Assembly: GCA_001858525.1 (NCBI GenBank)
Contig: LAPX01000007.1
Span: 186,001 to 250,000, forward strand
DNA: 64,000 nt
Direction: 5' to 3'
Source of the DNA: Vampirovibrio chlorellavorus
GTDB lineage: Bacteria > Cyanobacteriota > Vampirovibrionia > Vampirovibrionales > Vampirovibrionaceae
The notes beneath the pieces are model-generated. The model did no database searches. It was not told where the DNA came from and worked only from the letters and a program-made list of their open reading frames with translations. Position 1 is the first letter of the stretch, and the number at the start of each line of letters is the position of its first letter. Below, in pieces: positions 1-64,000 of the stretch. A program made the translations under genes and the position numbers.

Positions 1-597
1 AATCAGCTCTTTCAGCTTAACCAGAACCGGGCCAGCCCCATGTAACACCATGCTCAGCGGTATATAGCCCACCAAACCGGGCCGAGTAGCCTGCTCCAAC
101 AGGGTAGGCACATGGGATTGCCGCACCGGAAAAAGCGGATCACGGGCCACTACAGTTTTTTCAACGGGCACGCCCCGCACCAGCTGATAACCACCGACCG
201 TGCGGCGCCCTTCCAGGGGATAAGCAGGAACAATGACGGCACACTGGGCTTTCAGCTCGTCCAACACCCCCAAACACTCATGGGCAATGTGTCCGCGCAA
301 AGTGGAGTCAATTTTCTTGTAAAAATTCTCCACCCCCAGCTTGTCCCTGCAAAAAGCCACCGCCTGACGCACCATGGATTGCGCTTCCAGCGGTTGCATG
401 TGCCGAGAGCCGGTATTGATGGACCAAACCTGATTGTCCTGATCCGAGACAGCCTGAGACGGTTCCTGATTGGCCAGCTTTTGGAAGTCCAGCAAAATAT
501 GCGTCTGGGCTTGAGCGGAAAAAAACTGCAAGGCTGTGTCGCAGGCCCCGGTCAAATCATCCGCCACGATACCGACACTTAAACCCGGAATTTGCAT
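1..597 (-). CDS. Four-carbon acid sugar kinase family protein (OtnK/YgbK-like), N-terminal part
   Basis: The frame starts at an ATG at 597, preceded by an AAGGAT ribosome site, and runs off the left edge, so only the first 199 residues are visible. The N-terminus reads VGIVADDLTGACDTA, the signature of the DUF1537/YgbK family, and a second family motif, KKIDSTLRGHIAHE, follows near residue 93. Known members are ATP-dependent kinases that phosphorylate four-carbon acid sugars such as 3-oxo-tetronate or erythronate in sugar-acid catabolism. The C-terminal nucleotide-binding domain lies outside the window, so substrate and integrity cannot be judged. It points the same way as the ssb-like gene but is separated from it by about 110 bases with no clear terminator. 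Confidence 0.8.
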   Translation of the reverse strand, partial: MQIPGLSVGIVADDLTGACDTALQFFSAQAQTHILLDFQKLANQEPSQAVSDQDNQVWSINTGSRHMQPLEAQSMVRQAVAFCRDKLGVENFYKKIDSTLRGHIAHECLGVLDELKAQCAVIVPAYPLEGRRTVGGYQLVRGVPVEKTVVARDPLFPVRQSHVPTLLEQATRPGLVGYIPLSMVLHGAGPVLVKLKELI

Positions 598-710
598 AGG
601 ATATCCTTATCAATGCTCAGTGGAGACAGTGAATACAATGGATTAATACCGAGATTCATCATTATTAAACATCGCGGTTAAACATCCCGGCACTGGACAG
701 CGAACCTGGC

Positions 711-1064
711 TTAAAAAGCGGCGCCAACTTCCATAGGAGCGGCATTATCCCGCTTGCTGCCCACAAAGCCGACATCGATGGCTTTAATGTAAGGCCATTC
801 CTTGGGGTTGCCCGCCTGATCGTTGTAGCGATTCACTTCCAGCTGCCCGGTCACACTGACCAAAGCGCCTTTCTTGATCCACTCACCCACAAACTCCGCC
901 TTACGACCCCACACTTCGATGGTGAACCAGTCCGTAATACGATTTTCCTTGGAGTAATTACGGTCCACGGCCACCGAAAACCGGGCTTTGACGCTGCCGC
1001 TTTCAAAGTATTTAATCTCGGGGTCCTGACCCAAACGGCCCACAATGGTTACGGAGTTTGCCAT
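711..1064 (-). CDS. ssb: Single-stranded DNA-binding protein, short form
   Basis: This encodes about 117 residues with an OB-fold typical of bacterial Ssb: it begins MANSVTIVGRLGQDPE, and has the core strand pattern with DWFTIEVWGRKAEF and GALVSVTGQLEVNRY. Ssb binds single-stranded DNA in replication, recombination and repair. The frame can be extended five codons to a TTG at 1079, but a GGAG box lies nine bases before the ATG at 1064, so 1064 is chosen. The protein is shorter than the 170-180 residues of enterobacterial Ssb and lacks the acidic DDDIPF-type C-terminal tail; it ends MEVGAAF. Cyanobacterial Ssb proteins are similarly short, so this may be a lineage feature or one of two Ssb paralogues. 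Confidence 0.85.
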   Translation of the reverse strand: MANSVTIVGRLGQDPEIKYFESGSVKARFSVAVDRNYSKENRITDWFTIEVWGRKAEFVGEWIKKGALVSVTGQLEVNRYNDQAGNPKEWPYIKAIDVGFVGSKRDNAAPMEVGAAF

Positions 1065-1184
1065 AACAGAAGTCTCCAAAGTTTTTACGATGAATGAGGC
1101 CCATTATACCGTAAGGGGAATGATCTCCCAACGATTAAGGCGGGCAGTGTAAAGCACGCACTTTATCAGCGCACCCCAAACAGC

Positions 1185-2048
1185 CTAGGCATCCTGGGCC
1201 AACAGTGTCTCCAACTCGCCATGCAAGTCGTTCCCATTGGTGCCAATCAGGTGAATTCGCCGCTCCGCATACGGAACCCGTCCGCCGGTGAGGCTGGTCA
1301 CTTTGCCCCCAGCTTCTTCAACCAGCAAAACGCCAGCAGCAACATCCCAAATAGAGAGCTTCAACTCCCAGAAGCCATCCAGTCGGCTACAAGCAACATA
1401 GGCCAAGTCCAACGCCGCTGCCCCCGGACGACGCACTCCTTGGCAGTGGGGGGCGATGCGCTCAAAGTGGCGCAAATTATTCACGGTAGAGGTGGCAATG
1501 TCATAAGGGAAACCCGTGGCCAACAAGGCGTTACTGAGTGTATGGGCCCGATTCTTGCTGACAAAAATAGCCTGATCGTTCAAAAAGGCGCCTCGACCAC
1601 GCAAGGCATAGAACAACTCTTTTTTAAAGGGATCGTAAATGACCCCGATTTGCGGCTCTCCGGCGTAAAAGTAGGCGATGGAAACGGCAAAATGAGGGAA
1701 GCCGTGCGCATAATTCGTGGTTCCATCCAGTGGATCGACCACCCAGGTGTTGGATAAATCGACCGCTTGCCCTTCCTGAAAGGTCTCTTCCGTCAGCAGC
1801 AAAGCCTCCGGACAGCCCTTACTAAGGATATCGACAATCACCGCATCGCACTCTTTATCCACAGCCGTAACCAAATCAATGCTGGTATTTTTGAATTCCA
1901 CCTGCACGACCTGCCCATAGGAGGCCATTTGTATTTTCCCGGCAGCCTGAGCGGCCTGAATCGCCACCTTCAAGCACCGATCCGCTTTATCAGGGGCCAA
2001 CAACAAAGTATTCTCTGGTTCGGTCATATTGGACGTGGCTCCATTCAT
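1185..2048 (-). CDS. Inositol monophosphatase family protein (SuhB-like)
   Basis: A 287-residue protein with both family signatures: the metal-binding DPLDGTTNYAHGFPHF near residue 106 and WDVAAGVLLVEEAGGKV near residue 233, plus TEETFQEG, which supplies the upstream metal-binding glutamate. Family members are Mg-dependent, lithium-sensitive phosphatases acting on inositol-1-phosphate and, in some bacteria, fructose-1,6-bisphosphate or histidinol phosphate. The start at 2048 has GGAGG nine bases upstream. The gene is divergent from dusB, with about 90 bases between them. The exact substrate cannot be told from sequence, and a HisN (histidinol-phosphatase) role is possible within this superfamily. 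Confidence 0.85.
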   Translation of the reverse strand: MNGATSNMTEPENTLLLAPDKADRCLKVAIQAAQAAGKIQMASYGQVVQVEFKNTSIDLVTAVDKECDAVIVDILSKGCPEALLLTEETFQEGQAVDLSNTWVVDPLDGTTNYAHGFPHFAVSIAYFYAGEPQIGVIYDPFKKELFYALRGRGAFLNDQAIFVSKNRAHTLSNALLATGFPYDIATSTVNNLRHFERIAPHCQGVRRPGAAALDLAYVACSRLDGFWELKLSIWDVAAGVLLVEEAGGKVTSLTGGRVPYAERRIHLIGTNGNDLHGELETLLAQDA

Positions 2049-2141
2049 TTTCAGACGCCTCCGGTTTTAGATATGATATATCAAATCATAAAACGTATTT
2101 TGCCGACAGAATTTACCAACAACCGCTGAGCGTTCTGCCCC

Positions 2142-3194
2142 ATGACCACCCCTTCCACCCATCACGCCATTTTTTCCACCCCATTGCAAATCGGTGCCGT
2201 CACAGTTAATAGCCGGGTTATACTGGCCCCCATGGCCGGAGTCACTGATGTGGTCTTTCGGGGATTGGTGCGCCGTTGGGCCCCAGACTCTCTCATTTGC
2301 ACGGAAATGATCAGCTCCAACGGACTGGTGTATTCCAAGCGCTTTGACGCCCCCATCCTAGACAAAACCGTCATCGATCAACCCATTGCTTACCAGTTGG
2401 CCGCCCACCGGGAGGAAGTGCTGTTGGAAGCGGCCCGCACCATCATTCGGGACAAGCAACCGGACACGCTGGACATTAACATGGGTTGTCCGGTTAAAAA
2501 GATTACCGGCAATTTTGAGGGCTGCGCCCTGATGAAAGAACCGGATTTGGCCTATAAGCTCATCTCTTCCCTGGTGAAAACGCTGGAACAGGATGGCACC
2601 CCCACCCCGGTTACCGTCAAATTCCGGCTGGGCTGGGATAGCGAAACCATGAACTATCTGGAATTCGGTAAAATGTGTCAGGATGCCGGGGCCAGCATGG
2701 TCACCCTGCATGCCCGCACCCGCGCCCAGGGCTACAAGCCCGGCTGCAAGTGGGAAGCCTTCGGCGAACTGAAAGAAGCGCTGTCCATTCCGGTGATTGC
2801 CAATGGCGATATTGTGTCCATGGAAGACGCCCTGCACGTGATGACCACCTACGGGGTGGACGGGGTGATGATTGGACGGGGCACCCAAGGCCAGCCCTGG
2901 CTGATTGGGGCCATTGATGAAGCCCTGAAAACGGGGAAACCGGTGGCGCCGCCCAATATCAAGCTGCGTTTGGAAAGCGCCTATGAACACGCCCGTTTAT
3001 TAGCGGATTACCGGGGCGAAGTGACTGGGGTGAAGGAAATGCGCCGCCACCTGACCGATTATGTAAAAGGCTTCCCCGGGGCCAGCGCCTACCGCAGCCG
3101 TATTACCAGTGTCAGCACACTCGAGGAAGTCCACACCATTTTGGGCGAAATCGCCGAATATGCGGCTTCTCAGGAATTGGCCGTCGCTGTTTAA
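2142..3194 (+). CDS. dusB: tRNA-dihydrouridine synthase B
   Basis: A 350-residue protein matching the NifR3/DusB family. APMAGVTDVVFR lies near residue 30, DINMGCPVKKIT near residue 110 carries the active-site cysteine, and the TIM-barrel ends with NGDI and MIGRGTQGQPW, which contact FMN phosphate. A C-terminal helical tRNA-binding region follows, with REMR-type sequence KEMRRHLTDYVKGFPGA. The enzyme uses FMN and NADPH to reduce specific uridines in the tRNA D-loop. Length is usual for DusB. The gene stands alone between the divergent phosphatase and the His-leader region. Confidence 0.92.
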   Translation: MTTPSTHHAIFSTPLQIGAVTVNSRVILAPMAGVTDVVFRGLVRRWAPDSLICTEMISSNGLVYSKRFDAPILDKTVIDQPIAYQLAAHREEVLLEAARTIIRDKQPDTLDINMGCPVKKITGNFEGCALMKEPDLAYKLISSLVKTLEQDGTPTPVTVKFRLGWDSETMNYLEFGKMCQDAGASMVTLHARTRAQGYKPGCKWEAFGELKEALSIPVIANGDIVSMEDALHVMTTYGVDGVMIGRGTQGQPWLIGAIDEALKTGKPVAPPNIKLRLESAYEHARLLADYRGEVTGVKEMRRHLTDYVKGFPGASAYRSRITSVSTLEEVHTILGEIAEYAASQELAVAV

Positions 3195-3289
3195 GCGAAA
3201 ACCCCTTAAAAGCCAACGCCGGTCCTCCAACCCCCTCCCAAAATAGTGCTTGGCAATTTGAAGCCGTTTGTGGTTTTCTTATACGCATC

Positions 3290-3376
3290 ATGTTGAATCT
3301 CGTCTTACATCATCAGCACGTCCACCACCATCATCATCGGATGATGGCTTACGGCTTGCTGGCTGGTAACGATTAG
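3290..3376 (+). CDS. Candidate histidine-rich leader peptide
   Basis: A 28-codon reading frame whose residues 7-17 read HHQHVHHHHHR: eight His codons in ten. It then reads MMAYGLLAGND and stops at 3374. The pattern is that of a hisL-type leader peptide, in which the ribosome senses charged tRNA-His. It lies 134 bases before an unknown membrane protein gene, not before a his operon. The peptide-coding RNA carries GGCTTACGG (3346-3354), the exact complement of CCGTAAGCC (3438-3446) in the 5' arm of the following hairpin. Weak points: no good Shine-Dalgarno lies before the ATG, and no strong promoter is visible. It could be chance, but codon run and RNA pairing fit together. Confidence 0.5.
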   Translation: MLNLVLHHQHVHHHHHRMMAYGLLAGND

Positions 3377-3466
3377 AAAACTGCAAGATTTCAACACTGC
3401 AAACAGATTTTCAATCCAGACCCAAATTCGACAAGAACCGTAAGCCCCCGTGTTTACGGTTCTTTG
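3346..3466 (+). promoter_or_regulatory. Candidate transcription attenuator with competing hairpins
   Basis: The terminator-like hairpin pairs AAGAACCGTAA (3433-3443) with TTACGGTTCTT (3454-3464), 11 perfect base pairs that extend inward by G-U and C-G, followed by only a short U stretch. The competing pairing is GGCTTACGG at 3346-3354, inside the leader ORF, with CCGTAAGCC at 3438-3446; the two structures share 3438-3445 and cannot coexist. A ribosome stalled at the early His codons would leave 3346-3354 free for antitermination, while one reaching the stop at 3374 would cover it and allow the terminator. This is the logic of amino-acid attenuation; function here is inferred. The weak U tract is the main doubt. 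Confidence 0.5.
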
Positions 3467-3509
3467 CGTATGGGCACCAAATTTTATTCCAGAGGTTTTA
3501 ACCACTACC

Positions 3510-5234
3510 ATGCAACCCCTGTCACAATCTCCACAACGTCAAAAACCCCAGACCCGCTTCGGTTCCGCTGGCGGTGGCAGCGGCTTGGGTCTAGTCACCG
3601 GGACGATGGAAGCCGTGTCTCGCTGTTTTGAAAATAACCGGGGCGCGGAAATGCTGGTGGAAGACGTGATGGGGTTTGGACTATTGCGAACGGGCATGGA
3701 CCTACGTCGCAATAAAATGTACGGGGATGATTCCTTAAACGTGCCCGCCGCCGCAGAACGTTTCGGCCGAGAGATTCTTTCTATCCTGACTGATTGTGTG
3801 CTGGGGGGCGTGGTGGCCTGGGGGGTTGGTAAGGCCTTTTTTGACCGGAAAAACCAGGCCTTCAGCAAGGAGTTTATTCAATACCCTTCACTGGAATTGT
3901 TTCAGGATATTGCCAACCCCGAAAAATTCCCGGGCGTAACTTGCCCCAATGAAGCCCAGACCCAATTCAAGCAAGCCTTGGCTGAGCGTTTAGTCCTGGA
4001 AAAAGGCAAAGCCCTGCCCCCTGAAGCCGAACAGGCCTTTAACGCCGTGTGGAATAAGAAACCGACCCGGGAAGTGATTAATGATAAGGCCAAAGCGCTG
4101 GTAAACGCCATTAAAACGGATGCCAAAGACTTTACAGTGGATCTCAGGGTGGACGGGACAGGCAAAAAGGCCTCCTTTGCCGCCAACGAGTTACTGGATG
4201 ACGTCAGCTGTTTCTCCCGTGCCATGGCCAAGGCCTGGGAAAATAAGGGCGCGCAAAGCACCACTTGGCAAACCATGGCCAAAAACGCCATTGAGCGAAC
4301 CATTACCGCCAAAAACTGGACGATTCCCATCGGCTTGGCCGCCGGAATGACCGCAACCTTCATCAGCCCCTTTGTCCTCAACGGGCTGACTAAAAAAGTA
4401 TTCGGCATTGACTACTTCCCCGGAGAAACCAGCCTGCGCAAGAATCAGCCAAACCTTGCACTCAGCAATCCACCGAAGAAGAAAGGCTTTTGGGAAAAGC
4501 ACTTCCCCTACATCACAGAAGCACTGAAAAACGGCAATCCGCTGCCTTTGGGATTGGCCCTAACCCCTTTGTTGGCTGCCGTGGGAGCCGTTGACACCTA
4601 CAACCGTCGCTTAATCAACCCCATTAAAGGCCTGAGAGAGGGCACCCTGAAAAAGCTGTTTGACTTCAGCAAGAAAGCCCCCTTTACCTCTCAACAGCAA
4701 ATGGCCGCCATGTTCGCCTTACTCATCACCTCCCGCCTGCTGTCCTCCCGCAGCGATAACGAGTACAAAGAGCGCATTCTGGATTCCGCCCTGGGCTGGA
4801 TGTTCTGGATTGTAGGCACCCCGCTGCTGAAACAGGGGATTTCCAAAGCACTGAGCAAGGAGCTTTTGACGAAAGAGGGTGCGGTTAAAAGTCGGGAAGC
4901 CGTAGCTGCCTTCTCTAAAAATGCTTTGGCCAAAAACGTGTGGGTGGGCATTGGCAGCACGCTGGGCACCATTGGCATTTTGGGTCTGTTAGCCCCTTTG
5001 GCCGGTATCAAGCTGACCCAGTGGAACGAAAAACGCAAGCAGGAAAAAGCGGCCTTGGGCCAACCCATCCAGCCACAGTCCATGCCCTCTCTGGCATCAG
5101 TGGCCCCCAAAGCCTTTGCACCACCGGTGGGTAGCAATCCTTTTGCCCCCGGAATCACACGCCCGATGACTCCGCCTCAGCAGGCCAACACGTTTCCGGC
5201 CTATTCCCCCAATTACGCTTGGCCGCAGCGTTAA
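3510..5234 (+). CDS. Uncharacterised multi-pass membrane protein
   Basis: I do not recognise this 574-residue protein. Hydrophobic stretches likely to span the membrane occur near residues 90-108 (ILTDCVLGGVVAWGVG), 285-308 (IPIGLAAGMTATFISPFV), 360-378, 420-450 and 505-525 (GIGSTLGTIGILGLLAPLAG). The first 30 residues are polar and Gly-rich, and the last 50 are rich in Pro and Gln. The frame is open from 3450, but a GTG there would lie inside the attenuator hairpin with no ribosome site; ATG 3510 has AGAGG about 14 bases upstream and is preferred. The gene is single, ends at a bidirectional terminator, and seems to be controlled by the His-rich leader region before it. Confidence 0.75.
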   Translation: MQPLSQSPQRQKPQTRFGSAGGGSGLGLVTGTMEAVSRCFENNRGAEMLVEDVMGFGLLRTGMDLRRNKMYGDDSLNVPAAAERFGREILSILTDCVLGGVVAWGVGKAFFDRKNQAFSKEFIQYPSLELFQDIANPEKFPGVTCPNEAQTQFKQALAERLVLEKGKALPPEAEQAFNAVWNKKPTREVINDKAKALVNAIKTDAKDFTVDLRVDGTGKKASFAANELLDDVSCFSRAMAKAWENKGAQSTTWQTMAKNAIERTITAKNWTIPIGLAAGMTATFISPFVLNGLTKKVFGIDYFPGETSLRKNQPNLALSNPPKKKGFWEKHFPYITEALKNGNPLPLGLALTPLLAAVGAVDTYNRRLINPIKGLREGTLKKLFDFSKKAPFTSQQQMAAMFALLITSRLLSSRSDNEYKERILDSALGWMFWIVGTPLLKQGISKALSKELLTKEGAVKSREAVAAFSKNALAKNVWVGIGSTLGTIGILGLLAPLAGIKLTQWNEKRKQEKAALGQPIQPQSMPSLASVAPKAFAPPVGSNPFAPGITRPMTPPQQANTFPAYSPNYAWPQR

Positions 5235-5259
5235 CGCCATCTATTTTAAGGGGTTCACG

Positions 5260-5298
5260 ATGCTTTCTGACTACAACCATCTGAAAGCGGCAACCTAA
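5260..5298 (+). CDS. Possible 12-codon mini-ORF
   Basis: An ATG with a strong AAGGGG six bases upstream opens a frame reading MLSDYNHLKAAT before TAA. It lies 25 bases after the membrane protein stop and before the terminator, so it would be co-transcribed. Nothing else supports it; it may be chance. Confidence 0.2.
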   Translation: MLSDYNHLKAAT

Positions 5299-5337
5299 AA
5301 GTGCTAGACACGCTTGTTTAGAAACATTGAAGCCTAC

Positions 5338-5370
5338 AAAAAAGCCTCCCAGAAACTGAGAGGCTTTTTA
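5338..5370. terminator. Bidirectional rho-independent terminator
   Basis: GCCTCCCAG and CTGAGAGGC form a stem with an AAA loop (5344-5364). It has T-runs on the plus side (5365 on) and an A-run at 5338-5343 that gives a T-run on the minus strand. It separates the convergent membrane protein gene and rplT. Confidence 0.85.
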
Positions 5371-5395
5371 AAGGATTTAGGCAGGAAAAGCGCTA

Positions 5396-5746
5396 TTAAA
5401 TAGCGGCTTTTACCTGAGCGGCCAACTGAGCGAAAGCCTGAGCGTCACGAGCGGCCAAATCGGCCAACAGTTTACGGTTCAGGTTAATGCCAGCTTTTTG
5501 AACGCCATTGATAAACTTGCTGTAAGACATACCGTGCTGACGAGCGGCGGCATTGATACGGGCGATCCACAAGCGGCGCAAATCACGCTTCTTGTTACGA
5601 CGATCGCGGTAAGCGTACTTCAAAGACTTCATAACCGCTTGGTTAGCGACTTTGAAGAGCTTGCTCCGGGTGCCCCGGAAACCTTTAGCCAGCTTCAGAA
5701 TTTTCTTATGGCGCTGGCGGGATACAAATCCTCTTTTTACACGCAT
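5396..5746 (-). CDS. rplT: 50S ribosomal protein L20
   Basis: This 116-residue protein is a full-length L20. It begins [20 protein letters not shown] and has the highly basic N-terminal helix ([17 protein letters not shown]) and the central [20 protein letters not shown] that binds 23S rRNA. L20 is needed early in 50S assembly and, in several bacteria, represses its own operon by binding the mRNA. It is last in the infC-rpmI-rplT operon, 53 bases after rpmI, and is followed by the bidirectional terminator. Confidence 0.98.
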
Positions 5747-5799
5747 GATTTAAATTTCCTTACGGTGAGTTGTGATTCAAAAATAAACGAGCGTTGGAA

Positions 5800-6009
5800 C
5801 TAGCGAGAGTACTTGGGGTACGGCAACTCCAAACGAATTTTCTTTTCGTTGGCGGTGCTGATAACCACATCCGAGTTGAGGCGACGCTTGCGGCGGGAGG
5901 ACTTGGTTACGTTCAAGTGACCCCGAAACGCTTGAGCCCGCATCACTTTACCGGTAGCGGTCACGCGATAGCGCTTGGCACCCGATTTGTGGGTTTTCAT
6001 TTTGGGCAT
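5800..6009 (-). CDS. rpmI: 50S ribosomal protein L35
   Basis: A 69-residue basic protein with the usual L35 start MPKMKTHKSGAKRYRVTATG and the conserved HLNVTKSSRRKRRL. It is part of the large ribosomal subunit. It lies between infC (103 bases upstream) and rplT (53 bases downstream), the standard bacterial order. Upstream of the ATG is an AGGAGA-type ribosome site (TAGGAGATTAG). Confidence 0.97.
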   Translation of the reverse strand: MPKMKTHKSGAKRYRVTATGKVMRAQAFRGHLNVTKSSRRKRRLNSDVVISTANEKKIRLELPYPKYSR

Positions 6010-6112
6010 GACTAACTAATCTCCTAGGGTATACCCTGTTTTTCGACTGGACTGGAAAATGGGACGGTCAGGTGTCGGAAATAAACGTTGCCCGTTTCAT
6101 TTGGATAAGCGC

Positions 6113-6652
6113 TTACTTCTTCTTGGCAGGCCCGATATTGATGGTAATAGTGCGGCCTTCCATCCGGATGTCCCCTTCGGGGGATCCGAAGTCTTGCAAG
6201 TCTACTACAAACTTTCTGCCGAGATCAAATGCCAGATTGGCATGCTGGGTTTCACGACCCTTCAGGCGAATGGTGCATTTTACCTTGTTGCCGGCTTCCA
6301 GAAACTTAATAGCGTGCGCTCGCTTGGTGTCATAGTCATGATCATCAATCCGCACGCTCATCTTGATCTCTTTGACCTCGACCACGTGCTGCTTCTTCTT
6401 GGCTTCGCGCGCCTTCTTATCGTTCTCAAACTTGAATTTGCCAAAATCGACCAGACGCACAACAAGCGGCGAAGAGTCAAAGCTCATCACCACCAAATCA
6501 AGGCCGCGCTCTCTGGCCAAGGCCTCTGCATCTCTGCGGGAGATGACTTCATTGATTTCGCCGTCAATCAGACGGACTTCCATTGCCCTGATTTCAGGAC
6601 TTAAAATTTGCGGACCTTTATTAACCTGCCGCTGGGGTGGATACTTGGAAAT
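6113..6652 (-). CDS. infC: Translation initiation factor IF-3, AUU start
   Basis: IF-3 of 179 residues if started at the ATT at 6652. From the first ATG (6583) the protein would begin EVRLIDGEINE and lack the conserved N-terminal segment. Reading upstream gives VNKGPQILSPEIRAMEVRL, the normal IF-3 start region, and a perfect GGAGG (6661-6665) sits eight bases before an in-frame ATT. AUU starts are the known basis of infC autoregulation, because IF-3 itself discriminates against non-canonical start codons. The C-terminal domain (VKEIKMSVRIDDHDYDTK, RLKGRE) is intact. First gene of infC-rpmI-rplT. Confidence 0.95.
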   Translation of the reverse strand: MSKYPPQRQVNKGPQILSPEIRAMEVRLIDGEINEVISRRDAEALARERGLDLVVMSFDSSPLVVRLVDFGKFKFENDKKAREAKKKQHVVEVKEIKMSVRIDDHDYDTKRAHAIKFLEAGNKVKCTIRLKGRETQHANLAFDLGRKFVVDLQDFGSPEGDIRMEGRTITINIGPAKKK

Positions 6653-6712
6653 GGAACGTTCCTCCAGAACTGATAAAGAACAATTGGCTCAAGCAAAAAA
6701 AATCTTGAAAAT

Positions 6713-6718
6713 ATTATA
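6713..6718 (-). promoter_or_regulatory. -10 element of the infC operon promoter
   Basis: A perfect TATAAT on the minus strand lies about 48 bases upstream of the infC ribosome site, between tRNA-Leu and infC. No good -35 is seen at the usual distance, so either tRNA read-through contributes or the -35 is weak. Confidence 0.45.
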
Positions 6719-6744
6719 GCGCCGGATCAAAAAATTAGCGAATA

Positions 6745-6825
6745 TGCGGAAGGGGGGACTTGAACCCCCACAGCTTGCGCCACATGCTCCTGAAACATGC
6801 GTGTCTACCATTCCACCACTTCCGC
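6745..6825 (-). tRNA. tRNA-Leu (CAG)
   Basis: The acceptor stem GCGGAAG pairs with CTTCCGC. The anticodon arm CATGT-TTCAGGA-GCATG gives anticodon CAG. A long variable arm (TGGCGCAAGCTGT) marks a class II tRNA, and the T arm is GGGGG-TTCAAGT-CCCCC. The 3' CCA is not encoded. It lies just upstream of the infC operon on the same strand. Confidence 0.95.
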
Positions 6826-7234
6826 ATGAAGTAGGTAACGGGGAAGAGAACTGTAATGTAGCCTAACGGCGCCCGCAGATCAAGAGGGGGACAGGCCGGT
6901 CTCAGAAAATTCTAAAAATTGTTTATATCCCATCATGGAAAACGCTTAATTGACGGGCACTTTGCAAAACTGACCCATTGGTCTATACACGCTGGCCGAT
7001 TCTGAAACGGCCCAAATATATGATAACTATGCTTGGGTTTTCGCGGCGGGTATACCGTGGAACAGACAGCCCCCAAAAACATCCTTTCGACTGGCAAGAA
7101 AAGACAGCCCATGCACAAATGCCCCGGAGTTTGTTTTTATGCCTGTAGTGAAACCAGGAATGAAGCGGGCCATTGATTTGCCACTGGTGTAAAGCCTGCC
7201 CCGTTCAGTTGATAGGGACGATCCAATCGGTACT
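6826..7234. other. Intergenic stretch without a clear gene
   Basis: About 400 bases between divergent tRNA-Leu and the diguanylate cyclase. Short open frames here lack ribosome sites and resemble nothing. A weak palindrome CCCA..TGGG surrounds an AT-rich TATATGATAACTATGC near 7015-7035, which may hold a promoter. I looked for cobalamin and c-di-GMP riboswitch signatures and saw only scattered short similarities. Confidence 0.5.
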
Positions 7235-8959
7235 ATGAGCATGCTGAGCCAAAGACTGCCACACGCCAATGCCTTCCCAAGCGCCACAGCTTCGGAGCAA
7301 GTCAAGCTTGCCGTTGGCTTGTCCACCCTGCTCAACCTCAACAACGCGAACAACGCGCGAGAGAGTCAAATAGCCCAGCAGGTCTTTCAAGAGATTTTAA
7401 ATTGCAACCAGAAAGCGGCCCATTGTGATCCGTTGGCAGAGGCCGACTATGCCCTAAAGCAGGCCCGCTGCCAATCCGCCTTTCAGTTTGATCTGTCCGA
7501 GCAACTGCCTGAAGCCGTGGCCCAAATCTATCGAGCCCTCACACAAGTGCTAGGGACCCGCCATTGTGCCGTGCTAATTGCCGATGAACAAACCGGTTTA
7601 TACGCCCTGCTGGAAGATCTACAAACCCCGGGGGCTAAAATCCACGAATTGACAGGCCCTCAGGATGCCGCCTTGCGGAATCGCCTGCCGGAACTGATTA
7701 CACAAACCTGCTTTCCACTGGAGAACGGGCAAACTGCCCTATTGGCCGTAAGCGATTCCAGCGAGACTAACCAGCAGCAAGCCCTTTTAGAAAGTATTTG
7801 CCCCACCTTAGCGACGAAAGTAAACCGCCTGCTGCGCTTCCGCCAGTCTCAGAGCTTGCCGTTCGTGCAGGGCGTGGTGCTAGAGTTGGCCTCCCGATTG
7901 GTCACCGCCGTGGATCGCGATGCCATTATCACTGCGGTTCTGGAAATATTCACCCGACGGTTGGGTTTTGACGCTTGCCAATACGTGGGTTTCAACCCGG
8001 AAAACAGCCAAGGGGAAGTGCTGTTTGACATTCGCAATCAAGATGGGACTCTCAAGCTGCACAGCTACAGCCACGCCGGACTGCAGGGCAAGCGCCGCAA
8101 AATCAGGGAATTTTCCAATCTGGTGGGCCTGCTGTCCTCCATGGCCCGCAACCGGTTTTACCTGCACCTCAACGGGCAAAAGCTCGGTGAACGCGCACTG
8201 GGCGATATCTTTGGCATCAAGCACGTGCAATCGGCCCTGTTACTGCCGATGGTCGACTTGGCCACCGGGGAAATCCAGGGCACCTTTAACCTGTTTTACA
8301 CCAGCGACGCCCTAATCGGAGAGGAAAGCCGCCAGGTGGCTCAAGAAGCCGTCCGACTGGCCTCGCAAGCCATCAGCAGGGCCTTGGTTCTGGAAAAAGC
8401 CCTAGCCATGGCCTCCAGCGATGAATTGACCGGACTGATGAATCGCCGGGGCTATTACCAGCGATTTGAATCGGAACTGGAGCGGGCTCGCCGGAACCAG
8501 ACACCCTTGTGCGTTGGCTTGGTGGATGTGGACCACTTTAAACGTTTCAATGATACCTACGGGCACCTCAGCGGCGACCTGGTACTGAAAGCGCTGGCTG
8601 AACTGTTCACTCAAAAACTACGCCGCAGTGACGTGATTTGTCGCTTTGGCGGGGAAGAGTTCGCCATTTTGCTGCCGGATACCAACCTCAAATCCGCGGT
8701 AGAGTTGATGGATCGGGTTCGGCAAACCGTGGAAAAACTGTCCATTACCGGCCTACATGGGGAAACCCTCCAGGTGACCATCAGCGTCGGTGTGGCCGAA
8801 GTAAACACCTTACCCAAGGCCAGTCTGCATCGATCCGAGATTTCAGATACGCTGGCCCTAGCCGATGAGCAACTGTACGAGGCCAAAAACCATGGACGCA
8901 ACCAGGTGTGCTACGCCCGCTCCGGTGAAGCCGCCCAACACGTCTCGCAAGCCGGATAG
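7235..8959 (+). CDS. Diguanylate cyclase with sensory N-terminus (GAF-like + GGDEF)
   Basis: A 574-residue soluble protein. Residues 1-220 have no domain I can name. About 215-385 look like a GAF domain (LASRLVTAVDRDAIITAV to AVRLASQAISRAL). A GGDEF domain follows from DELTGLMNRRGYY. The active site GGEEF is at 472-476, and an RxxD inhibitory-site motif (RRSD) precedes it at the usual distance, so cyclase activity making c-di-GMP from two GTP, with product inhibition, is expected. No membrane segments are seen; the GAF part probably senses a small molecule. A downstream ATG two codons later is an alternative start. No strong ribosome site is visible at either. Confidence 0.88.
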   Translation: MSMLSQRLPHANAFPSATASEQVKLAVGLSTLLNLNNANNARESQIAQQVFQEILNCNQKAAHCDPLAEADYALKQARCQSAFQFDLSEQLPEAVAQIYRALTQVLGTRHCAVLIADEQTGLYALLEDLQTPGAKIHELTGPQDAALRNRLPELITQTCFPLENGQTALLAVSDSSETNQQQALLESICPTLATKVNRLLRFRQSQSLPFVQGVVLELASRLVTAVDRDAIITAVLEIFTRRLGFDACQYVGFNPENSQGEVLFDIRNQDGTLKLHSYSHAGLQGKRRKIREFSNLVGLLSSMARNRFYLHLNGQKLGERALGDIFGIKHVQSALLLPMVDLATGEIQGTFNLFYTSDALIGEESRQVAQEAVRLASQAISRALVLEKALAMASSDELTGLMNRRGYYQRFESELERARRNQTPLCVGLVDVDHFKRFNDTYGHLSGDLVLKALAELFTQKLRRSDVICRFGGEEFAILLPDTNLKSAVELMDRVRQTVEKLSITGLHGETLQVTISVGVAEVNTLPKASLHRSEISDTLALADEQLYEAKNHGRNQVCYARSGEAAQHVSQAG

Positions 8960-9010
8960 CGCAAACGCCCTACAAGCCCGCCGACTATCTATGCACGTTT
9001 TAAAAAGCGG

Positions 9011-10048
9011 CTAACTGATGCCGGTTTTTAGAATATCGTGCATGTGCACCACCCCGATGGGCTGACCCTGCGGGGAGCAACTGACCAGCACGGTGATTTT
9101 ATGGGTTTCCATCAAGCGCAAGGCGGTTACGGCCAAAGCCTCCGGCTCAATCTGCTTGGGAGAAACGGTCATCACCTCGGCCAGCGGAATGGTCCGGGGA
9201 TCGCTAAACCGAGTCAAGGCCCGACGCACGTCTCCATCGGTTAAAATACCCTGCATCAACCCTTGAGCATCTAGGACAATGGCCATTCCCAACTTCTTGA
9301 GGCTCACTTCCATCAAGGCCTCCAGAAAAGGCGTGTCCAGAGAAACCCGTGGCAGGCTATCCCCGGTGTGCATGACATCGGAGACCCGCAATAACAAGCG
9401 CTTGCCCAAGTTGCCCGCTGGATGAAACAAGGCAAAATCATCCGGAGAAAAACCCCGGCGCTCCAACAAAACCACCGCTAAAGCGTCTCCCAGGGCCAAG
9501 GTGGCCGTGGTACTGGCCGTGGGGGCCAAGCCCAACGGGCAAGCCTCCTGCTGAACGGCAATATTCAAGACCACATCACTTTGCTGCGCCAGCGTAGAGC
9601 TGGCCTTACCGGTCATGCCGATTAAGGGCACCCCAAAGCGTTTCACCAAGGGTAAAATCCCCAGAATTTCAGGGGTTTCCCCACTATTGGAAATGGCGAT
9701 GACCATATCCTGTTGAGTCAGCAAGCCTAAATCCCCGTGGCTTCCTTCAGCGGGGTGCAAAAAATAGCTGGGCGTGCCCGTACTGGAGAGGGTAGCGGCA
9801 ATTTTTTTGCCAATGTGCCCGGATTTCCCCATGCCGGTAATCACCACACGGCCGGTGCAAGCCTCAATGAGTTCCACGGCCCGCACAAACTGATCGTCCA
9901 TTTGGGCTTTTAAGTCTTCCAGCGCCTGAATTTCAATATCCACCACCCCACGGGCACGGGCCAGCAAGACATCCTGAGCATCGGGAGCGGTCACGGAAAG
10001 GGTCTCTGGCTGCGCGGAGGGAAAAGAATTTGTTGAAGCATTTGACAT
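9011..10048 (-). CDS. kdsD: Arabinose-5-phosphate isomerase (KpsF/GutQ family)
   Basis: A 345-residue protein with an N-terminal SIS domain (VVITGMGKSGHIGKKIAATL; HPAEGSHGDLG; SNSGETPE) and two C-terminal CBS domains from about residue 225 (VSDVMHTGD, GILTDGDVRRALTRF, EVMTVSPKQI). This arrangement is that of D-arabinose-5-phosphate isomerase, which converts ribulose-5-phosphate to arabinose-5-phosphate, the first step to Kdo in LPS inner core. Together with the LptF/G-like permease in the window this argues for a LPS-bearing outer membrane. The next gene upstream on this strand ends about 200 bases away. Confidence 0.93.
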   Translation of the reverse strand: MSNASTNSFPSAQPETLSVTAPDAQDVLLARARGVVDIEIQALEDLKAQMDDQFVRAVELIEACTGRVVITGMGKSGHIGKKIAATLSSTGTPSYFLHPAEGSHGDLGLLTQQDMVIAISNSGETPEILGILPLVKRFGVPLIGMTGKASSTLAQQSDVVLNIAVQQEACPLGLAPTASTTATLALGDALAVVLLERRGFSPDDFALFHPAGNLGKRLLLRVSDVMHTGDSLPRVSLDTPFLEALMEVSLKKLGMAIVLDAQGLMQGILTDGDVRRALTRFSDPRTIPLAEVMTVSPKQIEPEALAVTALRLMETHKITVLVSCSPQGQPIGVVHMHDILKTGIS

Positions 10049-10189
10049 GAAAAAAGCGGAATCCTGTTTTCAATTACGAGAATAAAACCCAGCCTGATTG
10101 TAGCATTGACCTCGACTGGCCCCAAGGAAAGCGTGATTTTGGGAAATATAAAGTTAGGGATAACGGAATCTTGAAACGCTTAACGATAG

Positions 10190-10234
10190 AAGAACCCCCA
10201 GTCCGCTCGAGTAGGCAAAACCGGGGGATTCTTT
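10190..10234. terminator. Possible terminator hairpin after the OB-like gene
   Basis: AGAACCCCC pairs with GGGGGATTCT (one bulged A) across a 23-base loop. T-rich flanks occur on both sides, better on the plus side (TTCTTTT). It lies 20 bases after the stop of the minus-strand secreted gene. Confidence 0.4.
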
Positions 10235-10254
10235 TAAACCAGATGAGCAGGAGA

Positions 10255-10899
10255 TTAGAACTCCGGATCGTGCTTGCGCTCAGGCTTTTCTGTTTTTTGC
10301 AGAATTTTGATGTGCTCCACATCCACCCAGGGCTCATCCAGCGCATTGCTGAACTGAGTACCCACAATCTGGATTTTGTCGCCGGTTTCCAGTTCCATCA
10401 CTTCGCTGCTCTTCTTGCGCGGGAAGAACAACTTCAGCTCGGAAAGAGGAATGGTGTGCTGGGAGACATCGGGGCGCAGAATGAAAAAGCTGACATAATC
10501 GCGGGAATCGCGGAAGGCTTTTTTATAGTCCAGGGCCGTATCAGCAAAGCGGTTAAACACGCCGGTAAAGGTCACTTTCTGGTTCAGGTGCTGGGCAGGA
10601 TTTTTCAGCAAATCAAGGCTTTCTACCTTCATGGCGCTAGCCACACTGGCGTCAATTTCCTTGTCCAGCGCTGCTTTTTCCTTGGCGTCCAGTTTGCCAA
10701 TAGATTCTTTTTTATCGGATTTATCAGCCGGAGCGGGCTTACCGCTTTCTTTCTTCTGAACAGGCGCAGGCTTGCTGGCTGGCGAAGCAGCCATGACGGT
10801 GGCGGAAGACACCAGCGCGGAAAAAACCAGCAACGTGGATAAGGCCAAAGGCAAGAAGCGCTTGCTGAGTGGCTGACGGTTTAAGGGTTGGCTGTGCAT
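10255..10899 (-). CDS. Secreted protein with predicted OB-like C-terminal domain
   Basis: A 214-residue protein if started at ATG 10899, where GGGA lies nine bases upstream; the frame is open much further and has a second ATG five codons earlier. An N-terminal signal peptide is clear (FLPLALSTLLVFSALVSSATVMA). Next comes a Lys/Ala/Pro-rich charged linker of about 50 residues, then a domain reading KVTFTGVFNRFAD to GDKIQIVGTQFSNALDEPWVDVEHIKIL. The strand pattern and the GDKIQIVG turn are reminiscent of bacterial OB-fold proteins; this is an inference. It follows the vWA gene on the same strand by about 130 bases. Function unknown. Confidence 0.75.
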   Translation of the reverse strand: MHSQPLNRQPLSKRFLPLALSTLLVFSALVSSATVMAASPASKPAPVQKKESGKPAPADKSDKKESIGKLDAKEKAALDKEIDASVASAMKVESLDLLKNPAQHLNQKVTFTGVFNRFADTALDYKKAFRDSRDYVSFFILRPDVSQHTIPLSELKLFFPRKKSSEVMELETGDKIQIVGTQFSNALDEPWVDVEHIKILQKTEKPERKHDPEF

Positions 10900-11026
10900 A
10901 TTGAAACGTCCCATCCTATTTATGATTTGGCTATACGTGTTGTTGGGGCGGCGTGACCGCCAGTCTGTGAAAATACGTTTAGGGCCCGGAATGCCTTGGG
11001 GTTGACTGCCTTCATGTGGCCCTATT

Positions 11027-12019
11027 TTACCTCTTATTGGACTCAATGGGTACCGCAGCCGGTAAAACAACCTCTGGGGCAGTCGCCTTGCGAGGGGCAG
11101 CGGAAGGTAACTGACCCGATTGGGGAATGGAAGGCGCCGGGGGCGCTGAATGCTGAATGACCGTCCCCTGAACATTGGTTTCCACGGCCAGCGCTTTGTT
11201 CAGACTGTTGGCCAGCTCGGCAGCGGTATTGGCGGTATAAAACTGACCTTTGGTAGCCAAGGCCACGCAGCGCAGTTGCTTCACCGCCGCATAGTCTTGC
11301 AAACCCAAACCGATAACGTTTATTTTGATATGAATGCCCATTTGCTGCATTTTCACAGCCACATCGCAGGGGTCCTCGCCGCAGGTCTCGATGCCATCGC
11401 TAATGAGAATAATGGAATTGGTGCCGTTGACCACGTTAAAGTCTTCCTGCAAGGATCGCAACACCGTGTAGCTGATGGGAGTGGCCCCAGTGGGCCGCAG
11501 ACCGATCATTTTACTGGCAATCAGGTTGCGGTTATTTTCTCCCAGCGGCACCAACAGGCTGGTGGCTTTACAGGCGGTGAACTGGTTGGCGGAATTGCCA
11601 TAAACCCTTAGCCCTACACGGGTTCTGGGCGAAATATTGCGCAATACATCCAGCACGGTGCGTTTGGCGGCGATCATTTTATTCTCGCCGCTTTGCTCAA
11701 TGGGCTCGGACATAGAATAAGAGGAATCCAGAATAATCATGACGTTTTCTGGCCCGGCCTGTTGACTCAGTCCCTGTTGGCTTTGCTGGACATTCCCGGT
11801 AATAGGCGGCAACTGGGCTTTGGCCGTTGAAGGAAGCACCCCCATGGCCGCCAAAGCGACACTGGCCGTAATCAATGCCAGCCAGGATAAGGCCGACTTA
11901 CCAATCAGGCCCGCCTGAGTATCCTGTACAGTTTGCCTGGAATCTTGCACAAAAGCCCCAATATGATTCACAACATGACTCAACCGATAACGCTGAGATT
12001 GATCATCCTGATGACTCAT
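11027..12019 (-). CDS. vWA-domain protein, membrane-anchored or exported
   Basis: A 330-residue protein from ATG 12019, which has a strong GGGGGAG nine bases upstream; an in-frame extension to 12100 has no such site. Residues 42-62 (SALSWLALITASVALAAMG) form a signal anchor or signal peptide ending near AKA. A von Willebrand factor A domain follows, with a complete MIDAS: DSSYS at 98-102, TGATPIS near 185, and SDGIETCGEDP near 210. vWA domains bind partners through a metal ion. The C-terminus is Pro/Ala-rich. It begins the 10.2-12.0 kb pair of exported proteins. Extended -10 TGTTATGAT is found at 12133-12141, about 115 bases upstream. Confidence 0.85.
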   Translation of the reverse strand: MSHQDDQSQRYRLSHVVNHIGAFVQDSRQTVQDTQAGLIGKSALSWLALITASVALAAMGVLPSTAKAQLPPITGNVQQSQQGLSQQAGPENVMIILDSSYSMSEPIEQSGENKMIAAKRTVLDVLRNISPRTRVGLRVYGNSANQFTACKATSLLVPLGENNRNLIASKMIGLRPTGATPISYTVLRSLQEDFNVVNGTNSIILISDGIETCGEDPCDVAVKMQQMGIHIKINVIGLGLQDYAAVKQLRCVALATKGQFYTANTAAELANSLNKALAVETNVQGTVIQHSAPPAPSIPQSGQLPSAAPRKATAPEVVLPAAVPIESNKR

Positions 12020-12318
12020 GACGCAATACTCCCCCAACAGGTTCCGGTTCCCGATCCCAAGCCTCAGCCATATCCGCCTTCCGTCCATATAATCAGGCAA
12101 AGGGCAGATCCGGTGAGCACATCTCTTCCACCATCATAACAGGCAATTCAATCGCAGTCCTCACCCGTTTCCAAAAATTAAACAAACTTGCCAAACGACT
12201 CTGTCAGAAGCCCTAAAGGGTGGTTATCAGGCAAGCGCAATGCATACACTTCACTTCGCCAGAAGAGCAGGATGCTCAGCGTTAGACCCGGGAATGGCCT
12301 ACTTACGAGTGAAAAATG

Positions 12319-12363
12319 CGCAAAAAAAAATCTCTTGCGTGAGGGGGAAAAAATGCAAGAGAT
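12319..12363 (-). terminator. Rho-independent terminator, minus strand
   Basis: On the minus strand ATCTCTTGC and GCAAGAGAT form a nine-pair stem around a 16-base loop (12330-12363), directly followed by nine T residues. The nearest upstream minus-strand gene ends at 12596, 230 bases away, so it may end a long 3' UTR or a separate small transcript. Confidence 0.75.
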
Positions 12364-12389
12364 CGGATAGAGAGAGGCAGTATTTATTA

Positions 12390-12440
12390 TTAATTGAGAG
12401 ACATTATGTTTTGGTGTGTGTTGTTTGTTTGCACTTTCAT
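12390..12440 (-). CDS. Possible 16-residue peptide ORF
   Basis: ATG at 12440 has AGGGGG just upstream and reads MKVQTNNTHQNIMSLN before TAA. It lies about 30 bases before the terminator at 12363. It could be a translated small transcript; there is no homology evidence. Confidence 0.2.
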   Translation of the reverse strand: MKVQTNNTHQNIMSLN

Positions 12441-12595
12441 AAATCCCCCTGAAAAAAATGAATTGCCTAAACCTCAAAGTTTTTTACATAAGTTTACTTT
12501 TCATGTGGATTCAAATTTAAAACCACATGCAATCCAGCATTCAATAGTCGGCCAACCCAAGCCGAGCACGCTATAAAACCACTCCTTAGCCCTTG

Positions 12596-14089
12596 TTACT
12601 TGTTAACCAGGGCCTCCTGAATACGCCGCACCTCGGAGGAACCTGCAGCGGACGGCTTGGCCAGCAGGTAAGCGTCCAGAGCCCCTCGGGCTTCCCCCTT
12701 GCGGTTCAACTGGCTGAGGTACCAGGCCTTCAGCATCATGTAGTCGGGCTCGTTTCGATCGTAAGTAATGGATTTCTCAATATCGCCAAGCGCGTTGCCA
12801 AAGTCCCCCAGTTCCTGATAAACCAGACTGCGCCGATGATAGGCCCGAGGGTCCTTGGGTTGCATTGCAATGGTTTTATCGATGGCGCCCAGGGCCTGCT
12901 CCAGCCAGGGCTTGGCGTTTTCACCCTTCTGGATGGTCTGAAGCGCCTTTTGATAGTACCCCACCCCCAGGTTCAAATAATTCAGGGGGGTTCCACTTTG
13001 TTTGACCTGACGCTCCAGCTTTTCAAGGGCCTTGTCCTCAGCGCTGGCCAGCTCCTGTGCCCGTTCGGGATTCAGCTCACGCTGATCAGACGGGAGGTTG
13101 TTAATATCAGCGGCCAGGGCATATAACCGACGAATCGTCACCACATCCCGCAACGAGGGCTTAATGACGCTGCGGTTTTCCGAATACATGATGTCACCCG
13201 GCTGATCGCTGTGCCCCATCAGCCCCAAACTGTGACCCAGCTCGTGGATGGCCACGGCATGAATCTGCTCACTGTTTTGTGGCTTTCCAAAAATATCGAA
13301 GGTGGCAATCTTTACATCCATATAATCAATCCGATCGCCTTGATAATGCGGGGTCATCAAGCCAGCCGTATAAGCGGTTCGCCCTTCCTCGCTATACCCC
13401 TGACTATCAATGTTATTGACCCAGCTCACCCGAATATCGGCCTGCTCTTTGTTGGTAATTTGCGTGTAAGAGAGTTGATTTTCCAGGGCAGCACACCAGA
13501 CATCCAGCCCCCGCCGGACCTGAGCGACAAAGCCCGGCTGAAAATTCCGAATGCCCAAAGGCGCTTCTTCAATAAAAACCTTCAGTGGCAGTTTGGACAA
13601 AGCCCACCGGACTCGCCGCCCACCCTCGGTGGCATTATCCAGGTAGTCATCTCCCGCCGGAATAAGGCCTTGGTAGCGATCCACCTTATCTCCGCCAAAA
13701 TCACCCACCTTGTGCCATTCTCGAGTGTTGCTGCTTTCCGTGTACAGCCGTAAACGGGACAAGCCCACCCGAGACAGGCGGGCCGCCTGAGAATCCGGGG
13801 CCAGGGTCAAAATTTTCTGGTACTCAGCCTGAGCCTCCACCAGACGGTTCAATTTCAGGTAAGAATCAGCCAGATAATAATGGGCGTTGGCATTGCCCCC
13901 GCTTTGAGCCACGGACTCCAGAAAGTACCGAATGGCTCCCGAATAATTACCCTGAGAATACAGACTCAGTCCAATCTGATAGGCATCGGCATAGGCCGAG
14001 GCTGGCCAAAGTAGCAAGGCCATGACCCCACCGGCAATCAAAGATGCCAGGATAGCGCTAGTGGGTTGTAAAGCAGCAATTTTTTTCAT
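12596..14089 (-). CDS. Exported TPR-matrixin (M10-like) zinc metalloprotease
   Basis: A 497-residue protein. Residues 1-34 are a signal peptide ending SAYA. Two or more TPR units occupy about 36-115 (YSQGNYSGAIRYFLESV, HYYLADSYLKLNRLVEAQAEY). The metalloprotease domain spans about 160-330, with zinc-binding HELGHSLGLMGH at 282-293 (His 282, 286, 292; catalytic Glu 283) and the Met-turn DIMY at about 299. More TPR-like repeats follow at 370-490. This resembles matrixin-type secreted proteases; substrates are unknown. A second protein with the same modules lies 3.5 kb away (15927-17162). TPR arms may bind partners or substrate. Confidence 0.88.
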   Translation of the reverse strand: MKKIAALQPTSAILASLIAGGVMALLLWPASAYADAYQIGLSLYSQGNYSGAIRYFLESVAQSGGNANAHYYLADSYLKLNRLVEAQAEYQKILTLAPDSQAARLSRVGLSRLRLYTESSNTREWHKVGDFGGDKVDRYQGLIPAGDDYLDNATEGGRRVRWALSKLPLKVFIEEAPLGIRNFQPGFVAQVRRGLDVWCAALENQLSYTQITNKEQADIRVSWVNNIDSQGYSEEGRTAYTAGLMTPHYQGDRIDYMDVKIATFDIFGKPQNSEQIHAVAIHELGHSLGLMGHSDQPGDIMYSENRSVIKPSLRDVVTIRRLYALAADINNLPSDQRELNPERAQELASAEDKALEKLERQVKQSGTPLNYLNLGVGYYQKALQTIQKGENAKPWLEQALGAIDKTIAMQPKDPRAYHRRSLVYQELGDFGNALGDIEKSITYDRNEPDYMMLKAWYLSQLNRKGEARGALDAYLLAKPSAAGSSEVRRIQEALVNK

Positions 14090-14336
14090 GCTCAGGTGTT
14101 AATCCAATGCACTAACTCGCTCAAAAGAACTATCGGCCAACCAACTTAAAACTGTAATTTCTATTTTACCCCTTGGTGACCTATTGAAATGGCATCTCAT
14201 TTTTTCCAGACCAGACAGGGGTTTCATGCCCAAAAGGAAATCAGATTGAATGATCGCACCGACTTCCGGTAAAATGCCCCTACAACTCCCCTCAGAAAAA
14301 CCGATTGCAGTCCCCACCCAAGCAAAGGCAGCCGCC

Positions 14337-14783
14337 ATGTTCAAACGTAGTTTTTTACTGGTTTTGATGATTACCTCTCTGGTATTTGCCTCGGCCTTTG
14401 CCGCCCAGTTATGGATGACCAAAGACCTGCCCTCCTCCTACGATCCGGGACTCAGCATTGAAACAGCCTTTAAAACCTCTAAAGTCCCAATATTGGTTGA
14501 GTTTTACAGCGATACTTGCGGTACCTGTAAGCAACTGACACCCGTCATTCACGAGTTGAAAGAAGGCCCCTACAAGCACCGCCTGACCCTGGTCATGCTG
14601 GATGTCAGCGAACCGGCCAATCAGGACATTGCCAAGCTGTTTGGGGTAGATGCCTTGCCCGGTGTGTTTGTGTTTGACCCGCATCACATGAAGAAGCATC
14701 CCATTAAGCCAGAATTTTTCACCTCCAAAGGCACCTTGCAACAGGCCATAGACAACGCCTTATCCAAAACCATGAACCTATAG
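14337..14783 (+). CDS. Membrane-anchored thioredoxin-like protein
   Basis: A 148-residue protein from ATG 14337, with AAAGG about nine bases upstream. A hydrophobic N-terminal segment (FLLVLMITSLVFASAFA) is a signal peptide or anchor. The thioredoxin fold follows, with FYSDTCGTCKQLTP carrying a CGTC redox motif near residue 60, and the cis-proline region ALPGVFVF near 107. It probably works on the periplasmic side as a thiol-disulfide oxidoreductase for exported proteins. The gene is divergent from the matrixin gene, with about 250 bases between the starts. Confidence 0.85.
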   Translation: MFKRSFLLVLMITSLVFASAFAAQLWMTKDLPSSYDPGLSIETAFKTSKVPILVEFYSDTCGTCKQLTPVIHELKEGPYKHRLTLVMLDVSEPANQDIAKLFGVDALPGVFVFDPHHMKKHPIKPEFFTSKGTLQQAIDNALSKTMNL

Positions 14784-15129
14784 CACCTTGGAATCGAAGA
14801 ATTTTCAGGGAAACCTCTTCGCATTTTCAGAAAAATGCTGAGTCAGGGTTTCATTTTTTGGACAAGTTGCCGCTACATAAATTATCGGCCCGGCCATAAA
14901 CGCCACCGCATGGCGTCAATGTTTCTTAATAAACCAAAACCGGGTTGTAAAAAGGGTAAAAAGCATGTGCTGTGCTCAGATAAGGTCTCCTATAGTAAGA
15001 AAGTAGAGAGCGGCACCAAGGTAGCGAATGCCAAAAAGCCAGTCCTCTGTGTAAAATAGTAGTGAAGGATAGATTGACACAGTTAAACAAAATGGCCATT
15101 GATGGCTTTGCAATCAGCTAGGAGGGACT
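14784..15129 (+). other. Intergenic stretch with a doubtful small basic ORF
   Basis: About 345 bases. A frame open from 14835 to 15059 ends in a Lys-rich peptide with three spaced cysteines (PGCKKGKKHVLCSDKV... VLCVK); from ATG 14919 it would be 46 residues. No ribosome site precedes any of its ATGs, so it is not called as a gene. TTGACA at 15077-15082 may be the -35 of the next gene. Confidence 0.35.
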
Positions 15130-15390
15130 ATGAGTAAGAATGTCGTGATGAGTCACGAGGTTGGACTGGGCAACTCTGTTTTCACGGAAATTTCAAAAGA
15201 CTTTCGTTGCACCCTCAAAGCTGTAAAACGGGTTTTGGGCGATAAGCACATTATGACCACCGTTTTGCTGCATGCCTGTGTCTTTCCCACCGATCGCATG
15301 AGCCTGAAAATGGTTTGGGATCAGTTTGCCGCCTTACCGGTAGCCCAACGGGCCGATATTTTGCAGCAACTCCGCAGCCGGGCCATGTAA
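15130..15390 (+). CDS. Small conserved-looking soluble protein of unknown function
   Basis: An 86-residue protein with an excellent AGGAGG seven bases before the ATG. It reads as a small helical protein: N-terminal SHEVGLGNSVFTEISKDF, a middle VKRVLGDKHIMTTVLLHACVFP, and a C-terminal LPVAQRADILQQLRSRAM. No signal peptide, membrane segment or known motif is seen. A TTGACA about 50 bases upstream may be its -35. It stands alone among exported-protein genes. I do not recognise it. Confidence 0.65.
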   Translation: MSKNVVMSHEVGLGNSVFTEISKDFRCTLKAVKRVLGDKHIMTTVLLHACVFPTDRMSLKMVWDQFAALPVAQRADILQQLRSRAM

Positions 15391-15565
15391 ACGCAGGTTA
15401 AAACCATCGTTCCGCAACTCTATAAAAGGCTTATTATCCTAAGCTCTTGGCTAGTTAACGGTGCGCAACAAACCCGGGCTTTTAGCGTCTTTTTGTAAAT
15501 ATTCGATTGAGTCCCAGATTCAATCCTGACTCTACGGAAAAATCACAGGAAGGGGAGCTTGCGCT

Positions 15566-15901
15566 ATGAGTTCAGAACGCAAACCACAACGACTGTGCAA
15601 AACCTTCTATTGCTTGATTTGGCTGGGCTTTTTGGCTACCCCTGCCACACTCTCCCAACAGGCGCAAGGGCAGCCTTGGGTTCTGGCCCAGGCGAACATC
15701 CCCTCAGCCGGAACGGTGTTGGGCTGGGAGCTGAATATGAACCGGATTTACACACCCCAGCTTGACCCAAGTGTCCCTGCGACTCAAACCAAATCAGGCC
15801 AAGAGGCACCCGTTATCTTTTACGAGCTGAAAAACTGGCCTACTCAACCATCGCCGCAGGACAGCCCCTATCTACTCAACACCCCTGGCACCCGTAAATA
15901 A
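15566..15901 (+). CDS. Small exported protein of unknown function
   Basis: A 111-residue protein with GGGGAG about eight bases before its ATG. The N-terminus carries a signal peptide (LCKTFYCLIWLGFLATPATL) likely cleaved near residue 30-36. The mature part is short, Pro/Gln-rich and has few charged residues, with no recognisable motif. It converges on the second matrixin gene, whose stop is 26 bases away. It is probably a small secreted or surface protein belonging to the exported block. Confidence 0.65.
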   Translation: MSSERKPQRLCKTFYCLIWLGFLATPATLSQQAQGQPWVLAQANIPSAGTVLGWELNMNRIYTPQLDPSVPATQTKSGQEAPVIFYELKNWPTQPSPQDSPYLLNTPGTRK

Positions 15902-15926
15902 AACTCAACGTATAAAGTCAGAAAAC

Positions 15927-24083: not shown

Positions 24084-25430
24084 TCAGCTTTCCGCCAATA
24101 GCCGATGCACCCAGGAAAACAGGCGGGACAATTCAAAGGGCCGGGGTAAATACAAGTCTGCCCCGGCCTGTAAAACCCGCTGACGATTATGCAAACTGGA
24201 AGCGCAGATGATGCGTAATTCCGGGTACTGCGCCCGAATCTCCGCAGCCAATTGCAGACCGGATTCCTCCTGATTGACCAGCGCATCCAGAATAACCAGA
24301 CGGGTTCCACTCAACCGGGCGCTTTCCATCAAGCGTTGCCAGGCATCGACCGGGTTGGTGGTCAGCTCCACCGCATAGCCTTCCATTTCCAAAGTGGTTT
24401 TAAGCAGATAAGCCAAGGCCGCATCGGTTTCCAGCACCAAAATACCCGGACGGATATCAGCAACAACCGGCGAGGCCGTGCTTCCAGCCAACCGCAGGCG
24501 ATCACTTTGCCAACTGGAACCCGGCTGCATACGGGCCAAGGTACCCATTTGCTGACTGGCGTTAAACAGGGACATAAAAGAATCAAACGGCTGGGTCTCC
24601 GTGGAGGCAATCCCGATACTCAAGCTGAGCAGGGGTACCCGACGGCTGATATTGTCCGCAATGACCGACATCAGGTAGCCCTGCTTGCGATCCTTTTCCG
24701 AATAAAAGTTGGGGGAGACGGTTTCAAACTGACGGCAGGCCAACGCCGCAATTTTATCGGCCTTATCCGGATGAGTGACAATGACAAAGTGATTTTCATC
24801 GCTCTGACTGATGAAATCGGGTACCATCACAATCCGGCTGAGCATAGCCGCCACCGTTTTCAGCACCTGCCGGGCTGGCAAGTCGCCATAGGCCTCACTG
24901 TACACGTCAAAATGGTCGAGCTCGAGCGTCAAAAGGGCCACCGGCTTTTGCTGATTCAGCCGCCGCTGCACCACTTTTTGGGCAAACTGCAAGCCCGGCA
25001 ACTGAGTCACGACATTGGCCCCAAAATCCAGATTGCGCCGCAAGTGCACCAGCAGACGAATCTGAAACTCCTCTTCCGAGAGAGCAGGCCCCAAAATGTC
25101 ATCGGCCCCCTGTAACAGGTATTGAATGCGTTGATTCTCTGCCCCGTTGCTTTGCACCACCACAATAGGCCGAACCTTCAGCCCCTGCTCCCGAATTTGC
25201 TCACAGAAACCCAGCACATCATCGCCTTGGGCCTCCAGATCATCCGCGAACAGACAAATCAAATCCGGCATAGCCTCGGCCAAAATGGCTTGAACCGCTT
25301 CCCCCTGTGCCCCCAGACGCTCACTATGCAGCAGGGTCAGCATGTTGGGGTGCCCAAAATTGCCCATTAAAGCGGACATATCCTGACTGGGAGAATTCCC
25401 CACCAGCAATACCACCTGAAAATCGCTCAT
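24084..25430 (-). CDS. REC - degenerate GGDEF - REC signalling protein
   Basis: A 448-residue protein with three modules. Residues 1-130 look like a receiver fold (FQVVLLVGNSPSQD; DLICLFADD; GADDILGPALSEEEF). About 140-300 align with GGDEF (ALLTLELDHFDVYSEAYGD), but the active site reads SDENHF in place of GGDEF, so no cyclase activity is expected. About 325-448 is a second receiver (GILVLETDAAL; LVILDALVN with the phospho-acceptor Asp; YLPRPFELS, where the usual Lys is Arg). Its start overlaps the histidine kinase stop by four bases, so the kinase is the likely phosphodonor. Confidence 0.8.
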   Translation of the reverse strand: MSDFQVVLLVGNSPSQDMSALMGNFGHPNMLTLLHSERLGAQGEAVQAILAEAMPDLICLFADDLEAQGDDVLGFCEQIREQGLKVRPIVVVQSNGAENQRIQYLLQGADDILGPALSEEEFQIRLLVHLRRNLDFGANVVTQLPGLQFAQKVVQRRLNQQKPVALLTLELDHFDVYSEAYGDLPARQVLKTVAAMLSRIVMVPDFISQSDENHFVIVTHPDKADKIAALACRQFETVSPNFYSEKDRKQGYLMSVIADNISRRVPLLSLSIGIASTETQPFDSFMSLFNASQQMGTLARMQPGSSWQSDRLRLAGSTASPVVADIRPGILVLETDAALAYLLKTTLEMEGYAVELTTNPVDAWQRLMESARLSGTRLVILDALVNQEESGLQLAAEIRAQYPELRIICASSLHNRQRVLQAGADLYLPRPFELSRLFSWVHRLLAES

Positions 25431-26587
25431 CGCTCCACCTCCGAGGCATACAGGCGCCGCTGGTAAATGGCCTGCCGCTCCGGGGTAGCCGCTGGAAAAA
25501 TAACGGTGAAGGTACTGCCCTGACCCGGCGCACTTTCAGCCAAAATCCGCCCCCCCATGGCAGTAGTTAAGGACTGGGTAATATATAACCCCAAACCGGT
25601 GCCTTCCACTTGCTGCTTTAAGGGACTTTCCACCCGGTAGAACTGGGTGAAAATCTTGGGCAGCAATTCCGCCGGAATACCCGGCCCCTGATCCTGCACC
25701 ACAATGCGCACCTGAGCGTCATCCTCCGGAAGAAACTCCGCCCGAACGCTCACCGGAGTACCATCAGGCGAGTATTTGGCCGCGTTATCCAGTAAGTTAA
25801 TGAAAACCTGCTCCAGCTTATCCGCATCAGCCCAGACCTCAATGGATTCCGGATGTACACTCAGTTGAAAAACCCGGGGAGTACCAGAGTGAGCCGAAGA
25901 AGGAGCCATGGTCTTAGCCCGCACACTCTCCATCGTCTTTTCCAGCAGTTTTTTGAGAGGAATCGGGCGGTAACTCAGCTCCACCCGCCCGGCACTGAGC
26001 CGGGAAGCGGCCAGCAGGTTTTCCACCAACCGAATCAGACGATCCGCCTGATCCTTGATAATGCTGATGAAGCGCCGCTTTTCCTCATCCGGCAACTGGG
26101 TGCCATAGCGCAACAGGGTATCGGCAAAACCCTTGATACTAGTCAAGGGGGTTCTAAACTCGTGACTGACCGTACTCACAAAATCGGAATGGGCCTGAGT
26201 GAGGGTGGTGTCTTCCGAAAAAGGGTCCACCAGGGTCAGAATCCACCCAGCGCCAAGGGTACTGTGTTTCACCTTAACCTTCAAAGCCTCCGGTTGGGCT
26301 GGCTGGGATGCGGATTGTAAAAAACCGCTATGCAACGGGGTAGGCTCCCCGTCTGGCAACCCCAGACAAAAGGCGCAATCCACTTTGGGGGGCGGCTGTA
26401 TCCAATCGTTCAGACGGGTGACTGTTTGCAGGGAAGGTGTTCCCAACAACTGCCGCAAGGCCGGATTGACATAGAGCACCTGTCCAGCCGCATCGCAGAC
26501 CATAGCCCCAGAGGTTAAACTTTCCAGCAAAGGCACAGCGCCCAAATCATCCAGAGAAAGCGAATCCGCATGGTTAGACTCAGGCAT
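25427..26587 (-). CDS. PAS-containing sensor histidine kinase
   Basis: A 386-residue soluble kinase. Residues 15-125 form a PAS-like sensor (SGAMVCDAAGQVLYVNPALRQLLG). HisKA has the H-box STVSHEFRTPLTSIKGF near residue 143. The HATPase domain shows the N-box NLLDNAAKYSPDG, G1 DQGPGIP and G2 GTGLGLYI. No membrane segments, so it senses a cytosolic signal. A CAFCLG motif with two cysteines in the PAS part might bind a cofactor or sense redox; that is speculative. It overlaps the sirtuin gene upstream by eight bases and the response protein downstream by four. Confidence 0.88.
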   Translation of the reverse strand: MPESNHADSLSLDDLGAVPLLESLTSGAMVCDAAGQVLYVNPALRQLLGTPSLQTVTRLNDWIQPPPKVDCAFCLGLPDGEPTPLHSGFLQSASQPAQPEALKVKVKHSTLGAGWILTLVDPFSEDTTLTQAHSDFVSTVSHEFRTPLTSIKGFADTLLRYGTQLPDEEKRRFISIIKDQADRLIRLVENLLAASRLSAGRVELSYRPIPLKKLLEKTMESVRAKTMAPSSAHSGTPRVFQLSVHPESIEVWADADKLEQVFINLLDNAAKYSPDGTPVSVRAEFLPEDDAQVRIVVQDQGPGIPAELLPKIFTQFYRVESPLKQQVEGTGLGLYITQSLTTAMGGRILAESAPGQGSTFTVIFPAATPERQAIYQRRLYASEVER

Positions 26588-27374
26588 GTGAAGCCTCCAT
26601 AGTCCCCAAGCGAAGGGTCAACGCCGATTGCAAGGCTGGCAGAACTGCCGCCGCAGGCCCTTGTAAAAAGTGATCCACCACAAAAGGGGTTAAGGCGCTC
26701 ATTTCCGGATTAATCTCAATCACGGTCGCCCCGGCCTCTTTGGCCAACTGGGGTAAGCTGGCCGCCGGATGCACCACCCCTGAAGTACCCACAATGAGCA
26801 TCACCGAGGCCTGCTGAGCAGCGCTAAAGGCCCTGTCCAGAACTTGGGGTGGCAGCATTTCCCCAAACCAGACCACATCAGGACGCACCCAGGCGTTACA
26901 AACCGGGCAATGCGGCGGAGACGCTTCAGCATCGGCCAGTAAGTCCAAACTGACCGGATGATTGTGATCCAGACACTTGTAGCGAAAAATATTGCCGTGC
27001 AATTCCAGCACAGTCTGGCTGCCGGCCCGCTGGTGCAAGTTATCAATGTTCTGGGTAATGAGGGTGAAGGCTGGAAACAGCGTTTCCAGCTGGGCCAACG
27101 CCTGATGAGCAAGGTTGGGCTGGGCCTGCCACACCGTATTTCTGCGAAAATCGTACCAATTCCACACCATGGCCGGATTGCTTAAAAATCCCTCCCGGGT
27201 GGCCAGATCTTCGGCTTTGTAGTTGGCCCACAGTCCGGTTTGAGCATCTCGGAAGGTGGGAATACCGCTTTCCTTAGAGACCCCAGCCCCAGTCAAAACC
27301 ACCAGACTACCGTGAGCCTGGTGGCATTGAATGAGTGCTTCTACGGCTTTATCCAAAATGGCCAAATCGGGCAA
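26580..27374 (-). CDS. cobB: NAD-dependent protein deacylase (Sir2/CobB family)
   Basis: A 264-residue sirtuin: VVLTGAGVSKESGIPTFRD (NAD binding), TQNIDNLHQRAG, catalytic LELHGNIF, GTSGVVHPAA. The zinc site is KC...CPVC with CLDH in place of the first CxxC, so a His may replace one Cys. WYDFRR gives the YxxR pair found in desuccinylating/demalonylating class III sirtuins such as SIRT5 and E. coli CobB. The start is a TTG at 27374 with a perfect AAGGAG eight bases before it. It overlaps the histidine kinase by eight bases, an unusual operon pairing. Confidence 0.9.
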   Translation of the reverse strand: MPDLAILDKAVEALIQCHQAHGSLVVLTGAGVSKESGIPTFRDAQTGLWANYKAEDLATREGFLSNPAMVWNWYDFRRNTVWQAQPNLAHQALAQLETLFPAFTLITQNIDNLHQRAGSQTVLELHGNIFRYKCLDHNHPVSLDLLADAEASPPHCPVCNAWVRPDVVWFGEMLPPQVLDRAFSAAQQASVMLIVGTSGVVHPAASLPQLAKEAGATVIEINPEMSALTPFVVDHFLQGPAAAVLPALQSALTLRLGTMEASHA

Positions 27375-27410
27375 TGGAATGACTCCTTCTTTGGCACCAT
27401 TTTACGATAG

Positions 27411-28379
27411 CTAGCCCTGATTGGAACCGCCTTTTTCCGCCTGATTTTGCACCGCCCGCACCGAACCGGCCAATGCGCCCATAAAGGCAATGGATTCGTA
27501 CGGTAAAAACAGGGTGTTGGATTGCCCTTGGGAGACTTTTTCCAGCGATTCCAGATACTTCACCTGCAAGACTTCCTTGGAAGGGTTGGCATCTTTAATA
27601 GAGGTGAACATTTTATAGACCATTTCCGCTTCGGCGGTTTGCACGCTGCGAATGGCAGTAGCTTCCCCTTCCGCTTTTTTGATGGAGGATTGCTTGTGGC
27701 CTTCCGCTTCCAGAATCATGGCCTGCTGGACGCCTTCGGCATTCCGAATGGCCGCTTCCCGCTCCCCTTCCGATCGCAAAATGGCGGATTGCTTTTCCCC
27801 TTCAGCGGTCAGAATCATGGCCCGTTTTTCCCGCTCGGCCCGCATTTCCTTTTGCATGGAATCCACAATATCACGGGGCGGATCGATGTCTTTCACTTCC
27901 ACCCGGTTTACCTTCAGGCCCCACTTGCCCGTGGCGTCATCGAGGACGTGTTGCAGCTTGGAGTTAATGACATCCCGGCTGGCCAGGGTTTCATCCAGGG
28001 TCATTTCCCCAATAATATTCCGCATGGTGGTCAGGGCCAGCTTTTCCACCGCAGTAATCAGATCCACCACCTCATAGGTGGCCCGAACAGGGTCGGTCAC
28101 CTGAAAGTAGATGATGGCGTCAATGTTCATGGTCACGTTTTCTTTGGTAATGACCGGCTGAGAGGGCAAGTTATAAACCTGTTCCCGCATATCCACCATG
28201 CGCATGGTATCCAGAAACGGCACCAACAAACGAATCCCGGCCTCTTGCGTAGCCAGATACTGACCCAATCGTTCTATCACCCCAACCGTGGACTGACGCA
28301 CAATGCGCACCGAAGAACCAACGACCACCAGTGTGAAAAAAACCAAAATAATGACTAAAAAGCCACCCAGTACTTCCAT
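27411..28379 (-). CDS. SPFH/stomatin-like membrane protein (QmcA-type)
   Basis: A 322-residue protein with an N-terminal membrane segment (GFLVIILVFFTLVVVGSSV) and then the band-7 domain (TVGVIERLGQY, VPFLDTMRMVDMREQVY, TTMRNIIGEMTLDETLASRD). A long charged coiled-coil runs from about 185 to 260 (EGEKQSAILRSEGEREAAIRN). The C-terminus is hydrophobic and ends with YESIAFMGALAGSVRAV. Such proteins oligomerise into rings in membrane microdomains and usually pair with an NfeD protein, which is exactly the upstream gene here. Length fits paraslipin/QmcA members. Confidence 0.92.
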   Translation of the reverse strand: MEVLGGFLVIILVFFTLVVVGSSVRIVRQSTVGVIERLGQYLATQEAGIRLLVPFLDTMRMVDMREQVYNLPSQPVITKENVTMNIDAIIYFQVTDPVRATYEVVDLITAVEKLALTTMRNIIGEMTLDETLASRDVINSKLQHVLDDATGKWGLKVNRVEVKDIDPPRDIVDSMQKEMRAEREKRAMILTAEGEKQSAILRSEGEREAAIRNAEGVQQAMILEAEGHKQSSIKKAEGEATAIRSVQTAEAEMVYKMFTSIKDANPSKEVLQVKYLESLEKVSQGQSNTLFLPYESIAFMGALAGSVRAVQNQAEKGGSNQG

Positions 28380-28445
28380 ATACTAAACTCCCTATGCTGT
28401 TTCAAAACTGCGAACGAATACAACCAATACGAATAACGAGAACCC

Positions 28446-28916
28446 TTATAACTCAGTCTGCCGGGGAGCCACGGCCAGCTTGGCCCCATCTACCTTCACG
28501 ATCAGGGCTTCCTGACCGGCAAGAATGATGTCTCCCCGCTCATCGGCCAAATAGGCGGTCCAGACCTCACCGGTATGCGTCACCTTGACCTTGCCAGCGT
28601 ACTTGTCCACGGGCTCCAGTGCCAAAACAGTGGTGTTAATCAGCGCCGATACGTTAGAGTCCACAGCCGGACGATTGCCCACTTTAAAGGTTTTTTTCAG
28701 GACCGGGCGGGCCAACCAAACCATTAATAAGGAAGAGAGCACAAAGACCAGCGTCTGCCCCAACAAGCCCGGTATAAATAATGAAGCTAAGGCAGCAATG
28801 AGGGCGCCTATGGCAAAAAAGCACATAAAGAAGCCCACCGTGAACACTTCCACAATGCCCAGCAATAAAGCCAGCACAATCCAGCCCAGCATTACATTTG
28901 ACATGCCCAATTCCAT
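28446..28916 (-). CDS. NfeD family protein
   Basis: A 156-residue short-form NfeD protein. Two or three membrane segments are visible (VMLGWIVLALLLGIVEVFTVGFFMCF; IGALIAALASLFIPG; TLVFVLSSLLMVWLARPVL), and a C-terminal OB-fold of about 65 residues contains GKVKVTHTGEVWTAYLAD and VDGAKLAVAPR. The long-form Ser protease domain is absent, as in the partner of paraslipin. The stomatin gene follows at 66 bases on the same strand, the typical pairing. A GGTGGA-like ribosome site precedes ATG 28916. Confidence 0.9.
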   Translation of the reverse strand: MELGMSNVMLGWIVLALLLGIVEVFTVGFFMCFFAIGALIAALASLFIPGLLGQTLVFVLSSLLMVWLARPVLKKTFKVGNRPAVDSNVSALINTTVLALEPVDKYAGKVKVTHTGEVWTAYLADERGDIILAGQEALIVKVDGAKLAVAPRQTEL

Positions 28917-29003
28917 CGTACGCTTTCCACCTAAAATCGCGACTCTGCTTTTATTGTACCTGATTCAACCCGGACGTGGCCTTATTCAAAGTCAAAGAAT
29001 GGT

Positions 29004-29135
29004 CTAATTTAACTGCGAAGCAGGCTGGTTTTTCAGCAGCGGGAAACCCAGCGCCTCGCGTTGCTGAACATACATCTTGGCCACTTGCTCGGCCAAACGA
29101 CGAATCCGCAAAATGTAGTTGGTGCACTCATTCAT
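29004..29135 (-). pseudogene. Detached second copy of the glyQ 3' end
   Basis: This segment matches the last about 130 bases of glyQ (29863-29990). It encodes [19 protein letters not shown] and continues to KNQPASQLN and a stop, against the true end [17 protein letters not shown]... KNQAAPQLN. Most base differences are synonymous, and the stop codons differ (TAG against TAA). The copies are in the same orientation. Synonymous divergence means both were once under selection as glyQ ends, so this is probably the displaced original end (or one from a related strain). From ATG 29135 it is an intact 43-codon frame, but no ribosome site precedes it. Confidence 0.85.
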
Positions 29136-29259
29136 TCTAAAACGCAAATCAGAAACAGCCCTAAAGTGAAGATCTGTTAAGAATTTTGAATTGTCCTAAA
29201 GTATTTAAATAAGCGATCGATACTTCCTTATATAACCCCTTTAATTCTGAGAGCCAAAT

Positions 29260-29862
29260 ATGAATCAAGGGAATGCCCTGCAAGAGTCTAAACAGAACCG
29301 GCAGACTGGGCGAGGTCAGAAATCAGGCTTTACTCTGGCCGAATTGCTCATTTCTCTGGCCATACTGGGCGTGATAGCCACCTTTACCATTCCTAAAATA
29401 CTGACAACCCAACAAAACGGACAACGCATTGCTGTCTTCAAAGAAACATACGCAACACTGTCCCAAGTTGTGTATGAGGGTTATCAAAAAGGGGACGTCA
29501 GCACATCAACATATGCTACTCATATACTGAGTAACGTAAATGCCCTTAGAGTTTGTACTAGCAATAGTTTCACGGAAGGTTGTTGGACTCAAACAGATTC
29601 TTCACCCTTTAATGAAAGAGGGCAACGTGGGTTCATATTGCCTAATGGCGCTACAGTCGCTGGATTTGAAAATGGTTTTAACACGGATGCGTTTTTGGTT
29701 GACTGGAACGGAACTATAGGCCCCAACATAGAGGGGGATGACCAGATTTATTTATTTCTATGCTCAAATTCCCAAGGGACTGGTTGTGGGAGTGTAAAGC
29801 CCTGGACAATAACTCCTTTTACAGCTACCAGTAGAACACTATACCAAAATATTTTTCAGTAA
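29260..29862 (+). CDS. Type IV prepilin-like (pseudopilin) protein
   Basis: A 200-residue protein with a type III signal: a 23-residue polar leader, then G at the cleavage site, FTLAELLISLAILGVIATF with Glu at +5, and PKILT. It is processed by prepilin peptidase and assembled into a pilus or type II secretion pseudopilus. The C-terminal domain contains spaced cysteines (RVCTSNSFTEGCW; FLCSNSQGTGCGS), likely two disulfides. It is visibly AT-richer than its neighbours. Its stop directly abuts the glyQ stop on the other strand, and it lies between the two glyQ-end copies. A GAGAG box precedes the ATG. Confidence 0.9.
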   Translation: MNQGNALQESKQNRQTGRGQKSGFTLAELLISLAILGVIATFTIPKILTTQQNGQRIAVFKETYATLSQVVYEGYQKGDVSTSTYATHILSNVNALRVCTSNSFTEGCWTQTDSSPFNERGQRGFILPNGATVAGFENGFNTDAFLVDWNGTIGPNIEGDDQIYLFLCSNSQGTGCGSVKPWTITPFTATSRTLYQNIFQ

Positions 29863-30759
29863 TTAATTCAACTGCGGGGCGGCTTGATTTTTCAGCAACG
29901 GGAAACCCAGCGCCTCACGTTGCTGCACATACATCTTGGCCACTTGCTCGGCCAAACGACGAATGCGCAAAATGTAGTTGGTACGCTCGTCCTTGCTAAT
30001 GACCCCGCGAGCATCCAGCAAGTTAAAGGCGTGAGAGCATTTCAGCACATAATCGTAAGCGGGCAGCACCAACTGGTGCGATAAGGCGTTTTCCACCTCG
30101 CCCCGGTACAGGTCAAACAACTGCATCAGGGTTTGCGGGTTGGACACCTCAAAGTTGTATTTGGACTGCTCAATCTCGTTTTGCAGATAGATATCGCCGT
30201 AAGTCAGGGTTTCGTTCCACTTGAGCTTGTAGACACTGTCCACATCCTGCAAGTACATGGCGATGCGCTCGCAGCCATAAGTGATTTCCACAGCGGTCGG
30301 GTGAATATCCAAACCACCGGCCTGCTGGAAATAGGTAAACTGGGTAATTTCCATACCATCCAGCCACACTTCCCAGCCCACGCCCCAGGCACCCAGGGTG
30401 GGAGATTCCCAGTTGTCTTCCACAAAGCGGATATCATGATCGGCAATGTTAATGCCCAGCACTTCCAGACTCTTCAGGTACAAATCCTGAATGTTGTCTG
30501 GCGAGGGCTTCATAATGACCTGGTACTGAAAATAATGTTGCAAGCGGTTGGGATTTTCCCCGTAACGGCCATCGGTAGGACGACGGCAGGGGTCCACGTT
30601 GCCCACATTCCACGGTTCCGGCCCCAGCACCCGCAGGAAGGTAGCCGGGTTCATGGTGCTGGCCCCTTTTTCCATATCGTAAGGGAACTGCACGACGCAG
30701 CCTTGCTGAGCCCAATATTGGTTTAAGTTAGCGACCAACTCCTGAAATGTAAGTGCCAT
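29863..30759 (-). CDS. glyQ: Glycyl-tRNA synthetase alpha subunit
   Basis: A 298-residue class II synthetase alpha chain: [52 protein letters not shown] (motif 2 region), and [17 protein letters not shown]. With GlyS it forms the alpha2beta2 enzyme that charges tRNA-Gly. The beta subunit gene is not in the window. Its last 42 residues are duplicated 860 bases downstream. The stop codon is immediately adjacent to that of the convergent prepilin gene. The start has only a weak AAAGA ribosome site. Confidence 0.97.
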
Positions 30760-30882
30760 GGTTCAATAATCTTTCTTTTTAAAGTGGATTTATACAAAGG
30801 ACCACATGCAGGATAAGCACTTTTAAAAGGCTCCTGCAAAGCCGTGGGAAGTATTCACAACTCTAAAAGTCTAACACAAGCC

Positions 30883-31761
30883 CTAGGGGTGATTTTTCAC
30901 TTCTTCATTCAACAAATCCACAGCATTGGTAATTAGGCCATCCACGCCCATAGCCCTAAGTTTAGGGAATTTCTCCTGCTCCTGGTCGCGGGTTTCACCA
31001 TGAACCCAGGGCACCACCCGCAAGCCTGCTTGATGTGACAACTGAACCAGCTCCGGCGTGGTCCGGGCGTAGCTGGGATGAATGGCATCCACCCCCAAAA
31101 GGCGCTTGGCAAACCAATTGACAAACAACTTTTGCAATAAGGGTACACGCGGAACAAAGCCCGGTAAAAGCACGTTCAAGGCTGTCTGAATTTGGGGATC
31201 TTGCCGTTTGACTTTCCACAAGCTCAAGGGGGAAAAACTAAGCACGGTGACCTGATTCTGCAACCCCTTCTCTCGTATCGTATCCACGACCTTACGCTCC
31301 AGGTGTCTGTTCCCAAATAGGCCTGCCGTTTTTAATTCGATATAAACCGGTGTGTTCGGCAAACGATTCAAAACCGTTTCCAACTCGGGAATTTGCAGGT
31401 TTTCAAAACGATCGGTATTTTTACAGTGCACCGCCTGACCCATCACCCGCTGCATGGCTTGCTGATACTCTGTAAAATTAAATCGGGCCTTTTGCAGTTC
31501 CTGCCAGTTTGTTCGCCCCACCTGTTTTTGCTCACCCGGCAGTTGAAAAGTCCGCCCAGTTTTAAAGTCGTGATGCACCACCACCTTACCATCCTTGGTG
31601 GTCATGACATCCAGTTCGATGCCCACTTCCTGCTGTTGGGCCGACTCAAAGGCAAGCAAGGTATTTTCCGGCATAACCCGACTGAGATCCTTATGGGTAG
31701 TAGCGCCCCGATGGCCGATTATTACAAAAGGCCGTTGGGCCTGATTCACACGATTCAACAT
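30883..31761 (-). CDS. Glycerophosphodiester phosphodiesterase family protein
   Basis: A 292-residue cytosolic-type GDPD: IGHRGATTHKDLSRVMPENT (catalytic HRG and EN), EVGIELDVMTTKDGKVVVHHD (metal-binding E.D and catalytic His), VYIELKTAG, and C-terminal GLRVVPWVHGETRDQ with LRAMGVDGLITNAVD. It splits glycerophosphodiesters into glycerol-3-phosphate and an alcohol for phospholipid turnover. No signal peptide, so it acts in the cytosol. The HRG motif is followed by a longer than usual insert before PENT. It lies 120 bases upstream of nothing else on its strand; the helicase gene ends 190 bases upstream. Confidence 0.9.
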   Translation of the reverse strand: MLNRVNQAQRPFVIIGHRGATTHKDLSRVMPENTLLAFESAQQQEVGIELDVMTTKDGKVVVHHDFKTGRTFQLPGEQKQVGRTNWQELQKARFNFTEYQQAMQRVMGQAVHCKNTDRFENLQIPELETVLNRLPNTPVYIELKTAGLFGNRHLERKVVDTIREKGLQNQVTVLSFSPLSLWKVKRQDPQIQTALNVLLPGFVPRVPLLQKLFVNWFAKRLLGVDAIHPSYARTTPELVQLSHQAGLRVVPWVHGETRDQEQEKFPKLRAMGVDGLITNAVDLLNEEVKNHP

Positions 31762-31950
31762 ATTGCAAAAACACCCACAGTTTTAAAAACACAAAATTCT
31801 GGAATAAGAGCACTTAAAACAAAAAAATACCGTATCTTCAATGCGTGAAATAAACACCAGCAAACTGGCAGGTTCAAGATAGTGCGCTCATGGCAGAAGC
31901 CACTGAGTCAATAAAACCCAAAGCACTTTAAAATTTACCGAACCATCCGT

Positions 31951-34719
31951 TTATGAAGGCGGCGGCGTGGATTGCAAGCGGGTCATTGTCTGCCGCCAGG
32001 CCTCAGTATCGGCTTCCCAATAGGTTTCCGCCAAAAAGGCCTCATCCTCCGATTCCGACAAAACGGTGCGCCATGCCGCTGGATATTCATCCGGGGCCGT
32101 CCAGTCCGGCGATTGAGTGCTGCGCACCACGTACAACTTCCGCATGGCCCGTGTGAGGGCCACATAAAACACCCGCTGGGCCTCCGTGGCTGAGCGAGGA
32201 GATAGCCAGCATTTTTGATAAACCTCTTTTTTCAGGTTATCCAGACCATGTACTTTACCCAGAATCAGGCCAAAGCCCGCTTTGCCTGCATATTGGGGAT
32301 CAAAAATGAGGGCGGTATCGTTCCCACCCCGATTGCCGCCCAAATCGGTATAAGCGGCAAACACCACCGGAAATTCCAACCCCTTGGAAGCGAACACCGT
32401 CATAATGCGCACGGCGTCCTCGCCAGACAATTCCTCTTTCACTGGCAATTCCTGATTGGGATTGGCCGCGTATTGCTCCAGAATCTCCAACACCTCGTCC
32501 AGAGTGGGCTGAATGGGCTTGTTCTGCCCAAACAGATACAGTAATTTTTCAAACATGCGCAAGGTAATGCGCTGCTGCTTTTGCTGCCACGCAGGCGTCT
32601 GGGAGGAAATTAAGCCCACCGCCGCCGCCAACTGTTGAAACAACGGCACTGCCGCCAAGCGGGCCTTACGCTTGCGAATGGCTAACAGTTGAAAGGCCAG
32701 ATCGCCCACCGCCTGAGCCACAGCCAGCGGCAAGGCCGGGCAATCCTGAGAGCGTTCGCGCAAGTGCAGACAGGCATCGAACAAGGTGGCCTTGCGATGC
32801 GCCCACTCCGGGGAAGGGTTGGGCAAGCTGTGCTTTAAGGTCATCAAGGCCCGCAGTTGCCGATGGTTCAGTTTGGCCTGCAAAATACGCACCAGCGATA
32901 ACTCATCGCTCAAGTCGCACATCAAACGCAGCAAGGCCATAGCATCCTGAATGACCGACTCCTGAAAAAAGCCCAGATTCTTGGGTTTAATCGAGGGAAT
33001 CCCCAGCGCCGCCAATTGACCCTGAATGCGCTCCGCCTTGGCGTGGGATTTCACCAGCACCGCAATATCAGAGAAACGACACTCCCCAGCATCCACCAGG
33101 CGGGCCACTTCCAGAGCGATAAACTGGGCTTCCCGCTCTTTTTGTTCCTCAATGGGCTTTTTACCCGGTTGGCCGCTCTCTTTTTGAATCATTTCATCCA
33201 AATTCAGCCAAACCACCTTGGGTTCAGTAATTCCCGCGTTTTTCTCACAGGGTTCCAACTGCTGATTGGGGCCTTGGGCAATTTGCTCGGTCAGTTGGTT
33301 GGCCACTGCCAGCACCGGCGGCAAGGATCGGTAGTTGGTTTGCAGGTTCACCGTTTTGTGGGGATGCTTCCCGAAAATCAGCCGCAGGTTTTCTGGTTGA
33401 GCAAACCGAAAAGCGTAAATGGACTGCTTCTCATCGCCCACCACGGTCAGGTTCTGGGCCCGCTCCCGAATGATCAATGCCAGCAAGCGCAATTGGCTGC
33501 CATTGGAATCCTGAAATTCATCTACAATGACCGCTGCAAACTGATTTTGGTAACGCTGCCGCAAATCCGGGCGGCGTTCCAGCAGGTGAATGGTATGGTT
33601 GATCAGGTCATCGAAATCGCAGGCCTTTTCCATCAGCAAGCGAGCCTGATACAGAGCATACACACTAGCCACAATGCCGATCAACCGGGTTTCAACGGCC
33701 AACGCGTCGGTCAATAGCTTCGTATCGGGGAAAGCAGGCTCAAAAGTTTTGGGCACCAGATAAAACTTGGCCAAGCCCTCCACTTCGTCCTTATAGCTGC
33801 CGGGGCTCAGCTTCTTGCCCTTGGCTTCCGCTTTGCGTTCTGCGGACTGGATGGGTTGCCAACTGCTATGCGCCCAGGGAGACAAACTGCCCGTCCAGGC
33901 TTCCACCTTCGCCAACATATTCTCCAGCTTGGCCGCATCAGGGTCATGCGGCACTGGCAAGTCGGTTAGCCTTTCGGTCAAAGCCTTGGATTGCCGCAAG
34001 GCGGTCTCATAAAACTCCAGTGGGGAAAGGCCAGCGGTTTTAATTCGGGTAATGAGGGCAAACAAACGTTCCGCGGACAAGGTGCTTTCCACATCCTCCA
34101 GCCCGCAGGCCTGTAGCGAAGCCAGACTCAAAACATCCGGTGGCAAGTGGGCCGACAAGCCAGACTGGGCCAGCAATGGCCCGAGCGAATGGTTCTCCCC
34201 CAGCAAGACGCTTTTAACCACCCGATTGAACAAAACCTGCTGATCCAGCGGGTTGAGAATGACAAAATCCGGCGGCAAGTACACATCCACGGCATGCAAA
34301 CGCAACAGCCGCATACAAAACTGGTGAAAAGTGCTAATCCAGGCATCGGGGCCCAGGCCACTTTCCCCGTTTTCCAGCAACCGACGATGAATCCGCTCCC
34401 GCATGCCCTGAGCGGCGTCCTTGGTAAAGGTCACCACCAAAATGGCTTCCTCCGGGCGTGCCGTGCCCTGTTGGCGCAAATCCTGCACCAGTTTCACAAA
34501 GCGCCGGGAGATGAGCTCGGTTTTGCCGGTCCCGGCACCCGCCAACACCTGCAAGGGTTCATCAATAGGCGTGGTGACAGCCTCTTGCTGCCGCTCATTC
34601 AAGCCCTTTAGAAAATCATCGCCCGAAGGCTTACCCGCGTGTTGCACTTCTGATGGCCCAGTTAATTCGGATAGAGGCACTTCAAATGGAGGCACTTCAA
34701 ACAGATCCAGTTGACTCAT
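31951..34719 (-). CDS. UvrD/Rep-family (AddA-like) DNA helicase without nuclease domain
   Basis: A 922-residue superfamily 1A helicase. LNERQQEAVTT is the Q-motif, AGAGTGKT at 60-67 is Walker A, VVTFTKDAA motif Ia, VIVDEFQDSN the DExx box, VVGDEKQSIYAFR motif III, IMTVFASKGLEFPVV motif V, and FYVALTRAMRKL motif VI. After motif VI only about 50 residues remain, so the C-terminal PD-(D/E)XK nuclease of true AddA is missing. Its start overlaps the stop of the AddB-like gene by one base (TAATG), so the two form a unit for processing double-strand breaks. Confidence 0.9.
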   Translation of the reverse strand: MSQLDLFEVPPFEVPLSELTGPSEVQHAGKPSGDDFLKGLNERQQEAVTTPIDEPLQVLAGAGTGKTELISRRFVKLVQDLRQQGTARPEEAILVVTFTKDAAQGMRERIHRRLLENGESGLGPDAWISTFHQFCMRLLRLHAVDVYLPPDFVILNPLDQQVLFNRVVKSVLLGENHSLGPLLAQSGLSAHLPPDVLSLASLQACGLEDVESTLSAERLFALITRIKTAGLSPLEFYETALRQSKALTERLTDLPVPHDPDAAKLENMLAKVEAWTGSLSPWAHSSWQPIQSAERKAEAKGKKLSPGSYKDEVEGLAKFYLVPKTFEPAFPDTKLLTDALAVETRLIGIVASVYALYQARLLMEKACDFDDLINHTIHLLERRPDLRQRYQNQFAAVIVDEFQDSNGSQLRLLALIIRERAQNLTVVGDEKQSIYAFRFAQPENLRLIFGKHPHKTVNLQTNYRSLPPVLAVANQLTEQIAQGPNQQLEPCEKNAGITEPKVVWLNLDEMIQKESGQPGKKPIEEQKEREAQFIALEVARLVDAGECRFSDIAVLVKSHAKAERIQGQLAALGIPSIKPKNLGFFQESVIQDAMALLRLMCDLSDELSLVRILQAKLNHRQLRALMTLKHSLPNPSPEWAHRKATLFDACLHLRERSQDCPALPLAVAQAVGDLAFQLLAIRKRKARLAAVPLFQQLAAAVGLISSQTPAWQQKQQRITLRMFEKLLYLFGQNKPIQPTLDEVLEILEQYAANPNQELPVKEELSGEDAVRIMTVFASKGLEFPVVFAAYTDLGGNRGGNDTALIFDPQYAGKAGFGLILGKVHGLDNLKKEVYQKCWLSPRSATEAQRVFYVALTRAMRKLYVVRSTQSPDWTAPDEYPAAWRTVLSESEDEAFLAETYWEADTEAWRQTMTRLQSTPPPS

Positions 34720-37700
34720 TACTCCAAACCCTCACCCTCTGAGCCATTTCCCTGCTCGCAAATGCCCGCGTACGGGCAGTAATCGCAGGCCCCCGATTCC
34801 GGCACCGGCGAAAAATGCGCGCTACTCAAAATGGGATCAACCACATGAGACTGAATATCACCTAAAACCCGTTTCCGTTGCGCATCCAGAACATCCGCAC
34901 CCAAGCCCAGCCGAATGGAGCCCTGACTGGGATTATCCGGGAACTGGGGACGCACCAGTTGCAGGGAGACCCCGGCCATACCGCCTATGAGCGTCTTATC
35001 CTGCTGAGCGGCCCAGTAATACAGGGGTAATTGATAATCAATGGGGTAGGCCGCGTTTAATTTATTGGCAAAACGCTGATGATGGGGCAGTTCTGGCTCG
35101 TCTGGCAAGGCATCCACCGTGGCTTCAAACCGCTGCTCGCACAATTCCCAGCGGGTGCCGTACTTGCTGGCCCCGTAAGTCTTGTAATCCATCACTTCCC
35201 AGCGACCATCGGCCAGTTGAATCACCGCATCCATTTTTCCGGTCAAACGACAGCGCTCTAGCCCGGCCAGCACCACATCTTTCAACTCCCGCTCGGCATA
35301 AATAGCCTTCAGGGTGCCGTAACGGTCGAAGTAACCCTTCTCCGTCAAATCCTCAATAGAAGCCAACAATGACTGTCGGAGTGAATGCACGGCCAAGGGG
35401 CTCATTTGAGCCAAGGTCTGGCGTTCCCGCTCCCCGAAGCCCGCCATGTAAAAGGCATGAGAATCGCTTTCAAACCCAAAGAAAGCCTCGGCCACTTCCC
35501 GCAAGCGCTGGGGCGTATGCTCTCCCGTCGGGGTTTGACTGTTGAAGGCTTCCATCACCTTGTGAATTAGCGTTCCCAGACTGGCTGCCACCGAGCCCGG
35601 CTCTTTCAGGCCCAACAAGTGCTTGTAATAATACTGCCGGGGGCACTGCATGTACCGGGTAATAGCGGTGGGGCTAATCGATAGATCCTCATTAGCCTCA
35701 AAAACCGGCTCCGGGGCTTGCGGATGGAGTTGGGCCCAAGCGCTTTTGCTCTGGTAATCGCTTTGAAAATCCGGCAACTCACTGTCAAGGTCTAGTTCTG
35801 GCTGTAAAGCATTTAAACGAGGGGGCTGATTGCAATAATCCACCTCGCAAGCCGGTACGGCGCTGGCTGCAGATTCACAAGCGCACACCAGCGCAGCCGA
35901 GGGACAGTGCAGCAACTGCCGCTTTTGGGCCAGCAGGGCCGTATAGTAGGGCGAGGGCAAGACCCGTTCGGTATCCTGCTGTTGGTGGCAGGTTAAAAAC
36001 AAACGCTGACTGGCCCGACTGGCTGCCACCGCAAACAAACGCCGCTCTTCGGCTTCGCTAAACAGGGCAGGCAAGCCCAACGATTCCAGAACCGACTGAC
36101 TGAGCCACTCTGAGCTTTCCCGATGACTGGGAAATTCCTCGCTTTGCAGAAACGGCATGGCCACCACGGGAAATGTCTCTCCCTGGGCCTGGTGAACGCT
36201 AAGTAAGCGAACCTGATTTTGCTTGTCAGTGCCCGTCGAAGTCTGCCAGAACTGCTCAAACTGGCTCAATAGCATACGCAAGGACAGCCCTTGGCCGGTG
36301 GCCTGATAAAATCGCTGGCCCAATTGCGCCATGGCTTTTCGCACGGGCTGCAAAGAGGCCCACAAAGCCAGTTCAGGACTGCTATCCCCCGGTGTAAGAC
36401 TGGGAGAAAAAGCCTGTAAGGCGCCATCCAGTAACTGCCCCGGATCAGGGTGTTGCAGCCAGGTGTGGTACAGGGCAACCACCGCTTGCAGCCTCTCCAC
36501 AACTTCGGGAGACGTTTGCTCCCGATTCAGCCATAGGCCCAACAACCAGACTTGGTCTGCTTCCTGAACAGGCGCTGCCAGCTTGGCCAGCGCCCCCGTA
36601 TGGGCTGTATCGTGTAAAACCGCCTCTAACCAGCGCAGTAAATAGCGATTGTGATTTTTCAAAGAGGCGGCCCATGCCGGAGAGGAGGCTACAGCGCGCA
36701 AGGCCTGACTTTCCAGTACTTCTGGCGTCTCAAACTGTTCCGGCTGAAGGCCCCATTGCTCCCAAATGGCCAGCACTTGCAGCAAGGCGTAAAAATCTCG
36801 CTGAAAATCGAGCACCGCTTCACTCAGGCTCTCATCCTGAAACGGAATGCCTCGCTGTAGAAAGGCGGCATAGAGGTGCGATTTATACCGGCCGGAACGC
36901 AATAGCACCACACAATCCGCCCAAGTGGCCGAACGAGTGCCGCCTTCCACTGTAAAATTAGCCACAGCAATGGACTGTGTGGCTACAATGTCCGCCAGGT
37001 AATCCGCCAAGGCGGTGGCTTCAGCGGCAGCATCGGTGTAATAACCAAATTGAACCATCTGGCCAAGCTGCTCTGAATCGGGGGCCTGCTCCTCCCAAAT
37101 CGGCGCCGGTAACAGGCTGTTCAGCAAGGATAAGACCGGCGCGTTATTACGCAAATTGGCCTGCTGAACCTGATGAGTGACAGGGCGGCCTTGCCGCTGG
37201 AAGAAAGTATCAAAGCAGTCCGGCTGTCCGCCCCGGTAACTGCGAACCCCCAACTTTGGATTACCCGCCAAAACCAGTCGCACCGGTAGCTGGGCCAACA
37301 AGTGGTAATGAGCGAGCGATAACTCCTGAGCCTCATCGATCAAGAGGGCCGAAACCAGTTCAGGCAAGAGCGCAGGCAAGTGCACAGGCAAAGGATTAGG
37401 ATGGGCAGGGGTATCTTGCGGTTGAAGCAGGTGAGCCAGCGCCGGATAGGTCAGCAGGCGGGCCTGCTGGCACAGGCTGAGGAATTGCTGATAAATTTGC
37501 CCCAGTAAATGAACCCGCTCTGGGGAAAGTCCCGTGTACGTGATCAGGTGATCCGGTAAGCAGCCCTGCACTTGGCATTGCCGGATCAGGTTGGCCATTA
37601 ACCGGGTGAATGAAGCATCCTGACTCGCCGAAAACAAGGGATGCTCAGGTTGAATGATGGTTTGCACGGCTTGAGCAATCAAGGTCTGGCTCTCCAGCTC

Positions 37701-38000
37701 ACTCAACAATTGCCAGTGGATAGCTTCAGGCTGATCGGCGTTCAACCAGGCCAGCAAAAACTGGTCCAGGGGCTGCACCGTGATTTGAGCCACCACTTTA
37801 GCCGCTTCCAAACCGGCCAGTTGACTCTCCAGCCGGAGGTAAGCCTGAAGTCGGGATTGATTTTGAGAACTGACCGCCAGCAAACAAAGACTGGACAGGG
37901 CAAGTCCCTCCTGCACGTGCAGACGAATGGCCTCTTTGGCTAAAAATCGGCTTTTACCACTACCGGGGGGGCCAGTGACCAACAAAACAGGCTGGGTCAT
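34719..38000 (-). CDS. AddB-like helicase/nuclease with PD-(D/E)XK domain and Fe-S cysteines
   Basis: A 1093-residue protein. GPPGSGKS at 10-17 is an intact Walker A, but most other helicase motifs are weak, as in AddB. The C-terminal third is a RecB-type nuclease: AITRYMQCPRQYYYKHLLG, GTLIHKVMEAFN, LTGKMDAVIQ, and WEVMDYKTYG (the D..EVMDYK active site). Cys 786 together with C1072, C1075 and C1081 (CDYCPYAGIC) fit the iron-sulfur staple of AddB. So the pair has one nuclease only, in this subunit. It probably resects DNA ends for recombination. It is divergent from the polyprenyl synthase. Confidence 0.85.
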   Translation of the reverse strand: MTQPVLLVTGPPGSGKSRFLAKEAIRLHVQEGLALSSLCLLAVSSQNQSRLQAYLRLESQLAGLEAAKVVAQITVQPLDQFLLAWLNADQPEAIHWQLLSELESQTLIAQAVQTIIQPEHPLFSASQDASFTRLMANLIRQCQVQGCLPDHLITYTGLSPERVHLLGQIYQQFLSLCQQARLLTYPALAHLLQPQDTPAHPNPLPVHLPALLPELVSALLIDEAQELSLAHYHLLAQLPVRLVLAGNPKLGVRSYRGGQPDCFDTFFQRQGRPVTHQVQQANLRNNAPVLSLLNSLLPAPIWEEQAPDSEQLGQMVQFGYYTDAAAEATALADYLADIVATQSIAVANFTVEGGTRSATWADCVVLLRSGRYKSHLYAAFLQRGIPFQDESLSEAVLDFQRDFYALLQVLAIWEQWGLQPEQFETPEVLESQALRAVASSPAWAASLKNHNRYLLRWLEAVLHDTAHTGALAKLAAPVQEADQVWLLGLWLNREQTSPEVVERLQAVVALYHTWLQHPDPGQLLDGALQAFSPSLTPGDSSPELALWASLQPVRKAMAQLGQRFYQATGQGLSLRMLLSQFEQFWQTSTGTDKQNQVRLLSVHQAQGETFPVVAMPFLQSEEFPSHRESSEWLSQSVLESLGLPALFSEAEERRLFAVAASRASQRLFLTCHQQQDTERVLPSPYYTALLAQKRQLLHCPSAALVCACESAASAVPACEVDYCNQPPRLNALQPELDLDSELPDFQSDYQSKSAWAQLHPQAPEPVFEANEDLSISPTAITRYMQCPRQYYYKHLLGLKEPGSVAASLGTLIHKVMEAFNSQTPTGEHTPQRLREVAEAFFGFESDSHAFYMAGFGERERQTLAQMSPLAVHSLRQSLLASIEDLTEKGYFDRYGTLKAIYAERELKDVVLAGLERCRLTGKMDAVIQLADGRWEVMDYKTYGASKYGTRWELCEQRFEATVDALPDEPELPHHQRFANKLNAAYPIDYQLPLYYWAAQQDKTLIGGMAGVSLQLVRPQFPDNPSQGSIRLGLGADVLDAQRKRVLGDIQSHVVDPILSSAHFSPVPESGACDYCPYAGICEQGNGSEGEGLE

Positions 38001-38178
38001 AGAACTGAATTTTTCGACTCCCTGAGCAAAGCGGACAAACTGAACGCTTGAGACTGCGTTTTATTATTTTCTCCCGATGGGCGTCCCTTGTAAAATAGAG
38101 ACAGTTTGACGCAGCCCCGGTTCTTACCGATAATGGCTCAGTAACAAGCCGCCGTTACCCCCAACGATTGGATGCAAT

Positions 38179-39198
38179 ATGTCTTCCCTGCTGTCGCCCG
38201 CCGTACAACAAGCGTTTGATCTGATTCTGGCGCCCTTAAACTCGGTCAAAGACAGTCTGAAAGCGATCATTCCGCCACAATCTGCGGTTTTAGCAGAGAC
38301 CGTGGAATATTCCCTGTTAAGCGGGGGGAAATACCTACGCCCAGTGGTCACTTTGCTGTGTGCACAAGCCAGTCAAAACCAAACCCCAGTGCAAATCCAA
38401 CAGGCCGTGGAAGCCTCCGCCGTGGCCGAAATGATTCATGTGGCCACCCTGCTCCACGATGACGTCATTGACGGCTCGGAGCTGCGCCGGGGACGCAAAA
38501 CCGTGCGAGCCCAGTGGGGCAATAAAATTTCAATTCTCAGTGGAGATTACCTATTGGCACAGGCCAGCGTCAAGCTCGCCAAACTGGGAAACCCACGGTT
38601 GGTGTCCATTTTCGCCCATGTACTTGCCGATTTGTGTGACGGGGAAGTAGAGCAAATGAACAGCAGCTACCATCTGGATAGCTCATGGGACAGCTACTAC
38701 CGCAAGACCATGTGCAAGACAGCCAGCCTGTTTTCCGCCGGATGCGAATCGGCAGGCGTGATTAACGGCTTGCCGGAAGAGCAGATTCAGGCCCTGAAAT
38801 CCTACGGGCACCACTTTGGCATTGCTTTTCAGGTGGCCGATGACCTGCTGGACTACACCGCCACAGAAGCCGAAATGGGAAAGCCCGTGCTGGATGATCT
38901 GCGGAACGGGTTGTTAACGGCCCCCATCCTATTGGCAATGGAATCCGAGAAGTTAAGTGCTGAGGCGCAAGCGGAACTGAAGCAGTTGACCACTCAGTTA
39001 TTTGAAGCCCCCGGTGATGAAACGCTGATCCAGAAAATCCAGCAGTACCTGGCCCAGAGTGAGGCCGTGCGTGGCACTCAGCAATTGGCCGATCAGTATG
39101 TGGCCAAGGCCAAACAATCACTGGATTTCTTACCCCCTTCCCCCGCCAAGACAGCCCTGATCAACTTAGCCGAATTCATCCCCCAGCGCCGCGCCTGA
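38179..39198 (+). CDS. All-trans polyprenyl diphosphate synthase
   Basis: A 339-residue prenyltransferase: GGKYLRPVVTLL, first Asp-rich motif LLHDDVIDGSELRRG, second Asp-rich motif VADDLLDYT. It extends farnesyl or geranylgeranyl diphosphate with IPP units. The residue five positions before the first motif is small (Ala/Thr), as in long-chain enzymes that make C35-C45 side chains for quinones (IspB/SdsA type). No other quinone genes are present in the window. It is divergent from the AddB-like gene. Confidence 0.9.
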   Translation: MSSLLSPAVQQAFDLILAPLNSVKDSLKAIIPPQSAVLAETVEYSLLSGGKYLRPVVTLLCAQASQNQTPVQIQQAVEASAVAEMIHVATLLHDDVIDGSELRRGRKTVRAQWGNKISILSGDYLLAQASVKLAKLGNPRLVSIFAHVLADLCDGEVEQMNSSYHLDSSWDSYYRKTMCKTASLFSAGCESAGVINGLPEEQIQALKSYGHHFGIAFQVADDLLDYTATEAEMGKPVLDDLRNGLLTAPILLAMESEKLSAEAQAELKQLTTQLFEAPGDETLIQKIQQYLAQSEAVRGTQQLADQYVAKAKQSLDFLPPSPAKTALINLAEFIPQRRA

Positions 39199-39387
39199 AA
39201 ACGCATCCACGAGGCCCCAGTCGCTATCTGTTCAAGCCCTCAGAGGAATGCCCCCTGCTGGTTGAATTTCAATCACCGTGATGTGGGTGGTTTCAATTTA
39301 CAGTCTCAAAATCCGATTAAACTTTTGCCCAACACGGCCGATACCCCTCATACGCGACTCCCCTACGAGCATGAGGACAGCAGCACC

Positions 39388-39798
39388 ATGTCAGCCGGGC
39401 AACTCCCCTCAGAAAATTCTCCAAAGACCAAACGCATTGGCGGCAAAGAAGCGGCCATCCCCATGGAAGTGGTCATTCTCACCGCCGATCACGAAGTGCA
39501 GGGCATCATCCACGTCTCCCGAGATGCCCGTGAAGAGCGCCGCATCAGCGACTTGCTCAACGATCCGGAGAGACGCTTCCTGGCCGTCACCGATGCCAAG
39601 CTCATCAACCGGAGCGGGCCAAGTTCCCCCCGAATTTACAGCTTTATGCAGCTGCATATCGACAACATTATTATGGTGCACCCTTCCGCCCAAGCCGTGC
39701 TAAAAAACACCGAATACAGCAAAGACGAAGCCCTGCGCTTCGACGGGTTGCGTTCCAAGATGGTCCGCACCATGGGACAAGCGCCTGCCGGTTCGTAA
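39388..39798 (+). CDS. Small conserved protein resembling DUF6812-type domains
   Basis: A 136-residue protein from ATG 39388 (GAGGA ten bases upstream); the frame extends to 39262 but that stretch looks non-coding. The core reads VEVVILTADHEVQGIIHVSRDAREERR in outline, then ISDLLNDPERRFLAVTDAKL and LHIDNIIMVHPSA, a beta-rich pattern seen in small uncharacterised proteins of Cyanobacteria and relatives (DUF6812-like, from memory). No export signal. It converges on the Tat-like gene with six bases between the stops. Function unknown. Confidence 0.7.
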   Translation: MSAGQLPSENSPKTKRIGGKEAAIPMEVVILTADHEVQGIIHVSRDAREERRISDLLNDPERRFLAVTDAKLINRSGPSSPRIYSFMQLHIDNIIMVHPSAQAVLKNTEYSKDEALRFDGLRSKMVRTMGQAPAGS

Positions 39799-39803
39799 CA
39801 CAT

Positions 39804-40355
39804 TTATTTGAAATATTGGCGCATGGCATCCAGAATCGCTTGCGCTTCCTGATCGCCTCGCTGGGCTTTTTGAGCCGCTCGATCCAGCACCAGCCGAGGA
39901 TCTTTCCCCTGTGCTTTCAAGGTCTGGGCTTGGCGAATCCAATCGTTGGCCTTCAACAGCAAGTGTTGATGCCGATCCAGCAAGGCATTTTCAAAGGGAA
40001 ACAGAAAGGGCCGGGCCTTGGCCGCTGCCGCCTGACTCTGCCGCAAGTCCTCCTCCGAGAACGGGGTCAGGCGCTCAATGGGGATATCTTCCCAAGGATG
40101 GGCCTGGGCTGGCGTTGGCCTCAACCCAAACGCCGATAATGGTAACAGGCTCAATAAACCAGCCTGAAGCAACTGCCTTCGGTTGAAGCCAATCGATGGC
40201 CCTTCTAAGCCGTCTTTCCTTTGTGACGAAGGACGGGTAAAGACAGGCTTGGCCTGCGGCGCAGTCCACCGCAATCCTTTTTTGGGCGCTGACTCTTTAT
40301 GCCCGGAAGCGCTTTGAGGCTGCCAAGCAGCGTTGGGCCGAATTTGTAACATCAT
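39804..40355 (-). CDS. Exported protein with Tat-like signal and long N-terminal extension
   Basis: A 183-residue protein with GGGGGAA just before ATG 40355. Residues 57-87 read FNRRQLLQAGLLSLLPLSAFG to PAQAH, a twin-arginine-like signal peptide (RRQLL plus hydrophobic core and AQA cleavage site), but it is preceded by about 56 polar residues, unusual for Tat substrates. The mature part is Ala/Gln-rich and helical (QAAAAKARPFLFPFENALLDRHQHLLLKANDWIRQAQ). A shorter start could restore a normal signal, but no ATG is near. Function unknown. Confidence 0.65.
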   Translation of the reverse strand: MMLQIRPNAAWQPQSASGHKESAPKKGLRWTAPQAKPVFTRPSSQRKDGLEGPSIGFNRRQLLQAGLLSLLPLSAFGLRPTPAQAHPWEDIPIERLTPFSEEDLRQSQAAAAKARPFLFPFENALLDRHQHLLLKANDWIRQAQTLKAQGKDPRLVLDRAAQKAQRGDQEAQAILDAMRQYFK

Positions 40356-40411
40356 TTTGTTCCCCCACTCTGATGTCGATGTTCCCCACTTGAAAATCGG
40401 TTAAAACCCTA

Positions 40412-41428
40412 TTAAAGGGACTTGCCAGACTCCTTTTGCTCGGATTTCAACTTTCGTGTCATCAGGCTTTTCACAATCATTTTCTCGGAAAAAGGCCCAG
40501 ACAGACACATTTCTACCATATCCACAATGGGTGTATCCAGCCCCATTTTATGAGACAACTCGTAGACGGCATGGGTGGTCTTCACCCCTTCGGCCACCAC
40601 TTTGAGGTCGGTCAAAATATTATCCAGCGTTTCCCCTTTGGCCAAGCGAGCCCCCACCTGAAAGTTTCGGCTCAACGGACTGTTAGCGGTAGCCAGCAAG
40701 TCTCCCAGACCGCTCATGCCATACAGGCTCTCCTGATCAGCCCCCAAGGCCACGCTAAAGCGGGTCATCTCGGACAACCCTCGGGTGATTAAAGCCCCCA
40801 GGGCATTATCGCCCAGTTCTTTTTGCTTCATATAGCCACTGGCAATGGCGAAAATGTTTTTCAGGGCTCCGCCCAGCTCCACCCCGGTTACATCGGTGTT
40901 GGAATACAACCGGAATAAATCGTGGGATAAATCCCGTTGCAAGGCTTCGGCAATCTCTAAATCTTCGCAAGCAATGGAGCAAGCGGTCGGTAGACCATTC
41001 AAAATCTCCATAGCCAACGTGGGCCCGGATAAAACCGCATACGGATTGTCCGGCATTTCTTCGGCAAACACCTCAGACATGCGCTTGAGGCTAGGGAACT
41101 CAATGCCTTTGGAGGCGTTCACCAGCACCACATGCTTGGGCAGCTTCACTTCATCCCGCAAACGGCGCAATACTTCCCGGGTGCCGGAAACGGTCACCAC
41201 CATCACAATCACATCAGCATCCCGAACGGCCTCTTCCAGAGAAGCGGTCATGTTGAGCTTTTGGGGCAAAATAACCGGCAACGGAAACAGTACCTTGCGA
41301 TCCCGGTCCATGGCAGCCACTTTATCAGCGTTTCGGTCCCACAGCCACACGTTTTCATTCTGGGCGCCATTCAGCCAGGCCAGGGTCAGCCCCCAACTGC
41401 CTGCTCCCAAAATTGCCAGCTTTTTCAT
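40412..41428 (-). CDS. gpsA: NAD(P)-dependent glycerol-3-phosphate dehydrogenase
   Basis: A 338-residue enzyme from ATG 41428: KKLAILGAGSWGLTLAWL is the nucleotide-binding GxGxxG, SGPTLAME the conserved middle motif, GVELGGALKNIFAIASGY holds the catalytic lysine, and LSGLGDLLAT-like sequence (GMSGLGDLLATANSPLSRNF) follows. It reduces dihydroxyacetone phosphate to sn-glycerol-3-phosphate, the substrate of PlsY, whose gene ends two bases upstream. A further in-frame ATG at 41452 would overlap plsY and is less likely. Confidence 0.96.
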   Translation of the reverse strand: MKKLAILGAGSWGLTLAWLNGAQNENVWLWDRNADKVAAMDRDRKVLFPLPVILPQKLNMTASLEEAVRDADVIVMVVTVSGTREVLRRLRDEVKLPKHVVLVNASKGIEFPSLKRMSEVFAEEMPDNPYAVLSGPTLAMEILNGLPTACSIACEDLEIAEALQRDLSHDLFRLYSNTDVTGVELGGALKNIFAIASGYMKQKELGDNALGALITRGLSEMTRFSVALGADQESLYGMSGLGDLLATANSPLSRNFQVGARLAKGETLDNILTDLKVVAEGVKTTHAVYELSHKMGLDTPIVDMVEMCLSGPFSEKMIVKSLMTRKLKSEQKESGKSL

Positions 41429-41429
41429 T

Positions 41430-42011
41430 TTAAATACGGTTCTCCGTACCATTTAACAGCCGTTGAATGTTGGCCTTATGCAAATAAATAACATAAATTC
41501 CGGCAATGGCGGCATAAATTTGGTAAGGAAGCGGCGCTTTAAACACAATGAGCATGATTGGCGCCAACACACTGGCCAGCATGGAACCCACCGAGACCAT
41601 CCGGGTCAGCCGCATGGTGACATAGGCAATCACCCCCAGTAAAATCCCTGCCACCGGATCAAGGCCCACAAAGCCACCCAGGCCTGTGGCAGCCGATTTT
41701 CCACCGGCAAAGCCCAGGTAAATAGACTTACTATGACCAATTACGGTCGACAAAGCCACCAGCACGTGTAACCAAGGGGCCCCCGGAAACACAAACTTGG
41801 CCAACAGAACCGGCAAAGTGCCTTTCAGGAAGTCCACCAAAAGCACAAACAGGAAGGGTTTGAACCCAGCGGCCCGTTTTACGTTGGTGGCACCGACGTT
41901 ACCGCTGCCCACCTGCCGAATATCCTGGCCGGTCAGCTTTTTGACTACCAGGTACGCTGTGGGAACCGCCCCAATCAAATAGCCAAGCACGGCCGCAATC
42001 AGGTAATGCAT
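41430..42011 (-). CDS. plsY: Glycerol-3-phosphate acyltransferase PlsY
   Basis: A 193-residue polytopic membrane protein with the PlsY signatures GSGNVGATNVKRAAG, VDFLKGTLPVLLA, and HSKSIYLGFAGGKSAATGLG. It acylates glycerol-3-phosphate from acyl-phosphate, the first step of phospholipid synthesis. It lies 12 bases after der and directly before gpsA, which makes its substrate; the three genes are one operon (der-plsY-gpsA), as seen in many bacteria. Confidence 0.95.
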   Translation of the reverse strand: MHYLIAAVLGYLIGAVPTAYLVVKKLTGQDIRQVGSGNVGATNVKRAAGFKPFLFVLLVDFLKGTLPVLLAKFVFPGAPWLHVLVALSTVIGHSKSIYLGFAGGKSAATGLGGFVGLDPVAGILLGVIAYVTMRLTRMVSVGSMLASVLAPIMLIVFKAPLPYQIYAAIAGIYVIYLHKANIQRLLNGTENRI

Positions 42012-42023
42012 TGTATCTACCGC

Positions 42024-43409
42024 CTATTTTCCCTTCTTTTGCATTCTTTCCTTTTTCTCTTCACGAGAACGAGGCACGATGACTATCGGCGATCCGGAAA
42101 ACTCAAAGTTCTCACGCAACTTTTTTTCCAGGTAACGACGATAGGAATCCTTCATGAGTTTAGCATCATTGACGAACACGATAAACGTGGGCGGCGCCAC
42201 CCCAACCTGAGTGGCGTACAGCAACTTCAAACGGCGCTGCTTAATGGGCGCAGGGGGAGACAGCGTAAAGGCCTCGGCCATGACCTCATTGACCAGACTG
42301 GTCTTAATGCGGCGATTGGCGTTCTCATAAACGGTTTTGGCCAGCTCAAAAATGTTACTGAGGCGCTGGCCTTTGGCCGCACTGGTAAACAGCACCGGGG
42401 CAAAGGCGGCAAACGGCAGCTCCTGATAGAGCTTTTTCTTGAAGGTATCCACGGTTTTGGAGGTCTTATTGGGAATCAAATCCCACTTGTTGACCACCAG
42501 CACCAGCCCTTTGCCAGCCTGGTTGCTCATATCAATGATTTTTTTATCCTGATCGGTCACCATACCAGCCGTTTGGCTTTGAATGTTTTCAGTGGCGTCC
42601 AGCACCATGACCGTCACATTGGCGTCTCGGACCGCCCGAATAGAGCGATCTACAGAGAACATCTCGATGCCGTAGTCCACTTTGCCTTTTTTACGAATCC
42701 CTGCGGTATCCACCAGCACAAACTCCTCACCCTCAAAGGTGACCGGGACATTGAGAGAGTCACGGGTGGTACCGGAAATATCGCTGACAATGGAGCGTTC
42801 TTCGCCCAAGAGGGCATTCAGGATGGATGATTTGCCCACGTTGGGACGGCCCACCAGGGCGATGTGAATGCGGGTATCCTCTTGCACGTCTTCGGGGGGG
42901 ACTGGCAAACGCTTGATGATTTCATCCAGCAAGTCACCCACACCAACGTTGCCATGTAAGGCAGACAGGGAGTAAGGCTCCCCTAAAGAGAGGGCGTAAA
43001 ACTCAGCGGCCAAGGCTTTTTGATCGTGGCGATCGATTTTATTGATGGTAAGCAAAATGGGCTTGCCGCTCCGACGGAGCTGTTCGGCAATATCGGCGTC
43101 CACCGAAGTGATGCCGGCTTGGCCATCCAGCAAAAACACAACCAAATCGGCTTCTGCCAAGGCCACTTCGACCTGCATGTTGATTAAATCCGCAAAGGGA
43201 TGCTCTTCCAAATCGGCATCCGGCATGACCCCGCCGGTGTCCACCAGCGTAAACGCTTTCCCTTGCCAATCCGCGTCGTAATAGGATCGATCCCGTGTGA
43301 CACCTGGGGTATCGTCCACAATGGCCTTTCGGGAGCCAATAATGCGGTTGACCAAAGTGGATTTGCCCACGTTGGGGCGACCAATAATAGCGACAGTCGG
43401 TTTTTTCAT
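42024..43409 (-). CDS. der: Ribosome biogenesis GTPase Der (EngA)
   Basis: A 461-residue protein with two tandem GTPase domains. The first has GRPNVGKSTLVNRI, DTPGVTRDR, DTGGV and NKID; the second, from about residue 180, has GRPNVGKSSILNALLG, DISGTTRDS, DTAGIRKKGKV and NKWDL. A C-terminal KH-like domain (APIKQRRLKLLYATQVGVAPPTFIVFVND) follows. Der is essential for 50S subunit maturation. It ends RSREEKKERMQKKGK. First gene of der-plsY-gpsA. Confidence 0.97.
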   Translation of the reverse strand: MKKPTVAIIGRPNVGKSTLVNRIIGSRKAIVDDTPGVTRDRSYYDADWQGKAFTLVDTGGVMPDADLEEHPFADLINMQVEVALAEADLVVFLLDGQAGITSVDADIAEQLRRSGKPILLTINKIDRHDQKALAAEFYALSLGEPYSLSALHGNVGVGDLLDEIIKRLPVPPEDVQEDTRIHIALVGRPNVGKSSILNALLGEERSIVSDISGTTRDSLNVPVTFEGEEFVLVDTAGIRKKGKVDYGIEMFSVDRSIRAVRDANVTVMVLDATENIQSQTAGMVTDQDKKIIDMSNQAGKGLVLVVNKWDLIPNKTSKTVDTFKKKLYQELPFAAFAPVLFTSAAKGQRLSNIFELAKTVYENANRRIKTSLVNEVMAEAFTLSPPAPIKQRRLKLLYATQVGVAPPTFIVFVNDAKLMKDSYRRYLEKKLRENFEFSGSPIVIVPRSREEKKERMQKKGK

Positions 43410-43628
43410 GAGGTGTTGTCCATTCTTAAGGGAATCCGTTTCTCCAATAAAAAGCGGAGCGGTTTCCGGTTTGCGTTTTGGCTCAAACCGAGCCTGTTTG
43501 GAAAAGATCAGGTTTGGACGGGCTAACGCGAGGGCTGGGATTAGGAATTGGGTTGTAGAAACTGCGGACGAGTCTCCAGATATTTTCCGTTACGGACGCT
43601 GTGAGAAGAAATGCTTCCGTATTAGAAT

Positions 43629-44501
43629 ATGGCTATGTTATCGGAAATATTTCAAAAACCCAAACCCATTATCGGTCGGGTGCAATTGTTGGCCCTACCC
43701 GGCTCCCCCGACTGGGACGGCAACTGGGACACCCTGATTGCCCGCGCCGAGCAAGAGGCGACGGCCTTAGCCACCGGCGGCGTGGACGGCCTGATTTTAG
43801 AGAACTATCACGATACACCCTTCTCCCGGGAGCGTATGGATGTGGCCGGGGCCATTGCCATGGCCTTGCTGACCAAGCGCCTCAAGCAATTCACCCACTT
43901 GCCCGTGGGGATTTCCATATTGCGCAACGACCCGGAAACCGCATTGGCCATTGCCCTAAACACCGGCGCTGATTTTTTAAGACTCTCGGTGCTCAGTGGC
44001 GCTTTTGTTTCGGAGAGCGGTGTGGTCAACAGCCGCTTGAACGAGTTGCTGCATTACAAAAATCGACTGAAGGCCGATCTGCCCCCATTGCTGGTGGATC
44101 TTTCCCCTCAGCACCTGACCACCGGCATTGGTCAAGCCGCCAACAAACAGGCCCAGACACTGGCGCACTTGTTAACGTTGGCCCGGGAACTCCCAAGCAA
44201 CTTTGGCCCGATCAGCCTAGCCATTTCCAGCCAATCCCTTCCGCCCCAAGAATTGATCCCTTTCAAACAACAAATCAGTTTACCCGTCTGGGTGGAGCAT
44301 CAAACCCCGCACACCGAGCCGGACCCCTGGTTTGAGATGGCCGACGGCCTGATTTTAGAAACGGGCATTCGCAAGGCCAGCGCCCTGCACCCGGATTTGC
44401 CCCCCACCATTGACATGCCTCAGGTAGAAGAGCTGGTCAATCGCCTGCGTGGGGTCAAATCGGTTTCGGAAATGGATCCGGATCTGTTCCTGCAACGCTA
44501 A
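43629..44501 (+). CDS. BtpA/SgcQ family protein
   Basis: A 290-residue predicted TIM-barrel: GRVQLLALPGSPDWDGNW, GGVDGLILENYHDTPF, PVGISILRNDPETALAIALNTGADFLR. This matches the BtpA family, named for a cyanobacterial protein needed to stabilise photosystem I; other members are in non-photosynthetic bacteria and may be metabolic enzymes. No photosynthesis genes are seen here, so the photosystem role is unlikely. The start codon is ambiguous (43629 or ATG 43635), and TAGAAT lies directly before it, so the mRNA may be leaderless. Divergent from der. Confidence 0.82.
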   Translation: MAMLSEIFQKPKPIIGRVQLLALPGSPDWDGNWDTLIARAEQEATALATGGVDGLILENYHDTPFSRERMDVAGAIAMALLTKRLKQFTHLPVGISILRNDPETALAIALNTGADFLRLSVLSGAFVSESGVVNSRLNELLHYKNRLKADLPPLLVDLSPQHLTTGIGQAANKQAQTLAHLLTLARELPSNFGPISLAISSQSLPPQELIPFKQQISLPVWVEHQTPHTEPDPWFEMADGLILETGIRKASALHPDLPPTIDMPQVEELVNRLRGVKSVSEMDPDLFLQR

Positions 44502-44534
44502 AGAGGCACTCCGATTTAGCCTTGCGTCAAGCCC

Positions 44535-44563
44535 TTTTGAGAGCGATTCATTCCGGCTACAAT
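44535..44563 (+). promoter_or_regulatory. Promoter of the M32 carboxypeptidase gene
   Basis: TTTTGA, 17 bases, TACAAT; transcription would begin about 40 bases before the ATG at 44613. Moderate match to the sigma-70 consensus. Confidence 0.45.
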
Positions 44564-44612
44564 AATATGAGAGATTAAGCGCAAAGCGAGTGCGAAAAGA
44601 GAGGGTTAGGCC

Positions 44613-46136
44613 ATGCAAACATCCACAGCGATATCCGTTCAGGCGTTTCAGGCGCTGGTCAACGAAATCCACGACATATCGGCCACCCAGGCCATACTGG
44701 GCTGGGACCTGGAAACCTATATGCCGGAACAAGGCGGCCCCTTGCGCGCCAAGCAAATGGCCACCCTGGCCAAAATCTCTCACAATATGATGACCAGCCC
44801 GGAAATGGCTGAACACCTCCGCAGCTTGAGGCAACCGGGAGTTCTGGAAAAACTGGATACCATGAGCCAGGCCCTGGTGCGGGAAGTGGGGCGCAATTTT
44901 GATAAAAGCCAGAAAACACCGATTGAACTGCTGCAAGAAATTGTAGAAACCACCGCCGAAGCCCACAAAACCTGGGTCGAGGCCAGAGCCAATAAAAACT
45001 TCAAGCAGTTTGAGCCGGTCTTGCGCAAAATCATCTCCCTCAATCAACGCATGGCCGAGGCCCAAGGCTACGGGGACTCCCCTTACGATGCCCTGCTGTA
45101 TGACTATGAACCGGGCCTGACCGTCAAGCAACTGGACCCTCAGTTTAAACAGCTAAAAGCGGACTTGGTGCCCCTGCTCAAAGCCATCCAGAATAGTGGC
45201 TACACCCCGCAAACCGATTTCCTGCACCAAGGGCCGTTCCCGCAAAACGATCAACTGGCCTTTTCTGAGCAAGTGCTGAAAGATATGGGCTTTGACTTTG
45301 CCGCTGGCCGACTAGATTTGGCCCCGCACCCCTTCTCCTCTGGGGCAAGCTCCATGGATGTGCGCCTGACCACCCGGGTGGACGTGCATGACGTGTTCTC
45401 CGCCCTATCCTCTTCCATGCACGAAGGGGGCCACGGCATGTATGAGCAAGGAGTCAACGCGGCCCTGAACCGTACCCCACTGGCCGAAGGTACCTCGTTG
45501 GGCATTCACGAATCCCAATCTCGTATGTGGGAAAACCTGGTGGGACGCTCTAAAGCGTTTTGGAGCCACTATCTGCCCAAGCTGCAAGCGACCTTCCCCT
45601 CTCTAAAAAGCGTGACACTTGAGCAGTTTTACCACGCCATTAACCGGGTGCAGCCCTCGTTCATCCGGGTGGAAGCCGATGAAGTGACTTACAATCTGCA
45701 CATTATGGTGCGCTATGAAATTGAAAAAGCCTTGATTGAAGGCACCATGAAAGTGGATGAAGTGCCGGAAGCCTGGGCCGCCAAAATGCAGGAATATTTA
45801 GGCATTACTCCGGCCAATGACGCTGAGGGCGCCTTGCAGGACATTCACTGGTCTCATGGATCGTTTGGGTATTTTCCGACTTACACGCTGGGGAACTTAT
45901 ATTCCGCCCAGTTTTTTAACACGGCCAAACAGCAAAACCCCGCCCTGGAAAACGACATTGCACACGGGAATCTGCTCACCTTGAAGAGCTGGCTGAACAA
46001 GGAAATTCATGCGGTGGGCAAAATGGAATCAGCCACCACCATTGTGCAACGGGTCACCGGAGAACCCCTGAACGCCCGCTACTTTGTGGATTACCTGTGG
46101 CAAAAATACGGCGACATTTTTAACATTCAGCGCTAG
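44613..46136 (+). CDS. M32-family carboxypeptidase (Taq type)
   Basis: A 507-residue metallocarboxypeptidase: HEGGH at 270-274 (in SSSMHEGGHGMYEQG), downstream HESQSRMWENLVGRS supplying the third metal ligand Glu, and the family motifs DVRLTTRVD and FIRVEADEVTYNLHIMVRYEIE. M32 enzymes remove most C-terminal residues except Pro, Lys/Arg rarely. Length is typical. No signal peptide, so it is cytosolic and probably recycles peptides. GAGGG lies about nine bases before the ATG. Confidence 0.95.
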   Translation: MQTSTAISVQAFQALVNEIHDISATQAILGWDLETYMPEQGGPLRAKQMATLAKISHNMMTSPEMAEHLRSLRQPGVLEKLDTMSQALVREVGRNFDKSQKTPIELLQEIVETTAEAHKTWVEARANKNFKQFEPVLRKIISLNQRMAEAQGYGDSPYDALLYDYEPGLTVKQLDPQFKQLKADLVPLLKAIQNSGYTPQTDFLHQGPFPQNDQLAFSEQVLKDMGFDFAAGRLDLAPHPFSSGASSMDVRLTTRVDVHDVFSALSSSMHEGGHGMYEQGVNAALNRTPLAEGTSLGIHESQSRMWENLVGRSKAFWSHYLPKLQATFPSLKSVTLEQFYHAINRVQPSFIRVEADEVTYNLHIMVRYEIEKALIEGTMKVDEVPEAWAAKMQEYLGITPANDAEGALQDIHWSHGSFGYFPTYTLGNLYSAQFFNTAKQQNPALENDIAHGNLLTLKSWLNKEIHAVGKMESATTIVQRVTGEPLNARYFVDYLWQKYGDIFNIQR

Positions 46137-46340
46137 TCTGCAATACTAGAACGCTAAACGCAAATGAGCAGGGGGTTTTGCCCCCTCAAGTAAACTTAAC
46201 TTTGCAGCCACATGGTTTTCAGGCGAGCGTCCACCACGGCGCAGTTCACGAAACGCTAAACCTGCCTTGATGTCCTGACTTTTTTTAGCTGGAATTTACT
46301 CTGCTTTTTTCAGCGCCCTTTTATTTTAGCTGCCCGGTTA

Positions 46341-46385
46341 GTTTCAGTGAAGCCCGTGGAATGCTATGCTTCCGGTGACTGAAAC
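46341..46385 (+). promoter_or_regulatory. Imperfect hairpin upstream of the aquaporin gene
   Basis: GTTTCAGT (46341-46348) pairs with ACTGAAAC (46378-46385), and inside it GAAGC (46349-46353) with GCTTC (46368-46372), leaving a five-base bulge. It ends six bases before the CGGAGGGGG ribosome site. It could be a cis-regulatory RNA structure or an operator; no known class is recognised. Confidence 0.35.
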
Positions 46386-46406
46386 GTGACCGGAGGGGGA
46401 TGAATT

Positions 46407-47135
46407 GTGAAAAAGTATCTTGCTGAATTCATCGGGACTTTTACCTTGGTATTGGTTGGCTGCGGTACAGCGGTGATCGCGGGAAAAGACGTGGGAATGC
46501 TGGGTATTGCCCTGGCCTTTGGTCTGGCGTTGACGGCGATGGCCTATGGGGTTGGCCCCATCTCGGGTTGCCATATTAATCCAGCTGTTAGCTTGGGCGT
46601 TTATTGTGCCGGACGAATGGAAATCAGGCAATTGCTAGGTTATATAGTGGCTCAGTTGATCGGCGCTATTTGCGCTTCTGCTGTATTATTGCTGCTGTTA
46701 CAGGGGCATTTGACGGGCTATAGTGTGGGTGTGGAAGGCCTTGGGCAAAATGGCTGGGGCTTTGGGTATTTAGGGCAATATAGCCAAACGTCTGCCATGA
46801 TATTTGAGTTTTTGGCCACGTTTCTGTTTGTGACGGTCATTCTTGGGTCAACACAGCATAAAGAAGCCCCCAAGCAGATGGCCGGGCTGGCCATTGGCTT
46901 AACTTTGGTGGCCATTCATCTGGCGGGAATTAATATTACGGGTGTTTCGCTGAACCCCGCCAGAAGCTTGGCCCCGGCGCTGTTTGTAGGCGGCAAGGCG
47001 CTAGAGCAACTGTGGTTATTTCTGCTGGTTCCCAGTGCTGCGGGCATTGTGGGGGGATTGGTGTCCCGCTACCTGTTGGCTGAAACACCCGGACTGGAGC
47101 CCCCATTGACCGGGGTCAGCGCACAACCGCATTAA
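46407..47135 (+). CDS. aqpZ: Aquaporin (AqpZ-like)
   Basis: A 242-residue MIP channel of six membrane segments and two NPA half-helices: GCHINPAVSLG and VSLNPARSLAPAL. The Phe of FGLALTAMA, His of VAIHLAG and Arg of NPARS fit a narrow AqpZ-type filter, so water rather than glycerol is expected. The start is GTG at 46407, with a strong GGAGGGGG ten bases before it. A terminator follows. The gene is flanked upstream by the hairpin and downstream by the AT-rich HEPN-motif gene. Confidence 0.93.
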   Translation: MKKYLAEFIGTFTLVLVGCGTAVIAGKDVGMLGIALAFGLALTAMAYGVGPISGCHINPAVSLGVYCAGRMEIRQLLGYIVAQLIGAICASAVLLLLLQGHLTGYSVGVEGLGQNGWGFGYLGQYSQTSAMIFEFLATFLFVTVILGSTQHKEAPKQMAGLAIGLTLVAIHLAGINITGVSLNPARSLAPALFVGGKALEQLWLFLLVPSAAGIVGGLVSRYLLAETPGLEPPLTGVSAQPH

Positions 47136-47145
47136 CATTTAGCGG

Positions 47146-47164
47146 TGCCTTGTCAGGCATTTTT
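47146..47164 (+). terminator. Rho-independent terminator after aqpZ
   Basis: TGCCT-TGTC-AGGCA followed by TTTTT, twelve bases after the stop codon. Confidence 0.8.
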
Positions 47165-47315
47165 GGTGTGCTACCAGCAATGGCCCAATTAGAAAGAATA
47201 GCTCGGAAGCGTTGACTTTCAACCTCTGAGGGAATTAGGGAGGTGGCAATTAATGGGCACAGCAAAAGTCACTTTCACTTCAACATAGCTTTAGATTATT
47301 ACTAATCGGAACTCA

Positions 47316-48275
47316 CTAATACCAACCTAGACAAGGATCAATTTGCAAATTGGTTTCATAGCATTGATTAAAAAGCTGGATGGCTGTTTTAACGCATAAT
47401 TGGGCATCTTGATAATTGATAGCTTTGAGTTGGTGAATCCAATCATTTCTAATTTCTCTGACTTTGGAGAGATCTTGATTTATTGATGCAGAAAGTTGAT
47501 CTCTAGAATATAGAATTTTAATTGCTTGGGAAATTTTGATTTTAGGATTTGCTTCAACGTTGTTTAACTTACAGTGTTTCTTGTGCAAATTTTTTAATAT
47601 TTTTTCAATAATCGCCCAGGCTTGTATCAAAGCGGTGTGATAGCGGTGGTTATCCAGTTCATAAAGGCTGAAAGCGAGCAGGTCTGCTAATTGAAGTGCT
47701 TCAGGTTCATTTAAACGTAACAACTTATCTAAAGATAAAAATGACTCTTCAAAAACGGCTATTGGATAGAACCCCTTTGCTAAAGTGAGCTGTTCTGAGG
47801 TGATCGATGTTGAGGTGTACAATTTGGTATTGTTGATTTTGAGATCCAGGTGCCTGTAATCTCGATCGATTGTTTGAAATAAATCGGGTGTATTAATGTC
47901 CGAAATATTCAATAAATGATTGCGTTGGACGTAGTGCTTTTGTCTATCGAGATTAGTAAACTTTTTCAACTCACTGTAACAGCACAAAAGATGTGCATTA
48001 AAGATATACAGTCGTTCGGATAAAATTCTTTCTAATGTCTCTAGATCATCAGTCTGCTCTGATTTTGCCCCTTCAACAAAGCAGTTTGAAAAATCGAACA
48101 TAAACAAACCGGTATGAAGTATTTTGACGTGTAATCCTGATTCCAGATGTTTTTCATAGATATGCACGTCCCAATTTTCTGTTATCTGTGGGGAGAGTCC
48201 GAGATCTGACAGAAATTTGTGTTGGGGTGTTATTGTGCCCCAAGGATAGAGATAGGCTAACGCTGGGGTGGACAT
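47316..48275 (-). CDS. AT-rich protein with C-terminal HEPN-like motif, next to ssrA
   Basis: A 319-residue protein, visibly lower in GC than its neighbours. I do not recognise the N-terminal 200 residues (beta-rich, starting ALAYLYPWGTITPQHKF). The C-terminal 110 residues are helical (HRYHTALIQAWAIIEKILKNL) and end in VREIRNDWIHQLKAI, an RNxxxH motif that fits the HEPN RNase/toxin and abortive-infection superfamily. It lies 50 bases downstream of the 3' end of ssrA, the commonest bacterial island insertion site. A role in phage defence or RNA cleavage is an inference. No partner antitoxin gene is next to it. Confidence 0.6.
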   Translation of the reverse strand: MSTPALAYLYPWGTITPQHKFLSDLGLSPQITENWDVHIYEKHLESGLHVKILHTGLFMFDFSNCFVEGAKSEQTDDLETLERILSERLYIFNAHLLCCYSELKKFTNLDRQKHYVQRNHLLNISDINTPDLFQTIDRDYRHLDLKINNTKLYTSTSITSEQLTLAKGFYPIAVFEESFLSLDKLLRLNEPEALQLADLLAFSLYELDNHRYHTALIQAWAIIEKILKNLHKKHCKLNNVEANPKIKISQAIKILYSRDQLSASINQDLSKVREIRNDWIHQLKAINYQDAQLCVKTAIQLFNQCYETNLQIDPCLGWY

Positions 48276-48327
48276 TTTAACTTTTTATAAACGCAAACCC
48301 ACTTATACTACACCCTACAAGAAGAAA

Positions 48328-48759
48328 TGGTGGAGCCGGAGAGATTCGAACTCTCGTCCAGAACGTACGCCGGCAAACGTCTACGCGTGTAGGGAAGAGT
48401 TATCGTCAACCAACCCAAGGCACTTCCCAGGACCTTAGGGTTAATCCAAGCGTTTGGCCTCGCCAGGCTCGATCATGAAATTCGCATTCACCTTATGATC
48501 ATTGGGTTTCCGCTAGCATGCGTGGGGGACCCGGTACCTCGGCATGCAGGAGGTACAAGGTGGCCACCCTCAGTACGTCGAGGGGATTTCTTGGCTTATG
48601 CTACAAGACTGCTATTAAGCAGCTTTGCGAGCACGAGCGCCGAAATCAACGGCGATGACATTGCTTTTGGCATTTGTCAAATTGCTTGTTTTTACGAGGA
48701 ACAGCACCTCGACGCGCAGTTTGCGTCCGTATTCGCCCTGTCAAATCCAAATCGGCCCC
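48328..48759 (-). ncRNA. ssrA: tmRNA (transfer-messenger RNA)
   Basis: The 5' end GGGGCCGATTTGGATTTGACAGG and the 3' end GGACGAGAGTTCGAATCTC then CGGCTCCACCA pair as the tRNA-Ala-like acceptor; CCA is encoded. The tag frame, ending TAATAG at 48617, reads AKSNVIAVDFGARARKAA. The mature RNA is about 430 bases, longer than the E. coli 363. It rescues stalled ribosomes and tags the unfinished protein for proteolysis. One-piece form, as 5' and 3' parts are in order. Confidence 0.95.
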
Positions 48760-48939
48760 ATAAAGCTGGGGTTTGAACTTATGGCAAGTCCAAAGCGCAG
48801 CTTGATGAGCGTTTGGGAAAATGGAGGAACTGGATTTTCAAAGTACAAAATTACTGTATAGGGAACTATAGCACATGACGTGAAGGACTTGGAGAGGTTC
48901 AAAGGTAAATATTTAAAATGAGAGTCCTCAAAAATCACT

Positions 48940-48945
48940 TACAAT
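48940..48945 (+). promoter_or_regulatory. -10 element directly before an ATG; possible leaderless mRNA
   Basis: TACAAT ends six bases before ATG 48952, with no ribosome site in between. Transcription would start at about the A of the ATG. The -35 region is poor. Confidence 0.35.
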
Positions 48946-48951
48946 AAAAAT

Positions 48952-50613
48952 ATGAGTGTTTGGGCAAAATTGAACGCTTGGGGTAAAAAGGCTTTTTATC
49001 CGCTAACGGCCTGGATGGACGCTTGGTTATGCGTGGTCACCCATCAATTTGTGGACCCCGATTTATGGGGGCGCTTGTCGGTCGCCGCATTATATTTTCA
49101 AACGGGGCGCTTTCCTTACCGAGATGTCTTTTCCTATACCGCCCCCAACGCGCGTTGGGTGGATCATGAGTGGCTAACCGGGTTTGTGTTTTATCAATTG
49201 CTGACCGGTGGCGGGGAGTCCATTTTGATGGCACTTCAGGCCGGAATTTTGCTGGGTTTGCTGGTTGCTATTTTCGCATTACATCGCCAGGTCTATCAGG
49301 TCTCTGGGTTGTTTGGCCTGTATGGCAGCTTACTATTGTCCCGGTTGTACGGTATCGGGTTTTATCCGGCGGTGCGCTCTCATGTGTTTTCCTTTGTTGG
49401 GTTTCTGGGCTTTGTTTTTTTACTGGAAAAAATCCGCCTTAAGCAACTGAGTTTGCGGTGGCTGGGCCTCTTCCCTGTTTTATTGGCCCTGTGGGGGAAT
49501 TTACACGGTGGCGTGGCCATGGGCTTTTTATTGTTGGAATGTTATTGGCTGGGCGCAATGATTCAACAACGCTCCTGGCGATCGGGTGTCCCTTATGGGT
49601 TGGCTGCGCTGGGCGGGGTCGTATTGCTGGCCGTACTCAACCCTTATGGAGTTTCTTACTGGGCCTTTTTAATAGCGGCGTGGACATGGGATCGCTCCCG
49701 CATCCAGGAGTGGGACCCCTTACCGCTGGGGTCTGGCCTCTTTGTGGAGCAGCAATTACTGGTCTTGGCGACAGTGCTGCTGCTGGCGCTGAACGCAATT
49801 TTTTGGCCCAGGCAGCCGGGGAATCGTGAAAAACTGGGCCTGTCGCCCGCTCTGGTTCTGTTGCTTTTGGTGGCCATGACCCTAAAAAGTGCCCGCCTGC
49901 AATCGTTTTTGAGTGTTGCTGTGCTGGCCTACCTGCCGCTGCTGCTTTCCAGGGGACTATTTGAGCGCATCATACTTGCTCTCAAGGGAAGTCCGCCGGT
50001 GGTTTTTGCCAGGCTGAAGGGGATGCAGGGTGGTTTGTTGCAACGTTGGGTTCCCCTTCTGGTGTTGCTGGGGAGCTTGGGCGGACTGTGCTTTCTGGGT
50101 AGTCAACGCAATTTGCTAACGGTGCCTGTGGCCGATGAGTTAAGCGAGGGGGCCGGGGTGATTCGTTACCCGGTGGCGGCCCTGCAGTATTTGCGTCAAT
50201 CGCCGTACCAGGGAAACCTGCTGGTGCGCTTTGGCTTGGGAGAATTCGCCTACTGGCAGTTGTATCCCCGCTTTAAAGTGTCCATGGATGGCCGGTATGA
50301 AGAGGTTTACACACAGGCGCAGTTCTTGACCAACGATGCTTTCTTTGATCGCAAGCACCCTAAGCGAGCCATACAGGCGGCCGCTCAAATTCACCACTCC
50401 AAGGCGGACTTTATTTTGATTGAGGCCAATATGCCAAATCTGGCCACTTTAGAACAAAGTGACCAGTGGCAACAATTATACGGCGATCCCTACTTTCGGG
50501 TGTATGGTCGAAAGGATGGGATTGCTTACGTGCCAGAACGGCCCATTATCACCAATACGGTTCTGACGATTGGCGATTTTGTGCGCCCGGACACGTTACA
50601 GCGGTTTCGCTGA
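48952..50613 (+). CDS. Polytopic membrane protein, GT-C-like
   Basis: A 553-residue protein with about ten membrane segments in the first 400 residues and a soluble C-terminal part. The first loop has VDPDLWGRLSVAALYFQTGRFPYRDVFSYTA and NARWVDHEWLTG in outline: an acidic DPDLW and a DHEW motif. This is the common pattern of an uncharacterised bacterial family related to GT-C glycosyltransferases such as PMT/ArnT. A lipid-linked sugar donor and a surface acceptor are plausible but unproved. No ribosome site is visible. It is divergent from ssrA and converges on slyD. Confidence 0.8.
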   Translation: MSVWAKLNAWGKKAFYPLTAWMDAWLCVVTHQFVDPDLWGRLSVAALYFQTGRFPYRDVFSYTAPNARWVDHEWLTGFVFYQLLTGGGESILMALQAGILLGLLVAIFALHRQVYQVSGLFGLYGSLLLSRLYGIGFYPAVRSHVFSFVGFLGFVFLLEKIRLKQLSLRWLGLFPVLLALWGNLHGGVAMGFLLLECYWLGAMIQQRSWRSGVPYGLAALGGVVLLAVLNPYGVSYWAFLIAAWTWDRSRIQEWDPLPLGSGLFVEQQLLVLATVLLLALNAIFWPRQPGNREKLGLSPALVLLLLVAMTLKSARLQSFLSVAVLAYLPLLLSRGLFERIILALKGSPPVVFARLKGMQGGLLQRWVPLLVLLGSLGGLCFLGSQRNLLTVPVADELSEGAGVIRYPVAALQYLRQSPYQGNLLVRFGLGEFAYWQLYPRFKVSMDGRYEEVYTQAQFLTNDAFFDRKHPKRAIQAAAQIHHSKADFILIEANMPNLATLEQSDQWQQLYGDPYFRVYGRKDGIAYVPERPIITNTVLTIGDFVRPDTLQRFR

Positions 50614-50621
50614 AAGCCGTT

Positions 50622-51107
50622 TTAGTGGTGGTGTCCGTGGGGACCGTGGGGATGACCGTGGCTCAGCTCTTCAGCGGAGGCTTCCCGGATTTCCACGATT
50701 TCCACATCGAAGTTCAGTACCTGACCCGCCAAGGGATGATTGGCGTCCAGAATGACTTCTTGGCCTTCTTGCTTGACGATGGTAGCCATCATCACGCCTT
50801 CTTCAGATTGAAGCTGAACCACCATACCCGCTTGAGGCGCTTCGCCACCGAATTGCTCAATGGGTAAGCCAAAAATCAGTTCAGGGTTATGCACGCCATA
50901 GCCTTGTTCTGGCTGCACGGTGACTTGCTTGCGCTCACCGGCTTTCAAGCCTTCCAGGGCATTTTCCAGTCCAGGAATGATATTCTGGTGCCCTTGCAAG
51001 TACTCCATGGGCTCATCCTGAGAAGAGTCCAGCAGGGCGCCGCTGGCATCCGTGAGGGTATAGTTCATTTTTACGACTTTATTAACAGTCACCAGTTCGA
51101 CAGCCAT
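50622..51107 (-). CDS. slyD: FKBP-type peptidyl-prolyl isomerase, SlyD family
   Basis: A 161-residue protein with the SlyD pattern: VNKVVKMNYTLTDASG, PMEYLQGHQNIIPGLENALEG, an inserted IF domain from about residue 67 (VTVQPEQGYGVHNPELIFGLP), and the return strand VILDANHPLAGQVLNFDVEIVEI. The tail is a His-rich HGHPHGPHGHHH that binds nickel. It is a cytosolic prolyl isomerase/chaperone. The N-terminus reads MAVELVTV, with AAGGATC about eight bases upstream. Confidence 0.93.
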   Translation of the reverse strand: MAVELVTVNKVVKMNYTLTDASGALLDSSQDEPMEYLQGHQNIIPGLENALEGLKAGERKQVTVQPEQGYGVHNPELIFGLPIEQFGGEAPQAGMVVQLQSEEGVMMATIVKQEGQEVILDANHPLAGQVLNFDVEIVEIREASAEELSHGHPHGPHGHHH

Positions 51108-51272
51108 GACAAGATCCTTTTTATTACTTGGTTTGGATGGGATTTTTTACTTGATATTTTAAAAATGCTACCTTAACAGGCCTGATTCGCAAGATCAACT
51201 TATTTTGAATTGCAGACTCAGAGGGGCCTGCGCAGGTTGATACAGGCGGGTGCGTAAGAGATAGAACAAAAT

Positions 51273-53099
51273 CTATTGATCCTTAAGTGCTTGCAATGCG
51301 GACTGAAGACGGGCAAGGTCCAGCTTTGGCACCACGGGGGAGCTGCTTGCCTTGGGTGCCAACAAGGCAGCTTTCTTGGCTGGCGCTTGGGGTTCTATAT
51401 TTTTACAACCAGCCCCGTTTAAGGTGAACAGCGGGGCCATATGCTTTGCAAAAAATCCGTTGTTGTTATCGGGGGCCATGTAAGGAAAAGCCAAACTCAG
51501 GCCATTATCCCGATGACCCAGATGAATAACGGCACGCTCCAGCTTGGTTTTTAACGCTGGAGAAGCTTGTTTATAGAAGGGTTGATCTTTAAACAAAGTC
51601 ACGGTTTGACTGGGGCTGTAAGTGCAATTGGGATCACTGTCTTGAATCTCGTGAAACACACTGTTCGCCTGATTGGTTGAAACCAAAGGGGCAAAGTGCA
51701 ATTGGGCTTTTTGGCCCAATTGCTCCCGAATTTTATTGTAGACGTCTACCAGACTATCGCCGCTGCTGGCCACATCATCCAGAATCACCAGCAGTTTTTT
51801 ATCTGGAGAGTCGGGCAAAGCATCAAGGCGCTCAATGAACTGCTCCGGGTTGACCGGGTTGGCTTGGGCGTATTGATAGTTAATAAGCCCATAACTTTTT
51901 TTCTTTTCATCAATATAGTAAAAAATGGATTGAGGTGGGATATCCAGCTTTTTGGCCCGCGCTAAAATATCCTGATGCTTCGCCTGGATGAGTTGGGTTA
52001 AACGTAGTGGGCTGTAAACTTCAGCTTGATCGTTCAAGATTTTCAGAATCAATTGCTTTTTTTCAGGGTCTGCCTGCCTCGGTGACTCAGCCAGTGCCTT
52101 TTCCAATTCATTCAGACTAAGCTGGTTGGGTGCCAACTGTTCGGCAACTTTTTCTACAGGCGAGGTGTTATTTCTTTTGAAAAACGGAATCAATCCAAAC
52201 AAAGGCTCTACAAGTACCAGCGAATTCTCCAGATTGAGTGATTGCATCAGTGCTCTGGTGGGGGCGGATAACGCCTGCTGTATGGCTTCAACCTCATTAA
52301 TCGGACTATGAGCCTGTCTTTGCTTCACTGTAGCCATGACGGGAACCAGTTTCTCCATCATGGCATCCAGAGGCGGCTGGTGAAAGGGAGTAACGCCTTC
52401 ATCCCAGCCTTGGGGATACAACAGCTTGATGCCCTGCTGGCGAATATGTTCACACAGTTTGGGATCCCTTTTTAGCCGGGCCTTGGTTGGTTGATCCAGT
52501 AAAATGGCACCACTTTCCACCAGTTTTAAATCGCCCACTTCGGTGGTGACTGGGTTTACAAAAGGATTCATTATTTGAGAGGTTTTATGCTTTAGGAAGA
52601 GATAACCCAGTGTACTGCCCAGCGTGGCTTCTCCTTGATAGTAAATAGCTTGAGATGTTTGATTGCGGTAACGAACCAACGCACTTTGTAAGGCATTCAT
52701 GCCTTTCATATTGGCAAAGCGAGTCATTTGAGTCAGCGTATTCAGGGCTAAATCGCGATCAGCCTGTATCGGGAATTTTTTGATAAGGTCTTCCTCAATG
52801 GCCTCTGCCGTAATAATGCGCTGTTGGGCTGCCAGTTTTTCCAGTAATTGTTCCGGAGAAGCCTTTGGGGAAAAGGCTCTGACCGAGAGGTCCTTTACCA
52901 AAGAAAGCTGGAGCAAATCAGCCGTTAAAGACTTTGTAGTCTTTTCAAAACGCTCGTTCACCGGCTGGTGTGACAGAGAGGCCAAGGATTCATCGCCAGG
53001 GGTCAAAACTCTTTTGGGGACAGCCGTTCTTGGGCTGCTCTCATTCGAACGAGGGCTGGCAATGGGGGTTATTGGAAGGTAGGTGGCGATGTTATTCAT
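51273..53099 (-). CDS. Large protein with C-terminal phosphoribosyltransferase-like domain, paralogue A
   Basis: A 608-residue protein, paralogous to the next gene upstream. The N-terminal 80 residues are low-complexity. A helical region carries LLYPQGWDEGVTPFHQ (shared by both). The C-terminal 200 residues contain KLLVILDDVASSGDSL, the PRPP-binding loop of type I phosphoribosyltransferases (two acidic residues, then SSGDS), and FPYMAPDNNNGFFAKHMAPLF. Such PRTase-like domains occur in nucleotide salvage and, in another branch (PRTase-CE), in conflict systems; the substrate is not evident. No export signal. No clear ribosome site precedes ATG 53099. Confidence 0.75.
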   Translation of the reverse strand: MNNIATYLPITPIASPRSNESSPRTAVPKRVLTPGDESLASLSHQPVNERFEKTTKSLTADLLQLSLVKDLSVRAFSPKASPEQLLEKLAAQQRIITAEAIEEDLIKKFPIQADRDLALNTLTQMTRFANMKGMNALQSALVRYRNQTSQAIYYQGEATLGSTLGYLFLKHKTSQIMNPFVNPVTTEVGDLKLVESGAILLDQPTKARLKRDPKLCEHIRQQGIKLLYPQGWDEGVTPFHQPPLDAMMEKLVPVMATVKQRQAHSPINEVEAIQQALSAPTRALMQSLNLENSLVLVEPLFGLIPFFKRNNTSPVEKVAEQLAPNQLSLNELEKALAESPRQADPEKKQLILKILNDQAEVYSPLRLTQLIQAKHQDILARAKKLDIPPQSIFYYIDEKKKSYGLINYQYAQANPVNPEQFIERLDALPDSPDKKLLVILDDVASSGDSLVDVYNKIREQLGQKAQLHFAPLVSTNQANSVFHEIQDSDPNCTYSPSQTVTLFKDQPFYKQASPALKTKLERAVIHLGHRDNGLSLAFPYMAPDNNNGFFAKHMAPLFTLNGAGCKNIEPQAPAKKAALLAPKASSSPVVPKLDLARLQSALQALKDQ

Positions 53100-53279
53100 A
53101 AAAAAGGTGACTCGGCAAAATTGAGAGAACGTAGCCAGAAGGCCATGGTCGGTTCATACATTCTTAAACCGGAAGCTTTTTAAAATTTGTTAGCAGCGCC
53201 AACTTGTTCAGCTACACAAAGTCAGAAAAACTGAAATAGCCAAGATTTTCAGCCACGGCATCCGTCTGACGCAAGCAGG

Positions 53280-55229
53280 TTAAAAACTCTTCGATAAATT
53301 TGAATGGGCATGATGAGGACCTGAAGCCATGGCAGGCAAAGCGGTTTCTTCTGGCAGTGTTATATCCATAGGTTCCTCAGCCTCGTGAATGGAAAGATTC
53401 ATCTGCGCAGGGCTTTTTTTCAGCCCGCCAAGGGACATAGGCGCCACAGCGTTTTGACTATAACGCTCTTCCATATCTGAATCATCCGATTCCGTGTCAT
53501 GGTTTTCAAAGTCGGTTTGCATGAGTTCATCCAGATCTTCCAGAGGAAAATTAAAACTCCAGCCCTTGGAGCCGGCTCGGTTGAGGGTAAAATACGGGGC
53601 TATTTCCTTGGAAAAAAAAGCGTTGTTATTATCGGGGGCCATATAGGGAAAAGCAATGCTAAGGCCATTTCTATCAAAGCCTAAAGAGCCAAATATGCGA
53701 TGCATTAATTTTTGAAGCATGGGGGAAAGCGCCTGGTATGCGGGTTGATTTTTAAAAGGCAAAACCTGATGCCCCGTCACATATTCCACGTTCGAGTCGG
53801 CGGTCTTTTGAATCAGTGTTTTGGCTTTTGTGGTCGAAATGATGGGCGCAATGACGATTTTTCCAGTAAACCCTTGTTTTCTGAGCAACTCCTGTGCCGT
53901 GAGCAGGCTGTAACCACTCCCCGCCACATCATCCAGAATAACCAGAAGACTTTTGGAAGGGTTTTTGAGGGTCGATGGATCTTCAATTAGCTGTCCCAAG
54001 GACACTTCGTTAACCATCAAATGGTTGGCGCTGATGAGGCCAAAACTCTTACCCCGTGCCGGTACATGATAAAAAATATTCTCTGCTGCAATGTGGTGTT
54101 TTTTGGCGTAATCCAGAATTTTAAGATGCAAGTCATGTGCGGTCAGACTAAGTCTTAGAGGACTGAAGATTTCAGCTTGCCGAGCCAGAACATCCAATGC
54201 CCCTTCCCGGTGGGTGTGGTCCTGAAAATTTTGCAACACCCTGACCAACTCTTCTTTGGAAATACTGGCTGGTGCCATTTGTTCAGCAATTTTGTCACTG
54301 GACGGAAAGCGGTTCGGTGTAATTTCCAAATTGAATGGATGTAGGCCTGGTTCCAGAATCCGTAAATGGTTCGCCAGTCCCCAGCTTGCCAGATGGGAAC
54401 GAGTGGCGTGAGACATGGCCTGTTGAACCGATTGATCTTCACTCAGCCCTTGTTCCTGTTGTAAGTGCTTGGCAATACTGACCAATTTAGCCAGTTTCAC
54501 GGAAGTGCCTTCAATGGACAATTGATTAAACGGGTTAATGCCTTCATCCCAACCTTGTGGGTATAAAAGTGGCAACTTGTGCTGCGCAATATGTTGTCGC
54601 AATGCGGGCGATTGGGCCAACTGGTGAAGGGTGACGGCATCCAGCAGAATGGCACCCTGTTCAACCTTACTCAGAGGCTCTTTTTGAACCGAGTTATTTT
54701 TAAAAGGAGAGGGCAAGCCTTTGGAGTATTTATACTTTTTCGTCAAATAATGAAGGGTACTGCCCAGGGAGCCTTCTCGCTCGTAATAAATGGGCTGGTT
54801 TGTGTTTTGGGAATAGTTGAGCAGCTTACCCTGTAACCCGTTCAAGCTTTTCATGCTGGCAAAGCGGGTCATTTTATCTAAAAGCGATAAAGCCAGTCGG
54901 TGATCGGCAACTGGGAAATTGCTGACGATAATATCTTCAATATCCCCGGCCGGGATAAGCCCTTGTTGTCTATGTATTTTTTCAATAACCGCTTCAGGGG
55001 TGGCCGTCCACGGGCTTTTTAAGGACTCTGGTGAGTCCTGAGGCGCAGGAGGAGAATGGGAGAAAGAATCTTGCTCCGCAACATGGAGAAGAGCCTGTAG
55101 CATTGTTTCCCCACTGGAGTTGTGGGCTGAGGCAGGGATGGCAGCCTGAGCGCTGGAAGTAGCTTGAGGTTCTCGCTGAGTGCGAGGCAACAGTGCAGGC
55201 GTGGCACCAGGCAAGTTATACATAGGCAT
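53280..55229 (-). CDS. Large protein with C-terminal phosphoribosyltransferase-like domain, paralogue B
   Basis: A 649-residue protein from ATG 55229; the open frame runs further back through the tRNA-Gly gene, which cannot be coding. It shares with the downstream paralogue the LLYPQGWDEGINPFNQ segment, a PRPP-loop SLLVILDDVAGSGYSL, and FPYMAPDNNNAFFSKEIAPYF. It adds an acidic C-terminal tail (FENHDTESDDSDMEERYS) of about 100 residues. Conservation of the motif in both copies suggests a real activity on a phosphoribosyl substrate or binding of PRPP. The pair is separated by 180 bases. Likely a lineage-specific family. Confidence 0.75.
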   Translation of the reverse strand: MPMYNLPGATPALLPRTQREPQATSSAQAAIPASAHNSSGETMLQALLHVAEQDSFSHSPPAPQDSPESLKSPWTATPEAVIEKIHRQQGLIPAGDIEDIIVSNFPVADHRLALSLLDKMTRFASMKSLNGLQGKLLNYSQNTNQPIYYEREGSLGSTLHYLTKKYKYSKGLPSPFKNNSVQKEPLSKVEQGAILLDAVTLHQLAQSPALRQHIAQHKLPLLYPQGWDEGINPFNQLSIEGTSVKLAKLVSIAKHLQQEQGLSEDQSVQQAMSHATRSHLASWGLANHLRILEPGLHPFNLEITPNRFPSSDKIAEQMAPASISKEELVRVLQNFQDHTHREGALDVLARQAEIFSPLRLSLTAHDLHLKILDYAKKHHIAAENIFYHVPARGKSFGLISANHLMVNEVSLGQLIEDPSTLKNPSKSLLVILDDVAGSGYSLLTAQELLRKQGFTGKIVIAPIISTTKAKTLIQKTADSNVEYVTGHQVLPFKNQPAYQALSPMLQKLMHRIFGSLGFDRNGLSIAFPYMAPDNNNAFFSKEIAPYFTLNRAGSKGWSFNFPLEDLDELMQTDFENHDTESDDSDMEERYSQNAVAPMSLGGLKKSPAQMNLSIHEAEEPMDITLPEETALPAMASGPHHAHSNLSKSF

Positions 55230-55401
55230 TTGCAATGTCCAGCTTAAAAAGGCGAAATGCGGTGAGAAAAATCGTGGGAAATGCTTAAAACCAAAGAATG
55301 GTTCGCATTGAAGCAACGAGCTACTAAAAACAAAATCCTTCCAGAAAATGACTGGAATTCCGTTTTTTAATAAAAAGCAATGAACAGTGAGGGGAATAAA
55401 T

Positions 55402-55477
55402 TGGAGCGGGCGAAGGGTCTCGAACCCTCGACCTACAGCTTGGGAAGCTGTCGCTCTACCAACTGAGCTACACCCGC
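55402..55477 (-). tRNA. tRNA-Gly (CCC)
   Basis: Acceptor GCGGGTG pairs with CGCCCGC (one G-U); anticodon arm ACAGC-TTCCCAA-GCTGT gives CCC; T arm GAGGG-TTCGAGA-CCCTT. The encoded CCA is present. It lies about 170 bases upstream of paralogue B. Confidence 0.95.
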
Positions 55478-55651
55478 ATCCAAAAGAAAATTTCAGAAGA
55501 TTTGCCAACAGGGCTGGCAAACGCTTGTATTGGTAATAGAATTATTCTCCCCTCCAAACGCTTCTGTCAAGTTTCCAAACCACAGCAACGCGCTCTTTGT
55601 CTCTTTTGTCTCGTTGCTCAAGCCGCTTTCAATAGGACTGATACCCACACT

Positions 55652-56572
55652 ATGTTTGCCACCATCAACATTTATAAGCCCAAAGGCATTACCAGCCACG
55701 ACGTGGTGTCCCGCCTGCGCCGTATCTATGGCCTCAAAAAGATCGGGCACCTCGGCACGCTCGATCCGTTGGCGGAAGGCGTGCTACCGCTTTGTCTGGG
55801 GCAAGCCACCCGACTGATTGAGTACTTCCCCTCGGGCAAGCGTTATACGGCGGAAGTGACCTTGGGACAGACCACCACCACCCTGGATAGTGAAGGCGAA
55901 GTGCTGTCTGAGGTTGATTGCAGCAATCTGGATTTGTCAGAGGTTCGATTGGAATCGGTGCTGGCCCAGTTTCGAGGCATCATCCAGCAGCAGGTGCCGT
56001 TGTATTCAGCGGTGCATGTGGGCGGAAAAAAGCTGTATGAGCTGGCCCGTCAAGGCAAAACGGCGGACTTACCGGTGCGGGAAGCCGTGATTGATGCGCT
56101 GACTTGCCTGAGCATTGACCGGGGTACACCTGCGCATCCGGTGTTAACACTGGATATTCAGTGTGGATCGGGCACCTACATTCGCTCCCTGGCCCGTGAT
56201 ATTGGGGAGGCTTTGGGCTGTGGCGCTTATATGTCCGGCTTGGTACGCACCGAGCATGGGCAGTTTAAAGTAGCGGACAGCGTGGCTTTGGACACCCTCC
56301 AGCAGAGTGAAACCCCGGCCGCCTATCTGCAAGATCCTTCCGTGTATCTGGGCTTGCCCATGTTGCCTCTGGCCAATGAGCAAGAAGCCCAAAAGCTGTG
56401 GAACGGAATGAAGGTGCTACCTTCTGCTGATTATGAAAGCGCCGTGGGCAATACAGGGTTGAAGCTGAAGCCCAACGCGCTGTATTTGGCCACTTGGCAA
56501 GACAAACCCCTGGGCGTGGTGCAATGCGTCAGTCATTGGCTCAAGCCAGTCAAAATCTTCCATTTGAATTGA
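55652..56572 (+). CDS. truB: tRNA pseudouridine-55 synthase
   Basis: A 306-residue TruB from ATG 55652: INIYKPKGITSHDVVSRLR, GHLGTLDPLAEGVLPLCLG with the catalytic Asp in TLDPLA, the KRYTAEVTLGQTTTTLDSEG segment, SAVHVGGKKLYELAR, and GTYIRSLARDIGEAL. It makes pseudouridine 55 in the T loop of nearly all tRNAs. The open frame extends 50 codons upstream, but that part is not conserved and lacks a ribosome site. A PUA-like C-terminal domain is visible. Divergent from tRNA-Gly. Confidence 0.95.
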   Translation: MFATINIYKPKGITSHDVVSRLRRIYGLKKIGHLGTLDPLAEGVLPLCLGQATRLIEYFPSGKRYTAEVTLGQTTTTLDSEGEVLSEVDCSNLDLSEVRLESVLAQFRGIIQQQVPLYSAVHVGGKKLYELARQGKTADLPVREAVIDALTCLSIDRGTPAHPVLTLDIQCGSGTYIRSLARDIGEALGCGAYMSGLVRTEHGQFKVADSVALDTLQQSETPAAYLQDPSVYLGLPMLPLANEQEAQKLWNGMKVLPSADYESAVGNTGLKLKPNALYLATWQDKPLGVVQCVSHWLKPVKIFHLN

Positions 56573-56612
56573 GCGCTTCCAAACTCACAATCGCTCACCC
56601 TGCCTTTTAGGT

Positions 56613-56644
56613 GCTTGTCATTCCCGCGCAGACGGGAATCCAGC
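56613..56644. repeat. dRS3-like palindromic repeat unit
   Basis: GTCATTCCC (56618-56626 area) and GGGAAT form ATTCCC-N8-GGGAAT (56620-56639), the consensus of Neisseria dRS3 elements and of similar CATTCCCGC repeats in other genomes. Only one copy was found in this window. Confidence 0.6.
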
Positions 56645-56772
56645 CTTAAACGCGATTGATCCGTAACATGGAACAGGGTTGTTCGCACAAAAATACCCAG
56701 CAATGGTTTTATGCTAACAGGGTTTTATGCCTTCAATAAGAAAGATCCATTTTTTGAGTTGGGATGGTGCGT

Positions 56773-57117
56773 ATGTCCAAGGTCGATTCATCACACGGTG
56801 GAAGCGCTGATTACGAGATTTGGCGCTTGAGCCAGCCCCCTACGGCCAGTGACGGGGCCGATGCCTACATTGAGAAACTGTTTGCCCAATCCGGCTTAGC
56901 ACCCTCTTCCGCCAATAAGGACAAGTTTGAAAAAGCCGGTGTGGCCTCTGCCCAAAAGAACAAGACCTTTGCCGATCAGGCTCTGAAATGGGCCAGCATT
57001 ATTTTTGCGGGCGCCTTGGGCGTGGTGGGCTTGCGATATGCCCTAGGCTCGGGGACGGCCAAAGCCGTTGCTGAGACCGCCGAAAAAGCGACCGAAACGG
57101 CTGCTAAGGCTTCTTAG
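56773..57117 (+). CDS. Small single-pass membrane protein of unknown function
   Basis: A 114-residue protein from ATG 56773, where GGGA lies eight bases upstream; an ATG three codons earlier is also possible. The N-terminal 60 residues are polar, with [17 protein letters not shown]. One membrane segment is seen ([19 protein letters not shown]), then an Ala/Lys/Glu-rich helix ([19 protein letters not shown]). It converges on guaB, and the stop codons overlap. I do not recognise it. Confidence 0.6.
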
Positions 57118-58643
57118 ACAAAGGTTTTTTCGTAGCTGTGCAGACCGTGAACGCCGCCTTCCACTTGGGCCGCGTGGGTGCGCATTTCAAAGGCCAATCG
57201 TCCGGCGTACAGGTTACTGTGCAGGTTTTTCAAGCTGCGGGTACCTAGATCCTGTAGACCGTGCTTGATGCCTTGGGTCAGGTAGGGTAAAAATCGCTGA
57301 ATGGACCCTTTGTCCACCACGGCGCCGGAGACCCCTTGGGCCACCCGGATTTTATCGCCTTCGCTGAAGTAACGCTTGGCGCTGCCTTTTTTCATGGCTT
57401 CCAGAGAGCCCATGCCCCGGTATTTCTTGAGTCGAATGCCGTCTTGATAGAAGTATTCGCCCGGTGCCTCTTCGGTTCCGGCCAGCATGGAGCCCATCAT
57501 CACGCAGGAGGCGCCCAAAGACAGGGCCTTGATGATATGGCCAATGGTGGAAATGCCGCCATCCGCGATGACCGGCACCCCGAATTCCTGCGCGTACAGG
57601 GCGGTTTTGTACACGGCGGTGGCTTGAGGACGCCCACAGGCCATCACTTCCTGGGTGGTACAAATGGAGCCCACGCCCATACCGATGCGCAAACCATCGA
57701 CACCCGCTTGAATGAGGCTACGGGCTTGGTCCTGGGTGACAATATTGCCACCGATGACTTCCAGATTGCTGTACTTGTGCTTGATGTACTCGATCATCTG
57801 GATTTGATAGATGGAATCCCCTTGAGAGGAGTCCAGAACCACCAAGTCCAGGCCCGCTTCCACCAAGGCGTCCAGCCGTTCCCGATCTTCCGGGCGAGTG
57901 CCGATGGCTGCTCCAGCCAGCAAGCGTTTGTTCACCGGATCTTTGGATGCCAGCGGGAAGTCCCGGTTCTTTTTCAAGTCATTTCGGGAAATCAGGGCCA
58001 CGATTTCGCCATTTTGATTGACGATGGGCAGCTTGCCCCGCTTACTTTCCCGCAGAATCTGGTTGGCCTCTTCCAGGGTGCAGCCTTCTTTGCCCACCAC
58101 CAAATCCGTGGTCATCACTTCCGACAAGCGCAAATCGCGGTCCTGTACAAAGTCAATGTCCCGGTTGGTGACAATCCCCAGTAACTTGGAGCCCATTTTG
58201 CCGCTTTCGGTAATGGGCACGCCGGAGAAGTTGAATTTTTTCTTGATGTCATCAATGTCCCGAATGGTGTGATCCGGGCGCAGGGTGACCGGGCTGGTGA
58301 TGAAGCCGTTTTTGTAACGCTTGACCTTGGACACCTCATCCCGTTGCTCTTCAATGGAATTATTGTAGTGAATGATGCCCATGCCGCCTTGCAGGGCCAT
58401 ATTAATGGCCATATCCGCTTCAGTCACGGTATCCATGGGGGAGCTGACCAGCGGGGTTTTCAGCTTGATGCGGCGGCTGATTTGGGTATCCAGGCTCACT
58501 TCATCGGCGGAAAAATCGATGTGGCCGGGCAGCAGAATGAAATCGTCGTAAGTGTAGCCGGTGCCTTGCTCAAAAAACTGGCGGGCGCTCATTCCGTCCA
58601 GGAGCGGGTGTTGGGTGGAAAGCTCGGGGTTGGGGGAAGGCAT
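57114..58643 (-). CDS. guaB: IMP dehydrogenase
   Basis: A 509-residue [39 protein letters not shown], two CBS domains (about 110-235; [15 protein letters not shown]), [21 protein letters not shown] with the catalytic cysteine, [11 protein letters not shown], and a C-terminal flap [19 protein letters not shown]. It converts IMP to XMP with NAD, the committed step in guanine nucleotide synthesis. A promoter and an AAAGGA ribosome site lie upstream. It is single, with a convergent small gene at its end. Confidence 0.97.
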
Positions 58644-58701
58644 AGGGCTATCCTTTCTGAAGGGCGGGTTGGCAAGCGGTTTGTGGGGAAGTTGGCCGGT
58701 A

Positions 58702-58730
58702 TCCTACCATAGGAAAGACTTTTAGGCAAA
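58702..58730 (-). promoter_or_regulatory. guaB promoter
   Basis: On the minus strand: TTGCCT (58725-58730), 17 bases, TAGGAT (58702-58707). Transcription would start about 50 bases before the ATG. Confidence 0.5.
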
Positions 58731-58789
58731 ATTTCCTGTTTTACTTTGATGGGTGGTCGTGGTTTGGAGGGTGATAATCGAGGTGCTAA

Positions 58790-58818
58790 TTTCAAACCCA
58801 AGTTTCGATCGCTATAAT
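58790..58818 (+). promoter_or_regulatory. Promoter of the cupin gene
   Basis: A perfect TATAAT at 58813-58818 about 45 bases before ATG 58863, with a poor -35 (TTTCAA) at 17-base spacing. Confidence 0.45.
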
Positions 58819-58862
58819 TAAGCCGATTGAAGAAGGGGTAAATTTTAAAAAAGGAGACGAGG

Positions 58863-59201
58863 ATGAAAATTGCCACTCAGGATAAAATTAACTTGCTGGA
58901 AAACCCTCAGTTTGTATCGGGTAAGCCCACTAAAACGCCCATCGCTGCCATTCAGGGGGTGACGCTCATTAAAATTGCCATTCAAGCGGGCGATGAGCTG
59001 CCCAGCCATCATGTGGATATGGCGGCCTTTGCGGTGCTGCTTGAAGGGCAGGCTATTTTTGTAATCGAAGAGAAGCGTCATCCGATTACGACCGGTGCTT
59101 TTGTTGAAATTCCCAAAAGCGCGGAGCATTCCATTACCGCTGAGGAAGACAGCATCTTTCTGGTGGGCATTATGGGGGCGGTATCGGAAGGGGCATGCTG
59201 A
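58863..59201 (+). CDS. Small cupin-domain protein
   Basis: A 112-residue single-domain cupin. The fold is seen as TLIKIAIQAGDELPSHHVDMAAFAVLLEG (first motif, His-His and a following acidic residue) and GAFVEIPKSAEHSITAEEDSIFLV (second motif with PKSAEH). It may bind a divalent metal and act as a small enzyme or sensor; the substrate is unknown. AAAAAGGAG lies about eight bases before the ATG. It stands alone next to the AT-rich HEPN-like gene. Confidence 0.8.
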   Translation: MKIATQDKINLLENPQFVSGKPTKTPIAAIQGVTLIKIAIQAGDELPSHHVDMAAFAVLLEGQAIFVIEEKRHPITTGAFVEIPKSAEHSITAEEDSIFLVGIMGAVSEGAC

Positions 59202-59251
59202 ATAGATTTAAAACTCCTCTGATAGATATTTTAAATTTTTCTTTTCTTGTT

Positions 59252-60127
59252 TCATTTACAAGCTTCATAAAGAATGTTGGAGCAAGCATTTGTTATAGCG
59301 TCTAGCGCCTTGAGATCTTGGGGTATTGTTGGATAAATTGGGTGCAATATATTTTCCTCAGGGTAAAGGAACCCTGGTTGAAATCGTCCAAGTTTGTTAA
59401 TTTCATTATCTATTTCACGTTGCTTTTCTCTTAGTTTTTTGATTCTTTTATCGATGTCTTTGTTTTGCTGAACTAGCTCTTCAATGCTTTTGTATTGAGA
59501 TTCTTTGGTGCTTTTAATGGACTCTTTTGCAAAATTATCGGTATTTTGTATTTGCTGCATTTCCAAACTCGCCTTCTTCTCTAGTTCCTCTTGAGAAAGG
59601 AGAATTTGAGGAGGGATATATAAGGGAAGGCGATGCGCAACTGGATGCCTTTTTTTGAGCATTTGCTGTTGCCACTCTCTGTAATTTATAAGGGTGTTTT
59701 TCTCGTCTACTTCTGGAATAATAGAGAGTATTTCTTGTGAGAACAGACCTACTTTTTTCGGATTTATTGAGTCTAATAGCTTCGGTTTAAGTTGATGTAA
59801 AAACAGCCACGCAAAATTATCTAATACACCATTAGTATGCAAGTAAATTGAGTTTATGTGAAGGCTTGCTTTACGTGCTTCTTTTATCGATAAAGGTTTC
59901 TCTCTGTCAATGGGAATGTTTAAAAACAACCATCTGAAATCTTCTTCAATAATTAAATATCGATTAATAACACCTTGGTTTAAGTATAGCTCAGCTGGAT
60001 TTTTTAAATTTAACAACTGAAGACTAGGGAGTTTTAATAAATTATTTTGAATAGCGCTTAATGCTTCGCTAGCTTCTGAACGTAGTTCTACTTTTTGCAT
60101 TAGCAATTCATAATTTGTGGGCTGCAT
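59252..60127 (-). CDS. AT-rich protein with HEPN-like motif and coiled coil
   Basis: A 291-residue protein, clearly AT-richer than its surroundings. The first 160 residues are helical and include VLDNFAWLFLHQLKP and LKKRHPVAHRLPLYIPP, where RHPVAH fits the RxxxxH pattern (RHxxxH) of HEPN proteins; uncharacterised proteins of similar plan with an AHRxPLYxPP ending are known. A coiled coil follows (about 175-245; KDIDKRIKKLREKQREIDNEI). No export signal, and no partner gene. HEPN membership is an inference from the motif and helicity. Codon use suggests transfer. Confidence 0.55.
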   Translation of the reverse strand: MQPTNYELLMQKVELRSEASEALSAIQNNLLKLPSLQLLNLKNPAELYLNQGVINRYLIIEEDFRWLFLNIPIDREKPLSIKEARKASLHINSIYLHTNGVLDNFAWLFLHQLKPKLLDSINPKKVGLFSQEILSIIPEVDEKNTLINYREWQQQMLKKRHPVAHRLPLYIPPQILLSQEELEKKASLEMQQIQNTDNFAKESIKSTKESQYKSIEELVQQNKDIDKRIKKLREKQREIDNEINKLGRFQPGFLYPEENILHPIYPTIPQDLKALDAITNACSNILYEACK

Positions 60128-60270
60128 AAAATAGGTATTACTCCAAGTAACTTATTTTCTTTTGTACAAGCATAGAGGAAATATTCTGGAATTAAGAACG
60201 GTTTTTCAGCTAAAATAAAAGGGCCTTAGGGCCAGCGACCAGCCAAGCGCTGCGCTGTGTTTTATAGGGT

Positions 60271-61752
60271 TTGCATAAAGGAATCGATTCCATGACCACT
60301 GCCACCGAAGTAAAAACGGCCACCCGTCAGGAGAAGGACTCGCTGGGCTACAAGGACGTCCCAGCGGACGTGTACTATGGCATTCAAACCCTGCGGGGCA
60401 AGGAGAACTTCCCCATTTCCGGGCTGACCGTGTGCCAGATGATGCCAGAGCAGATTCGGGCGTTCGGCTGGATTAAAAAGGCCACCGCCAAAACCAACAT
60501 GGAACTGGGCTTGCTGGATAAATCCGATGCCGCCCACAACAAGGCCATCGGCGAAGCGTTGATGAAGGCCGCCGACGAGATGATTGCCGGTAAGTTCAAC
60601 GACCAGTTCGTGGTGGATGTGTATCAGGGCGGCACCGGTACGTCTAATCATATGAACGCCAACGAAGTGCTGGCCAACCGGGCCACCGAGCTATTGGGCG
60701 GTAAACTGGGTGAATACAAGGTTCACCCCAACGATCATGCCAACTACGGGCAGTCCACCAACGATGTGACCCCCACCGTGATGCGTTTGACGTTTTTATC
60801 CATGCACGGCCCGTTGATTGAATCGCTGCAAACGTTTGAAAAGTCCCTGCGCCAAAAGAGCGTGGAGTTCAAAAGCGTACTCATCCCCGGTCGTACCCAC
60901 ATGCAGGATGCTGTGCCCCTGACGCTGGGTCAGCAATTTGGCGCTTATGCGCAAGCCATCGCCGATACCATTGAGAACGTGGAGCATGCCAGCAAGCGTT
61001 TGCACTTTATCGGGTTGGGCGCATCAGCGCTGGGCACCGGCTTAAACACCCATCCTCAGTACCGGGATGAAGTGACCAAAAATCTGTCGGTCATTTCCGG
61101 TTTCCCCCTGTTGCACGCCAAGGATTACTTCCAGGCCACCAGCAGCTTTGGCCTGTTTGGCGATTATTCCGCCGCTTTGCGCAGTACCGCTTTAGAGCTG
61201 GAAAAAATCGCTCACGATATTAAATTGTATTCCATGGGGCCTCGCACCGGCTTGGGTGAAATTACCATCCCCGACTGGCAACCCGGCTCCTCCATTATGC
61301 CCGGCAAGGTGAACCCCATTTACCCGGAATTGATGGATCAGATCTCTTACATCGTGCAAGGCAACGATCACACCATTTCGCTGGCCGTGCAAAACGGGCA
61401 ACTTCAGCTGAATGTGATGATGCCCACCATTTTGCTGAAGATGACTGAATCCATGCGCATTTTGACCAATGCCCTGCCGGTGTTCGCTGAAAAACTGATT
61501 GCGGGTATTCAGGCCAATCAGGAAATCGCCCAGTACCGTTTGGAAAATAGCGCCCAGATGGTCACGGCCCTCAACCCTATCATTGGGTATGAGCAAGCCG
61601 CTCAGGTGGCTAAAAAGGTGAACAAGGAAGGCAAAAGCGTGCCGGATGCTGTTATTGAACTGGGCATCAAGGATCATCAAGGCAACTTGCTGACCAAGGA
61701 AAGCTTGGCCGCCATTTTGTCCCCGGAGGCCATGACCGAGCCCAAGGCCTAA
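60271..61752 (+). CDS. Aspartate ammonia-lyase / fumarase family enzyme
   Basis: A 493-residue protein of the fumarase/aspartase superfamily. It begins with KDSLGYKDVPADVYYGIQTLR, has DVYQGGTGTSNHMNANEV, GRTHMQDAVPLTLGQQFG (catalytic region), and the signature GSSIMPGKVNP at 339-349. The YYGxxTLRxxENFxIS and VYQGG-GTS features favour aspartase (aspartate to fumarate and ammonia) over FumC, but THMQDA is fumarase-like, so the substrate is not certain. Strong terminator follows. An amino-acid permease gene is next, which would fit amino-acid use. Confidence 0.85.
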   Translation: MHKGIDSMTTATEVKTATRQEKDSLGYKDVPADVYYGIQTLRGKENFPISGLTVCQMMPEQIRAFGWIKKATAKTNMELGLLDKSDAAHNKAIGEALMKAADEMIAGKFNDQFVVDVYQGGTGTSNHMNANEVLANRATELLGGKLGEYKVHPNDHANYGQSTNDVTPTVMRLTFLSMHGPLIESLQTFEKSLRQKSVEFKSVLIPGRTHMQDAVPLTLGQQFGAYAQAIADTIENVEHASKRLHFIGLGASALGTGLNTHPQYRDEVTKNLSVISGFPLLHAKDYFQATSSFGLFGDYSAALRSTALELEKIAHDIKLYSMGPRTGLGEITIPDWQPGSSIMPGKVNPIYPELMDQISYIVQGNDHTISLAVQNGQLQLNVMMPTILLKMTESMRILTNALPVFAEKLIAGIQANQEIAQYRLENSAQMVTALNPIIGYEQAAQVAKKVNKEGKSVPDAVIELGIKDHQGNLLTKESLAAILSPEAMTEPKA

Positions 61753-61777
61753 GCAGCTTTCATTATTCTCAAGCAAG

Positions 61778-61813
61778 CAGCGACCTGATTGGATGATCGG
61801 GTCGCTGTTTTTT
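61778..61813 (+). terminator. Rho-independent terminator after the aspartase-like gene
   Basis: CAGCGACC pairs with GGTCGCTG (61778-61785 and 61800-61807), followed by TTTTTT. Confidence 0.85.
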
Positions 61814-61913
61814 GTGCGGTTTTTAATGGAAGCGCTCAATGATGAATACAACGGATACAATAGTAAGACGTGATCCCATCAACCCCTGAAGCGGGAGCAG
61901 AGTGAGGTAAAGC

Positions 61914-63548
61914 ATGAAGCATTCCCTATGGCGCACCAAGCCCGTGGCTCAAATCCTCAGTGAGGCCGAAAGCAAAGAGGGTGGGCTGAAACGGGTGTTA
62001 TCAGCGGTCGATTTAACCGCCATTGGGGTGGGAGCCATTATTGGGGCGGGCATTTTTGTGCTGACTGGCACCGCTGCCCGGGATGCGGCAGGCCCTGCCA
62101 TCATGCTTTCTTATGTGTTTGCGGGTATTACCTGTATTTTGGCGGCCCTGTGCTATACGGAGTTCGCCACCCGCTTGCCCATTTCCGGTTCCGCTTATAG
62201 TTATGCCTATGCCAGTGTGGGGGAATTGTTCGCCTGGATTATCGGCTGGGATTTGATTCTGGAATACACCATCGGTTCTTCTACGGTGGCCGTGGGGTGG
62301 ACGCATTATCTAAGTGAGTGCTTAAAGGGCTTTGGCCTGACGGTGCCGACCTGGTTGCTGGCCTTGCCGGTTGGACCATTGCAGGTAAATGTGGCTGCTG
62401 TTTTGCTGATTGTCGGTTTAACGGGCCTGTTGTGCTTTGGCATTAAGGAATCGGCCCGCTTTAACGCCTTGATGGTGCTGATCAAGCTGGCCGTGGTGCT
62501 GTTTGTGATTGTAGCAGGCATTCCCTGGGTGCAACCGGCCAACTGGCATCCGTTTTTCCCCTTTGGGGTGTCTGGGGTCTTTCAGGGGGCCGCCCTGATT
62601 TTCTTTGCCTACATTGGCTTCGATGCCGTTTCGACTGCGGCGGAAGAAGTGAAAAATCCGCAGCGAGATTTGCCCATTGGCATTATCGCTTCCCTGTTGA
62701 TTTGTACGGTGCTATATGTGGCCGTATCCGCCGTGATTACCGGTATGGTGCCTTTCTCTCAAATTGACGCCGGTGCGCCTTTAGCAGCGGCCTTTGGCAG
62801 TGTGGGTAATGCCTTGGCCCAAAAGCTGATTGGTCTGGGGGGCTTTGTGGGCCTGACCACGGTGGTGCTGATTTTACTGATGTCTCAGCCTCGTATTTAT
62901 TACGCCATGGCCCGGGATGGTTTGCTGTTTCCCTGGTTCTCCAAAATTCATCCCAAATTCAGAACGCCGGTGAATGCCAGCGTGGTGACTGGCCTGATTG
63001 CGGCAATCATGGCCGCAGCGGTGCCCATGGAGGAATTGCACCATATGGTGAGTATCGGTACCCTGTTTGCCTTTGTGGTGGTCTCTGGCAGCGTGTTAAT
63101 TATGCGCTACAAAACCGAGGAGACACCTCAACACAGTGTAGGGGCCGTCTTACAACTGGCCTTGGGCCTAACGGTATTTTGCTTTGGGCTGGCTCACGAC
63201 TTTAGCAAGCCCGTCCAACTATTTGGACTCTCTTTGACCACACCCGCCTTTTTCTTGCAGCCGGTGGGTCTGTTGGGGCTGTCCTTGGCTCAGGCGCTCA
63301 AAATACTGACAGGTTTACTGATTATGGCCAAGCCTTTATACACCTTGTTTACAGCCAAGCAGGTCAATATCCCCACCGGTTTTAAATGCCCGTGGATGCC
63401 AGTTATCCCGATTTTAGCCATGGCCGGAAATATTTACATGATGGTCAATTTAAATATAGATGCCTGGATTCGGCTGGTGGTCTGGTTAGTGGCTGGTCTG
63501 ATCTTTTACTTTGTGTACGGTCAAAAACGCAGTAAGCTGGCCGAATAA
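61914..63548 (+). CDS. APC-family amino-acid permease (CAT type)
   Basis: A 544-residue transporter with about 14 hydrophobic segments. IGVGAIIGAGIFVLTG is the APC substrate-binding helix 1 (GAIIGxGIF), then YTEFATRLPISGSAYSYAY, and ALIFFAYIGFDAVSTAAEEVKNP is helix 6. The cationic-amino-acid/YfnA-like branch is the best fit, with two extra C-terminal segments. It imports amino acids with protons or exchanges them. GAGGTAAAG precedes the ATG. It follows the aspartase-like gene by 160 bases, separated by a terminator. Confidence 0.92.
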   Translation: MKHSLWRTKPVAQILSEAESKEGGLKRVLSAVDLTAIGVGAIIGAGIFVLTGTAARDAAGPAIMLSYVFAGITCILAALCYTEFATRLPISGSAYSYAYASVGELFAWIIGWDLILEYTIGSSTVAVGWTHYLSECLKGFGLTVPTWLLALPVGPLQVNVAAVLLIVGLTGLLCFGIKESARFNALMVLIKLAVVLFVIVAGIPWVQPANWHPFFPFGVSGVFQGAALIFFAYIGFDAVSTAAEEVKNPQRDLPIGIIASLLICTVLYVAVSAVITGMVPFSQIDAGAPLAAAFGSVGNALAQKLIGLGGFVGLTTVVLILLMSQPRIYYAMARDGLLFPWFSKIHPKFRTPVNASVVTGLIAAIMAAAVPMEELHHMVSIGTLFAFVVVSGSVLIMRYKTEETPQHSVGAVLQLALGLTVFCFGLAHDFSKPVQLFGLSLTTPAFFLQPVGLLGLSLAQALKILTGLLIMAKPLYTLFTAKQVNIPTGFKCPWMPVIPILAMAGNIYMMVNLNIDAWIRLVVWLVAGLIFYFVYGQKRSKLAE

Positions 63549-63605
63549 AAGTAAACGAGCAAATCGCCAAAGGGAAAGCCATTGATGCGCTTGAGAAAAC
63601 CAACC

Positions 63606-64000
63606 TTATACCGTTGGATTGATCGCCTTCTTGCCGGGGCGTTTGGGGCTTCTGTATCCGAGCCAATAATATAAAATGGCGTTGGGAATACCCAGTATTT
63701 CCGCTAACTTTTTGGTTTTCAGATCTGGATTTTCTCTAGCAGCCTGCCGTGCCAACTGGATGACCTTTTTGGGGTAAGGACCTCTTTTTTTATGGTCACG
63801 CAACAGTGGCTCAATTTCTTTTTTAATCTTCTCTAAACTTGGGTAGTCATCCAGAGACTGCTGGCTTGAGGCTTTGGGGAGCCTTAATGTCTTTAATTTG
63901 GGAAATGGTGCTGCTGTAGCTGAAAAGGGGTTATTGGCCTTTTTGACTTGCGGTGTTTCGGGGGGATGACACTTGATAAACTGATCGTTAGCGCCAGAGT
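63606..64000 (-). CDS. Partial protein with C-terminal helix-turn-helix
   Basis: The frame is open to the right edge (131 residues visible), so the start lies beyond the window. The visible N-terminal part is Ser/Pro/Lys-rich and disordered. The C-terminus reads VIQLARQAARENPDLKTKKLAE then ILGIPNAILYYWLGYRSPKRPG in outline, a helix-turn-helix of the kind used in regulators or transposase-like proteins, with basic ends. Function unknown; it could be a DNA-binding regulator. No mobile-element ends are visible. Confidence 0.55.
   Translation of the reverse strand, partial: SGANDQFIKCHPPETPQVKKANNPFSATAAPFPKLKTLRLPKASSQQSLDDYPSLEKIKKEIEPLLRDHKKRGPYPKKVIQLARQAARENPDLKTKKLAEILGIPNAILYYWLGYRSPKRPGKKAINPTV

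Follow-up and report, generated by a model that had tools for sequence, protein, structure and literature searches.

The locus and its question

Vampirovibrio-like bacteria are non-photosynthetic relatives of Cyanobacteria. In the 64,000-nucleotide stretch of Vampirovibrio chlorellavorus DNA analyzed here (the window), a short reading frame crowded with histidine codons follows a dusB-like gene (2142-3194) and precedes a 574-codon gene for a membrane protein, which raises the question of whether this frame controls the gene and to what signal it might respond. On the basis of sequence comparison and folding, we consider it very likely that the segment is a ribosome-mediated transcription attenuator, responsive to histidine, which controls the 574-aa membrane-protein gene. 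Its features are collected in Table 1.

Table 1. Features of the putative attenuator and the gene downstream (window coordinates)
Feature	Position	Strand	Basis or remark
Promoter-like block: TTGGCAATTT (3250-3259) and -10-like TATACG (3280-3285)	3250-3289	+	Alignment by eye
Leader peptide ORF	3290-3376	+	His-leader counterparts in G001, G003, G004, G007, G009, G010, G012, G014
Predicted leader-internal hairpin, CCAUCAUC (3328-3335) with GAUGAUGG (3340-3347)	3328-3347	+	Minimum-energy fold
Putative antiterminator 5' strand, GGCTTACGG	3346-3354	+	Exact complement of 3438-3446; covaries among orthologues
Predicted intrinsic terminator hairpin, 13 bp, loop of 6, short U tract	3433-3464	+	Folding; antiterminator partner at 3438-3446
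Candidate Shine-Dalgarno (GAGG) for the gene downstream	3492-3495	+	Conserved in L002, L004, L005
Putatively regulated gene, encoding 574 aa with predicted membrane segments	3510-5234	+	Single-gene unit

The leader frame and the sequence before it

The leader frame comprises 28 codons and encodes the peptide MLNLVLHHQHVHHHHHRMMAYGLLAGND*. As the preliminary description had pointed out, His occupies eight of ten successive codons (3308-3337, + strand), and these are the candidate regulatory codons. No other site in the window, on either strand or in any frame, has at least seven His codons per ten, and the chance of such a run, estimated from base composition, is about 5e-11 per 10-codon stretch. 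Five (CAY)5 sites were found in the genome, and only the one at 3290 belongs to a short ATG-started leader.

The promoter-like block is kept in L001, L002, L004, L005 and partly in L021. Its -10-like element, which reads TATAAT in the relative L004, stands 4-5 bases before the leader ATG, so the leader mRNA is possibly leaderless, and a leaderless mRNA may serve for translation of the leader. In the window genome, neither a canonical sigma-70 promoter before the leader nor a Shine-Dalgarno sequence before its ATG was detected; the earlier doubt about the ribosome site therefore holds. The upstream part of the block, a conserved TTGGCAAYTT (window 3250-3259; L002, L004, L005, L021) about 30-40 bases before the leader ATG, has no canonical -35 element and is possibly the site of an alternative sigma factor or an activator.

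Terminator, antiterminator and folding with a ribosome

The hairpin in front of the downstream gene, previously described as 11 bp long, is present and slightly longer, with 13 pairs including one G-U. The exact complementarity claimed between the leader and this hairpin was recovered as well: GGCTTACGG in the leader pairs with CCGTAAGCC (3438-3446) over nine bases without a mismatch. The leader region folds more stably than its shuffled versions (z -4.35; none of 200 shuffles as good). The U tract is poor in the window genome (TTCTTTGCG), as had been suspected, and the relatives have better ones.

We also folded the RNA up to the terminator 5' arm while masking the footprint of a ribosome placed at varied codons. 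In the window, 12.7 bases were expected to be paired in the antiterminator when the ribosome occupied the His codons, compared with 0.5 in its absence, so that the proposed effect of stalling is predicted by the folding; placing the ribosome just past the His run gave 0.0, and placing it at the stop codon gave 3.9. The group means of the other leader groups described below act alike, with the Cys leaders the best and the Ser leaders the least clean at the stop codon; several Ser leaders, L008 and L021 retain the antiterminator at that position. Because the footprint is schematic and the folding is at equilibrium, both of which are simplifications, these values indicate that such a switch is possible and do not by themselves demonstrate its function in the cell. 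A codon-rich leader, a terminator before the gene, an antiterminator behind the codons and a stall-dependent switch, by which an attenuator is recognized, were thus all found by computation.

In the mechanism that we infer, the attenuator would sense charged tRNA-His. When histidine is scarce, the leading ribosome would stall on the His run and leave 3346-3354 free to pair with the terminator 5' arm, and this antiterminator would block the terminator and let the 574-aa gene be transcribed. With ample histidine, the ribosome would run through, the leader would refold or be masked, and the terminator would form and release the polymerase. The antiterminator would be lost past the run partly by ribosomes passing over the segment and partly by refolding within the leader, where the internal hairpin is predicted to rival the antiterminator while the His codons carry no ribosome. 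It had been proposed that a ribosome completing the peptide covers 3346-3354. This proposal holds only in part, since a ribosome at the stop codon has its 5' edge near 3357 and would mask the segment incompletely.

Conservation and covariation within the order

Relatives of the 574-aa protein were identified in 13 of the 18 examined genomes of the order, and a His-run leader with a terminator precedes the orthologue in nine (G000, G001, G003, G004, G007, G009, G010, G012 and G014); in G002 and G016 a contig end cuts the downstream gene. The leader is conserved down to 31-36% identity of the downstream protein, and the terminator hairpin is at the matching place in all nine genomes. The His run itself is constant among the orthologues, and the choice of CAT or CAC, the exact positions and the flanking residues vary, as in MTRFHQTAHHHHHHHPMMAIDVLL (G012) and MRNQFQHHHHHHHLGP... 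(G007).

To examine covariation, the stretch behind the codon run was paired with its own terminator 5' arm or with that of another genome. For the nine His leaders, own pairing was -19.0 kcal/mol versus -14.9 kcal/mol for swapped pairing, and 4 of 5,000 permutations were as good. The paired strands include GGCUUACGG/CCGUAAGCC (G000), GAUGACGG/CUGUCAUC (G010), CAUCGAUG/CGUCGAUG (G012), GGCUAAUG/CGUUAGCC (G009) and GUGCGGA/UCCGCAU (G007). At the level of sequence, pairing that is kept between such widely differing strands is compensatory change, which is what an attenuation model demands. The upstream regions of orthologues, where the preliminary description had expected its idea to fail if wrong, carry the His run, the terminator and the covarying antiterminator alike, and the comparison supports these three elements as parts of one putative device.

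Association with the loss of histidine synthesis

Genes for hisG, hisB (IGPD) and hisD (histidinol dehydrogenase) are absent from all nine genomes with the leader. Seven others (G005, G006, G008, G011, G013, G015 and G017) possess all three, and none of them has the leader. The leader and the loss of His genes therefore match perfectly in the 16 scorable genomes of the order, although shared ancestry is in play and the pattern may represent one or two independent changes. G016 (56% complete) has hisG alone of the three and lacks the start of the downstream gene. G005 and G008 contain leaderless relatives of the gene, which are nested in the leader-bearing group on the protein tree. In published work, V. 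chlorellavorus makes 15 amino acids, Ser and His not among them (PMC4451040), and histidine synthesis is missing in gut Melainabacteria (PMC3787301). The comparison thus supports a link with histidine auxotrophy, and this link supports the general idea, put forward earlier, of a histidine-responsive transporter or starvation-response protein; the protein would help an auxotrophic cell to get histidine or to survive without it.

The membrane protein

The 574-aa gene forms a unit of its own, as the rplT-like gene after it is encoded on the opposite strand. No credible match to its product was found in Pfam, NCBIfam, PHROGs, PADLOC or the PDB sequences. The window protein and a relative with a Ser leader were modelled with AlphaFold (mean pLDDT 76 and 84, respectively); both models are mostly helical, and searching them against the PDB with Foldseek gave no fold match (best E 0.27 and 0.18, TM about 0.1). 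Neither by sequence nor by fold, then, could the protein be assigned to a known amino-acid transporter family. On a simple scale, it has 2-4 strongly hydrophobic segments, and the models suggest more membrane helices than these. A short F-x-G type motif (such as RFGSAGG, KFSGRG, NFNGLLD or PAFTGPVD) follows a Pro/Gln/Asn-rich stretch at the N-terminus of most family members (3510-3570 in the window), and is perhaps a sorting or secretion signal.

Serine, cysteine and further histidine leaders in the wider class

A profile search detected the protein family in 116 of 194 genomes of the class. In the gut family f6, which is taken to be Gastranaerophilales, a Ser- or Cys-codon version of the attenuator would control related genes. 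One gut clade has Ser-run leaders with a terminator at 15 sites (e.g., MKKLYALTTSSSSSSSSNKF... and MRNLYVANVNSSSSSSSSSSGC...). These encode a GGGACUU-type antiterminator, of which a TCG Ser codon forms part, and all 15 have a TTGACA-TATACT-type promoter 6-31 bases upstream of the ATG. Another gut clade has Cys-run leaders (e.g., MRYINLNKLICCCCKSCC) with switches of the UAAGAACUUA/AAGUUCUUA type. In the swap test, no permutation out of 5,000 was as good as own pairing for the Ser group and one was for the Cys group. Some genomes contain several family members with leaders of their own, such as a Ser-leader and a Cys-leader paralogue in G189 (L155, L171) and two Cys-leader paralogues (L167, L168) in G099. 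No such leader was found upstream of the tandem paralogue pair in gut genomes.

The Cys-leader model also matched one site before a different operon, in which a PF01053 enzyme of Cys/Met metabolism comes first and a PALP-family enzyme, by its sequence like cysteine synthase, comes second. Here, a Cys-run leader (MIYKFFENLKCCCCKFLSKRTYL) with a terminator stands directly before the operon (L235 1501-3152; G170:C1:21725-21876, + strand). A Cys leader before a cystathionine/cysteine-synthase operon is an internal positive control.

A weak match of the Ser model pointed to P0003, a protein of 471 aa whose gene has a His leader. Its similarity to the family extends over about 110 residues of the family's C-terminal half (hhalign E 1.4e-4, probability 52); the weak PADLOC match of P0003 to RTas337 (7.8e-4, 53 residues) was judged to be chance. 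His-rich leaders were found at 29 of the 30 P0003 loci examined, and the 23 of these 29 with a usable terminator and antiterminator were modelled; none of 5,000 permutations was as good as own pairing in this second His group. Upstream of P0003 orthologues (L238-L267), the CAATTCT...AGAATTGGAG pairing is conserved and could mask the gene's Shine-Dalgarno sequence, and GAATTGA near the leader stop could vie for CAATTC, so a second, translational layer of control is possible at these loci. Among the weak R1 matches (E 2e-4 to 8e-4), that in G180 (L157) is a Cys leader, and that in G079 (L158) is a His leader upstream of another gene; the others look like chance. Unrelated to the leader, L056 (G001:C1) contains a frame of 346 codons that is very rich in His over one stretch (EHHHHDHGHHHHHHHP) and that resembles, by eye, a cation-diffusion-facilitator metal transporter.

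When leader amino acids were placed on the family tree, six changes were required, compared with 30.7 for shuffled labels. The leader amino acid tracks the protein clades, with His, Ser and Cys on three clades. This distribution, together with a Cys version that also serves cysteine-metabolism genes, suggests that the function of the family is linked to the amino acid of the leader, and acquisition of that amino acid seems the likeliest role of the 574-aa protein.

Comparison with known attenuators

The nearest known counterpart is the hisL attenuator of enterobacterial his operons (Rfam RF00514). hisL controls biosynthesis genes, whereas the present leader would control a membrane-protein gene in histidine auxotrophs, belongs to another lineage and has a simpler 1-2-3-4 arrangement; no his biosynthesis genes follow it as in hisL, and hisG, IGPD and hisD are absent from the genome. 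At the gathering score, neither the window segment nor five related loci matched Rfam; even a permissive search gave no match to the Rfam his leader and no other relevant one. The physical principle is in common with the trp, leu, ilv, thr, phe, his and cys attenuators of Proteobacteria and Actinobacteria. Unlike known attenuators, those described here occur in His, Ser or Cys versions on one protein family, and we know of no serine-run attenuators.

The Cys leaders resemble the polycysteine leaderless short ORFs of mycobacteria (Canestrari et al. 2020, cited in PMC9031893; predicted earlier in PMC1262725) in having a short, possibly leaderless Cys-run leader and cysteine-responsive control. 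The mycobacterial leaders are without a conserved terminator hairpin (PMC1262725), whereas here a predicted intrinsic terminator is combined with a covarying antiterminator. Among the papers searched, none linked Gastranaerophilales with leader peptides, although such work may exist elsewhere. The mechanism is known; the lineage, the regulated protein family, the range of amino acids and the exchange of the sensed amino acid are new.

Alternative interpretations

The segment might be nothing more than the terminator of the dusB-like gene upstream, preceded by a frame that is His-rich by chance. The hairpin is indeed about 240 bases past the dusB stop codon and its U tract is short; the leader and terminator are nonetheless kept together, with covariation between them, in nine genomes, and the promoter-like block directly before the leader is kept in several of them, which makes this explanation extremely improbable. 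Equally improbable is that the His run acts as a peptide, for example as a metal-binding sensor, and not through charging of tRNA-His. Metals are bound by His- and Cys-rich peptides. Close counterparts with the same antiterminator design use Ser runs, which do not bind metals in that way, and the covarying pairing between leader and terminator fits a switch set by ribosome position; we rejected metal sensing because serine versions exist.

A real attenuator may also serve a different kind of protein. The 574-aa product could act in starvation generally or in the life style of the cell (attachment, predation or envelope change), with the amino acid serving only to signal an exhausted prey or host, and we regard this as a serious contender that falls somewhat short of an even chance. 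The lack of a matching transporter family or fold, the few strongly hydrophobic segments for a secondary transporter, and paralogues without a leader peptide in the same genomes are in its favor. A general starvation cue would not be expected to involve three amino acids that track three clades, however, and the His leaders accompany loss of His synthesis, while a Cys leader of like design serves cysteine-metabolism genes. A more specific proposal, which we advance tentatively and rate as somewhat less likely than not, is that the family represents new amino-acid-specific acquisition proteins (uptake or scavenging) of Vampirovibrionia, in which the codon run of the leader names the substrate (His, Ser or Cys) and, as biosynthesis was lost, the cognate gene came or remained under the control of a codon-run attenuator.

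Implications

These leaders offer a first clue to the function of a membrane-protein family that matches nothing known and occurs in many genomes of a poorly cultured class. Since the leaders predict the amino acid to which each member responds, the function of the family becomes directly testable. Attenuation, best known from biosynthesis operons, appears to be re-used here in amino-acid auxotrophs, with the sensed amino acid swapped between related genes and the design of the RNA switch unchanged. For the predatory and gut-dwelling members of the class, it would be a simple sensor of what the host or prey supplies.
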